Of a stretch of DNA of 38,406 nucleotides, positions 1-38,406 are shown piece after piece (position 1 is the first letter of the stretch; the number at the start of each line of letters is the position of its first letter). The translations under genes were made by a program, and so were the position numbers. The notes under the pieces are model-generated. The model had not been told where the DNA came from, ran no database searches, and saw only the letters and a list, made by a program, of their open reading frames with translations. Origin of the DNA: a virus; IMG/VR virus record IMGVR_UViG_3300037459_000028, positions 1 through 38,406 of that record; one strand, written 5' to 3'.

Positions 1-127
1 GCAAGTTAAAATAATGGAAACTCAACTTAGTTACTTCGGTGGGTTGATGGAGAAAATGCAATATATGAGCACATTCTTCGACCCTGACCCTGAGTTTTCA
101 AAGCAGGCAAGAGATATCGTAAGAGGT
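1..127. repeat. Terminal direct repeat, left copy
   Basis: This 127-base segment is identical to the last 127 bases of the window. The repeat lies inside one open reading frame that reads continuously when the ends are merged. The simplest reading is that the sequence is a circular or circularly permuted genome whose assembly overlap was not trimmed, because 127 is a common maximum k-mer length. A true short terminal repeat is less likely, since P22-type terminases package by headful. Confidence 0.95.
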
Positions 128-154
128 AACATTTGCAAATCAATGTCTCTTTGA
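1..154 (+). CDS. Small protein spanning the circle join, 3' part
   Basis: This is the 3' portion of a 55-aa protein that starts at 38266; base 1 is the third base of a GAG codon and the stop is TGA at 152-154. Positions 1-127 repeat the coding sequence at the right end, and only 128-154 add new codons. The product is acidic and Met-rich in its middle, with a DPDPEF segment. I recognise no family. It is the last gene of the small-gene run that ends the rightward operon and is followed by the tRNA region. Confidence 0.7.
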   Translation, partial: QVKIMETQLSYFGGLMEKMQYMSTFFDPDPEFSKQARDIVRGNICKSMSL

Positions 155-200
155 TTAATGGCTAGTAAGTGATACAATGGTTTTGTGGCGTGATAACCAC

Positions 201-230
201 TTGAAAAGTAATGTTTGATAAAGGTATTTA
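201..230 (+). promoter_or_regulatory. Possible promoter before the tRNA genes
   Basis: TTGAAA at 201-206 and TATTTA at 225-230 are separated by 18 bases, a moderate sigma70 match. It would transcribe the tRNA genes and the small genes beyond. No other obvious feature explains 155-312. Confidence 0.3.
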
Positions 231-312
231 TCTGTAACTCTGGTGGGTTTTTCTTATCAGACGTTCGCCCCTTTATCAACAGGGTTACAGCTAAGTATCT
301 TTTTTAGTTTTA

Positions 313-399
313 GAAAGTATCTGCTAGGTTGGCTGGCAAGCGGTTTTGAACGCCGTAGTGACCGAAAGGTTAGTGGTTCGACTCCTCATACTTCCGCCA
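313..399 (+). tRNA. tRNA-Ser (anticodon TGA)
   Basis: The segment folds as a class II tRNA. The acceptor arm pairs 313-319 with the TACTTCC before the discriminator G, with one A-C mismatch. There is a 3-bp D stem TGC/GCA. The anticodon stem GCGGT/GCCGT (340-344 and 352-356) encloses a loop with TGA at 347-349. A long variable arm TGACC-GAAA-GGTTA follows, then a T loop TTCGACT and an encoded CCA end. The T stem has two mispairs, so the gene may be partly degraded or need modification, but the long variable arm and the anticodon both fit serine. Confidence 0.8.
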
Positions 400-410
400 A
401 ACCCTTTAAT

Positions 411-495
411 GGTTGTGTAGACACGTATGGATCGTGTTCGGACTGTAAATCCGATCCGAAAGGCAGCGTAGGTTCGATTCCTGCCACATCCACCA
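411..495 (+). tRNA. tRNA-Tyr (anticodon GTA)
   Basis: The segment starts with GGTTGTG, which pairs with CACATCC before the discriminator A and encoded CCA, with one T-T mismatch. The anticodon stem TCGGA/TCCGA holds loop CTGTAAA with GTA at 445-447. The T arm GTAGG/CCTGC has loop TTCGATT. The variable region is expanded, as expected for bacterial tRNA-Tyr. The D arm is irregular: the best pairing is ACAC/GTGT. The gene lies 11 bases after tRNA-Ser and was probably cotranscribed with it. Confidence 0.85.
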
Positions 496-517
496 AATTT
501 CCTTTCAAGTATCAAGC

Positions 518-615
518 CTGTATATATGAGTGAGTTAGTAAAACGTGGGTTGGATTGTTTGCGGTTCGAAACGCACCTTAGAAACAACAATCACTAGCTC
601 ACTCAATATATACAG
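518..615. other. Large hairpin with nested stems downstream of the tRNAs
   Basis: Bases 518-539 pair with 593-615 in a stem of about 22 bp with a single bulged A. Inside it, GATTGTT at 553-559 pairs with AACAATC at 586-592, and TGCG/CGCA (560-563 and 572-575) closes a loop that contains TTCGAA. No T run follows, so it is not a normal terminator. It could be an RNase III processing site that frees the tRNAs, a structured small RNA, or a DNA-level cruciform. It carries no plausible gene. Confidence 0.75.
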
Positions 616-882
616 ACTTATCACCGATTTAGACCACGATCTATTCCACGAAATTCGATATTCAAAGCTACGAATCAAAAATGCAATTTGCACCACCTAC
701 ACATAAGACAACGTTTAAGGCCGCGTTTCAGCGCAATTAAGGGTCGAGTTTGGGCAGCTCAATGGATTAAAATGCTAGCTGATATCTGGATTATGTATTT
801 GTATTAGAAGTATCGTTAAGGCTCTATCCCTTTAATAACGGTCTTATTGATACTAATGTTTAAAAATAAATAAGGAAAGATT
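616..882. other. Gene-free stretch before the small-gene cluster
   Basis: I see no gene here. The stretch has a weak tRNA D-arm-like segment near 755-780 with no matching T arm, and an inverted repeat AGTATC (809-814) / GATACT (849-854) that could form a leader hairpin before the gene at 883. A ribosome binding site AAGGAAAG precedes that gene. Confidence 0.4.
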
Positions 883-1071
883 ATGAGTAAATTATTTGAT
901 GAAATAGATAAAATAGGTGATGGCGATTGCACTCATGAAAGTGAAGATTTTTCATGTATTGATTTTGGGCCCGAATGTAACGCCTGCATAGCTCGCCATG
1001 CTTACAATGATGCGCATGAAATATTGCGGCAAGCTAAGCGACAGATTGATGATAACAATAAAGAGGAATAA
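883..1071 (+). CDS. Small acidic Cys-containing protein, unknown
   Basis: The product has 62 aa, is acidic, and has four cysteines and several histidines (CTHESEDFSC, then CNAC), which could bind a metal. The ATG is preceded by AAGGAAAGATT. It opens a run of closely spaced genes (883-3391) that share the leader style AAGGAATAACAATG, so they are probably one transcription unit. No family is recognised. Confidence 0.65.
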   Translation: MSKLFDEIDKIGDGDCTHESEDFSCIDFGPECNACIARHAYNDAHEILRQAKRQIDDNNKEE

Positions 1072-1073
1072 CA

Positions 1074-1463
1074 ATGACTGATTTAAAGCCAAAAGTTTAT
1101 ACGACAACAGTTCCGTTATATGGCCTTGACATTAGATACAGCGGAAATCTAGTTGCGTTATTTGATTTATTTGACCATGAACACCGAGATCCCGAAAGTA
1201 TTGGCGGCGCTGTTATATGGGCGGATGGTCGAAACGATTTAGGCATATGGATTCCACAAGAAAATCATACAATTGAAATTCCAGTATTGGCGCATGAATC
1301 ATTTCACGCGGCCATGAGGATAGGTGATGTAGTGGGGCTTGAGCCAACAATGACAGCTAACGAAGAAATAGCTTACTTAATAACGTGGATAACTGGATGG
1401 GTGCTTGATTGCGTTCGTGCAGACAAAAAGCGTTACGATAAATTAATAATAAATAAGGAATAA
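1074..1463 (+). CDS. Zincin-like putative metallopeptidase
   Basis: The 129-aa protein contains the zincin zinc-binding motif HESFH (His74, Glu75, His78) in a predicted helix. About 19 residues later an acidic ANEEIAYL stretch could supply the third ligand, as in minimal gluzincin-type proteases. Many phages encode short proteins with this arrangement, and their substrates are unknown. There is no signal peptide or membrane segment, so it should act in the cytoplasm. The start follows AGAGGAATAACA two bases after the previous stop. A catalytic role is inference; it could be a non-catalytic zinc protein. Confidence 0.6.
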   Translation: MTDLKPKVYTTTVPLYGLDIRYSGNLVALFDLFDHEHRDPESIGGAVIWADGRNDLGIWIPQENHTIEIPVLAHESFHAAMRIGDVVGLEPTMTANEEIAYLITWITGWVLDCVRADKKRYDKLIINKE

Positions 1464-1465
1464 CA

Positions 1466-1726
1466 ATGAGCAACGTAATAAAAGCTGACTTTGGCAATAG
1501 CGAAGACAAGTCAGGTTACTTAATCGATGGCAGGGATAAAAGCGTTGGCGGCGTTTACAATGGAGGTATTGCAGGCATGAAGCTAGAAGATGGTAGCGTG
1601 GTGGTCGGCACAAGATCCGAAGGATGTATAGTTCAGCCGACATTTATTAACATGAAAGAGATGAACGAATTTTGTTTGATGTGGTTATTGGTATTTGACC
1701 AAAGCGTAATCAAAGAAGACTTATAA
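1466..1726 (+). CDS. Hypothetical protein
   Basis: The 86-aa protein starts at an ATG preceded by AATAAGGAATAACA, two bases after the previous stop. It is Gly-rich in the middle and has a hydrophobic C-terminal patch (CLMWLLVF). It sits between the zincin-like gene and the 390-aa gene. I recognise no family. Confidence 0.6.
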   Translation: MSNVIKADFGNSEDKSGYLIDGRDKSVGGVYNGGIAGMKLEDGSVVVGTRSEGCIVQPTFINMKEMNEFCLMWLLVFDQSVIKEDL

Positions 1727-1759
1727 AATCCAACACAAATAAAACAAAAGGTAACTAAC

Positions 1760-2932
1760 ATGACATTTATATTAGAGAATACGAAAGACGCGACGCATTT
1801 TGGATGGAAAGGCGCTCATTCCTGGTTTTATACATTCCTTGAGCGTGAATACATTTACCTTTGTAGCGACGGCACTGAAGCGCGTAACGATTATCCCACT
1901 TGCGCTCAGGGCACTATCGAGCTATCCCGCCCATACAACGAAACCCGCGACTACTGGACAACTAACGGTTTAACACAATACGCACAGCCACAAGATAACG
2001 AAATGAACACAGAAAATTTAGTGCCGGCGTGGTTTAGCCGTCAAACAACAGAGTTTGTGATTGATGATTTATTGTGGGACGATCTCGGAAAGATGCAGTT
2101 TAAGGTTAATAGCATCGGGCATTGCATGAATATGAATTGCTCAGCGCAAGATTTACTTACCGATTGGTCACACCTTTATGTAATCTCATTCGCAGACCGC
2201 CCAAACACCGGAACTCAGCCAGTGGGTGATGATGTGGTTGTTGAGATGAGTGGTGAATTAGGTCCTTGGCTTCCTTTAACCGCTAAAGGCATAGGGTGGA
2301 AGATCGCCCCTGACCGTGTGTCATGGACACCTCATTATTATGCCATGCTAAAACAATACCAAGCAGAGCAAGCATTACAAACCTTAAATGAAGGCGATGT
2401 TATTATGGTTAACTCACGCGATGAGCTTCCTGGCGCCGTCATAGCTAAAGCTAAAGAATATCACATAGCATTACAGGTCGAAGCGTTGGGGGTGGCATTA
2501 GGTCAAGACCTACCAAGGCCACACATTATGAATATAACAACGGCAGACGGCGCTGAACTTGAAAGGCAAGGTGATGGAACTTATTTATGTACCAAGGGCT
2601 CGGTAGAAACCCCAGCATTCACACAGGCAATGCATGATGCTGGAATTAAGCCGCCGATTGGTAGTGATGTTGAGTTGTTTTATGATGGCGAGGCGCAAGG
2701 TGTTGCTACTGCCTTGTACATTGGAGAACGTTCTATATTCCTAAATCATTCCCACGGAGGCGAGCAGACCGCTAGAACTGAAAGATATTCATTTAAACCA
2801 ATCCAGACAGCCGAAGACAAGTTGCGCGATGCTTTGGCTATTGAGCTTGAAGCATTCAGCAATGAAACGGGCTCTCATGAGTATGATGCAAACATTCTCA
2901 TGTCTAAGTTTACAATTCAATTAAAGGGGTAA
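1760..2932 (+). CDS. Hypothetical 390-aa phage protein
   Basis: The ATG follows AAAAGGTAACTAAC. The first 120 residues are rich in aromatic residues. The C-terminal third, from about residue 300, reads like a small beta-barrel module (IGSDVELFYDG, then GVATALYIGE) followed by FKPIQTAEDKLRD. A module of this kind is common at the C-terminus of uncharacterised phage proteins, where a PIR/PIQT-x-ED segment precedes the end. It has no membrane segment or known catalytic motif. It is the largest gene of the accessory run before the packaging genes. Function is unknown. Confidence 0.65.
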   Translation: MTFILENTKDATHFGWKGAHSWFYTFLEREYIYLCSDGTEARNDYPTCAQGTIELSRPYNETRDYWTTNGLTQYAQPQDNEMNTENLVPAWFSRQTTEFVIDDLLWDDLGKMQFKVNSIGHCMNMNCSAQDLLTDWSHLYVISFADRPNTGTQPVGDDVVVEMSGELGPWLPLTAKGIGWKIAPDRVSWTPHYYAMLKQYQAEQALQTLNEGDVIMVNSRDELPGAVIAKAKEYHIALQVEALGVALGQDLPRPHIMNITTADGAELERQGDGTYLCTKGSVETPAFTQAMHDAGIKPPIGSDVELFYDGEAQGVATALYIGERSIFLNHSHGGEQTARTERYSFKPIQTAEDKLRDALAIELEAFSNETGSHEYDANILMSKFTIQLKG

Positions 2933-3160
2933 ATGATGACCGATGAAATGAAATTGCTACGAGCTTTTATTAATGCTAGCGGGTATGAGATTGAAGAAGA
3001 TGTAAAAATTAAAACCCACGAAATTAACTATATGCAGCTGCACGGCATGACGCAGGAAGATAAAAACAAATGGACAAGTGGCAGTTCCGGCGGGATGGTG
3101 AGTAGAAAAGTCAGAACAGTGGATTACAAAGTAACAAAGAAAGAAGATAGCGACAATTAA
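2933..3160 (+). CDS. Hypothetical protein, paralogue of the gene at 8316-8600
   Basis: The 75-aa protein starts right after the previous stop, with AAGGGG as ribosome binding site. Its N-terminus (MTDEMKLLRAFINASGYEIE) and a YKVTKK segment near the end match the protein encoded on the opposite strand at 8316-8600. The two genes are therefore diverged copies of one family. The N-terminal part looks like an amphipathic helix. Function is unknown. Confidence 0.65.
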   Translation: MMTDEMKLLRAFINASGYEIEEDVKIKTHEINYMQLHGMTQEDKNKWTSGSSGGMVSRKVRTVDYKVTKKEDSDN

Positions 3161-3199
3161 ATAGGTTTGCGTCACCTTTGACGGCGCGAGGAAAATAAA

Positions 3200-3391
3200 A
3201 TGCAACCACATCAACAACGAGTAGTGACAGAGCTTAATGATTTAGCAGTTAAAACAGCCGCGCTAATTGATTTTATGCACGGTGATATTTACGCAGCGTT
3301 ACCGGCAGTTGAGCAAGGATTATTAATGGTTCAGTTAGTCGCTATGCAGAATTACGAGTCGGCACTAAACCGGCGGATTGAATTGTTTTAA
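3200..3391 (+). CDS. Conserved small phage protein (PHQQRV type), unknown function
   Basis: The 63-aa helical protein opens with MQPHQQRVV and ends in a MQNYESALNRRIELF helix. This pattern (PHQQRV, a Leu-rich helix, then an M-x-x-Y helix ending in RI-x-x-F) is familiar from small proteins of many gammaproteobacterial phages, and none has a known role that I can name. The start has CGAGGAAAATAAA upstream. A terminator follows at 3415. Confidence 0.65.
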   Translation: MQPHQQRVVTELNDLAVKTAALIDFMHGDIYAALPAVEQGLLMVQLVAMQNYESALNRRIELF

Positions 3392-3414
3392 TCTATCCGA
3401 TAAACAATAAACAA

Positions 3415-3442
3415 TAAAAAATCGCCTTAACTGGCGTTTTTT
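3415..3442 (+). terminator. Rho-independent terminator before the packaging genes
   Basis: A CGCC-TTAACT-GGCG stem is flanked by an A run upstream and six Ts at 3437-3442. It would end the 883-3391 transcript and, by symmetry, partly work in both directions. Confidence 0.75.
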
Positions 3443-3459
3443 CGTATCTATCAACCGTG

Positions 3460-3468
3460 TGTTACAAT
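3460..3468 (+). promoter_or_regulatory. Possible extended -10 promoter for the HNH/terminase genes
   Basis: TGTTACAAT contains TACAAT at 3463-3468 with an extended -10 TGn. No good -35 box is seen. It lies between the terminator at 3415 and the HNH start at 3490, where a new transcript would be expected. Confidence 0.3.
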
Positions 3469-3489
3469 AATGATTTACCGGAGAATGTC

Positions 3490-3924
3490 ATGCCTATCAT
3501 TGTAAATAAGAATAAAGAATACATTCTTGACAACTCCAAGGTTGTAGGTGAGTGTTGGGTATGGCAATCTAAACCTCATAAGTCTGGGTATGCTGCCGTT
3601 GTATGTGAAGAGAACTATGCCCACAGGCTAAGTTACAGGCTGCATAAAGGGGAGATACCATCTAATAAGTTTGTATGCCATACCTGCGATAACAGAATGT
3701 GTGTAAATCCAGATCACCTATGGTTAGGCACTCAATTAGAAAATATGATTGATGCTGCAAAAAAAGATAGAATGAGAACCAAACTAACTATTGAGGAGGT
3801 TCACGAAATAAGGGAGCTTCTATTTACTGAAATTTATAGCCAAGCAGAAATAGCTCGATGTTACAATATAAACCCATCAAACGTAAGTAGGATTAACAGC
3901 AATGAAAGGCGTAATCACGTCTAG
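3490..3924 (+). CDS. HNH endonuclease (HNH_3 type) with C-terminal HTH
   Basis: The 144-aa protein has the HNH_3 core: HRLSYRLHKGEIP, then VCHTCDNRMCVNPDHLWLGT (likely His45, His64, Asn73 and His76). The C-terminal part (LTIEEVHEIRELL, then SQAEIARCYNINPSNVSRI) reads as a helix-turn-helix that would choose the DNA target. The start at 3490 is chosen because CCGGAGAATGTC precedes it; the frame stays open upstream without a ribosome binding site. Genes of this kind beside a terminase are either homing endonucleases or helpers in packaging cleavage. The HTH tail and lone position favour homing. Confidence 0.85.
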   Translation: MPIIVNKNKEYILDNSKVVGECWVWQSKPHKSGYAAVVCEENYAHRLSYRLHKGEIPSNKFVCHTCDNRMCVNPDHLWLGTQLENMIDAAKKDRMRTKLTIEEVHEIRELLFTEIYSQAEIARCYNINPSNVSRINSNERRNHV

Positions 3925-3936
3925 GAGGATAGTCAC

Positions 3937-4041
3937 ATCCCTAAGCACACAAAATCAGAACGAGTAAAAAACATAGCAAACAAACGAAGAGCAGAAGCCA
4001 GGAAGATTGCAAGAAAGCCCAAACCAAAGACTAAGAAATAG
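3937..4041 (+). CDS. Tiny basic protein with strong RBS but non-canonical ATC start
   Basis: A perfect Shine-Dalgarno AGGAGG (3924-3929) overlaps the HNH stop and is followed, seven bases on, by ATC at 3937. An open frame of 34 codons runs from it to TAG at 4039-4041. The product would be very basic, rich in Lys and Arg, like many tiny phage DNA- or RNA-binding peptides. There is no ATG, GTG or TTG in frame. Either ATC initiates at low level or a former ATG was lost, in which case this is a fresh pseudogene. Confidence 0.45.
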   Translation: MPKHTKSERVKNIANKRRAEARKIARKPKPKTKK

Positions 4042-4059
4042 ATTGCCGGGGGCATCAAT

Positions 4060-4485
4060 ATGACCAAGCCTAAACTGACAGCAAAGCAACAAAGGTTCTG
4101 TGAGGAGTATTTGATAGATTTGAATGCTACTCAAGCGGCAATCAGGGCGGGCTATTCAGAGAAAACAGCAAGACAAACAAGCGCTGAGAACATGACAAAA
4201 CCTGTCATCGCTGAATTTATAGCTGAATTAAAGGCTATACGCAGCGACGAGGTGCGCATAGACGCCGCATGGGTACTCAAAAACGCTAAACGCGTCTTTG
4301 ATAGGTGCATGCAAGATGAGCCTGTTATGGTACAAGGGGAGCCTACTGGAGAATACAGGTTTGAACAGTCAGGAGCTAACAAGGCTTTAGAGATTATTGG
4401 CAAGCATGTTGACGTTCAGGCGTACAGTGAAAAGCAAGTCATTGTTGAAATGTCTCACGAACAATGGCTGGACTCACTCAAATGA
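4060..4485 (+). CDS. Terminase small subunit
   Basis: The 141-aa protein starts with LTAKQQRFCEEYLIDLNATQ followed by AAIRAGYSEKTARQ, the signature N-terminus of the Terminase_2 family (XtmA-like small terminases). There an HTH recognises the packaging site on concatemeric DNA. The C-terminal helix would form the oligomeric ring and bind the large subunit. It precedes the large subunit and overlaps it by four bases (ATGA), which suggests coupled translation. It fills the place of P22 gene 3, though that small terminase has a different sequence family. Confidence 0.92.
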   Translation: MTKPKLTAKQQRFCEEYLIDLNATQAAIRAGYSEKTARQTSAENMTKPVIAEFIAELKAIRSDEVRIDAAWVLKNAKRVFDRCMQDEPVMVQGEPTGEYRFEQSGANKALEIIGKHVDVQAYSEKQVIVEMSHEQWLDSLK

Positions 4486-6008
4486 ACGACATGGAAACTA
4501 GGCAGCGCCTCAAAGATGACTTCCACTTTTACGCTCGCAACTGCCTTAGCATAAGAACAAAAGGCAAAGGGCTGCAAAAGTTAGTACTGAACGACGCTCA
4601 AGAGTATATTCATAAGCGACTAGAAGAGCAGCGATCAAAGACCGGTAAAATAAGAGCAATTTTATTAAAGGGGCGTCAACAAGGCGCTTCAACTTATGTT
4701 GAGGGTCGATTCATTTGGCGAACCACTCACGAAAAAGGCGTTAGGGCATTTATACTTACTCACGACGGCGAGTCAACTAACGCGCTGTTTGAGATGACTG
4801 AGCGTTATTACGACAGCCTCCCTTCATTTGTTAAGCCAACCACCAGCGCGGCCAACGCCAAAGAGCTTCACTTTGATAAGCTCGACTCAGGCTATAAAAT
4901 TGGCACCGCAGGAAATAAGGCGGTAGGTCGAGGCCAAACAATCCAATACTTTCACGGCTCAGAGGTTGCGTTCTGGATGAATGCTAGCGAGCATACCAAA
5001 GGTATCATGCAGGCCGTACCCGATGCGGATGGAACAGAGGTGATATGGGAGTCAACTGCTAATGGCGTGGGTAACTTCTTTCATGAACAATGGAAGTTAG
5101 CAGAAAAGGGCTTGTCAGAATTTCAAGCTATCTTTGTTCCCTGGTATTGGCAATCTGAGTATAGAAAGATTACACCAGATGATTTCAGGCCGACGATGGA
5201 CGAGCAGGAATTAAAAGATCATTATGATATAGATAATCAACAAGTGTTCTGGCGCAGAATGAAGGTAGCTGAGCTAACTACTGACGGCGTTGATGGCATA
5301 AAGGCATTCAAGCAAGAATACCCAATGAACGCGGCAGAGGCGTTTCAAGTTTCTGGTGGTGACGGGTTGATAAACGCAGACCAATGTATGACAGCGAGGG
5401 GTAATACAGCTAACGGCAGTGGCCCGCTAATTGTCGGAGTTGACCCCTCAAGAGGCGGCGATAGGTTTGCCACTATAAAGCGCCAAGGTCGCAAGATGTA
5501 TGATATGCAATCATTTAAAGGTGAGCAATGTAATTCACTAGGTAAGAATGTTGCTATCTGTATTGAGCTACTGGACACTATTGACGCTGATGCAGGTAAA
5601 GTTCCTGACATGATGTTTATTGATGCCGGTGGCGGAGTTGACATTGTTGATAGGCTTCACGAGTTGGGTTATAAAAGTAGAGTAAAAGCGGTATACTTTG
5701 GATCATCCCCATTAAAGCCCAAGAAATACAAAAATAAGCGTAATGAGATGTGGGGCGAGATGGCCGACTGGCTTGTTGATGAAAGCTTACCAGCGGATAT
5801 ACCGGACGACGATGAATTACAGGCTGATTTGTGCGCCTCACCATACGATAGAGATTCAAATGATCGCCGAGTATTGTGGTCGAAAGATAAGATAAAATCA
5901 AAGTATGGCTTCAGTCCTGATTACGGGGATGCTGGGGCCTTAACGTTTACAGAGCCTGTAAATTTAAATAAAGTTACTAAACTGAAATTCAATTCCATTT
6001 GTAGGTAA
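4482..6008 (+). CDS. Terminase large subunit (packaging ATPase/nuclease)
   Basis: The 508-aa protein has a Walker A-like P loop KGRQQGAS (about residues 63-70), a Walker B-type strand near residue 160 (QYFHGSEVAFW) and a C-terminal RNase H-like nuclease. The likely nuclease acids lie in IVGVDPSRGGDR, in MMFIDAGGGVD and near the C-terminal DAGALTF. It powers headful packaging through the portal and cuts the DNA, as P22 gp2 does. The start at 4482 is chosen because it overlaps the small-subunit stop as ATGA; an in-frame ATG lies at 4464 with no ribosome binding site. Confidence 0.93.
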   Translation: MNDMETRQRLKDDFHFYARNCLSIRTKGKGLQKLVLNDAQEYIHKRLEEQRSKTGKIRAILLKGRQQGASTYVEGRFIWRTTHEKGVRAFILTHDGESTNALFEMTERYYDSLPSFVKPTTSAANAKELHFDKLDSGYKIGTAGNKAVGRGQTIQYFHGSEVAFWMNASEHTKGIMQAVPDADGTEVIWESTANGVGNFFHEQWKLAEKGLSEFQAIFVPWYWQSEYRKITPDDFRPTMDEQELKDHYDIDNQQVFWRRMKVAELTTDGVDGIKAFKQEYPMNAAEAFQVSGGDGLINADQCMTARGNTANGSGPLIVGVDPSRGGDRFATIKRQGRKMYDMQSFKGEQCNSLGKNVAICIELLDTIDADAGKVPDMMFIDAGGGVDIVDRLHELGYKSRVKAVYFGSSPLKPKKYKNKRNEMWGEMADWLVDESLPADIPDDDELQADLCASPYDRDSNDRRVLWSKDKIKSKYGFSPDYGDAGALTFTEPVNLNKVTKLKFNSICR

Positions 6009-6011
6009 ATT

Positions 6012-8297
6012 ATGCCAATAGAAATAGATTTTACAGAGCACTCTAACGTGCTAATCATGATTAAAGAGGCTCAAGAGTCAGAAGATGACACTCGCCAAGC
6101 AGTTAGAGAGGCCAAGCTATTTCTAACTAAGCGTGATGGTCAGTGGGACCCTTACGCATGGGCAAAGCTAGATGGTCGATTCCGTGGTACGTTTGACATG
6201 CTCACGCCTATTGTCGATCAAATATCCGGTGAGATTGATCAATCCGACTTTAGCCTAAAGGTATCTCCTGCCGGCGGTGATTCATCAGTAGAAACAGCTC
6301 AGACGTTAAACGGTCTCATTCGAAATATCCGCAACATATCAAACGCTGATCAAGTGTTTGCTCAGGCAGCTAGATCTAATGTGATTGGCGGCTTTGATGC
6401 GTGGGAAATAGTTCAAGACTGGGTTGACGGTGATGCATTCGATCAAGATCTGTTTATCCGCAAGATACCCAATGCGGTTGATAGCGTATGGTTTGATTTA
6501 GGCTCAGTAATGCAAGACCGCAGTGACGCGCAGTGGGGCGTTAAACTAATCGCGGTGCCAACGGCTAAGTATAATAAGGATTGGCCCGAAGGTTCCGGCT
6601 TAGGCGTTGCCGATGATAAGCAGGCTGAAGCTTACTTTAACAAGGCTGAGACCGTGGTTATTGGTCAACTATATTACAAAAAGCCTGTAAACATTGAACT
6701 AGTACGCATGACTAACGGCGCAGTGTACCGCGATAATGACGACTTTAAAAAGGTTCGGGACGAGCTAGCGCAGAAAGGTATCACTATCGAAGTTGATAAC
6801 GAGGGCAAAGAAAAGCGCAGAACTCGCAAATCATGGCGCGTTCACTCTCGCATGTTTGATGGTGGCGATTGGTTAAAAGAAGAAGAAAAGACGGTGTTCG
6901 ATTTTATCCCCATCGTACCTATTTACGGGAACTTTGACATATTCGAAAACAAATCCATCTATTACGGCAAACTTGAAAAGCTCTTTGACCACCAGCGCGT
7001 ATTAAATTATGCTATGAGTCGTGATATCGAGGACGGCGCGTTAAGCCCTAGCCCTGCTGTTTGGATGACCGAGACTATGATCGCCGGCCATGACTATTCA
7101 GAAATGAATACCGATCATGACCCTGTTAGAACATTTAATCCAGATCCTGAATTTCCAGGCTACGTACCAACGCTACAAGGCGGGCCAGTACAAAGCACAG
7201 GGCTACAAACAACCATCGCCAACATGCAACAGATGGTCGCTTCATCAGCTAACTCATTCAACGCATTACAAGGCAACGCCAATCCGGTGCAGAGCGGTAT
7301 TGCTGGAGGTCAGCAAATTGAGCAAGGTAACATTGGTTCAATTAAATGGTTTAAGGCCCTAGAAATACCCGTATGCCACACTGGAAGAATATTAATTAAT
7401 GCAATCCCTAGGGTGTACCCGGCAACAAGGCAAATAAGAATTCTCGAAGAGGATGGCACAAGTAAGATGGTATTAATTAACCAGCCTACATTCGATGAAG
7501 AGACGAAAACCAACGTTACTGTAAATGATTTAACTATTGGCGAATACGATGTTGTGTGCGACTTTGGCCCCGCATTTAATAGTCAGCAAAAAGAAACCGC
7601 TCAAGCGTTCCTCGATATGGCAGCAATCGACCCAACTATCGCACAGAAAGGCATGGACATTTGGCTTAAGAACTTAGCTGTTCCAGGCATGGACCAAATG
7701 GCCGAACGGTCAAGAGTTGAGTTGTTCAACGCTGGTTTAATCCCTGAGTCGCAATGGACCGATGAAGAGCAGCAACAAGCTCAAGCCGCGAAGGAAGCGG
7801 CGGCACAACAACCGCCTCAAGAAGACCCTAATCTAATACTAGCCAAGGCCGAAGAGCTTAAAGGCCAAGCTGATGTGGCTAACGCTCAAACCAAGCAGCA
7901 AGAAGCTCAATTCAATGCGCAAGTTAAAGCAGCGAACATCCAGTTAGAACAGGATAAAATCGCGTTGAAGCGTGAAGAGTTACAGTTAGACGTTGCTAAG
8001 TTTGAGCGAGAGAATAGCAACAAGTTTAATGTCGAAGCAGCTAAGATTGATCAAGGTCAACAAAAAATTGATATGCAAGCGCAGCAGCAACAGTTTGATA
8101 TCTTCCTTGACCAACAAAAGCAGCAGCAACAGGAGATTAACGACGCTATAAATAACCTTAAGACTTTACGTGAGGCGATGGGAGTCGATAGTATAGTTGG
8201 CCCGGGTACAACAGGGGCATTTATCAATCAAAGCAGGAAAGTAATAGACGCTCAGGATGTTGACGATAAGTTAGATCCCGAGCTTCCTAATCAGTAG
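6012..8297 (+). CDS. Portal protein, P22 gp1-like
   Basis: The 761-aa protein is close in length to P22 gp1 (725 aa) and fits its family. The N-terminal region (WDPYAWAKLDGRFRGTFDM) is typical of P22-type portals, which form the dodecameric DNA channel at one capsid vertex. From about residue 600 the chain is strongly Gln- and Ala-rich with heptad-like helices (EEQQQAQAAKEAAAQ, then LDQQKQQQQEI). This matches the long helical barrel of P22 portal that reaches into the capsid. It starts three bases after the terminase stop. A bidirectional terminator follows the stop codon. Confidence 0.92.
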   Translation: MPIEIDFTEHSNVLIMIKEAQESEDDTRQAVREAKLFLTKRDGQWDPYAWAKLDGRFRGTFDMLTPIVDQISGEIDQSDFSLKVSPAGGDSSVETAQTLNGLIRNIRNISNADQVFAQAARSNVIGGFDAWEIVQDWVDGDAFDQDLFIRKIPNAVDSVWFDLGSVMQDRSDAQWGVKLIAVPTAKYNKDWPEGSGLGVADDKQAEAYFNKAETVVIGQLYYKKPVNIELVRMTNGAVYRDNDDFKKVRDELAQKGITIEVDNEGKEKRRTRKSWRVHSRMFDGGDWLKEEEKTVFDFIPIVPIYGNFDIFENKSIYYGKLEKLFDHQRVLNYAMSRDIEDGALSPSPAVWMTETMIAGHDYSEMNTDHDPVRTFNPDPEFPGYVPTLQGGPVQSTGLQTTIANMQQMVASSANSFNALQGNANPVQSGIAGGQQIEQGNIGSIKWFKALEIPVCHTGRILINAIPRVYPATRQIRILEEDGTSKMVLINQPTFDEETKTNVTVNDLTIGEYDVVCDFGPAFNSQQKETAQAFLDMAAIDPTIAQKGMDIWLKNLAVPGMDQMAERSRVELFNAGLIPESQWTDEEQQQAQAAKEAAAQQPPQEDPNLILAKAEELKGQADVANAQTKQQEAQFNAQVKAANIQLEQDKIALKREELQLDVAKFERENSNKFNVEAAKIDQGQQKIDMQAQQQQFDIFLDQQKQQQQEINDAINNLKTLREAMGVDSIVGPGTTGAFINQSRKVIDAQDVDDKLDPELPNQ

Positions 8298-8303
8298 ATG
8301 ATA

Positions 8304-8325
8304 AAAGCCCTTTAATTAGGGCTTT
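8304..8325. terminator. Bidirectional terminator between portal and the leftward block
   Basis: AAAGCCCT-TTAATT-AGGGCTTT forms an 8-bp stem with A and T runs on the two sides. It lies between the converging portal gene and the leftward gene whose stop codon (8316-8318) sits inside the hairpin. It should end both transcripts at least partly; late transcription would need antitermination or a new promoter to reach the scaffold gene. Confidence 0.7.
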
Positions 8326-8600
8326 ATTAATTGCGATATTTCTTCGTATAAATCAGTTCCTAAATAATTTAAAGCCCCTTCATCACTCATGATCCGCTTT
8401 AAAACACCGACCGTGTCGACGCCCTTCTTTGTTACTTTGTATTCTGTCGTCATTATAATACTAGCTGGTAAGGCGTTTTCTTTTGGTTCCCCATCGATGC
8501 AATCGGCAATATTATACATCTCCTTTCTATCTTGTATTGACTCAACATCAAACCCGCTCGCCTCAATAAAGGCCATTAGTAATTTCATTTCGTTAGTCAT
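8316..8600 (-). CDS. Hypothetical protein, paralogue of the gene at 2933-3160
   Basis: The 94-aa protein begins MTNEMKLLMAFIEASGFDVE and contains YKVTKK, matching the protein at 2933-3160. It carries an extra C-terminal segment of about 40 residues (VLKRIMSDEGALNYLGTDLY). GGAG lies six bases before the chosen ATG; two more in-frame ATGs lie just upstream. It is the last gene of the leftward block. A copy of the 14-bp dyad motif lies at 8621-8634, 20 bases upstream of its start. Function is unknown. Confidence 0.65.
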   Translation of the reverse strand: MTNEMKLLMAFIEASGFDVESIQDRKEMYNIADCIDGEPKENALPASIIMTTEYKVTKKGVDTVGVLKRIMSDEGALNYLGTDLYEEISQLIKP

Positions 8601-8611
8601 CATCATCTCCA

Positions 8612-9004
8612 TTAAAACACATCAGTTAAGTGATTTAGTTGCATTCCGTATGCTGCGCCGAGCATTCCTAATCCAGCCGTTCTTTGACCTAAACCTAAGC
8701 CACCTGCATAGCCAAATTGAGAGTTTGCAAGGCCACGCGCGCCCATAGCTGCCATTTGTGATTGCTGACTAGCAAAGAGTTGCCCGCAAGCTAAAGCCTG
8801 TTGATTAGCCTGTTGGCGAGCGAGCTCAACTAACCAATATTCCTTAGCTTGATGCCTAGAGACTGGGGCACCTTTAACCTTCAATCTAATGTGTGGCTTC
8901 TTGGCATAAATACTAACAAACCGTTTCTTCTTTGCTCCAAAGAAGTCTAGTTGCTCATATAGTCGCTTTTGCTCTCTTACTTCGTGCTTAGTTAATCTTG
9001 TCAT
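8612..9004 (-). CDS. Basic N-terminus plus Gln/Ala/Gly-rich C-terminus protein
   Basis: The 130-aa product has a basic N-terminal half (KKKRFVSIYAKKPHIRLKVK). Its second half is rich in Gln, Ala and Gly with MGARGLANSQFGYAGG-type sequence, which resembles the low-complexity style of the ejection proteins at 17065-18708. A strong GGAGGTACTAGCG precedes the ATG at 9004. It could be a structural or ejected protein encoded outside the tail cluster; that is inference. It overlaps the upstream gene by 17 bases. Confidence 0.6.
   Translation of the reverse strand: MTRLTKHEVREQKRLYEQLDFFGAKKKRFVSIYAKKPHIRLKVKGAPVSRHQAKEYWLVELARQQANQQALACGQLFASQQSQMAAMGARGLANSQFGYAGGLGLGQRTAGLGMLGAAYGMQLNHLTDVF
8621..8634. 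repeat. Dyad-symmetric 14-bp motif, copy 3
   Basis: The reverse complement ATCAGTTAAGTGAT occurs at 8621-8634, inside the end of the 130-aa leftward gene and 20 bases before the start of the gene at 8600. It matches the copy at 34796 over 18 bases. Confidence 0.6.
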
Positions 9005-9308
9005 CGCTAGTACCTCCATCGCCATCGACGCTTGAATACGGAGTAGGTCGCCTAATTGTTATTGTGTCCGTGCTATTCTCGCTCAGGCCATCTTTAAATG
9101 ATGCGTAAGCAATGTTTGTAATAACACTGGTGAATATTCTTAGATACCACGGAATTCTTAAGGTGGTTTTACTAAACTTTAATTTCTTTTCAGCTTCCAT
9201 TTTCTGAAATGTATTCTCAGATTGAAATGAATTTAAAAAACTTCTTTGCGAACTTTCGTTAAATAGATTTAAAAGTTTTCTTGTTGCATCACTTGGATAT
9301 TCGCTCAT
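8988..9308 (-). CDS. Hypothetical protein with a hydrophobic segment
   Basis: The 106-aa protein has one moderately hydrophobic stretch (WYLRIFTSVITNIAYASF) that may be a membrane or amphipathic helix. An acidic, Gly-rich tail follows. GGAGGGTGTTAGTG precedes the ATG at 9308. It overlaps its neighbours on both sides, as the whole leftward block does. No family is recognised. Confidence 0.6.
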   Translation of the reverse strand: MSEYPSDATRKLLNLFNESSQRSFLNSFQSENTFQKMEAEKKLKFSKTTLRIPWYLRIFTSVITNIAYASFKDGLSENSTDTITIRRPTPYSSVDGDGGTSDDKIN

Positions 9309-9468
9309 CACTAACACCCTCCATTAACTTATCTGGATCAGCACCCGCAGCGACAGCAGCCTCAATGAACTGCTCCAACATCTGCATAGCATCAGAAGCT
9401 AAAACAAAGACTTCTTTGTGTAGTTGCGGTGACTTGTTTAATTCTCTGAGTTTGTATTGTTTAATCAT
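9289..9468 (-). CDS. Small helical protein, unknown
   Basis: The 59-aa product is mostly helical, with MLEQFIEAAVAAGADPDKLM near its C-terminus. GGGG seven bases upstream supports the ATG at 9468; another in-frame ATG lies at 9471. It overlaps the downstream gene by 20 bases and the upstream one by 8. Confidence 0.55.
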   Translation of the reverse strand: MIKQYKLRELNKSPQLHKEVFVLASDAMQMLEQFIEAAVAAGADPDKLMEGVSDERISK

Positions 9469-9685
9469 CATCTAACCCCAATTCTTTAAGTAAACTTTCT
9501 GTAAATTTCTCTTCTTCTTCACTACCTTCTACGCAAGCGTAACAAGCGGCCATAGTTAAAAACTTAACCAGCTTCTCGTGATAATTAACAGCCTTTTCAA
9601 TATATGCCCAATCGATGGTTATATTGCTATCACTATTGGATACGTTTACCTGTAGGTGTTTACCCATTGTTATACTATTGATCAT
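9461..9685 (-). CDS. Small acidic protein, unknown
   Basis: The 74-aa protein starts at 9685, where GGAG stands eight bases upstream. The first 30 residues look like a beta strand pair and the rest helical, with an acidic end (EGSEEEEKF and LGLDDD). It carries two cysteines. It is part of the overlapping leftward block and no function is recognised. Confidence 0.6.
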   Translation of the reverse strand: MINSITMGKHLQVNVSNSDSNITIDWAYIEKAVNYHEKLVKFLTMAACYACVEGSEEEEKFTESLLKELGLDDD

Positions 9686-9687
9686 TC

Positions 9688-9834
9688 TTATATCTCCATA
9701 TTCCACATTTCGATGCACTCATCACATAGAAGTTGCTTTGTGTTATCTTGATATGTCTCATTAAGATAAGGGTTCTCCCTGAGAGTTACGCTTTGTTTTT
9801 CCTCGCCACATTCATCACACTTTAAATCGCTCAC
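9688..9834 (-). CDS. Small zinc-ribbon-like protein, GTG start
   Basis: The 48-aa ORF starts with GTG at 9834, overlapping the upstream stop by four bases (GTGA), and AAGGAGGTAGAGGA lies just before it. Two CxxC pairs (CDEC at 6-9 and CDEC at 37-40) with 27 residues between them indicate a zinc ribbon. Such phage proteins often bind nucleic acid or host proteins. The next gene starts three bases downstream. Its exact role is unknown. Confidence 0.65.
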   Translation of the reverse strand: MSDLKCDECGEEKQSVTLRENPYLNETYQDNTKQLLCDECIEMWNMEI

Positions 9835-10151
9835 TCCTCTACCTCCTTACCGTCAATATCAACTAAGCATGCGTGTATAGGAGTAACCTCACCCCTCAAG
9901 AATGTTAATTGTATGCGTGGGCTGTCATTGTTATTTTGATCAATCGGCATGCCAGTGTATCTAGCCATTGTTTCCTTATTAAAAATCACAGAAGGCATTT
10001 CAGTTAGATTTTGCAACTCAATAATAGAATCAAACGCCTCCATATATCTACTTAAATACTCTTGCATGGCTCTAATTGTTTCACCATGCAATGCGCCGGT
10101 CATTATTGGCTTTTCTGTTTTAGTTCCAAGTAGCGCCTTCAATACATTCAT
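9831..10151 (-). CDS. Hypothetical protein
   Basis: The 106-aa protein starts at 10151 with AAGGAGATAGGGTG upstream and shares one base with the preceding stop (TGATG). A helical middle region (TIRAMQEYLSRYMEAFDSII) precedes a short beta-like C-terminus. It is translated as part of the leftward block. No family is recognised. Confidence 0.6.
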   Translation of the reverse strand: MNVLKALLGTKTEKPIMTGALHGETIRAMQEYLSRYMEAFDSIIELQNLTEMPSVIFNKETMARYTGMPIDQNNNDSPRIQLTFLRGEVTPIHACLVDIDGKEVEE

Positions 10152-10321
10152 CACCCTATCTCCTTAATCTCAAGCCCTCGACACATGCACAATAACTGCG
10201 CTTTCATTTTCTCATTGCGGCACTTTCTGCGCCATACATCATATCTAACACCCCAATGCTTACACGCTTCTTTAACAGTCCAGCCTTTAGCGTGGATTAT
10301 ACTTGTATATTTGCAGGTCAT
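10151..10321 (-). CDS. Small HTH-like Cys-rich protein, first gene of the leftward block
   Basis: The 56-aa ORF from 10321 is basic. Its KGWTVKEACKHWGVRYDVWR stretch reads as a helix-turn-helix: an alpha helix, a Gly turn, then a recognition helix with Trp. A similar arrangement (KGWT, then WG followed by R and W) is seen in small phage proteins that may bind DNA. Being promoter-proximal, it could autoregulate the block through the inverted repeat at 10336-10352. That role is inference. Confidence 0.6.
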   Translation of the reverse strand: MTCKYTSIIHAKGWTVKEACKHWGVRYDVWRRKCRNEKMKAQLLCMCRGLEIKEIG

Positions 10322-10335
10322 ATTTAATCCTTGGT

Positions 10336-10352
10336 ATAGGCGAATTGCCTAT
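10336..10352. promoter_or_regulatory. Inverted repeat, possible operator of the leftward block
   Basis: ATAGGC-GAATT-GCCTAT is a perfect 6-bp inverted repeat with a 5-base spacer. It lies between the leftward promoter and the first gene start at 10321. It could be an operator or a leader hairpin. Confidence 0.5.
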
Positions 10353-10360
10353 CTATAGCG

Positions 10361-10389
10361 AGGATAGCAAAACCTTTATAATATAACAA
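10361..10389 (-). promoter_or_regulatory. Promoter of the leftward block
   Basis: On the minus strand TTGTTA (10384-10389) and TATCCT (10361-10366) are separated by 17 bases. Transcription would start near 10355 and read the eight genes from 10321 to 8316. On the plus strand, TATAAT at 10377-10382 overlaps it but has no good -35 box; it might serve the scaffold gene. Confidence 0.6.
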
Positions 10390-10450
10390 GGTCAACAGCT
10401 AACCTTAATAGCTGCTCAGTCGAAAGACTATGCCTTAAAGGTCGATAAAC

Positions 10451-11263
10451 ATGAGTGATACTCCGCAAAACGATTCTGTTGGGTCAGAAGTAATTGAGCA
10501 ACAAGTCGAAATAAATGATTCTATCCTAGCCTCGGAAACTGGGGAGCAAGTTCAAGCTGAATCGAATGGACAAGTTGATGAAGCTGAGTTAGCAAAACAA
10601 AAGTCTAACGAGGCGTTTAATAAGCAGTATGGACAGCTTAAGCAGGCAGAGCGAGATAATGCAGCGTCAGCCGCTAGAATCGCAGAGCTTGAAAAGGCTG
10701 ATCGAGAACGCCAAGCGGCAGCAGTCGGAGAAATCCCACCAATGCCTGATGCTTTTGATGATGATTTCGACGCTAAAATTAAGCAGCGCGATGAGGCAAT
10801 TATTGCCCAAGCTAATTTTAACAATAGCAATCAGATTTATTTGCAACAGCAACAGAATCAACAACAGTTAGCGCAGCAACAGAAGCAAGAGCAAATTCAG
10901 CAGTCAATGCAAAGCTACAGCAGTAAAGCTTTAGAGTTAGGCATTAAGCAGGATGAATTGCAAGCAGCAGGAAGCGCAGTAGCACAATATGGATTATCAG
11001 ATGATTTGGTTATGCATATTTTAGGTGATGCAGATGGCCCATTAATTACAAAGCACTTAGCGGCTAACCCGCAAGAAGGCTTTGAATTGGCACAAATGTC
11101 ACCCTTTGCAGTGGGTTCCAAACTTGACTCAATTCGAGCTAAAGCAGCAGCGCTAAAACCGAAACAAAGCAACACCCCAGACCCTGCAACTAATTTGCAA
11201 GGTAATGGAGCAGACCCTGAAGCTGGTAAATACAAGCATATCAAGGGTGCTAAATTTGAATAA
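10451..11263 (+). CDS. Scaffolding protein, P22 gp8-like by position
   Basis: The 270-aa protein has the usual build of a scaffold: an acidic N-terminus, a Gln-rich coiled coil in the middle (QIYLQQQQNQQQLAQQQKQE) and a basic C-terminus (GKYKHIKGAKFE) that could bind coat. P22 gp8 has 303 aa and acts inside the procapsid, then leaves. It lies directly upstream of the coat gene, as in P22. AAAGG precedes the ATG. The AGTC-GAAA-GACT hairpin just upstream may affect translation. Sequence similarity to P22 gp8 is not obvious by eye, so the call rests on composition and position. Confidence 0.8.
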   Translation: MSDTPQNDSVGSEVIEQQVEINDSILASETGEQVQAESNGQVDEAELAKQKSNEAFNKQYGQLKQAERDNAASAARIAELEKADRERQAAAVGEIPPMPDAFDDDFDAKIKQRDEAIIAQANFNNSNQIYLQQQQNQQQLAQQQKQEQIQQSMQSYSSKALELGIKQDELQAAGSAVAQYGLSDDLVMHILGDADGPLITKHLAANPQEGFELAQMSPFAVGSKLDSIRAKAAALKPKQSNTPDPATNLQGNGADPEAGKYKHIKGAKFE

Positions 11264-11277
11264 TATGGAGGCCACTC

Positions 11278-12555
11278 ATGGCTAATAATTTCGACAGTAA
11301 TTTTACGCGCAAATTGATGCGCTCATTCTTGGATAAGTTCGAATCCGAACGAGTCTTAACTAAAAACGTTAATACCCAACTTTTTGCTGGTAAGTTCAAC
11401 GGTTCAACTGGTGATAAAATTGATGTTAAACGTCCGACTGATTACGTAACAGTAAGAACACCAGAAGGTGATTTAACGTCTAAAACACCGAGCGACATCA
11501 TCACCGGCAAGGCAACTGCCACCGTGCAAGATTACTTTACTGCCTTTGTTGATTTCGATGAAGCAGACGAAGCGATCAAGATGGACCAACTTGACGAGTT
11601 GCTAGCACCAATGGCAACTCGAATGAAAACCGATTTCGAGTTAGATTACGCCAAGTTTATGAAAAATAACTCAGGTCTATTATCTGGTACATACGGATCC
11701 CCAGCCCTTAAGTGGGATGATATCGCAGCCTATGGCTCTATTTTAGATGCGACAGGCGTCCCTCGTGATGCAAAATGGAACGTTGCTGTTAACCCATTTA
11801 CTCAGCGTAAGTTAGCAAGCGATCAGCGTAGCTTAGGTGCTGGCGGTACGGCTGGCGGTTTAATCTCCGAAGCGCATCGAGAAGCTATCATAGCTGATAA
11901 CTTTGCAGGCCTTAAGGTTATGTCTGCCAACACGTTAGGTAGTAATACTATCGCGGCAGGTGCTGACCGGGCAGGTACAATTACAAGCGTTGACGTTACT
12001 TACTTAACAGCTAAAGACACCATGACGCAAAGCATTACAGTTGCAGCCTTCACTAATGATTTAGTCATTAAAGCCGGTGAAGTTTTGCGTGTAACTGGTC
12101 GTAATCGTCTAAACCTATCGACTCGGGAGTTAATTCTTGATGAGACAGGCGCGGTTATTCTGTTCAGCGGTACGGTTGTTTCTGATGTTACCTTGTCAGC
12201 TACAGGTACGGGTGTGATTGTTATTACCGGCCCTGCAATCTTTGAAGCTGCTGGTCAATACAACACAACTAGCTCAGCTATCGCGGCATCTGATGTTATT
12301 ACCCTGCTAGGTGCAGCGGGTGACATTATTCAGCCTAATTTGTTCTGGCACCCTCAAGCGTTTACGGTCGCTTCGGTTCCAATCAAGAAGCTTCAATCTG
12401 TTGACACTATTGCAACTACTGAAGATGGTTTACAGTTCCGAGTTTCTAAAGGTTCAGACTTTATCAAGAACCAGCAGAAGGTGCGTATCGATTTCCGCCC
12501 AGCTTACGGTGTTATGAATCCGTTCTTCGCTGGCCAAGGTTTCGGTACTCCTTAA
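11278..12555 (+). CDS. Major capsid (coat) protein, P22 gp5-like
   Basis: The 425-aa protein is close to the 430 aa of P22 coat. Its N-terminus (NTQLFAGKFNGSTGDKIDVK then RPTDYVTVRTPEGDL) matches the style of the P22_CoatProtein family, an HK97 fold with an inserted I-domain. It assembles with the scaffold into T=7 procapsids. TATGGAGGCCACTC precedes the ATG. A TTCG-loop hairpin follows the stop. Confidence 0.92.
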   Translation: MANNFDSNFTRKLMRSFLDKFESERVLTKNVNTQLFAGKFNGSTGDKIDVKRPTDYVTVRTPEGDLTSKTPSDIITGKATATVQDYFTAFVDFDEADEAIKMDQLDELLAPMATRMKTDFELDYAKFMKNNSGLLSGTYGSPALKWDDIAAYGSILDATGVPRDAKWNVAVNPFTQRKLASDQRSLGAGGTAGGLISEAHREAIIADNFAGLKVMSANTLGSNTIAAGADRAGTITSVDVTYLTAKDTMTQSITVAAFTNDLVIKAGEVLRVTGRNRLNLSTRELILDETGAVILFSGTVVSDVTLSATGTGVIVITGPAIFEAAGQYNTTSSAIAASDVITLLGAAGDIIQPNLFWHPQAFTVASVPIKKLQSVDTIATTEDGLQFRVSKGSDFIKNQQKVRIDFRPAYGVMNPFFAGQGFGTP

Positions 12556-12569
12556 TAACCACAACAAGT

Positions 12570-12590
12570 GAGGGGTTCGCCCCTCCTTTT
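12570..12590 (+). terminator. TTCG-loop hairpin after the coat gene (partial terminator?)
   Basis: GAGGGG-TTCG-CCCCTC forms a perfect 6-bp stem followed by CTTTT. With only four Ts it would be a leaky terminator or an RNA-stabilising end, leaving more coat mRNA than downstream mRNA. Confidence 0.55.
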
Positions 12591-12609
12591 AATTTGTGAG
12601 GGTAATAAA

Positions 12610-12810
12610 ATGTCAGATCAAGAAGAGAAGTTAACCACTATCTACAAGCCTAACGGTAAGCCATTAAAGGTTAATCAACATATGGTTGCCTGCCTAAAGC
12701 GTGGCGACGAAAGTTTAGACGGTTTTTCTTTTAAAAATCCAAAAGCTAAAAGCCAAAAGCCAAATGCCGGGGACCCGGAACCAGAGCCAGAGCAAGAAGA
12801 TAAAAATTAA
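12610..12810 (+). CDS. Small Pro/Glu-tailed protein after coat
   Basis: The 66-aa protein begins with an ordered half (KLTTIYKPNGKPLKVNQHM) and ends in a Lys-, Pro- and Glu-rich tail (DPEPEPEQEDKN). GAGGGTAATAAA precedes the ATG at 12610. P22 has no gene here; the position next to the coat gene in other phages often holds a head decoration or completion protein. It is flanked by two TTCG hairpins, so its level may be set separately. Function is unknown. Confidence 0.65.
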   Translation: MSDQEEKLTTIYKPNGKPLKVNQHMVACLKRGDESLDGFSFKNPKAKSQKPNAGDPEPEPEQEDKN

Positions 12811-12814
12811 CCAA

Positions 12815-12830
12815 AGGGGCTTCGGTCCCT
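12815..12830 (+). other. TTCG-loop hairpin before the gp4-like gene
   Basis: AGGGGC-TTCG-GTCCCT forms a 6-bp stem with one G-T pair and a stable tetraloop. No T run follows, so it is more likely an RNA-processing or translation-control element than a terminator. Confidence 0.5.
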
Positions 12831-12850
12831 AACTAATTTATGGGTGAATA

Positions 12851-13339
12851 ATGTCTGAGACAGCAGAAGAACTATTTGGAGACTCATTACAGGCGATACT
12901 GGTCCAGGCATCAGAGCAACCAATTCAGCCCGTTGATTTTCAAACAGCAAGGCGATACGCCAATAGAATGATGGCGTCATTTGCCGCTAGCGGAATTAAT
13001 CTAGGCTATACAAACATAGTTGAACCGACTGATTTGGTAACTATTCCAGATGGCGCCACTGAAGGGTTGCTATTTAATTTGGCCGTTCGGATGCTGCCGA
13101 CGTATGACTTCCCATTAACGGCAGAGTTAAGAGAGAATGCGCGGGAAGGTAAAGACGCGATGCGTAAGCTTGCCATCTTTATCAAGCCAACCAGATTCCC
13201 TTGTACATTACCTATTGGTTCAGGCAATGAAGGTGAGAACACGTTTAATACCGATAGATTCTTCCCATGTCCAGAAGATGAGTTATTAACAGAGCAAGGC
13301 GGTTCGATACTGCTGGAGAGCAACACCCATGAGCCATAG
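12851..13339 (+). CDS. Head-to-tail adaptor, P22 gp4-like tail accessory factor
   Basis: The 162-aa protein matches P22 gp4 in length (166 aa) and position. Its core reads FQTARRYANRMMASFAASG, then DLVTIPDGATEGLLFNLAVR, then LRENAREGKDAMRKL. This is the style of the P22_Tail-4 family, which binds as a dodecamer under the portal and starts tail assembly. Some homologues have peptidoglycan-cutting activity; I see no motif to claim it here. It overlaps the next gene by 11 bases. Confidence 0.9.
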   Translation: MSETAEELFGDSLQAILVQASEQPIQPVDFQTARRYANRMMASFAASGINLGYTNIVEPTDLVTIPDGATEGLLFNLAVRMLPTYDFPLTAELRENAREGKDAMRKLAIFIKPTRFPCTLPIGSGNEGENTFNTDRFFPCPEDELLTEQGGSILLESNTHEP

Positions 13340-14894
13340 CCAAAAGATTAGCGACTTTACAAATCAAGCATTATTGCAAGGCTCGGACTTAATAACATTC
13401 GTTCGTTCTGGCACGAATTTCAATGTGTCTTTTACAAACTTTATTGCTTCGCTTGGTGTAACCGGCACGCTGACGCCTATTGGCGATCCGTCTGGCTCTC
13501 CGGTACTTAATCAGCCATCAGCAGGCATCAATGAGATTCGAAACATTGAATCATCAAAAGGCATTATCACAAGTATCAGTCCTCAAGACGGCGTAAACGT
13601 AGCCGCAAATTTTGTACAGGGTGCGGCAGGCGTCCAGCTCATTAAAGATTTAACTCTAGATCAATACTTTTTTAGATCTATCGTTGCTGGCACTGGAATT
13701 AATGTGTCGTCAACCGGCGACTCAATACAGATAACAGCAATTGCGGCGGTGGCATCAACAAAGACGGTGATCATATCTGTCGAAGCTGACTTCCCTACAG
13801 CGGTTGCAGGGGTTATAACACTTGTTGCTGACACGCAATATTTATTAGTTCAGGATGTTGTAACCGCTAATAGATTCGTAATGAACGAACTTACAACGAT
13901 TGCCGGGACTGAATCGTTGAACATTTTATTCACATATACCGGCACAGGCGATATGTTTACGGGTGTTAATGTTGCTAATAGAATTAGTACCATGTCGATT
14001 AGCTGCGCTAACGGCAGGATTTTAAACTGGTCAACTAATGTATTTAAAATCTTCCGCATGAATGATGTCACAATTAAAGCGTGTGACAAAATAGCGCTAA
14101 TGAATAGTGTTGGTGGCGTTGGCGTTTGTCGCTTCACTAACGTCAGCCCGTCCATTATAACTACAGATGGATTTGAGCTTACGGGTGATTGGAATACGTT
14201 TTTACATGAGATTTCATCAGCCTCAATTTCAGGCGGTGCATATTTTAACTTAGGGACGGCAACATTTAAATCGTTTATAGCAGATTTGCCCCTTATTAAT
14301 TTAGATGCTGGAACAACTCTGCTTAGCGGCGCGGCTAGCTCTGCCAATATTGCCGCGGGCGGAGTGGGCATATTAACTAGGTCAATAACTACCGGAGCGG
14401 GCGCGCCTCTTGCTGGCATTACTGTAGATGATGCTTTATGGAATTTTGATTTAAACTCAGACATTGCAAATACCAGGCCCGATGGTTTGCTTTCGATGCA
14501 GGGAAACGCAATAAACACAACTATAACCACTGCGGGTGTAGGTGTTTTAGTTGCTGGCACATGGGTAGTCGAAACAATAAGCCAAATGTCAGGAACTACT
14601 GCTGGAAAATTGACTTATGACGGCGGTAAAAATGCAAAACTACCATTAACGGGAAGTATCACTGTAGCCCCCGTAAGTGGGGGAGCCCAAAATATAGGGA
14701 TACAAATTGCAATTAACGGAGTCGCTGTTGCTAATTCATTAAGAGTCCAATCTGTAAGTCCTGGCAATCCTTTAACTATTGATGTGCATTGGCAGGAAGA
14801 CCTAGCTACCACTAACACCGTGGAGATATTTGTTTCAAATGAATCAACAACAACTGATGTTTTAGTTTCTTCTGGCATATCGAGGGTGAACTAA
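13329..14894 (+). CDS. Beta-rich fibre/decoration-like protein inserted between gp4 and gp10 homologues
   Basis: The 521-aa protein has no counterpart in P22. The N-terminal 45 residues (KISDFTNQALLQGSDLITFV) resemble short anchor segments found at the start of phage fibre proteins. The rest is rich in Thr, Ser, Gly, Val and Ile with short repeated turns, as in beta-helix or trimeric fibre shafts. The C-terminal part (about residues 400-521) looks like a compact jelly-roll. It may decorate the head or neck or bind receptors. GGAG lies 12 bases before the ATG and the gene overlaps gp4 by 11 bases. Confidence 0.7.
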   Translation: MSHSQKISDFTNQALLQGSDLITFVRSGTNFNVSFTNFIASLGVTGTLTPIGDPSGSPVLNQPSAGINEIRNIESSKGIITSISPQDGVNVAANFVQGAAGVQLIKDLTLDQYFFRSIVAGTGINVSSTGDSIQITAIAAVASTKTVIISVEADFPTAVAGVITLVADTQYLLVQDVVTANRFVMNELTTIAGTESLNILFTYTGTGDMFTGVNVANRISTMSISCANGRILNWSTNVFKIFRMNDVTIKACDKIALMNSVGGVGVCRFTNVSPSIITTDGFELTGDWNTFLHEISSASISGGAYFNLGTATFKSFIADLPLINLDAGTTLLSGAASSANIAAGGVGILTRSITTGAGAPLAGITVDDALWNFDLNSDIANTRPDGLLSMQGNAINTTITTAGVGVLVAGTWVVETISQMSGTTAGKLTYDGGKNAKLPLTGSITVAPVSGGAQNIGIQIAINGVAVANSLRVQSVSPGNPLTIDVHWQEDLATTNTVEIFVSNESTTTDVLVSSGISRVN

Positions 14895-16363
14895 TGCCTA
14901 GAACTAACGTACCGATTGACGGCGGCTTTTATTTATCTGATTCATTGCCAATCAGCGCGCAAGAGTGTGTTAATTGGTATGTAAATATACCGCAGACTCA
15001 GGGTGCATTATCAACCGGCACGCTGTTTGGCGGTGCTGGTATCAAACAAATACAAACAACCGGCGTAAGCAAGCAAATTAATAGAGGGATGCACGTTAAG
15101 GCGGGGCTGCCTTATTTTTTGAATGGAGAAACCTTAATAAGAGTCGATCGAGCTATCGATGGATCGGGTAATGAAGTATTTACCACAGTTAACCTGGGCA
15201 CCATACCCGGCGTGGGACGTGTTTCAATGGCAGATAACGGCACTCAATTAATGGTGCTGGTTCCAGGTGGCGACGGCTTCATTATAGATGAGAGCTCAGG
15301 CACTCCATTTGTCAAAATAACTGACGCTAGCTTCACGGCTAACGGCTCACCTCAAATTGTAGTATTCATTGATTCGTTCTTTGTTGTTAGTACTGATAGT
15401 AAAAAGTTCATTCGTTCAGATGCCAATGACGGAACAAGCTGGAATGCGTTAAACGTATTTAGCGCGGAATCAGATCCCGACGACATTGTTACCTTACAAG
15501 TTTATAAAAATAAGCTATTTGTTGGCGGAAGCGAAACGATAGAAGAATTTCGAAATGTAGGCGGTCAATTCCAGAGAACGGGCTTCTTTGTTGATAAAGG
15601 AGTTTTTGCAAAGTTTAGCATTATAGCCACTAATAATTCATTTATGTGGATTGGCGGCGGAACTAATGAATCACCGGCAATATGGACGCTAAGCGGAAGT
15701 CAGCCGCAAAAAGTATCAACAACAGCAATTGATTCGGCGCTTCAAGACTTTAGCCAAGAAGAAATAGACGCGGCGTTTGCTTATTCATACGCTCAAAATG
15801 GTGCTTATTTCGTTGGTTTCTCATTGCCTACTAGAACATTCGAGTTCAATACGATCACCAGCAGATGGAACGAGCGAAAATCAAAGGTTAAAACCGATAG
15901 GGGCTTAACCGAAGTTGTTAGGTGGCGAGTTAATTCTCTTGGTACGGCGTTTAACGTGGTGCTATGTGGTGACTCTCAGGATGGACGAATCGGCGTTATT
16001 GGTGTTGATACATTCACCGAATATGACGAGGAAATAATCAGAACGATAGCCATTAGACCTCTAGCAAACCTGGGGGATGCGTTAGCGATAACCCAAGTTG
16101 AGGCGACATTTGAAAACGGAGTTGGTGACTTGGTAACTACCGACCCACAAATTAGACTACAAACCTCAAACGATGGTCACTCATATAACGATGAATTATC
16201 TAGGGCAATCGGTAAAGTTGGCCAATTCTTTAGGCGTGCCATTTGGTACAGGCTTGGAAGATTCCCAAGATTCGCTGTATTCAGATTTATTATGTCTGAC
16301 CCGGTAAAGCCTTCATTTATCAAATTAGAAATCAACATAAGAGGCGGTCGAGGTGGTAACTAG
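14894..16363 (+). CDS. Packaged DNA stabilization protein, P22 gp10-like
   Basis: The 489-aa protein compares with 472 aa for P22 gp10. It starts with PRTNVPIDGGFYLSDSLPIS followed by AQECVNWYVNIPQTQGA, the family signature, and continues as a beta-propeller-like chain with many WIGG and FVGG strands. In P22 six copies form the tail hub that holds the packaged DNA and carries the tailspikes and needle. It starts as TAATG on the previous stop and overlaps the next gene by 11 bases. Confidence 0.92.
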   Translation: MPRTNVPIDGGFYLSDSLPISAQECVNWYVNIPQTQGALSTGTLFGGAGIKQIQTTGVSKQINRGMHVKAGLPYFLNGETLIRVDRAIDGSGNEVFTTVNLGTIPGVGRVSMADNGTQLMVLVPGGDGFIIDESSGTPFVKITDASFTANGSPQIVVFIDSFFVVSTDSKKFIRSDANDGTSWNALNVFSAESDPDDIVTLQVYKNKLFVGGSETIEEFRNVGGQFQRTGFFVDKGVFAKFSIIATNNSFMWIGGGTNESPAIWTLSGSQPQKVSTTAIDSALQDFSQEEIDAAFAYSYAQNGAYFVGFSLPTRTFEFNTITSRWNERKSKVKTDRGLTEVVRWRVNSLGTAFNVVLCGDSQDGRIGVIGVDTFTEYDEEIIRTIAIRPLANLGDALAITQVEATFENGVGDLVTTDPQIRLQTSNDGHSYNDELSRAIGKVGQFFRRAIWYRLGRFPRFAVFRFIMSDPVKPSFIKLEINIRGGRGGN

Positions 16364-16613
16364 CATAACTGAATTAAGCACGGATAGACCAATCACTGAA
16401 GATGATGGATCGTTAACGGTGCAAAGTAGAACGTTTTTTAAGACCTTAACCGATCAAGCGCTAATTATCAGCACAGGAAGCCCTGAAGGAGTCATAGAGG
16501 CGGTTCAGGGCGCTAACTATATGGATGACTCGGGGACGGCTGGAAACATTAAATATATCAAGCGTGATGTCGATATTGCAGGCGACAAAACAAAAGGGTG
16601 GATATTGGTTTGA
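16353..16613 (+). CDS. Short protein in the tail-needle (gp26) position, GTG start
   Basis: The 86-aa ORF starts with GTG at 16353 after GAGGCGGTCGAGG. P22 places the 233-aa trimeric needle gp26 here. The N-terminal segment (STDRPITEDDGSLTVQSRTF) could correspond to the part of gp26 that plugs the gp10 hub. No long coiled coil follows: the chain ends in a short beta-rich stretch (NIKYIKRDVDIAGDKTKGWI). It may be a needle-less tail plug. Similarity to gp26 is weak, so this is mainly positional. Confidence 0.6.
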   Translation: MVTSITELSTDRPITEDDGSLTVQSRTFFKTLTDQALIISTGSPEGVIEAVQGANYMDDSGTAGNIKYIKRDVDIAGDKTKGWILV

Positions 16614-17068
16614 AATTTACACGCACTCAAGATAAGGAACTAATCAAGAAAATTCTACTTGATAAAAGCCTGCTTGAAACAACAGCCGAGGACGGTTGCC
16701 TTGATATTAACGCCGAGTCTGATTGTTATCTTGCATGTGTCGACAATGGCGAAGTTATAGGGATTGCGGTGTTTTCTCCTGAAAGCAGGATGACCATTAA
16801 TTATCACCCTAACTTACTAAAAGAACACAGGGGAAAGCGTTCTATTGATTTCACACTCAAGGCCTTGGAGTGGTTATACGACAACGCTGAGATGTATCAA
16901 AAAGTTAATGTTAAATTCCCCCGTATTTATAAACACATAGAAGTTTACGCAATAAAAGCTGGATTTACTTTTGAGGGTGTGGATAGGCAGTCATGCAAAA
17001 ACGGCGATAGATTATGTTACGGCATAACTAGAAGCGAAATAGGAAAAATCAAAGGGGTCGTGCAATGA
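16610..17068 (+). CDS. GNAT-like protein in the P22 gp14 position
   Basis: The 152-aa protein reads as a GNAT acyltransferase-like fold. It has an acidic core strand (DCYLACVDNGEVIGIAVF), then a helix and loop with HPNLLKEHRGKRSIDFTLKA, and a late FEGVDRQSCKNGDRLCYGI strand. In P22, gene 14 at this place encodes a small head assembly protein. The start is taken as TTG at 16610, overlapping the previous stop as TTGA; GTG at 16598 is the alternative. Whether it acetylates anything is unknown, since the usual acyl-CoA loop is only partly clear (EHRGKR). Confidence 0.7.
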   Translation: MKFTRTQDKELIKKILLDKSLLETTAEDGCLDINAESDCYLACVDNGEVIGIAVFSPESRMTINYHPNLLKEHRGKRSIDFTLKALEWLYDNAEMYQKVNVKFPRIYKHIEVYAIKAGFTFEGVDRQSCKNGDRLCYGITRSEIGKIKGVVQ

Positions 17069-17634
17069 GTTTTATTACAGATACTTTTTTCGGCGGCGCT
17101 GAGAAAAAAGCAGCCAAGGCGCAGGAAGAAGGATTAGAGCGAAGCCAAGAGTTTGTACAAGCAGGAACGGAGCAAGCTAGACAGGATTTGTTTAAATTAT
17201 TCCCTGCTGCTCAACAAAATGTACAGCAAGGATTTCAAGGCGCTTTAGATGTGTTTGGCCAGGCTTTACCGGCACAGGCTCAAACATTTCAGGCTGGCAA
17301 TGTGGCAGCTCAGCAACAGCTACTATCTGGTCTCCCTCAATTTCAAAACGCTATTTTAGGTGGGAACATTGATTTTAGTCAGCTACAGCCAACGCAGCTA
17401 CAGCGGCCAGACTTAGGGTTCTTTCAGCAACAATTGCCACAATTTACAGATCCATTCGAGCAGGAAAGGCAGCGCCAAGCAGAACTAGAAGCGATACGAG
17501 CTGCTGCGCCACAAGTCGAGACCTCAGTATTGCAGGGGCAAGTTCAATCCGCAGTACAAGCGGCACAAGCGCAAGCAGCACAAGAAGCGGCAGCGCGTGA
17601 GTTACGGTTGACGCCATTTAAAGATCGTTTTTAA
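17065..17634 (+). CDS. Ejection protein, P22 gp7-like by position
   Basis: The 189-aa protein begins SFITDTFFGGAEKKAAKAQE, the short N-terminal pattern (a hydrophobic start, GG, then Ala/Lys-rich helix) common to the small internal virion proteins of P22-like phages. The rest is Gln- and Ala-rich, with many phenylalanines. In P22, gp7, gp20 and gp16 are packaged in the head and ejected ahead of the DNA to form a channel through the host envelope. It overlaps the previous gene as ATGA. Confidence 0.75.
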   Translation: MSFITDTFFGGAEKKAAKAQEEGLERSQEFVQAGTEQARQDLFKLFPAAQQNVQQGFQGALDVFGQALPAQAQTFQAGNVAAQQQLLSGLPQFQNAILGGNIDFSQLQPTQLQRPDLGFFQQQLPQFTDPFEQERQRQAELEAIRAAAPQVETSVLQGQVQSAVQAAQAQAAQEAAARELRLTPFKDRF

Positions 17635-17706
17635 TAAAATCAAATCAGATATTGAATAGCTCGACTTGCTAGCTAAACAACAAGAACATTAAGAGGGTAG
17701 GATTAT

Positions 17707-18708
17707 ATGGCACATATCGCAGGAGCAACCCACGCACCAGGGCAGCAATTTGGGCTAGCTGGCTCTGAACAGGCATTACGGGCCGGTCTTGGCGCTGGAG
17801 TGTCAGCGCTGGAGCAAGGCGTGGGCGGCGCATTAGGTCAACTACAGCAAGGAAGACAGGCTTTATCTGGTGATTTCGGGGCTGACATTGGCCAATTTGT
17901 GCAACCAGGTATTCAGGCACAGCAGTTGCAATCTGCATTGTCAGGCGTCCAGGGGCAACAAGCATTCCAGCAAGCCCTACAAGATAGTCCGCAACAACAG
18001 TTGATTAGACAGCGACAGCAAGAAGCCTTAACTAATCAGGCGACAGCGTTTGGCGGGTTGGGTAGTGGTCAGTTCCAAACCGAGCTACAACAATTAGGGC
18101 AGGCACAAGCGTCTCAACAGGTTCAGCAGCAGATACAAAACTTGTCAGCTTTAAGCGGTCAAGGCTTGCAAGCGGCAGGGCAACAAGCTCAACTGGGGCA
18201 ACAGTCGGCACTTGCTCAGGCCGGATTATTCGGACAAGGCGCACAAGCTTTACAGCAAGCGGGACAAGGCGCAGCCGGTTTGTTTTCTGGAACAGGTCAA
18301 CAACTTGCAGCAGGAAGAACGCAAGCAGGTCGAGACATAGCCCAGCAGGTCGGACTAACAACCGGTCAGCTATCACAACTAGCACAACAGCAAGGAACTG
18401 GACTATCTGATATAATTGGACAAGGCGGCGTAAACATCGCTAATTTACTAAGCGGAGCCGGTCAATTGCAGGGCGGACAACAAACACAACTGGCACAACT
18501 ACTAGCTAACCTATCAACTGGCCAAGGGACGCAATTAGCAGGGTTGGCTGGTCAAATAGGGCAGGCTCAAGCTGGTGGAATAACAGGCTCTGCGGCAGGT
18601 TTAAGAGCTGGTTTGGGTCAACTTGCGGGCGGAATAACAGGCGGCCTAGGCGCTGCTGGTGGTACGGGCGGCCAACTCGCAACCGGAATTTTGGGCGGCA
18701 TTTTTTAA
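17707..18708 (+). CDS. Gln/Gly/Ala-rich ejection protein, P22 gp20-like by position
   Basis: The 333-aa protein is dominated by Gln, Gly, Ala and Leu in long helical repeats (LGQLQQGRQALSGDFGADIG near the N-terminus, and GLRAGLGQLAGGITGGLGAA near the end). It ends in a Gly zipper-like tail that could insert into a membrane. P22 gp20 is 471 aa and has the same style. GAGGGTAGGATTAT precedes the ATG. The 72 bases before it hold no gene that I can see. Confidence 0.72.
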   Translation: MAHIAGATHAPGQQFGLAGSEQALRAGLGAGVSALEQGVGGALGQLQQGRQALSGDFGADIGQFVQPGIQAQQLQSALSGVQGQQAFQQALQDSPQQQLIRQRQQEALTNQATAFGGLGSGQFQTELQQLGQAQASQQVQQQIQNLSALSGQGLQAAGQQAQLGQQSALAQAGLFGQGAQALQQAGQGAAGLFSGTGQQLAAGRTQAGRDIAQQVGLTTGQLSQLAQQQGTGLSDIIGQGGVNIANLLSGAGQLQGGQQTQLAQLLANLSTGQGTQLAGLAGQIGQAQAGGITGSAAGLRAGLGQLAGGITGGLGAAGGTGGQLATGILGGIF

Positions 18709-18734
18709 GATGAAAGATAACTAGGACAAATATA

Positions 18735-19928
18735 ATGGCTAATGGTTTTTTTGACCCAAGTTTTAGAGGCAGCGTAAACCCTCTTGAAGCGTTCAAGGCC
18801 GGACAGGACATTGTTCAGCAAGGTAAAATTCGCGGATTACAGGAGTCTTTAGGGCAAACCGGCGACCTGCAATCACCAGAATTTAGAGAGTTGTCAGCTA
18901 TTGATCCAGACAGCGCGATAAAGCTTAAGTCGCTACTAAAGACCGATGATCAAGGCTTAACCGCAGCATTTCAAGATTCGGCGGTATTTAGATCTCTATT
19001 GCAAGCAGACCCGACCGGTCAGCGTGGCATTCAATTCTTACAAAACAGAATTCAGACTGGCGAGTCTCAAAACCGTGATATGTTCTTAACTAAGGGGCTT
19101 TTAAATACTGCACTTCAAGATCCTCAAGCGGCATTACGTGAGGTTGATAGCTTTCTTTCTATACCTGCGCAGCTTAAAGCACAAGGACCGGTATCCATCC
19201 AATCATCAAAAATATTAGATGACGGAACAATAATTGAAGTATTAAGCGGTGGCGGTAGAAAAGTTATTTCACCTACCGGAGAGTCATTAACAGGAACGGC
19301 GGCTAGAGATGCTGTTGCCGCGTCTAATAAAAAAGTTCAAGATAGAAAAGTAGAGATTAAAAAACTAGAGCAAACCATTAAGCGCGCCCAAGCAAAAGAG
19401 GGCGTGGTAACCGCAGAGCAAAAACTTATTCAAGCTGGAAACATAAAAAGACTTGGTGATTTGTCAGGAACATCGTCTGGTAGGTCCTCTGCTGTAAAAA
19501 AAGCTGTAAAATTTAAAACAGCACTTGAAAAAGGTGAAGCGTTCTCAGGAGCTGGACGCAGGGCGGCTCAATTTATTCCTGGCGTATTTACTAGTCAGGG
19601 TCAATTTGATGAAGAATTCAACGCATTTGCAGAAGTAGCAGCACGGCAGCAATTGAAAGCATCAGGAGAAATCAGACCAACGGATGCAGACGTGCAAGGT
19701 ATGAAAAACGCCATGTTTGGGCTAGGCCGAGACGAGGCTGTTAACGTGCAATTATTAACTGATTTCATTGATGACCAAAACGCACAAAACGAAGAATTAG
19801 ATCAGCTAATAGACGCCAGCAAAGGCGGAAGTCTCAGCACATTCACATTTACACCTCAAGGCACTGTTACGCAGCAAGCTCCGGCGGTAAACGTTCAAGA
19901 GCTCTCGGATGAGGATTTGTTTAACTAA
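18735..19928 (+). CDS. Third ejection-type protein
   Basis: The 397-aa protein begins MANGFFDPSFRGSVNPLEAF, followed by helical sequence. The middle is a charged coiled coil (KKVQDRKVEIKKLEQTIKRA, then QAKEGVVTAEQKLIQAGNIK), and the tail is acidic (ELSDEDLFN). P22 encodes only three ejection proteins; this extra gene lies between the gp20- and gp16-like genes. Its length and composition fit an injected or internal protein. It ends as TAATG on the next start. Confidence 0.7.
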   Translation: MANGFFDPSFRGSVNPLEAFKAGQDIVQQGKIRGLQESLGQTGDLQSPEFRELSAIDPDSAIKLKSLLKTDDQGLTAAFQDSAVFRSLLQADPTGQRGIQFLQNRIQTGESQNRDMFLTKGLLNTALQDPQAALREVDSFLSIPAQLKAQGPVSIQSSKILDDGTIIEVLSGGGRKVISPTGESLTGTAARDAVAASNKKVQDRKVEIKKLEQTIKRAQAKEGVVTAEQKLIQAGNIKRLGDLSGTSSGRSSAVKKAVKFKTALEKGEAFSGAGRRAAQFIPGVFTSQGQFDEEFNAFAEVAARQQLKASGEIRPTDADVQGMKNAMFGLGRDEAVNVQLLTDFIDDQNAQNEELDQLIDASKGGSLSTFTFTPQGTVTQQAPAVNVQELSDEDLFN

Positions 19929-21793
19929 TGGCTACCACTAAAGAGAAATGGCAAGAGATTGCCAATCGAGGTCTTCAAGATAGATTTGACCCACAAACAA
20001 GGGCTAAATTTGACGAGGCCGTTAATCGCGGGTTGATAGCTTTACCTCAGCCGCAAGTTACTCAGCAACCAGCCTTGCAGCCGCAGCAAATAAAAGCAAC
20101 TCAGCAGCAGCGTATTGAAGCATTACCAGAGCTTGGTGGCGGAGGATTACTGGCAGGTCAAGATCCATTAACGGGCGCAGCGATAACGCCAGCGTTATTA
20201 ACAACGACAGACCCAAGGGAGCTGGGGCAGATATTATCCTCTAGCTTCCCTGGCGTTATCGGAATCACTGAAACAAAAGAAGGCGAGTTGATTGCAACTA
20301 ATAACGACACCGGGGTGAAAGTGTCACTTAACAAGCCGGGCTTGTCCCAATTAGATGTGGTCCAAGCGCTAGGAATAGCATCGGCATTCACACCAGCAGC
20401 GAGAGCAGCCATAATTCCGTCTGCAATAGCAAGACGGGCAGGTGTGGGAGCCGTAACAGCTGGAGCAACGCAAACAGCAATAGAAACGGGTCAAGCTGCG
20501 GTTGGTGGCGAGTTTGATCCGGGCGAGGTAGCGTTAGCAACGGGGCTAGGGGCGGCAGTAGAGGTTGCGGCGCCATTAGTCGCGCCAACAGCGAGAGCAG
20601 TACGAGATATAGGCCTAGAAGCGGTAGCAAAGGTTAAGCTATCACGAGGTGGCAGTCCTTTAGCAAAAGAAATAGCAGAAGAATCAACCGGGCAAGTTAA
20701 AAAGAGTTTTGAGCAAAGATTAACGCCTAGCCGTAAGTTTGGAAGGCAAGAAAAGGAATCAATTAAACAAGGTTTTGGTGAGGGTATGGTGACGGTAATA
20801 ACAAACTCCACCCCCATTGATAAGCGGCGTATGCTGCAAATGATTAAAACCCTAGAAAAAGGAAAAGGAGATCCGAAATTCCAGGCGATAAACAGACCGG
20901 CTGATGTTGCGGGTGATTCGTTAGTTAGAAAAATTGATTTCCTTCAAAGCAACAAAAATCAAGCCGGGATGCAACTCGGGCGTGTAGCAAAAAACCTTAA
21001 AGGAAAGGAAGTTGATATAGACGAGCCTGTTCAAAAGTTTTTTGATGATGCCGGGGAGCTTGGCGTGACATTTGGTGATGATTTAAAGCCGAATTTTGAA
21101 GGTTCAGACATAGAAACGATTGCGCCAGCCAAGAAATTAATCAGGGATATAGCATTAAAAATAAAACGGAACCCAACTCCCGATGCTCTTGACGCGCATA
21201 AATTCAAAAGATTCATTGATGAAGTTGTTACGTTTGGAAAAACAGCACAGGGATTAGGAGGTCAAACAGAGCGAGTGGCTAAAAAACTTCGATCTGGTAT
21301 CAACGATACTTTAAGCGGTCAATTCGGCAAATACAAAGAGGCCAACGTTAGGTTCTCGGAAACCATAACAGCGATTGAGTCACTACAGAAGGCGGCGGGG
21401 AAAAATGTTGACTTCTTTGGTCCTAATGCTGATAAGGCGCTTGGTACTGTTTTGCGCAGGCTAGAAAGCAATGCACAGTCAAGAGTTCCGCTAATGGACG
21501 CGATAAAAAATGTGGAAATCGTTACTCAAAAGTTTGGAGGCGCGTTTGATGATGATGTTTTAACTCAAACTCTTTTTGCTGATGAACTAGAGGCTCTGTT
21601 TGGTGGCGTGGCAAGAACGTCATTAAAGGGTCAAGTCACGGGAGCTGGTATTGATGTGGCGGTAGATGTCGCTCAAATGACATTACCTGGAGCGGTAGCG
21701 GTCGGAGTAAAGGCCGGAGCAAAGCGCTTAAGAGGCATCAACGAAAAGAATGCTCTTAAATCAATTAAGGAATTGCTCAAGCAAAATAATTAA
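19928..21793 (+). CDS. DNA transfer/ejection protein, P22 gp16-like by position
   Basis: The 621-aa protein is the size of P22 gp16 (609 aa). It opens with a charged helical segment (ATTKEKWQEIANRGLQDRF), then a Gln/Pro-rich linker. A hydrophobic Ala/Gly-rich region follows (about residues 150-225: GIASAFTPAARAAIIPSAIA, then VGAVTAGATQTAIETGQAAV) that could cross the host membrane. The rest is charged and helical. Proteins of this class are ejected last and help DNA cross the inner membrane. No lytic transglycosylase motif is seen. Confidence 0.75.
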   Translation: MATTKEKWQEIANRGLQDRFDPQTRAKFDEAVNRGLIALPQPQVTQQPALQPQQIKATQQQRIEALPELGGGGLLAGQDPLTGAAITPALLTTTDPRELGQILSSSFPGVIGITETKEGELIATNNDTGVKVSLNKPGLSQLDVVQALGIASAFTPAARAAIIPSAIARRAGVGAVTAGATQTAIETGQAAVGGEFDPGEVALATGLGAAVEVAAPLVAPTARAVRDIGLEAVAKVKLSRGGSPLAKEIAEESTGQVKKSFEQRLTPSRKFGRQEKESIKQGFGEGMVTVITNSTPIDKRRMLQMIKTLEKGKGDPKFQAINRPADVAGDSLVRKIDFLQSNKNQAGMQLGRVAKNLKGKEVDIDEPVQKFFDDAGELGVTFGDDLKPNFEGSDIETIAPAKKLIRDIALKIKRNPTPDALDAHKFKRFIDEVVTFGKTAQGLGGQTERVAKKLRSGINDTLSGQFGKYKEANVRFSETITAIESLQKAAGKNVDFFGPNADKALGTVLRRLESNAQSRVPLMDAIKNVEIVTQKFGGAFDDDVLTQTLFADELEALFGGVARTSLKGQVTGAGIDVAVDVAQMTLPGAVAVGVKAGAKRLRGINEKNALKSIKELLKQNN

Positions 21794-21858
21794 TGGGGCC
21801 AGCAATTCACAACCAAAAATAAACCAGCATAACTTGCTGAATCTTGGAAAGGTGTGCT

Positions 21859-21889
21859 TTGACAGGTATGCCAAGCAAGGTGGTATAAT
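21859..21889 (+). promoter_or_regulatory. Strong sigma70 promoter for the tailspike gene
   Basis: A perfect TTGACA (21859-21864) and a perfect TATAAT (21884-21889) are spaced by 19 bases, with TGG just before TATAAT as an extended -10. The spacer is long, but the extended -10 would compensate. It lies 32 bases before the tailspike ATG, and AAGGTTAATATAAC follows as ribosome binding site. A small CAGCA/TGCTG hairpin precedes it. Confidence 0.75.
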
Positions 21890-21921
21890 TGCAAATATAT
21901 ATATCATAAGGTTAATATAAC

Positions 21922-24021
21922 ATGGCTAGATTTTTATCACCAATAACAAACATAAAGCCCAACGGATTTTTAAAGTTTTTTAAGTCCAACTCAAATGCGG
22001 ATTTAAAAACATTTAAAGATGAGCTGGAAAAAATAGACAACGAGCTTGATGTTCCTGTTGATGCGGCAGGTAACTTGCCAAATATTTTCTTCAGCGGGTC
22101 AGCTAAAGTTAAGTATTTTGATGCGGCGTCAGTTCAATATGCAGAGCGTGATCCTGTTGGTGGAGAAAAACAACTTGGCGACTTTTCATCATGGAGCCCG
22201 TTAGTAATTTATGATCTAAGCGATTTCGTAGAAGGTTCTGACGGTAGATTTTATCAATCGTTAACCAATGGCAATGAAGATAACGATCCGACACTAACCC
22301 CGACCGTCTGGCAAGAAATTCCGATTAACCCTATTTATAATGTAAATGTTACCTATAGTGTAGGTGATGTAGTTCAGACCACAGACGGGAACCAGTGGAA
22401 ATCATTAGTAGCAAACAATTTAAATAACAACCCGTCAACCGATAGCGGGGCTAATTGGTTTAGGAATGTTGACAATATAAAAGCAACTACAACTCAATTA
22501 ATAAATAACATCAGCATTAGCGACACTGTAACCGTTGGGTTTATTATGGAGACAGTGGGGTTTTTAACGACTGGCGATGGCGGCGGCGCACAATGGAAAT
22601 TAACCGCCGTAACAGGCACAGTTAGCCAATCACCAGCACAATTAGCCGATGCGCTGCTTAATGATGCTAGCGGAAATCAGTGGGCGTTAGTAGGAGATAG
22701 AATAAACCTGTTATCTGTTGGCTTGTCTGAGTCAAACACGGGAGTACAGAACGATCTGGTTATTGCCGCAGCAATAGCAACAGCCTCGACTGTGGTTAAT
22801 GTGATATTAGCGGACAAAATAGACCAGGTTGAAGGCTCTATTTACTTACCTTCGGGTCAATTTGATTATACTGAAATAGACATTCCTGACGGGATTTTAA
22901 TTGAAGGTGATAACGCAGCCACTTGCATTCTAATTGATACCGGAACAAGTACAGCTAGAGCGTCTATTGAAGTTGGCGACAATATAAGAGAGTCGCACAG
23001 AAATGGTTTAAGCAAAGTAGGCCTTGTCGGTGCCGGCATCACAAACAGAAACGGCGTGAACTTTAATAAATCTTTTAGACTGTCAGGTTTGTTTGAGTGT
23101 GACATTGACGGGTTTTTCGATAACGTCACAGGCGACACTTTTGCTATTTCATTTATTCATAATAGAATTTACTCAGCTATCAGAGATAATTTCTCATTAA
23201 TTAACGGGACAGCAATAACGTTTGATCGAAATAGAATCGAACTAGCGGGGAGGCATAACGTATTTGTTGATGGGCAACAAGCAAACGAACCAATTAATTT
23301 ATCGTTTAACAACGACAAAATACAAAGCGCACAGGAGTCGGGAATACTCGGAATAGATTGTCTTGGTGTTGAAATGAACGGCGTCTTTATTGAGGCCAAC
23401 AATCAAGCTGGCGGTGCTGACCATGTGGCATTTGTTGGAGGCACAGCAACCAGGGAAAAGGGTGTTCTTAACATACGCGGGGGATTCATGTCTCCAGGCA
23501 CGGGGATGACAGACAGCGCTGCGGTTAATGCGGGCAACATGAAGTCAGTCAACTTCAACGGATTCATTCGTGGCGCGTTTAATGAAGGTCTGCGGTTAGG
23601 TTCGTCCGTTGAGAATGCGTTTATATTTGGCGAAATAGACGGCCCTGTAGCTCAAACTGTAATACCTATCGGTGTTAATTACATAAAAGCCTTGCGCGGG
23701 TCGGGTATAGAATTTAAAGGGTTTACTGAGCAGAAGACGTTTAAGCGCATAAGATCCACAGGTTCAAACGCCACTTCTCAGGATTTAGACGCCACTGTAT
23801 TTATTGACACAACCGGGGGGAATAGAACTTACACAGTGCAGACGGTTGATATTGTCGCAGGTCGGCAGATTAAAGTTCAGAAAATAAGCGGTGATGCAAA
23901 TCAGTTAATAATTGCAACACAGGGATCTGAATTAGTGAATAGCGGCGCAACATTCTCAACAACTGCTGCTCACGCTTTATTAACGCTAAACACTGATGGG
24001 GTTAATGTGTTTGTAGGCTAA
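21922..24021 (+). CDS. Tailspike with two carbohydrate-binding-like repeats and beta-helix
   Basis: The 699-aa protein has an N-terminal head-binding segment (about residues 1-85, with DAAGNLPNIFFSGSAKVKYF then AERDPVGG), typical of P22-type tailspikes. Two tandem repeats follow (about 88-134 and 136-182) with W-S-x-x-x-x-Y/GD-V, Y/W-x-SL and a final W: a pattern like chitin- or cellulose-binding CBM5/12 modules. From about residue 230 to 600 the chain reads as a right-handed beta-helix of pectate-lyase style (LSGLFECDIDGFFDNVTGD). The C-terminus is a short beta cap. It would bind and perhaps cut host surface polysaccharide. Confidence 0.87.
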   Translation: MARFLSPITNIKPNGFLKFFKSNSNADLKTFKDELEKIDNELDVPVDAAGNLPNIFFSGSAKVKYFDAASVQYAERDPVGGEKQLGDFSSWSPLVIYDLSDFVEGSDGRFYQSLTNGNEDNDPTLTPTVWQEIPINPIYNVNVTYSVGDVVQTTDGNQWKSLVANNLNNNPSTDSGANWFRNVDNIKATTTQLINNISISDTVTVGFIMETVGFLTTGDGGGAQWKLTAVTGTVSQSPAQLADALLNDASGNQWALVGDRINLLSVGLSESNTGVQNDLVIAAAIATASTVVNVILADKIDQVEGSIYLPSGQFDYTEIDIPDGILIEGDNAATCILIDTGTSTARASIEVGDNIRESHRNGLSKVGLVGAGITNRNGVNFNKSFRLSGLFECDIDGFFDNVTGDTFAISFIHNRIYSAIRDNFSLINGTAITFDRNRIELAGRHNVFVDGQQANEPINLSFNNDKIQSAQESGILGIDCLGVEMNGVFIEANNQAGGADHVAFVGGTATREKGVLNIRGGFMSPGTGMTDSAAVNAGNMKSVNFNGFIRGAFNEGLRLGSSVENAFIFGEIDGPVAQTVIPIGVNYIKALRGSGIEFKGFTEQKTFKRIRSTGSNATSQDLDATVFIDTTGGNRTYTVQTVDIVAGRQIKVQKISGDANQLIIATQGSELVNSGATFSTTAAHALLTLNTDGVNVFVG

Positions 24022-24027
24022 GCCAAT

Positions 24028-24067
24028 ATGACGCTACCGTTTATCAATCCGTAAACTGTAGTGTCAT
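24028..24067. terminator. Long hairpin between converging tailspike and RuvC-like genes
   Basis: ATGACGCTAC (24028-24037) pairs with GTAGTGTCAT (24058-24067), and inside it GTTTA pairs with TAAAC. This makes about 15 pairs with one mismatch. No T run follows, so termination would be weak, but it is the only strong structure where the late rightward and early leftward transcripts converge. Confidence 0.55.
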
Positions 24068-24128
24068 AATCAGTGAAGTAGCATTTAATTAAGTATTTTA
24101 ACATTTTAATCACTTTAGTGATGTTAAG

Positions 24129-24590
24129 TTATTTCAACCCCAAAAATCCAAAATAAGCAGCACTTCGAGTATCTTCGTTGCTGCGACCTGTCCAGCCTGT
24201 AACCTTTTCAAACTGAGCTTTATCTTTTTTCCACATCTTAGATATTTTGTGCTTAACAATTTTTATATCCCATATATCGATGAGCCTTTCAACTTCGGTT
24301 TGCGACTGCTGACACATTCCGAGAGTCCTGCCTCTCGCCTTGGCCTCCCCTAATAACTTTTGAGTCATCTTTTGAGGCTTCATAAATACAGCGTTATTTG
24401 CTTTAACATCTTCAATGTGCACCTCTATGCCAAAATTAAGGTCGTTAGCTATATCAATCAGATTATCTTCTATTAATTGATGTAAGCCCATTAAAGACAA
24501 ACTGTGCAACTCCTCAAGCTTCCCGTCATAGTAGACGGCAACGCCATGCTTATCTGAGTCCGGATCTAAACCTATAATTATTTTACCCAT
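24129..24590 (-). CDS. RuvC-like Holliday junction resolvase (RNase H fold)
   Basis: The 153-aa protein starts with KIIIGLDPDSDKHGVAVY, the first strand of the RuvC/RNase H fold with catalytic Asp9. Glu60 lies on a later strand (IEVHIEDVKAN) and an acidic NEDTRSAAYFG helix near the C-terminus supplies the last acids (Glu139/Asp140). Phage versions resolve branched concatemers before packaging. It is the last gene of the leftward operon, in a nin-like set where lambda places its own resolvase Rap. It overlaps the preceding gene by 8 bases. Confidence 0.85.
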   Translation of the reverse strand: MGKIIIGLDPDSDKHGVAVYYDGKLEELHSLSLMGLHQLIEDNLIDIANDLNFGIEVHIEDVKANNAVFMKPQKMTQKLLGEAKARGRTLGMCQQSQTEVERLIDIWDIKIVKHKISKMWKKDKAQFEKVTGWTGRSNEDTRSAAYFGFLGLK

Positions 24591-24864
24591 ATCTTACTAA
24601 CCCCTTATCAACAAGTTTCATTAAAGTCTCGAACATTCCACGCTGTTGATCTTCGTAATCAACTTTGCTCGCGTCCAGCAGCAAATGGCATTCATGGCAA
24701 GAGTACACTGCAAGTATATCAGGCGATTTAAAGCCAGTGCCGCGATAGTTTGAGTTTAAATGCGCCAACACTACCTTGCCTTCTTCATCGTGCGAGCATT
24801 GAGGGCTTACGCGCAATGAGCAGCATTCGTTCTTAGCTGATGTTCTTATCGTTAACTTAGCCAT
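24583..24864 (-). CDS. YbcO-like putative nuclease (DUF1364)
   Basis: The 93-aa protein matches the DUF1364/YbcO pattern: early cysteines (Cys14, Cys15, Cys23), a LAH motif with His35, a GTGFKSPD loop and a final CHECH (residues 56-60), which together form a beta-beta-alpha-metal nuclease-like fold. E. coli DLP12 YbcO is the reference. It lies in the nin-like region and overlaps both neighbours, sharing the A of TAATG with the upstream stop. Its natural substrate is not known. Confidence 0.85.
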   Translation of the reverse strand: MAKLTIRTSAKNECCSLRVSPQCSHDEEGKVVLAHLNSNYRGTGFKSPDILAVYSCHECHLLLDASKVDYEDQQRGMFETLMKLVDKGLVRYG

Positions 24865-25334
24865 TATTTATTTTGCTCCCGTTCTAGTTGTGAATAATCA
24901 GAGTCTCTAGGCTTAAATAGGATTATACCGCGATCTGAAGCCCAAATTTCATGCTTAAACAATGCGTTGAATCTTTCTCCTTTTGTTGCCACTCTCATTC
25001 CGTCATGGGCTTTCTTGGCCCAACTAAGTCGAACGCCTTTAGCATCAACCCCCAAATGCTGGCTAGTAAATAGTTCGTGCGCGTCATCTTTATTAAATGG
25101 GCGTTTACCATAATACTCACCATTAGGTTTAATAATTAGCGGCATGGTCGCGCCATTACCGACCATATATTTAGCGGTAGAAGCCATCCAAATACGCCAA
25201 AGTCTAGCTAGACCCCATTTGCCAGTGTTGCCGTTTTGAGTCGTCAAAATCAAAACAGGGTTTGTTTCCAGTTCAATTTGTACTGATTCAAAGCATTCAT
25301 GAATGTTGTGTTTAGTACATTGGTAATCAGCCAT
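24864..25334 (-). CDS. Hypothetical protein in the nin-like region
   Basis: The 156-aa protein has a GKWGLARLWRIWMASTAKYM segment and a later FNKDDAHELFTSQHLG, with a WAKKAHDGMRVATKGERF motif before the C-terminus. Position between the YbcO-like and Dam genes recalls NinB (lambda Orf, a recombination mediator), and the spacing of its Trp-rich helix and F-T-S segments is loosely similar. I do not see enough to assign it. The ribosome binding site AAGAG is weak. Confidence 0.6.
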   Translation of the reverse strand: MADYQCTKHNIHECFESVQIELETNPVLILTTQNGNTGKWGLARLWRIWMASTAKYMVGNGATMPLIIKPNGEYYGKRPFNKDDAHELFTSQHLGVDAKGVRLSWAKKAHDGMRVATKGERFNALFKHEIWASDRGIILFKPRDSDYSQLEREQNK

Positions 25335-25377
25335 AATAATGTTACTCTTTCATTTCACCTGTCAATGTTAGCCCTTT

Positions 25378-25402
25378 GCCCATCATATCGATGGGCTTTT
25401 TT
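25378..25402 (+). terminator. Rightward terminator inside the leftward operon
   Basis: GCCCATC-ATATC-GATGGGC forms a 7-bp stem followed by six Ts on the plus strand. The genes on both sides read leftward and no T run exists in that direction. It would stop plus-strand (antisense) transcripts and let the operon read through. The Dam stop codon lies within its T run. Confidence 0.65.
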
Positions 25403-25976
25403 ATATGGTACCTAAATCAATTAATTCATTTCTATCAATCATTCGAACAACACAAGGCATTTTCGACGGCCTGAATATTACGAACATTGATCCTTTAGTA
25501 TTGCCATTAATTTTCTTGCCAGTGATCGGATGGTAAAAGCTTAGCCTGCCGCCTGTTACAATTCGAATTTCAGATATTTCATTAATTGGTAGCCATTGGG
25601 CATCTAACGTTGCTGGTACCAACAAAACAGAAGTAACACCTTTGGCTTTTTCTTCAATGCATTTATTCATGAATTTTTTAATAAAACCTTTGCCATAAGG
25701 CGGGTTGATCCACACAGTTTTATCTCGGTACCCGCCAACATATTTAGACCAGTCAACATTTAGCGCGTCATCCTCCTTGGTTAAAAAGGTTGGTACCTTA
25801 TAGTTCTTATCACTGGATGCCGCGTCTAAGGCAAAATTAAACTCACGATCCAAAGCTCTAAATATTACAGGGTCGGTACCCCAGCTATTTTTCATGTCAG
25901 CATCTAAATCTGAGTTGATAATGTCGCCATTATTGTTGGTACCTAAATAAATTTGCTCTAAAATATTATGTTTCAT
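25401..25976 (-). CDS. Phage DNA N-6-adenine methyltransferase
   Basis: The 191-aa protein has the features of the phage Dam family (PF05869): FNFALDAASSDKNYKVPTFL, then the catalytic NPPYG (residues 91-95), then a LVPATLDAQW strand. It methylates the N6 position of adenine with SAM as donor. The start at 25976 follows AGGACAAGTGGAA; an in-frame GTG at 25982 is the alternative. It probably protects phage DNA from host restriction or marks replicated DNA. Confidence 0.88.
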   Translation of the reverse strand: MKHNILEQIYLGTNNNGDIINSDLDADMKNSWGTDPVIFRALDREFNFALDAASSDKNYKVPTFLTKEDDALNVDWSKYVGGYRDKTVWINPPYGKGFIKKFMNKCIEEKAKGVTSVLLVPATLDAQWLPINEISEIRIVTGGRLSFYHPITGKKINGNTKGSMFVIFRPSKMPCVVRMIDRNELIDLGTI

Positions 25977-25994
25977 TTCCACTTGTCCTATTAT

Positions 25995-26630
25995 TTAAAC
26001 CAGCTTACCTGCCCATTGGTTAGCCATTGCTTTTGCTATGCCAGGGAATGTTTTACTCCTATCTTTTGCGCTATCCCATGCTTTGTATATTGGTAACGCG
26101 GATTTTTTTCTTGTTCCATCCTTTAGCAATCCACCCCGGGTGCTATTAGAGGTGTAATGATACAGCGCCTCAACCAGGTCGGAATTCATCAATCGAGGTA
26201 AACCCTTTAACCATAAGCACGTTCTTTTTTTGAATGGATCGCCAAATTGGAAAGGATTTACTATCTGGTCAGGTTTTCGCCATGACGTATTTAATTTACC
26301 TGTGGGGTTTTCTATCGCTATCATCTGGCAATCAGCATCGCGTATTTTATAAACAAAATCTATCGCCGCTTGTTGCCTTCCGTCTGCTTGCTTTTGTTTC
26401 CAACTTGGCGCGCCTGCCGCGCTTAAGTGAGTGCATGGAGGAAATGCAATTATCATGTCCCACCCATCGTTTAATATTTTAAGTACATCCCCTTTAACGT
26501 GCCACTCAGGATGACCGCCACTGCAATCTTGAGTGTCTGCGCTAAATGCCTCATGCCCAAGCTTTCTTAATTCAATTGTTACCGCTTGGCTTTCTTCGCA
26601 GGCTACTAATATTTTCATTTTATTACTCAT
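25995..26630 (-). CDS. Small DNA cytosine-C5-methyltransferase-like protein
   Basis: The 211-aa protein has an SAM-binding start (KILVACEESQAVTIELRKLG), the PPC catalytic motif (FPPCTHLS, Cys66) and an IENP motif (residues 106-109), in the order of C5-cytosine methyltransferases. It lacks a long target-recognition domain, as do short phage members of this group, so its target is unclear. The start at 26630 has GGCGG eight bases upstream; a longer open frame reaches back over the neighbouring gene and is unlikely. Together with the Dam gene it may mask restriction sites. Confidence 0.82.
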   Translation of the reverse strand: MSNKMKILVACEESQAVTIELRKLGHEAFSADTQDCSGGHPEWHVKGDVLKILNDGWDMIIAFPPCTHLSAAGAPSWKQKQADGRQQAAIDFVYKIRDADCQMIAIENPTGKLNTSWRKPDQIVNPFQFGDPFKKRTCLWLKGLPRLMNSDLVEALYHYTSNSTRGGLLKDGTRKKSALPIYKAWDSAKDRSKTFPGIAKAMANQWAGKLV

Positions 26631-26640
26631 TTTTAGCCGC

Positions 26641-26874
26641 CTAGATTTGTTTGAGTGGTGGTAGCGATTTAGGATCCGCGCCGGCGGCGATCTCTGCTTT
26701 GCGTTGGTCCCAAGTAATTTTGAACTTATCGCGACTATCGATGCCCAGCATTTTGTTAAAGGCAGTAATTTGACCTGACTGCTTGACTGCTGCATCTCTA
26801 CATCCTGGTACATCCTTTAACTTATGGATGATTGGCCCGGCCATACATATCATTGTTATATTTGCTAAAAGCAT
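26641..26874 (-). CDS. Small protein with hydrophobic N-terminus, unknown
   Basis: The 77-aa protein begins MLLANITMICMAGPIIHKLK, a short hydrophobic segment that may be a weak membrane anchor. A polar helical part with a WDQRKAEIAAGADP segment follows. AAAGGGGAATAAC precedes the ATG at 26874, which decides against the ATG at 26901. A copy of the 14-bp dyad motif lies 27 bases upstream (26902-26915). Confidence 0.6.
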   Translation of the reverse strand: MLLANITMICMAGPIIHKLKDVPGCRDAAVKQSGQITAFNKMLGIDSRDKFKITWDQRKAEIAAGADPKSLPPLKQI

Positions 26875-26901
26875 GTTATTCCCCTTTGTTTTATTAAACA
26901 T

Positions 26902-26915
26902 ATCACTTAACTGAT
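26902..26915. repeat. Dyad-symmetric 14-bp motif, copy 1
   Basis: ATCACTTAACTGAT on the plus strand is a near-palindrome (ATCA-n-TTAA-n-TGAT). It stands 27 bases before the start of the leftward gene at 26874. Identical cores occur at 8621-8634 (reverse) and 34796-34809. Confidence 0.6.
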
Positions 26916-26961
26916 TTATTGGTATTAGACCAATTGCTAATTGACTTTTGTATTAGTTGGA

Positions 26962-27168
26962 TTAATTAGCTCTTGAATTCCAAACTTTAGCCATAACTTG
27001 CTTTAGTTCGGCCATGGTTTCAGCATTCTTAGTTTCATCACTGTTAACATCAAGCTGAGCTCTACAACCATTACAGCTTATTTGGTGGCATTCGTGAGGC
27101 TCATCTGGTAGTTCACCACACCAACTTACTTCACTTCCGCAAAATGGACAGTTTTTTAATTCAATCAT
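26962..27168 (-). CDS. Lar-like restriction alleviation zinc protein
   Basis: The 68-aa protein starts MIELKNCPFCGSEVSWCGEL and continues with a second C-x-x-C (CNGC) and a helical W-N-S-R end. This is the hallmark of the Lar/restriction alleviation family, in which four cysteines bind zinc. Rac Lar modulates type I restriction in E. coli, but most phage members are untested. AAGGGGAAGAGG precedes the ATG at 27168. It is close to the two methyltransferase genes. Confidence 0.8.
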   Translation of the reverse strand: MIELKNCPFCGSEVSWCGELPDEPHECHQISCNGCRAQLDVNSDETKNAETMAELKQVMAKVWNSRAN

Positions 27169-27178
27169 CCTCTTCCCC

Positions 27179-27508
27179 TTAAATTTTCTTCGACCAAAGC
27201 TGGTCATCTGATTTATATTCGCGTTCTTTTGGTTTTTGACTAACAAAGCTGCGTTTAGGTTCTTTAGACTTCAGCTTAATAACCCTTTCCGGCCGCTCTG
27301 GCCTATATTCTTCAGCTACCGCCCTAAGATATTCATTAGCTTCATCGCGCCCCGCACAACCATCGTTAGGCTTTAGTAACTTCTCATACTGATTAGTAAC
27401 TTCCAGCCGCCTATCTTCGGGAATGACTTTCATCTTTTTAATTATCCAATGGATATCATTAACACCACGGCGGCAAAAATACATGATTGGTCTAATTAGT
27501 TTGGTCAC
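27179..27508 (-). CDS. Basic helical protein, unknown, GTG start
   Basis: The 109-aa protein begins with GTG directly after the previous stop (TGAGTG), and AGGGGA lies inside the end of the upstream gene. It is rich in Lys, Arg and Glu with no clear fold (YRPERPERVIKLKSKEPKRS). The basic C-terminus suggests nucleic acid binding. Confidence 0.6.
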   Translation of the reverse strand: MTKLIRPIMYFCRRGVNDIHWIIKKMKVIPEDRRLEVTNQYEKLLKPNDGCAGRDEANEYLRAVAEEYRPERPERVIKLKSKEPKRSFVSQKPKEREYKSDDQLWSKKI

Positions 27509-27724
27509 TCAAGTTCCCCTAGTTAGGTCGCTAAGTGTTATATCGTTCCTGTAGCTTGTTGGCTCATCGTCAAATAACAGCCTTGCGGTAGTGTAAAATT
27601 TTATACTCTCTAAAATTTCCATACACTTATCTTGCTTTTCGACGCTTGCATCGCCGTGGACACCATGCAGCTCTCGCCTTAATTCTCGTATCGCTTTATT
27701 TAAATTTCCAGTTGAATCCGTCAT
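27509..27724 (-). CDS. Small helical protein, unknown
   Basis: The 71-aa protein starts at 27724, where GAGGGTG stands six bases upstream. It reads as two helices (NKAIRELRRELHGVHG and KCMEILESIKFYTTARLLF). Its 3' end carries the ribosome binding site of the next gene, so the two are coupled. No family is recognised. Confidence 0.6.
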   Translation of the reverse strand: MTDSTGNLNKAIRELRRELHGVHGDASVEKQDKCMEILESIKFYTTARLLFDDEPTSYRNDITLSDLTRGT

Positions 27725-27760
27725 AATTATCACCCTCGATGACTTGGCCAGTTAAATTAA

Positions 27761-28033
27761 TCACTCTTCGTACATGTCGTATTTTACGCAAATATCATGC
27801 AAAGCTGGTATTGCGCGAAACACATTAAAATCACCATTCCAAATATTTGTTTGATATAAATATTTATCGCCTTGTTGTATTCTCCATTTATTTCTTCTTG
27901 CTAAGACTAACGCTTTGCGCTCTGGCCATGTGTATTCATTCCAGCCTCTACCATCATTTAATATCCAATCAGATGCATCGCAATTATAACTTTTTCTTGC
28001 TACTGGGCTCGAATCTCTAAGTACTCTAACCAT
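27761..28033 (-). CDS. Hypothetical phage protein with RKSYNCDAS start and H-x-x-C end
   Basis: The 90-aa protein shows VARKSYNCDASDWILNDG, a central AEKRK-like helix (ERKALVLARRNKWRIQQGDK) and an RAIPALHDICVKYDMYE end. The Cys and the paired His/Cys may bind metal. Similar small proteins occur near replication genes in other phages, with unknown role. AAGGGGAAATAATT precedes the ATG. Confidence 0.6.
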   Translation of the reverse strand: MVRVLRDSSPVARKSYNCDASDWILNDGRGWNEYTWPERKALVLARRNKWRIQQGDKYLYQTNIWNGDFNVFRAIPALHDICVKYDMYEE

Positions 28034-28035
28034 AA

Positions 28036-28263
28036 TTATTTCCCCTTAGTTTTCTTTTTGGCCATTTTTTTAGCCATCTTCGATTCTTTCACCGACTCTT
28101 TAACCATGCGCTCGATCATCTTACCCACGGTTTTATCGATGAATGATGACTGCTTAAACATCTTCTTGCCCATCTCGGCATGACGACGAGCAATAGCTTG
28201 ATTAGAACCATCTTTAACGGCTTCCTTTACGATTGAGTCATATACAAAATTTGCAATGTTCAT
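28036..28263 (-). CDS. Small Lys-rich helical protein
   Basis: The 75-aa protein starts at 28263 after AAGGGTGAATGAC. It is helical and ends in a very basic tail (KMAKKMAKKKTKGK). It is translated right after the P-like gene, whose stop lies inside its leader. A nucleic acid role is likely from composition, but I cannot name one. Confidence 0.6.
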   Translation of the reverse strand: MNIANFVYDSIVKEAVKDGSNQAIARRHAEMGKKMFKQSSFIDKTVGKMIERMVKESVKESKMAKKMAKKKTKGK

Positions 28264-28264
28264 G

Positions 28265-28948
28265 TCATTCACCCTTGGTTTCTAAATAACGTTTCTTCCA
28301 GTGACCGATTAACGGGCAGTTATTAGCCTGCATAATTGCAATTTCAGCATCTAGCCTAATATTTCGCTGCAATGGTAATTCGGTTTCGCGGAAAGCTTCA
28401 GGGCTAGTTATCTGAACAGGGTTAATATCATGCTCGATTAACTCACCATTTTTAACGCGCTGAATGTTTCTAGTGAGCACCTTTTTAAATAACGCCCTGG
28501 CCTTTTCTTCTGATAGCTGTTGCTTGCATCTAAAACCGACCTCTTGGCGCGTTTCGTACTCAGCAATACCATTGCATGACTTACGGTCGATCATGCGGTT
28601 AAATGCATCGTCGGTGTCAATTTGCGGCCCTTGGCATAGCTCAATGAACTTAGGTAAGTTAGGGGGCCATGTGATTGCCTGATTTAATACTTCAGCAACA
28701 GCGCCCTTAACTTCGGCTTGAGTTTGTTTATTAAGAGCGATCTTCCACATGCGGGAGGGCTTCTCTCCATTCTCCCTGATCCATTGGCTCTCGTATATCT
28801 CCGCCATCTGCTGCCATACCCAATCCGCTGCTTGGCTGCTGACTTCCGTATTTGAGTTCGTTTGATGCTCTGATGCGCTCTGACGCTGAGAGTTTACGGC
28901 CTTCTTGATTGTATCCATTGTTACTTGGTTTGGCTGTTTCATATTCAT
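28265..28948 (-). CDS. Replication protein P-like helicase loader
   Basis: The 227-aa protein compares with 233 aa for lambda P. The segment WVWQQMAEIYESQWIRENGE then WKIALNKQTQAEVKGAVAEV, followed by WPPNLPKFIELCQ, follows the lambda P pattern (an F/W-QLL helix, W-x-x-A, then P-x-x-x-FV-x-W/LC). Lambda P brings host DnaB helicase to the O-origin complex. The start at 28948 lies 218 bp inside the end of the O-like gene, in another frame; GGTGG lies four bases before it, with a second ATG at 28942. Confidence 0.85.
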   Translation of the reverse strand: MNMKQPNQVTMDTIKKAVNSQRQSASEHQTNSNTEVSSQAADWVWQQMAEIYESQWIRENGEKPSRMWKIALNKQTQAEVKGAVAEVLNQAITWPPNLPKFIELCQGPQIDTDDAFNRMIDRKSCNGIAEYETRQEVGFRCKQQLSEEKARALFKKVLTRNIQRVKNGELIEHDINPVQITSPEAFRETELPLQRNIRLDAEIAIMQANNCPLIGHWKKRYLETKGE

Positions 28949-29567
28949 CTAACCACCGTTCTTTATTTAAATAGGTTGCTGGATGAAGTTTGTTAAAGCC
29001 AAACTCACCAGTTGACAATCTGTACTCAATATCCTGCTTTAAGGTTTCCGCAAGCTCCATTGGATCGCACTTAATTTTTTTGATTAGCGATGAAAAACTT
29101 TTTCTTGCTCCTTGCGGATTTTTCTTTGGCAAGCCAGCTGAATAAAATATCTGAAAAGACTCTTCGCACAATATATTTGTATTACTCTGTACTTTGTTTA
29201 ATTCAGTACTTTGTAGTGTCGGATTTGCCGTAAGCGGCTCAACCGTATACGGCGAATCCGTAAGCGGTAACGGTGACACCTCATAATCAGTAGTTGAGAA
29301 CTTTCCGCTTTCATTATTTTGAGTTCTTTGCATGTAACCTTTTGCCATTAACTCATTTATTAAAGTGTAAGTTCCATCACGGCCTGTTGGCTTAACGCTT
29401 AACTTTGAGTGATTAACTAACTGCTGAACTGACACGCTCCAATCGTCAGGCTTTGAGCATAGGTAAGCCAGCAAGCCTTTAGCCCCCCAAGATAGGTGCG
29501 CGTTTAGAGTTGAGTTTGGGAATATCGAGAATTCCGACTCAAGGCCTTTTATTTTCTTTATTGCCAT
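28731..29567 (-). CDS. Replication protein O-like initiator
   Basis: The 278-aa protein has an N-terminal winged-helix segment (residues about 20-85: LNAHLSWGAKGLLAYLCSKP, then WSVSVQQLVNHSK) of the kind found in phage replication initiators. A linker carries the iterons, and a helical region (KKNPQGARKSFSSLIKKIKC) follows. The C-terminus (SASERIRASNELKYG, then AADGGDIREP) recalls the ends of other phage O-type proteins. The start follows GAGGTGGGTACCCA and overlaps the HNH gene by 10 bases. The last 218 bp are shared with the P-like gene. Confidence 0.85.
   Translation of the reverse strand: MAIKKIKGLESEFSIFPNSTLNAHLSWGAKGLLAYLCSKPDDWSVSVQQLVNHSKLSVKPTGRDGTYTLINELMAKGYMQRTQNNESGKFSTTDYEVSPLPLTDSPYTVEPLTANPTLQSTELNKVQSNTNILCEESFQIFYSAGLPKKNPQGARKSFSSLIKKIKCDPMELAETLKQDIEYRLSTGEFGFNKLHPATYLNKERWLDEYETAKPSNNGYNQEGRKLSASERIRASNELKYGSQQPSSGLGMAADGGDIREPMDQGEWREALPHVEDRS
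29189..29267. other. Candidate lambda-type replication origin with iterons
   Basis: Three 10-bp iterons (CCGTAAGCGG at 29228-29237, CCGTATACGG at 29243-29252, CCGTAAGCGG at 29258-29267) repeat every 15 bp inside the O-like gene. The middle one is a perfect palindrome. On the O-sense strand an A+T-rich stretch follows them and holds two more repeats (ACAAAGTAC at 29189-29197 and 29206-29214, reverse strand, 17 bp apart). Lambda ori has the same plan: iterons inside O, then an A+T-rich unwinding region. Confidence 0.7.
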
Positions 29568-29902
29568 TGGGTACCCACCTCAAACCAGAATTTATGATCG
29601 TTAATAAATCCATCAAATTTAACGCCTATACTCATTAGTCTGAATGCGTCAGTGGAGTTTATAATCGCGCTGTAATCTGTTTTTTTCCATGAGCATTGGA
29701 ATGCAAACTGATCAACGCTTAACGCTCGCTTGCTTGAGTTGCAAGCCTTACATGATAGAACCAGATTATCCAAGCTGTCATCGCCGCCACTAACAATTGG
29801 CACTACATGATCAATCGTTGACGGGTCTTTAGCTCCGCAGTACCAGCAACTGTTTGGCATTGTAAACCTTAACTTTGCTTTCATTGTTTTAGTTACTGAC
29901 AT
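29558..29902 (-). CDS. HNH endonuclease next to O
   Basis: The 114-aa protein carries CWYCG (Cys19, Cys22), IDHVVPIVSGG (His32), NLVLSC and CKACNSSKR (Cys51, Cys54, Asn55). This is a complete zinc-bearing HNH domain of the McrA-like type. The start at 29902 has AAGGAG eight bases upstream and shares one base with the preceding stop (TAATG). It may be a replication- or recombination-linked nuclease or a homing enzyme; its place directly before O in the same transcript favours a phage role. Confidence 0.85.
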   Translation of the reverse strand: MSVTKTMKAKLRFTMPNSCWYCGAKDPSTIDHVVPIVSGGDDSLDNLVLSCKACNSSKRALSVDQFAFQCSWKKTDYSAIINSTDAFRLMSIGVKFDGFINDHKFWFEVGTQWQ

Positions 29903-30456
29903 TAATTTGACTCCTTGGTTAACGACATAATCCATGCCCGAAGCTCGATCATTTGAGGGCATAGATACATGGATGCCACGTAAGTATATAGTTTCGGGTA
30001 GTCGTGCTGCTTTCGGTTGATAAACCAGTTGGCATCAGACTCAGTTAAAAAGGCGCTTTTTACGATATCTTCATATTCCTCAACCCATATCAAGGAAAAC
30101 CCATCGATTGAGTCCCAGTGGCAGTCGAAACTTTCAATGAAATACTCTATCTTTTCTTCGCCGGTCATTTCTTCATTGCCACTATCACCATCTACCCATG
30201 CCTCAAATATTACGGGTAAGTCGTTAGCGTCACAGTCTAGATAGCTAACTATTTGCTCGTTTATTTCATCGCCAAACTCGCTGCACGCTACGCGAGATCC
30301 TTCATCGTTATCTATTATTTCAAACCTGTCGCTGTATCCGCTGTCGGTAACTCTTGTTCTTTTACATCGAACTTGCCATATCGGGTCTGCTGTGATTCGG
30401 TTGTCTTGAGTATTCATCTGCTCAGACATTTCAATCAAAAACTTTGGTATTTCCAT
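29902..30456 (-). CDS. Ead/Ea22-type phage accessory protein
   Basis: The 184-aa acidic protein opens with a beta-rich domain. Its C-terminus (SAFLTESDANWFINRKQHDY, then PKLYTYVASMYLCP) is the common phage motif F-x-T-E-x-x-A-x-x-x-I-x-x-x-x-H-x-Y-x-x-x-x-x-Y found at the ends of ead/Ea22-family and related prophage proteins. The function of that motif is not known. GAGGTG lies eight bases before the ATG. Confidence 0.65.
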   Translation of the reverse strand: MEIPKFLIEMSEQMNTQDNRITADPIWQVRCKRTRVTDSGYSDRFEIIDNDEGSRVACSEFGDEINEQIVSYLDCDANDLPVIFEAWVDGDSGNEEMTGEEKIEYFIESFDCHWDSIDGFSLIWVEEYEDIVKSAFLTESDANWFINRKQHDYPKLYTYVASMYLCPQMIELRAWIMSLTKESN

Positions 30457-30464
30457 GATATAAT
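30456..30464 (+). promoter_or_regulatory. Extended -10 promoter for a candidate OOP-like RNA
   Basis: TGATATAAT gives a perfect TATAAT (30459-30464) with the extended -10 TGn. No strong -35 box is needed for such promoters. It points rightward, against the surrounding leftward genes, and the terminator at 30486 follows within 50 bases. Confidence 0.55.
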
Positions 30465-30470
30465 CACCTC

Positions 30471-30509
30471 GTTGCTTTTAGTTTGCCCCTGTTCGAGCAG
30501 GGGTTTTTT
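30471..30509 (+). ncRNA. Candidate OOP-like antisense RNA
   Basis: A transcript from the extended -10 promoter would start near 30471 and end at the T run at 30509, so about 39 nt. It would be antisense to the leader and ribosome binding site of the 184-aa gene and to the stop codon of the RHH regulator gene. Lambda OOP RNA lies at the matching place between cII and O and controls cII mRNA. The RNA is inferred from promoter and terminator only. Confidence 0.5.
30486..30509 (+). terminator. Rho-independent terminator of the OOP-like RNA
   Basis: CCCCTG-TTCGAG-CAGGGG is followed by six Ts (30504-30509) on the plus strand. On the minus strand no T run follows, so it does not stop the leftward operon. 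Confidence 0.85.
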
Positions 30510-30726
30510 ATGCGTTGTAAAACGGTTCGTAAGTCGAAATTACATCAACACACTCTTCCATACTTTCTAGCTGAATGATTGAGGAAAATCTATTTAACCC
30601 CCTGTTTAGCGCCGCTCTTGCCACGACCGATTCACTTAGCCCCGTTTTTTCTGCGATGGTTTTTATCTCTGCTTTTGTTTTGTTGCTAAATCTAACGTTT
30701 AGCGGCTTCATTTTTGTAAGTGCCAT
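30508..30726 (-). CDS. Ribbon-helix-helix (Arc/MetJ-like) transcription regulator
   Basis: The 72-aa protein has the RHH plan: a beta strand PLNVRFSN, helix A (KTKAEIKTIAEKTG), then helix B (SESVVARAALNRGLNRF). Such dimers bind short operators with the strand in the major groove. Its promoter at 30755-30783 holds an inverted repeat between the -10 and -35 boxes, so it is probably autorepressed. It stands between the early small genes and the replication genes, where lambda has cII. AAGGAATTACC precedes the ATG. Confidence 0.85.
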   Translation of the reverse strand: MALTKMKPLNVRFSNKTKAEIKTIAEKTGLSESVVARAALNRGLNRFSSIIQLESMEECVDVISTYEPFYNA

Positions 30727-30746
30727 GGTAATTCCTTATTGATTAA

Positions 30747-30783
30747 CTTAATTAAGTGTACGCACGTTGTGTATGTACGTCAA
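30747..30783 (-). promoter_or_regulatory. Promoter and operator of the RHH regulator gene
   Basis: On the minus strand TTGACG (30778-30783) and TACACT (30755-30760) are 17 bases apart, a good sigma70 match. An inverted repeat GTACGCAC-GTTGT-GTATGTAC (30758-30778, two mispairs) fills the spacer, and the palindrome CTTAATTAAG (30747-30756) overlaps the -10 region. The pairing fits a repressor that blocks RNA polymerase. Confidence 0.75.
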
Positions 30784-30809
30784 CACTTTGATTGATTTAT
30801 TTTGGCCGT

Positions 30810-30830
30810 AAAAAAGCCCGACAAGCGGGC
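30810..30830 (-). terminator. Terminator of the first segment of the leftward operon
   Basis: On the minus strand GCCCG-CTTGT-CGGGC is followed by six Ts. It lies after the gene at 30846 and before the RHH promoter, so it splits the leftward operon as tR1 does in lambda. Read-through into the replication genes would need antitermination or the RHH promoter. Confidence 0.8.
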
Positions 30831-30845
30831 AATTGGTTTGGTGGG

Positions 30846-31067
30846 CTAGACTTGGTATCCGTGTGGCGTTTCTTCACCATATACTTTTTTGATGTTTTCT
30901 TTCGAATAGTGGTGCTTATCTTCTAAATCTGCTTCGTTTAACTGTGCTACTGTTTTCTTTTCGGTGCCGGCGTGCTTAGATTCCCAGCACATAAATTCAC
31001 CGTGATAACAGCTAGCGCAACCACATTGGTCGCAAACTTCAATTAATCGTTTTTCGTCTAACATCAT
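30846..31067 (-). CDS. Small Cys-rich phage protein
   Basis: The 73-aa protein has CDQCGCASCYHGEFMCWESK followed by HAGTEKKTVAQL, a pattern known from small proteins of gammaproteobacterial phages with unknown role. The five cysteines and one histidine suggest metal binding. AAGGGG lies before the two adjacent ATG codons, and either could be used. Confidence 0.7.
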   Translation of the reverse strand: MMLDEKRLIEVCDQCGCASCYHGEFMCWESKHAGTEKKTVAQLNEADLEDKHHYSKENIKKVYGEETPHGYQV

Positions 31068-31076
31068 TCTTCCCCT

Positions 31077-31451
31077 TTATCGGTCATAGTTTAGTGGTGG
31101 TGTTGGTAGTGGCTGCCAGTGGGTTACCTTGCTTCCTACGTCAGGGCTAAAGACGTCGCCATTAAAACCGCAATTCCATTGGTAGTGAGATTTACCTAAG
31201 TCGTTTTGCTCTTCAAGATAACACCAGTAACGCCCTATTTCTTCAGGAAGTTCGTCTTCAACGCTTATCCATTTATCTTTTGAGTTATTATCAAACATAT
31301 CTGCGTAAAACAGCTCCAACCATTCTGACCACTTTTTAATTCTTTCGTCATAATCATGACTCATCAAGCAATCATCTTTTCCTGGCGACATCATTCCAGT
31401 TTCTTTGTAAAACTTAGCGGCCATGTATTCGAATCTTTCGTTAGAGTTCAT
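31077..31451 (-). CDS. DUF551-containing protein
   Basis: The 124-aa protein ends in the DUF551 pattern (KWISVEDELPEEIGRYWCYL, then VTHWQPLPTPP). The N-terminal 60 residues are helical. The DUF551 module is common in phages and prophages and has no known function. The start at 31451 is chosen because GAGGA stands nine bases upstream; an ATG at 31460 abuts it. Confidence 0.8.
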   Translation of the reverse strand: MNSNERFEYMAAKFYKETGMMSPGKDDCLMSHDYDERIKKWSEWLELFYADMFDNNSKDKWISVEDELPEEIGRYWCYLEEQNDLGKSHYQWNCGFNGDVFSPDVGSKVTHWQPLPTPPLNYDR

Positions 31452-31463
31452 TTTTGTCATTCC

Positions 31464-31613
31464 TCAATGTGTGTTAGTTCTGCCCGATTTGACGAGCTGG
31501 TTTTTATTCATTCGCATAGGGGTGGTCATTGAACGCGCTGTGCTTTTCTCGCCACAACGCTCAAAGACTATATTGTAATACCCAAATGTGTGCTTGCGCT
31601 TAGGTTTGGGCAT
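31464..31613 (-). CDS. Small basic protein, unknown
   Basis: The 49-aa ORF starts at 31613 just after the stop of the upstream gene and is basic (MPKPKRKHTFGYYNIVFERC). Its stop overlaps the ribosome binding site of the DUF551 gene. The only likely ribosome binding site is GGGA eight bases before the ATG. It fills what would otherwise be a gap in a tightly packed operon. Confidence 0.5.
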   Translation of the reverse strand: MPKPKRKHTFGYYNIVFERCGEKSTARSMTTPMRMNKNQLVKSGRTNTH

Positions 31614-31616
31614 GAT

Positions 31617-31826
31617 TTAGTCCCATATTTCTTTAAGATCTTCACGTAGCAAAGCCGCGTTTTCAGCCTTAACAATGCGCTTATGCATCTCACAGCTAAT
31701 TTTAGTTTTGATCGACTTGTTAGCTTCGTGAATGCGTTTGAGTGATTTATCAGCCAGGCTTTGAGAATCTTTCTTGCTGATTCGAGACTTCTTGTTCTTG
31801 GTTAAGTTTATTGCGAAATCTGCCAT
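31617..31826 (-). CDS. Lys-rich helical protein, unknown
   Basis: The 69-aa basic protein is helical (SLKRIHEANKSIKTKISCEM). GGAG in the end of the upstream gene stands eight bases before its ATG. It may bind nucleic acid; no family is recognised. Confidence 0.6.
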   Translation of the reverse strand: MADFAINLTKNKKSRISKKDSQSLADKSLKRIHEANKSIKTKISCEMHKRIVKAENAALLREDLKEIWD

Positions 31827-31827
31827 T

Positions 31828-31989
31828 TTATTGCTCCAGTGATTTTTTGATTGATTGGTTAGCTACTGACTTTGCTTGCTTTTCTTCACGTGTTTGATTG
31901 AAGGCGTTCATTGGTCCGCCAGTAACTAGCAACTTAGGGATCCACTTCGTAAACTGGTCTTTGTAAGTTATTTCGCCGCGCTTGTTCAT
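31828..31989 (-). CDS. Small protein, unknown
   Basis: The 53-aa ORF starts at 31989, overlapping the stop of the Cro-like gene by four bases (ATGA). Its ORF continues to TAA at 31828, one base before the next gene. The sequence (YKDQFTKWIPKLLVTGGPMN, then a Lys/Gln-rich helix) has no family I know. The overlap supports coupled translation from the Cro-like gene. Confidence 0.55.
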   Translation of the reverse strand: MNKRGEITYKDQFTKWIPKLLVTGGPMNAFNQTREEKQAKSVANQSIKKSLEQ

Positions 31990-32201
31990 GATGCGCCGCC
32001 TTCCTTAATGAATTTAATTTTAAAGCCAAGAACCTTGGCAACATGAGCAACATCTGAAACCTTGGCTGATGTATCGCCGCGGTAAACTCTAGATACCCGC
32101 TCATAACTAATGTCGCATGCTTTGGTTAGTTCCATTACTCCGCCCATGCCAGCGTCTTCTGTTGCTTCCTGGATGACTCGTTTTAACTCTCTGCTTTCCA
32201 T
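31986..32201 (-). CDS. Cro-like HTH regulator
   Basis: The 71-aa protein contains an XRE-type helix-turn-helix (VMELTKACDISYERVSRVYR, then VSDVAHVAKVLGFKIKF). It is the first gene of the leftward operon and lies next to the divergent control region, where lambda has cro. No CI-like partner is found on the other side. It would bind the operator between its own promoter boxes. The leader before the ATG (AGGAATTAAA) holds a good ribosome binding site. Confidence 0.82.
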   Translation of the reverse strand: MESRELKRVIQEATEDAGMGGVMELTKACDISYERVSRVYRGDTSAKVSDVAHVAKVLGFKIKFIKEGGAS

Positions 32202-32231
32202 TTTAATTCCTAATGTGTGGTTGATGGGTTT

Positions 32232-32260
32232 AAATTACACTTATATATGTATATTGTCAA
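32232..32260 (-). promoter_or_regulatory. Leftward early promoter with operator
   Basis: On the minus strand a perfect TTGACA (32255-32260) and TAATTT (32232-32237) are 17 bases apart. The inverted repeat TACA-N8-TGTA (32236-32251) sits in the spacer, a normal size for an HTH repressor site. The palindromes GCTTTAAAGC (32320-32329) and GTTTAAAC (32339-32346) lie on the rightward side, where I see no clear promoter. Confidence 0.65.
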
Positions 32261-32368
32261 ATTCTACTATATTTAAATTAATTTGATAAAGCTATTGCAA
32301 TGGATGGTTAAAGTGGTAAGCTTTAAAGCATCAAAAACGTTTAAACAAAAATAATTAAGGTGACTAAC

Positions 32369-32698
32369 ATGAACAACGACAAGAAAGAAACATTCGAAGT
32401 GGAATTATTTATTCATGCTGCCCATTATAACGAAAATTTCTGCGTGTTTACCTGCGACATGTCAGAACATGGTCACGTGCTTTTAGGCTCTCAGGTTGTA
32501 ACGCTTAAAGCGCCAACTAAAGACCCGGTAGAGGCCGAGATTGAAATGCTCGACAAGAAAGAAGCTTCATTAATTAAAGCACACCTGGCAGCGCTTCACG
32601 CCATTCAATGCCGCAAGAATGATTTGCTTTGCCTTGAAAACAAATATCATGATCCTGATGATATTCTTTCAACTCTTAACGCTGAGGTTAATGAATAA
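32369..32698 (+). CDS. Conserved early phage protein, unknown
   Basis: The 109-aa protein begins with a beta-rich part (KETFEVELFIHAAHYNENFC, then MSEHGHVLLGSQVVTLKAP) followed by a helical coiled coil. Similar proteins lie first in early operons of other phages and have no known function. AAGGTGACTAAC precedes the ATG at 32369. It ends as TAATG on the next start. Confidence 0.65.
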   Translation: MNNDKKETFEVELFIHAAHYNENFCVFTCDMSEHGHVLLGSQVVTLKAPTKDPVEAEIEMLDKKEASLIKAHLAALHAIQCRKNDLLCLENKYHDPDDILSTLNAEVNE

Positions 32699-32970
32699 TG
32701 GATAGCCTACTATCTCGCAAATGTTACGCAACTAACGAGCTGGCAGTTGCCGGAGCCATCGAGCAAATGGTGCAGCATGAAACGCTAGGCGATAAAGTTA
32801 GCGCCAAAAATTCAGCGTTAAGGCATCAAGCTAGAGTGCAAGCGAGAGTTGATTCAGATCAAAGGCACCGCGAGTTAATGGCCAAGCTACGAAATCAGAA
32901 TATCGAAGCTATCAAAGTTAAGAAATTGACTAGCGAAATGGTTTATCCGAAGGGCTCAAGGCACGAATAA
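32698..32970 (+). CDS. Small helical protein, unknown
   Basis: The 90-aa protein starts on the previous stop (TAATG), which suggests coupling. It is helical and rich in Arg, His and Gln (RHQARVQARVDSDQRHREL). It is directly upstream of the Sak4-type gene, so it could belong to the recombination module. No family is recognised. Confidence 0.6.
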   Translation: MDSLLSRKCYATNELAVAGAIEQMVQHETLGDKVSAKNSALRHQARVQARVDSDQRHRELMAKLRNQNIEAIKVKKLTSEMVYPKGSRHE

Positions 32971-32980
32971 GGAGTTTATT

Positions 32981-33628
32981 ATGAGCTATCCAGTGATGGT
33001 ATTAGGTGAAAGCGGAAGCGGTAAAACTCGCTCTCTTAAGAACCTTAACCCAAGTGAAACAATATTGATTCAGCCAATTAAAAAGCCGTTACCATTTCGC
33101 GCTAAAGGCTGGGATAAGTTCGATATGAAAAATAAAACGGGCTCCGTCCTTCGAACTGATGATTACAATGTAATAAAGATGATTTGCATAAACGCCCACA
33201 AGAAAGGCATTAAGCAAGTAATTATTGATGATGCTCAATACATCATGCTTAACGAGTCTTTACGGCGCAGTGATGAAACGGGCTTTCGTAAATTTACCGA
33301 TATGGCGAAGGGTTATGTTGACTTAATAACCACCATCGCAAACTGTGAAAGCGATCTGATTGTTTACTTTATGACGCACACAGAAGAAAACGATCAAGGC
33401 AAGGTGACAGCCAAAACAGTTGGCAAGATGATTAGTAGCCAAGTATGCCTTGAGGGCTTATTTAGCATCGTGTTGCGCTGCATGTCATCAGACGGTCGAC
33501 ACTTTTTTACAACGAAAACCAGCGGGATGGACTGTGTAAAAACGCCCGAAGAAATGTTTGAATCAGACCAAATTGAAAACGATTTACTTATTACAACTAA
33601 CGCAATTAACGAATATTACGGAGTATAA
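32981..33628 (+). CDS. Sak4-type RecA/Rad51-like ATPase (AAA_24)
   Basis: The 215-aa protein has a Walker A GESGSGKT (residues 9-16) and a Walker B VIIDDAQ (residues 80-86), and the overall pattern of the AAA_24 family that includes the phage Sak4 single-strand annealing proteins. These short RecA-like proteins work with a cognate SSB in phage recombination. The next gene is an SSB-like protein, which supports this. AAGGAGTTTATT precedes the ATG. Confidence 0.82.
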   Translation: MSYPVMVLGESGSGKTRSLKNLNPSETILIQPIKKPLPFRAKGWDKFDMKNKTGSVLRTDDYNVIKMICINAHKKGIKQVIIDDAQYIMLNESLRRSDETGFRKFTDMAKGYVDLITTIANCESDLIVYFMTHTEENDQGKVTAKTVGKMISSQVCLEGLFSIVLRCMSSDGRHFFTTKTSGMDCVKTPEEMFESDQIENDLLITTNAINEYYGV

Positions 33629-33630
33629 CT

Positions 33631-34236
33631 ATGACAGTATTAATGACATTCAACAAAGAAGAAGCGGTTCAAGCAGGCTCATCAATGGGCATTACAGAAT
33701 CAGGAGCCTACATTGGCACTCTTGAAGCTTTTTCATTCACCAAGGCTAGTAACGCGGCAGGTATCGAATTTACTCTTAACAGTCCAGATGGTAAGGCTCA
33801 GTTTTTATCTTTGTACCACACCAAAAAAGATGGGTCAGTAAACCCTATGGGTAAAAACATGATTCAAGCAATCATGGGGCTATTGCAAATTAATCAAATA
33901 ACTGGGGTGGACACTGGCAAGAAAGATTACAGCGGCGGCACTGTTTTAACCGTTCCCGAGTTTGAAGGTCGCGAAATCGGCCTGATATTGCAAAAAGAGC
34001 TAACAACTAAGAGTGATGGATCGGATGGTTACAGCTTTGATATTAAAATGGCCTTCCACCACGGCACGCGAAAAACTCTACTGGAACTCATGGGTAATAA
34101 GCCGGCGGTTACGGTTGATAAGATAGTTAGCACGCTAAAGGATAAAGATTCTCGCAAGCCTCAAGGCGGTAATATGGGCTTTCAGCAAGAGGTGCCACAA
34201 AGCGAGATGCCAGCCGACTTTGATAGCTGGGGCTAA
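33631..34236 (+). CDS. Single-stranded DNA-binding protein partner of Sak4
   Basis: The 201-aa protein reads as an OB-fold N-terminal domain (YIGTLEAFSFTKASNAAGIE, then FTLNSPDGKAQFLSLYHTKK). A flexible tail ends in PADFDSWG, an acidic, aromatic tip like those SSB proteins use to bind partners. It directly follows the Sak4-type gene, an arrangement known from Sak4/SSB pairs in other phages. It probably coats single-stranded DNA during replication and recombination. Confidence 0.75.
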   Translation: MTVLMTFNKEEAVQAGSSMGITESGAYIGTLEAFSFTKASNAAGIEFTLNSPDGKAQFLSLYHTKKDGSVNPMGKNMIQAIMGLLQINQITGVDTGKKDYSGGTVLTVPEFEGREIGLILQKELTTKSDGSDGYSFDIKMAFHHGTRKTLLELMGNKPAVTVDKIVSTLKDKDSRKPQGGNMGFQQEVPQSEMPADFDSWG

Positions 34237-34348
34237 CCAACAACCGCCGCGTTAACCGCGCGGCATAGACGAAGGTCGTAGATACAAAACAATAAACAAA
34301 GCTTACTATTATGGGTAAGCCAACTTAACAAGTAGAAGCGAGAACGAT
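34237..34348. other. Short gene-free stretch with hairpins
   Basis: The 112 bases hold two hairpins, CCGCG/CGCGG near the start and GCTTAC/GTAAGC near 34300-34319, but no T run, gene or clear promoter. Confidence 0.4.
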
Positions 34349-34546
34349 ATGAGCATTGAACAAGTAAACAAAAAATTCCCAGTAGGCACCAAAGTTAAAT
34401 ATTACCCAATAATGGGTTTTGATAAATTCTCTGAGCATGAGATTAATTCGGAACCTTGGGAGCTTGGCCACGGTGACATTGTTATTAAAGTTACCGACAA
34501 ATCGGGTGGCGTTTGCGTTGATCACTTAGAGGTTATTGGTGGGTAA
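34349..34546 (+). CDS. Small SH3-like protein, unknown
   Basis: The 65-aa protein is beta-rich (FPVGTKVKYYPIMGFDKFSE, then GDIVIKVTDKSGGVCVDHLE) and has the look of a small SH3-like barrel. GCGAGAACGAT precedes the ATG. The stop is one base before the next ATG. No function is recognised. Confidence 0.65.
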   Translation: MSIEQVNKKFPVGTKVKYYPIMGFDKFSEHEINSEPWELGHGDIVIKVTDKSGGVCVDHLEVIGG

Positions 34547-34547
34547 T

Positions 34548-34808
34548 ATGAAATTCCTAATCCAAGGTCATGAGCCCAAAGAGCGCGTAGAGATAATTAT
34601 CAGCTTCACCAAAATGGATAGTGAGGATATGCAACAAGCAATCATTGATCACTTAACTCGGGGCTTCTCAATTAGCCAAAGCGCAAAGATAAACGGGGTT
34701 GCTCAGTCCAATCTAAACCGAGATATAATAAAGTTGAATGTTATCGCTGGGAAGATCGAGGCGGTAAAAGAGCTGGATTGGGCCAAGTTTAACAAATCAC
34801 TTAACTGA
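34548..34808 (+). CDS. PapB/KorA-like HTH protein
   Basis: The 86-aa protein has AIIDHLTRGFSISQSAKING followed by VAQSNLNRDIIKLNVIAGKI. This matches the helix-turn-helix pattern of PapB/FocB- and KorA-like regulators (a -DYL-x-x-G-x-S start, then a recognition helix with Q/N). It probably regulates the following operon. The start at 34548 is used because the previous gene stops at 34546. The 14-bp dyad motif (34796-34809) overlaps its last codons. Confidence 0.7.
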   Translation: MKFLIQGHEPKERVEIIISFTKMDSEDMQQAIIDHLTRGFSISQSAKINGVAQSNLNRDIIKLNVIAGKIEAVKELDWAKFNKSLN

Positions 34809-34809
34809 T
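34796..34809. repeat. Dyad-symmetric 14-bp motif, copy 2
   Basis: ATCACTTAACTGAT at the end of the HTH gene stands 17 bases before the start at 34827. With its flanks it matches the copy near 8621 over 18 bases (AAATCACTTAACTGATGT, 34794-34811). Confidence 0.6.
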
Positions 34810-34826
34810 GTAAAACGGAGAATAAA

Positions 34827-34961
34827 ATGAATTGGGCAGAATTTTTTAGCGAGCTGGGTTGGTTTATCGTAATCGGTGTTGTTCTTGATGTATGCCTACT
34901 CGACGGGTTATTCACCAGCGCAATTGCCACCCGCATATCCGGTGACAAAGATAAAGACTAA
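34827..34961 (+). CDS. Tiny membrane protein
   Basis: The 44-aa ORF starts at 34827 after CGGAGAATAAA. Residues about 12-32 (FIVIGVVLDVCLLDGLF) form one predicted membrane segment with a charged C-terminus (SGDKDKD). Such tiny phage proteins may be holin-like or superinfection-exclusion factors; no family is recognised. Confidence 0.55.
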   Translation: MNWAEFFSELGWFIVIGVVLDVCLLDGLFTSAIATRISGDKDKD

Positions 34962-34995
34962 CTTTTAACGCGCCTACGGGCGCAAAGGAACTAAC

Positions 34996-35193
34996 ATGAC
35001 AAACCATAAACTAAATATCGTAAAATTGGCCGACCTAATAGCCGAGACAGAAGAAAGCCAGCTATATTTAACCAATACGCACTCGCTGGTTATATTGAAT
35101 ACCCTTGTACTTGCCCATGCTATAATCACAGACACAAATCCTATCTATTACACGCAGGATAAACCAGAGGAGGCAAAGGATTATGCTGACTAA
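34996..35193 (+). CDS. Hypothetical protein
   Basis: The 65-aa protein is helical with a hydrophobic middle (LVILNTLVLAHAIITDTN) and an acidic end. AAAGGAACTAAC precedes the ATG. A candidate extended -10 promoter (35118-35126) lies inside its coding sequence and points to the lysis genes. No family is recognised. Confidence 0.6.
   Translation: MTNHKLNIVKLADLIAETEESQLYLTNTHSLVILNTLVLAHAIITDTNPIYYTQDKPEEAKDYAD
35118..35126 (+). promoter_or_regulatory. Possible extended -10 promoter for the lysis genes
   Basis: TGCTATAAT contains a perfect TATAAT (35121-35126) with TGn in front. TTGAAT stands 20 bases upstream, too far for a normal -35. The site would transcribe the tiny membrane protein, endolysin and holin genes. 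Confidence 0.35.
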
Positions 35194-35308
35194 CTTTGAG
35201 ATAGTAGGTTACGCACTAGCTTTAACCGTTGGCGCAGTATCTATACTGGGTATTGGCGCTGTTTTAGTTATATGTTTAGTTAAAAAATTTGGAGAAGATG
35301 ATGAGTAA
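35183..35308 (+). CDS. Tiny membrane protein before endolysin
   Basis: The 41-aa ORF starts at 35183 with GAGGAGGCAAAGGATT upstream. Its core (ALALTVGAVSILGIGAVLVI) is a membrane helix and the C-terminus is charged. It overlaps the end of the previous gene and the start of the endolysin, so it is probably translated with the lysis genes. It may be a small holin or a holin partner; this is inference. Confidence 0.55.
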   Translation: MLTNFEIVGYALALTVGAVSILGIGAVLVICLVKKFGEDDE

Positions 35309-35651
35309 ATTATCAAAACATTTTGACCGAAAAGAATTCGCCTGCAAAGACAATTGCGGATTTAATACAGTCGACGCCGAGCTAATGGCAATACTTGAAG
35401 ATTTGCGAGAAAAATTTCAGCGCCCCGTAAGAGTCAATTCTGCGTGTCGTTGCGAGAAAGATAACGCTCGCGTTGGTGGCGCAAAAAACAGCCAGCATTT
35501 AACCGGTAAGGCCGCTGACATAACAGTTGACGACATATCACCGATGGGCGTTTATAGTTATTTAACCGGCAAATATCCTGATAGCTACGGCATTGGCCGC
35601 TACAAAACGTTTACGCATGTTGATAGCAGATCGAATAAGGCGAGGTGGTAA
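35301..35651 (+). CDS. Endolysin, peptidase M15A-like
   Basis: The 116-aa protein follows the Peptidase_M15A pattern. It starts with HFDRKEFACKDNCGFNTVD, then RVNSACRCEKDNARVGG, then the zinc site SQHLTGKAADI (His66, Asp73) and THVDSR (His106, Asp108). It would cut the L-Ala-D-Glu or D-Ala peptide bonds of peptidoglycan. No signal peptide is seen, so release needs the holin encoded next. The start at 35301 follows GGAG at the usual six-base spacing; an ATG at 35298 also exists. Confidence 0.88.
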   Translation: MSKLSKHFDRKEFACKDNCGFNTVDAELMAILEDLREKFQRPVRVNSACRCEKDNARVGGAKNSQHLTGKAADITVDDISPMGVYSYLTGKYPDSYGIGRYKTFTHVDSRSNKARW

Positions 35652-35652
35652 T

Positions 35653-36021
35653 ATGTGGGGTGCAATTAAAAGTATTTTCTCAGGCGGGGGCGTGGTCAAG
35701 TCAATTGAGAATATCGCATCCGAATGGATTGAGACTGACTTAGAAAGTGCAGAAGCTAAGGTGCTTATGGTTAAGACGCTTGACCCCAATGGCTTAATGC
35801 GTCGAGATTTATCCAACAGAATTACCAGCTTATATACTTTGTACATAGTGGTTGCTTTGATATTATTGATTTGTGAGAGCTTTGGTCTTGGTGATGTAAA
35901 ATCAATAGCTATAGCAACCACCAAGGTCACTGATTTGTTTGTTCCGATTACCACACTTTTCGGCGTGATAGTCAGCGCTAGCTTTGGGGTTAACTACGCC
36001 AACACCAAGCAGGGGAAATAA
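35653..36021 (+). CDS. Holin, 3TM GTA-holin-like
   Basis: The 122-aa protein starts WGAIKSIFSGGGVVKSIENI and has two clear membrane stretches (LYTLYIVVALILLICESFG and TDLFVPITTLFGVIVSASFG) plus a possible third. This fits the family of holins described from gene-transfer agents (GTA_holin_3TM). It follows the endolysin. GAGGTGGTAAT precedes the ATG at 35653. Confidence 0.75.
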   Translation: MWGAIKSIFSGGGVVKSIENIASEWIETDLESAEAKVLMVKTLDPNGLMRRDLSNRITSLYTLYIVVALILLICESFGLGDVKSIAIATTKVTDLFVPITTLFGVIVSASFGVNYANTKQGK

Positions 36022-36022
36022 C

Positions 36023-36133
36023 ATGTTAATTAGAAACGTACAAAAAGACGATTTAAGCATTGGCGAAAACTACTTTTGCCTAGCTATATCACCTATTTTG
36101 GCTGTGATTCTGTTCTGTGCTATTATGGGTTAA
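36023..36133 (+). CDS. Tiny membrane protein
   Basis: The 36-aa ORF starts at 36023, right after the holin stop, and AGGGGAAATAAC precedes it. Its C-terminal half (FCLAISPILAVILFCAIMG) is one membrane helix. No family is recognised; it may modulate lysis. Confidence 0.5.
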   Translation: MLIRNVQKDDLSIGENYFCLAISPILAVILFCAIMG

Positions 36134-36154
36134 TTCATAATCAATTGAGTTAAC

Positions 36155-36280
36155 ATGGCTAAGAAACCCAAATCAATCAAAGTTGCGGCCGGTAGTGGCG
36201 GTGGAAAAGTAAGAATGCCGCCACGCGCAAAGCAACCGAGCGTTAAAAGAAAGCGAGATCAGTCGGGGAGGTTTGCATAA
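36155..36280 (+). CDS. Tiny very basic Gly-rich protein
   Basis: The 41-aa ORF starts at 36155 and is rich in Lys, Arg and Gly (KVAAGSGGGKVRMPPRAKQP). Composition suggests nucleic acid binding. It ends as TAATG on the next gene start. Confidence 0.5.
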   Translation: MAKKPKSIKVAAGSGGGKVRMPPRAKQPSVKRKRDQSGRFA

Positions 36281-36732
36281 TGTTAGCTATATTTTTAGGT
36301 GGAATTAGCTGGTTGTTTAGTTACTTAGTTGATCAGTCTTACGAGTTCACTACCTGGCAATGTCTAGTTAGCTTAATCCTGGTCGATATAATCTTCATGT
36401 ATTTATTCCAATCTAGTAGAGTGCACTACATCAAATCAAGGTGGGTGTGCTCTATTTTATTCCTTTCGATAGTGTTTACTGCAATATTTTCCGTTTTAAT
36501 GTACAGTTATCAATATTATATAGTATCACTTGATTTTTTACCGCTAGCTGTGTTTAGGGATTACTACCAGGCGTTCACGTTTATTATGTCGGCCCTTATC
36601 ATGCTAGTTTCCGCCACTCCTCAAAGAATAGTGAGCTCCCTCGATGGTTTATATTGGCCTCGGTTTGCTGATAATATTCGCTATACTTGCGATATGGATC
36701 GCCGCAAAGATACTAAGGGCGGCGCACATTGA
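36280..36732 (+). CDS. Multi-pass membrane protein in the lysis region
   Basis: The 150-aa protein has about four membrane segments (near 2-17, 25-42, 55-75 and 92-112) and a polar tail. It starts on the previous stop (TAATG). Its last 29 residues lie in the stretch shared with the ORF at 36644, where the sequence no longer looks like membrane protein. It might be a holin or antiholin. Function is unknown. Confidence 0.6.
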   Translation: MLAIFLGGISWLFSYLVDQSYEFTTWQCLVSLILVDIIFMYLFQSSRVHYIKSRWVCSILFLSIVFTAIFSVLMYSYQYYIVSLDFLPLAVFRDYYQAFTFIMSALIMLVSATPQRIVSSLDGLYWPRFADNIRYTCDMDRRKDTKGGAH

Positions 36733-36874
36733 AAATACTAAACCTATTAGATGTGATATTTCAGCCAACAACGGAGCTGGCAGACGCGATTGTGAATCGT
36801 GTGGGCTTAGGTTCAATTGCAGCGACCGTGGGAATAACAGCGAGTGTGGAGGCTGGATTGATAGAGATGATTGA
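36644..36874 (+). CDS. Nested small membrane protein with Cys-rich tail
   Basis: The 76-aa ORF lies in a second frame across the end of the 150-aa gene and the start of the 100-aa gene. It has one N-terminal membrane helix (MVYIGLGLLIIFAILAIWIA) and a polar tail with five cysteines (CDIS, CESCG, FNCS, ECGG). That spacing looks selected and not random. No clear ribosome binding site is seen; translation could be coupled. It might be a spanin-like or disulfide-bearing periplasmic protein. Confidence 0.45.
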   Translation: MVYIGLGLLIIFAILAIWIAAKILRAAHIENTKPIRCDISANNGAGRRDCESCGLRFNCSDRGNNSECGGWIDRDD

Positions 36875-37031
36875 TACATGGGGTATGACAGACACCGCTC
36901 TATTGATATCAATGACTGGTGGCGTTATGTTTGCTCTAAAACTACGAATGGATATGAAAAAGGCCGCACTCGACATGAAGAAATCAGAACTTGAAATGGA
37001 ACTAATGAAAAAGAAGGCGGACAAAGAATAA
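36729..37031 (+). CDS. Holin-like protein, TTG start
   Basis: The 100-aa protein starts with TTG at 36729, overlapping the previous stop as TTGA, after AAGGGCGGCGCACA. It has two hydrophobic stretches (about 25-47 and 54-72) and a charged helical tail (MKKSELEMELMKKKADKE). This is a class II holin style with a cytoplasmic basic/acidic tail. The first 146 bases are shared with the 76-aa ORF. Confidence 0.65.
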   Translation: MKILNLLDVIFQPTTELADAIVNRVGLGSIAATVGITASVEAGLIEMIDTWGMTDTALLISMTGGVMFALKLRMDMKKAALDMKKSELEMELMKKKADKE

Positions 37032-37127
37032 ACCCCGACAGGGAATCTCTACTATAGGAGGTGGTCCCAAGCGTAACTCGCAAATTTATATTGAGACTGT
37101 TGATAAATAGAGTTGATATAAATAACT

Positions 37128-37151
37128 AACCAGCTTAACGGCTGGTTTTTT
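37128..37151 (+). terminator. Terminator after the lysis genes
   Basis: AACCAGC-TTAACG-GCTGGTT forms a 7-bp stem ending in a T run (37146-37151). It ends the lysis segment and precedes the secreted-protein gene. The stretch 37032-37127 holds an AGGAGG (37056-37061) with no start codon after it. Confidence 0.85.
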
Positions 37152-37218
37152 ATTTTAAATAAAGCTATGATAATAATTCAAGTAAAGGATATCCCAATTA
37201 ACTTGATAGGAGAATAAA

Positions 37219-37536
37219 TTGAAAAAGCTTAGATTCTTAGCTCTTGCTATTACTGGTTTATTATTGTCAGTGTCAGTAAGCGCAACTATGATTCAAAGCG
37301 ATGGTGTTTTAGCTGTAAATTCAAAAGTTTTTATTGATAGTAACTTTGAGTTTACCGAAGAAAAATCATGGGCTTTGGAGGGCGCAAATAACAAAACGAT
37401 CTTTACGGCGGTCACACTGGCCCAAATCCGAAGTTTGGACTTTAATGCAGATGATAATAGCGCAGAGCCTTCAACGTATAACAGCGTTGCTAAATCATTG
37501 CCTATTGAACGTATTGAAGTTGGTTGGCGTAACTAA
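37219..37536 (+). CDS. Secreted protein, moron-like, TTG start
   Basis: The 105-aa protein has a typical signal peptide (MKKLRFLALAITGLLLSVSV then SA, cleavage probably after Ala23) and a polar mature part of about 80 residues. It starts with TTG at 37219 after GATAGGAGAATAAA. Intrinsic terminators stand on both sides (37128 and 37569), so it is an independent unit, as expected of a moron. It would sit in the periplasm and might change the host surface or block other phages. No family is recognised. Confidence 0.75.
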   Translation: MKKLRFLALAITGLLLSVSVSATMIQSDGVLAVNSKVFIDSNFEFTEEKSWALEGANNKTIFTAVTLAQIRSLDFNADDNSAEPSTYNSVAKSLPIERIEVGWRN

Positions 37537-37568
37537 CAACTTATAAAAATTGAATTAATACAGAAAAT

Positions 37569-37596
37569 AAAAAGCCACTTTAATCGGTGGCTTTTT
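37569..37596 (+). terminator. Terminator of the secreted-protein gene
   Basis: AAAAAGCCAC-TTTAATCG-GTGGCTTTTT is a 10-bp stem with an A run and a T run and should work in both directions. Confidence 0.85.
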
Positions 37597-37690
37597 ATTG
37601 CCAAAATATAACAAAAGCGTTGCATGTGTCATAAATGTAATATAAGGTAGTTATATCGAAGCGAAACAATCAAGAAAAGGACACCGAATC

Positions 37691-37807
37691 ATGACCAGAA
37701 TGGATGATAATCACAAAGCAGAGCGTTATTTTTACATGGCTGAATATGTCGCCATTGCAATAAGCGCATTAACTTATTTTATCTCTAAGGTGGCAGTATG
37801 GATTTAG
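37691..37807 (+). CDS. Tiny membrane-type protein
   Basis: The 38-aa ORF starts at 37691 after AAAAGGACACCGAATC. Residues about 15-37 (MAEYVAIAISALTYFISKVA) are hydrophobic. It overlaps the next gene by ten bases. Upstream, TTGCAT and TATAAG at about 37620-37646 may be a promoter, but the spacing is short. No function is recognised. Confidence 0.5.
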   Translation: MTRMDDNHKAERYFYMAEYVAIAISALTYFISKVAVWI

Positions 37808-37980
37808 AGCAACACATAAAAGAAAACCACAACGGCAGTAAGCGAGCGTTTGCCAAGTCAATCAACAAAACTAGAACTCAGGTATATCGCTATATCAAGA
37901 TGGGCTGTAAATGGATTGACGGCGATGTATGGCAGCGTAAAACGAAGTTAACACAAATTAAATTAATCAATAAAACATAA
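37798..37980 (+). CDS. Small HTH protein
   Basis: The 60-aa protein has NGSKRAFAKSINKTRTQVYR followed by YIKMGCKWIDGD, an HTH of the Cro/phage regulator style: helix 2 SKRAFAKSI, turn NK, recognition helix TRTQVYRYI. AAGGTGGCAGT precedes the ATG. It lies before the tRNA and late genes, so a late-gene regulator role is possible but unproven. Confidence 0.7.
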   Translation: MDLEQHIKENHNGSKRAFAKSINKTRTQVYRYIKMGCKWIDGDVWQRKTKLTQIKLINKT

Positions 37981-37995
37981 CAAGAGGAAAGTATT

Positions 37996-38211
37996 ATGAA
38001 AGGTCAAATTTTAGATGTGTATCCAGATGGTAAAGAAGCGTTTAGAGCTTGCGTAATTGATGTTTTAGATAATCAATTTGAAGGTGGTGAGCAAGGCGTT
38101 TTAGTTGTTTGCTTGAAAACTGGTGATAACACTATTCGCCACCATTGGGAATGCGAAAACCCTGTAATCGAAAACATATTCGACGTAACAGAAAACGCCG
38201 AAGAAGTTTAA
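37996..38211 (+). CDS. Hypothetical protein
   Basis: The 71-aa protein is beta-rich (KGQILDVYPDGKEAFRACVI, then VLVVCLKTGDNTIRHHWECE) with an acidic end. GAGGAAAGTATT precedes the ATG. The GC-rich hairpin at 38228 follows. No family is recognised. Confidence 0.6.
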   Translation: MKGQILDVYPDGKEAFRACVIDVLDNQFEGGEQGVLVVCLKTGDNTIRHHWECENPVIENIFDVTENAEEV

Positions 38212-38227
38212 GGTTTAAATAAAACCC

Positions 38228-38249
38228 CACCGGCTTTAATCGGCCGGTG
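38228..38249 (+). other. GC-rich hairpin without T run
   Basis: CACCGGC-TTTAATCG-GCCGGTG forms a perfect 7-bp stem, but no T run follows (GCAAATAAGG comes next). The loop TTTAATCG equals that of the terminator at 37569. It may be a decayed terminator or RNA-stability hairpin. Confidence 0.5.
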
Positions 38250-38265
38250 CAAATAAGGAAATAAC

Positions 38266-38406
38266 ATGAACGTAGATGAGCAAGTTAAAATAATGGAAAC
38301 TCAACTTAGTTACTTCGGTGGGTTGATGGAGAAAATGCAATATATGAGCACATTCTTCGACCCTGACCCTGAGTTTTCAAAGCAGGCAAGAGATATCGTA
38401 AGAGGT
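38266..38406 (+). CDS. Small protein spanning the circle join, 5' part
   Basis: The gene starts at 38266 after AAGGAAATAAC. It runs out of the window after 47 codons and finishes at position 154 when the 127-base repeat is merged, giving 55 aa. The sequence (MNVDEQVKIMETQLSYFGG, then DPDPEFSKQARDIVRG) has no family I know. Confidence 0.7.
   Translation, partial: MNVDEQVKIMETQLSYFGGLMEKMQYMSTFFDPDPEFSKQARDIVRG
38280..38406. repeat. Terminal direct repeat, right copy
   Basis: This is the right copy of the 127-base terminal repeat, identical to positions 1-127. Merging the two copies gives a 38,279-bp circle and completes the small gene that starts at 38266. Confidence 0.95.

Follow-up and report, generated by a model that had tools for sequence, protein, structure and literature searches.

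A variable antisense accessory-gene operon and a structurally conserved scaffold-leader pseudoknot in P22-like phages

Eight small leftward genes lie between the portal and scaffold genes of the 38.4-kb virus record analysed here (the whole stretch of 38,406 nucleotides, hereafter the window), and together they form a real, variable accessory-gene operon with a helix-turn-helix (HTH) gene, H, at its head. With a probability of roughly 0.7, we interpret this region as an accessory-gene slot, in which the portal stop and the scaffold leader are separated by an inserted antisense, moron-like operon that is autoregulated by its HTH protein and exchanges its cargo. More surprising than the accessory block is a structurally conserved pseudoknot in the adjoining scaffold leader, which may be the off switch of the scaffold gene. 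No earlier description of the slot or of the pseudoknot was found in the literature searched, a body of work that lay mostly outside subscription papers.

The window phage and its leftward genes

The head genes of the window (terS, terL, portal, scaffold and coat) are P22-like and the phage is probably a marine member of this group, its nearest GenBank relative being Pseudoalteromonas phage vB_PspP-H6/1 (portal 42%, coat 61%). The matches from the genome-contig scan were six contigs of metagenome-assembled genomes and thus indicate no reliable host, and a search for an integrase domain across the whole record returned none. The recognisable replication genes of the phage, at 24–30 kb, run leftward too. 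The two borders of the slot and the genes enclosed by them are as follows.

6012–8297, plus strand: portal gene, left border of the slot, with portal relatives in 229 phage records
8316–8612, minus strand: gene A, 98 aa, last of the block, a paralogue of the rightward gene at 2933–3160
8612–8998, minus strand: gene B, 128 aa, with a Gly/Ala/Gln-rich C-terminus and homologues in the same slot of relatives L005, L040, L044 and L101
8988–9308, minus strand: gene C, 106 aa, with a homologue in the same slot of relative L052
9289–9471, minus strand: gene D, 60 aa, an all-helical small protein of the most recurrent cargo family
9461–9685, minus strand: gene E, a 74-aa orphan called from the ORF layout
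9688–9834, minus strand: gene F, 48 aa, zinc-ribbon-like, with two CxxC motifs (CxxC...CxxC)
9831–10151, minus strand: gene G, a 106-aa orphan whose ORF overlaps H
10151–10321, minus strand: gene H, a 56-aa HTH protein, first of the leftward block and proposed autorepressor, identified by its AF2 model, dN/dS and relatives
10451–11263, plus strand: scaffold gene, right border of the slot, matching the PHROG head scaffolding protein (E 4.9e-26)

All eight leftward ORFs that the initial annotation had placed here, as overlapping or nearly so, are present; they tile 99.9% of 8316–10321, with six of the seven junctions overlapping and the remaining one a 2-base gap. The description of the promoter-proximal gene as HTH-like is borne out by a confident AlphaFold (AF2) model of H, a four-helix HTH fold with a pLDDT of 87 and helices at residues 4–11, 16–23, 27–34 and 37–48. 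The proposed zinc ribbon at 9688–9834 shows CxxC motifs only, with no family reaching the cut-off, and the gene at 8612–8998, likened to ejection proteins, is indeed of low complexity, with no homology to ejection proteins found. The profile searches to which the same annotation had pointed named none of the eight window proteins, as nothing scored above threshold in PHROGs, Pfam, NCBIfam or PADLOC. Likewise, a comparison of H and D with PDB structures gave no significant match for either (the AF2 model of D has a pLDDT of 79). Gene A and the rightward gene at 2933–3160 match each other at both the DNA and HMM level.

Selection among relatives supports the coding nature of three of the families. 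Purifying selection on H is strong (median dN/dS 0.11), and the D and zinc-ribbon families have medians of 0.30 and 0.25, respectively; the D family comprises 27 ORFs among the fetched loci, some of which overlap. Among the loci searched, C has a sole clear homologue (48% identity, in the slot of L052), F has one weak homologue, and none was found for E and G; for G, a search of viral contigs also returned zero relatives. The calls of these four genes therefore depend mainly on the ORF layout.

Occupancy of the slot among relatives

Scans with the portal, H and coat proteins yielded 72 contigs containing both borders of the slot, and nearly all of the genomes compared are metagenomic contigs. 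The slot is near-empty in 39 of the 72 (12–294 bases). Antisense blocks occupy it in 22, of which 15 have H at the scaffold end and 7 have no detected H; the other 11 contain different, mostly sense, inserts, the largest insert reaching 11 kb. The initial annotation had proposed to check whether related phages have or lack the block; the near-empty slots and the turnover of cargo mean that the leftward genes are not fixed in all relatives. Presence and absence at the same junction is thus observed among close relatives. One example is phage L053, whose coat protein is 90% identical to that of the window, yet whose slot of only 700 bases carries different cargo. As 7 of the 22 antisense slots are without detectable H, and without promoter enrichment, H is not universal.

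On a coat-protein tree of 65 of the 72 contigs the four slot states require at least 20 changes, and even if only well-supported branches count, the empty state changes at least 10 times and the H-bearing state at least 7 times; since recombination between coat and slot would inflate such counts, they are to be read as exchange and not as gain and loss alone.

A module of the same type also occurs elsewhere. In another podovirus group (L034, L035, L038 and L039) H and a zinc ribbon stand antisense at the terL–portal junction, and the terL of L034 is 77% identical to that of the window. Leftward blocks of small genes with no detectable relation to the window block are found in the portal–scaffold slot of H6/1, between gp4 and gp10 of Shewanella phage ZP9, and at the terL–portal junction of Escherichia phage C130_2. 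Podovirus head clusters therefore have several junctions that accept antisense accessory blocks.

Control elements around the block

Three candidate elements flank the leftward genes.

8304–8325, no strand: candidate bidirectional terminator hairpin between portal and block (fold z −2.8 / −3.2)
10336–10352, no strand: operator-like palindrome ATAGGC-N5-GCCTAT near the leftward +1, exact in the window, L003 and L063
10361–10389, minus strand: leftward sigma-70-like promoter TTGTTA-17-TATCCT, an 8/12 match, enriched here in H-bearing relatives

A consensus promoter and terminator scan of the window alone performs at chance and calls neither the leftward promoter nor the hairpin, so that the promoter was judged by comparison of relatives. 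Relatives that carry H have better leftward sigma-70 promoter scores upstream of the block than phages with an empty slot (Mann-Whitney p = 4e-5, an approximate value as related sequences are not independent). The promoter given in the initial annotation thus keeps its coordinates and gains comparative enrichment, whereas in the window alone it is an 8/12 match that the scan passes over. A similar qualification applies to the bidirectional terminator, in that the hairpin at 8304–8325 folds better than shuffled sequences on the two strands (z −2.8 and −3.2), but its T-tract is short. The inverted repeat ATAGGCGAATTGCCTAT was correctly positioned at 10336–10352 and is perfect. With up to 2 mismatches allowed, chance would supply roughly one site of this kind per window, so the weight of the repeat derives from L003 and L063, where it is exactly conserved at the corresponding position. 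The H proteins of these two phages and of the window share RYDVWRRKCR around the third helix, and where H is of another type, the sequence at the palindrome position differs too; this pairing of palindrome and H type would fit the pattern expected of an autorepressor and its operator.

Taken as a mechanism, host RNA polymerase would transcribe the block leftward from the sigma-70-like promoter just upstream of H, and H would bind the palindrome at the start site and repress its own operon, with the genes behind H being swapped between phages.

A pseudoknot in the scaffold leader

Two further elements, absent from the initial annotation, are located on the scaffold side.

10377–10382, plus strand: candidate −10 element TATAAT of a rightward scaffold promoter, 5 bases ahead of the pseudoknot and overlapping the leftward promoter
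10388–10414, plus strand: H-type pseudoknot in the scaffold mRNA leader, AAGGT-caa-CAGCTA-ACCTT-aa-TAGCTG, supported by its rate relative to control leaders and by covariation

A rightward TATAAT is present 5–8 bases ahead of the pseudoknot in 10 of 13 H-bearing phages, and the pseudoknot too overlaps the leftward promoter. The −35 of this rightward promoter is less good in core H-bearing phages than in phages with an empty slot (p = 0.008, from few independent cases), which would fit either promoters that exclude each other or an H protein that assists scaffold transcription. A plain hairpin was the structure considered first for this leader, and it was replaced by the pseudoknot because both stems covary. 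With all sets scored alike, 76% of 74 scaffold leaders reach a pseudoknot score of at least 18, whereas among the controls the same score is attained by 6% of random portal positions and, for the leaders of other genes, by 6% (coat), 4% (portal) and 0% (terL). The element is positioned 5′ of the ribosome binding site in 62 of 80 leaders. Although the first stem takes 34 forms and the second stem 38 among these 62 leaders, the architecture is constant: the lengths of the second stem and first loop are coupled (4 bp/1 nt, 5/2 or 6/3) in 53, an A precedes the second stem in 56, and the first base of that stem is C in 60 and its last base G in 61.

Pair cells in which both sides have changed number 54 against 15.8 in shuffled alignments for one length class and 28 against 6.2 for the other, and in both classes 0 of 500 shuffles score as high. 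The two covariation alignments were built from the elements found (the third loop being left out), which renders the percentage of paired positions partly circular; the evidence is thus the rate against controls and the double changes, and not the percentage paired. When each leader is compared with its own dinucleotide shuffles the gain is moderate (mean z 1.7), and the window leader by itself does not fold significantly in a nested model (z −0.9); it is the rate, the constant position and the covariation that support the pseudoknot.

The pseudoknot is kept whether the slot is full or empty, and is also present in Vibrio phage 340E47.2, H6/1, Sf6, HK620, Sf101, Sodalis phage phiSG1, Shewanella phage ZP9 and a distant spring podovirus. 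It was sought and not found in the terL–portal group (L034, L035, L037 and L039). P22 itself has a candidate at −41 (CGGC-a-GTGT-a-GCCG-ag-ACAC), the second stem of which is broken in the close relative Louie, and we therefore do not claim a pseudoknot for P22 proper. The scaffold gene appears to be self-started, with the −10 element leading directly into the pseudoknot leader, an arrangement kept in most relatives with slot full or empty; such a start of its own would explain why the slot tolerates inserts.

Alternative explanations

An explanation that we consider unlikely is that the block is mainly a regulatory switch, in which H, with or without other small proteins, steers the late genes in a manner resembling Cro/CI or P22 immI by acting on the overlapping rightward scaffold promoter, and in which the variable genes merely hitchhike. 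The leftward promoter does overlap the rightward TATAAT and the palindrome is upstream of the rightward promoter. Moreover, the less good rightward −35 of core H-bearing phages looks as if H aided scaffold transcription. However, many close relatives that have no block still keep the scaffold leader, the cargo turns over at a high rate, and the −35 difference is backed by a small number of independent comparisons.

Much less probable is a leftward transcript that serves mainly as an antisense RNA to damp readthrough from portal into scaffold, with the proteins being secondary. Converging transcription and the hairpin between portal and block are compatible with such a role, but the recurrent ORFs are under purifying selection, ORFs tile nearly the entire block, other phages carry other ORFs and not non-coding DNA at this position, and the block overlaps neither portal nor scaffold. 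Least credible of all is the notion that the ORFs are mis-called in a spacer. Several of the genes do have few or no homologues and the promoter on its own is at chance level, but the ORFs are tiled and overlapping, have homologues on the same strand and in the same slot of relatives, and show dN/dS values well below 1; for H, D, C, B and A a mis-call is already unlikely.

Relation to known systems

The block resembles the morons and accessory hotspots of tailed phages in consisting of genes, predicted to be separately transcribed, amid late structural genes and variable between close relatives; a promoter of its own is seen by comparison and is weak in the window alone. It differs from morons in that several antisense genes make up one operon, whose HTH gene at the scaffold end is conserved, and in that modules of this type recur at two junctions of podovirus head clusters (portal–scaffold and terL–portal). 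As in acr-aca operons, small uncharacterised cargo is combined with a small HTH protein and a palindromic operator-like site at the promoter (10336–10352). Aca genes are usually distal in acr-aca operons, whereas H is promoter-proximal, and no cargo is known to block CRISPR. In a check for an Aca-type HTH gene, H reached no family in PADLOC, NCBIfam, Pfam or PHROGs; a Foldseek likeness to Aca1 (E about 4) is insignificant and was dropped as evidence. The P22 immI region, with mnt, arc, ant and sieA, also places regulatory and accessory genes, some of them on the opposite strand, within the late cluster, but it occupies a different place and profile searches link no window protein to its genes.

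For the pseudoknot, the closest parallel in layout is the T4 gene 32 operator, where a 5′ pseudoknot of ∼28 nt nucleates binding of the gene's own product and the ribosome site lies in less structured RNA beyond it (PMC535899). The scaffold-leader pseudoknot is similar in size and in position, near the predicted 5′ end of the mRNA and before the ribosome site; it precedes a scaffold gene, however, and the likeness is one of layout, with no claim of sequence relation. Wyckoff and Casjens reported in 1985 (as cited in PMC5744158) that the P22 scaffold gene regulates itself; this is the same gene, and a cis-element is required to explain the effect. The pseudoknot represents a concrete candidate for such an element. 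No curated RNA family covers it, and Rfam gave no relevant match at or above the gathering score in the window region and eight relatives.

We infer that the scaffold protein or another factor would act on the leader pseudoknot, making it a putative translational operator for scaffold. A broader possibility, which we advance tentatively and consider rather doubtful as a whole, is that the pseudoknot represents a widespread, undescribed cis-regulatory RNA of P22-like phages, kept in structure and not in sequence, that the scaffold protein binds it and thereby stops its own translation, and that in H-bearing phages the divergent overlapping promoters tie this switch to the exchangeable counter-defence operon. 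The phages covered by such a reading are the marine relatives, Vibrio and Shewanella phages, and Lederbergviruses of the Sf6/HK620/Sf101 type.

Cargo and its probable use

The 107 proteins of the antisense slots fall into 66 families, 57 of which are singletons. Small families recur behind H, namely D, an FmdB-like zinc ribbon (in relatives), A, and B with its Gly/Ala-rich tail, and the remainder is mostly unique. In the slot of L063 an N6/N4 DNA methylase (E 1.3e-35) adjoins H, and the 11-kb slot of L049 encodes NAPRTase/NAMPT, PRPP synthetase, TerC, TerD, an HD_4 hydrolase and an RlaP-like nucleotidyltransferase. Phages are known to withstand restriction by DNA methylation, and NAD+-depleting defences by NAD+ salvage. 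Some of the sister-slot cargo would thus fit protection against host defence, and given this known use a counter-defence role of the block is plausible; the likeliest use of the slot would be the exchange of counter-defence or host-modifying genes. The slot also offers a simple route by which accessory, possibly anti-defence, genes of as yet unassigned function may be harvested from podoviruses of aquatic bacteria, the places to look being the antisense strand beside scaffold, or the terL–portal gap, near an HTH gene. In the slot of L005, another small gene is located ahead of H.

A covarying pseudoknot in the scaffold leader

The leader directly upstream of the scaffold gene in the window contains two RNA elements:

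10388-10414 (+), H-type pseudoknot with covarying stems, 5' of scaffold
10415-10437 (+), second small hairpin, between the pseudoknot and the Shine-Dalgarno site

Among 80 phages, 62 carry the H-type pseudoknot in the scaffold leader, and a search of Rfam with the window region and eight relatives returned no match for it. It may serve as a translational operator of scaffold. The second hairpin frequently carries a GAAA loop (GTCGAAAGAC) in the window's clade.

Gene content of the portal–scaffold slot and other junctions

Gene A, the last gene of the leftward block, belongs to a family that occurs on both strands of the window genome, as a rightward paralogue lies upstream of terS:

2933-3160 (+), gene A paralogue

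In some relatives, large sense genes without assigned function separate portal from the antisense block:

L007, 6965-9484 (+)
L003, 3990-6101 (+)
L063, 968-2128 (+)

In L049, a section of a 54-kb virus record from a P22-like phage, the slot holds an 11 kb insert encoding NAMPT, PRPP synthetase, RtcB-like, TerC/TerD-like, HD hydrolase and nucleotidyltransferase proteins, which could represent either an NAD+ salvage island or an effect of assembly:

L049, 3260-14195, portal–scaffold insert

Leftward small-gene blocks also occur at other head-cluster junctions:

Shewanella phage ZP9 (L141), 5108-6682 (-), gp4–gp10 junction
Escherichia phage C130_2 (L149), 108-442 (-), terL–portal junction

Elsewhere, the window carries:

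25401-26813 (-), two neighbouring ORFs with DNA methyltransferase matches, leftward replication region
411-495 (+), tRNA-Tyr gene, close to the record's left end
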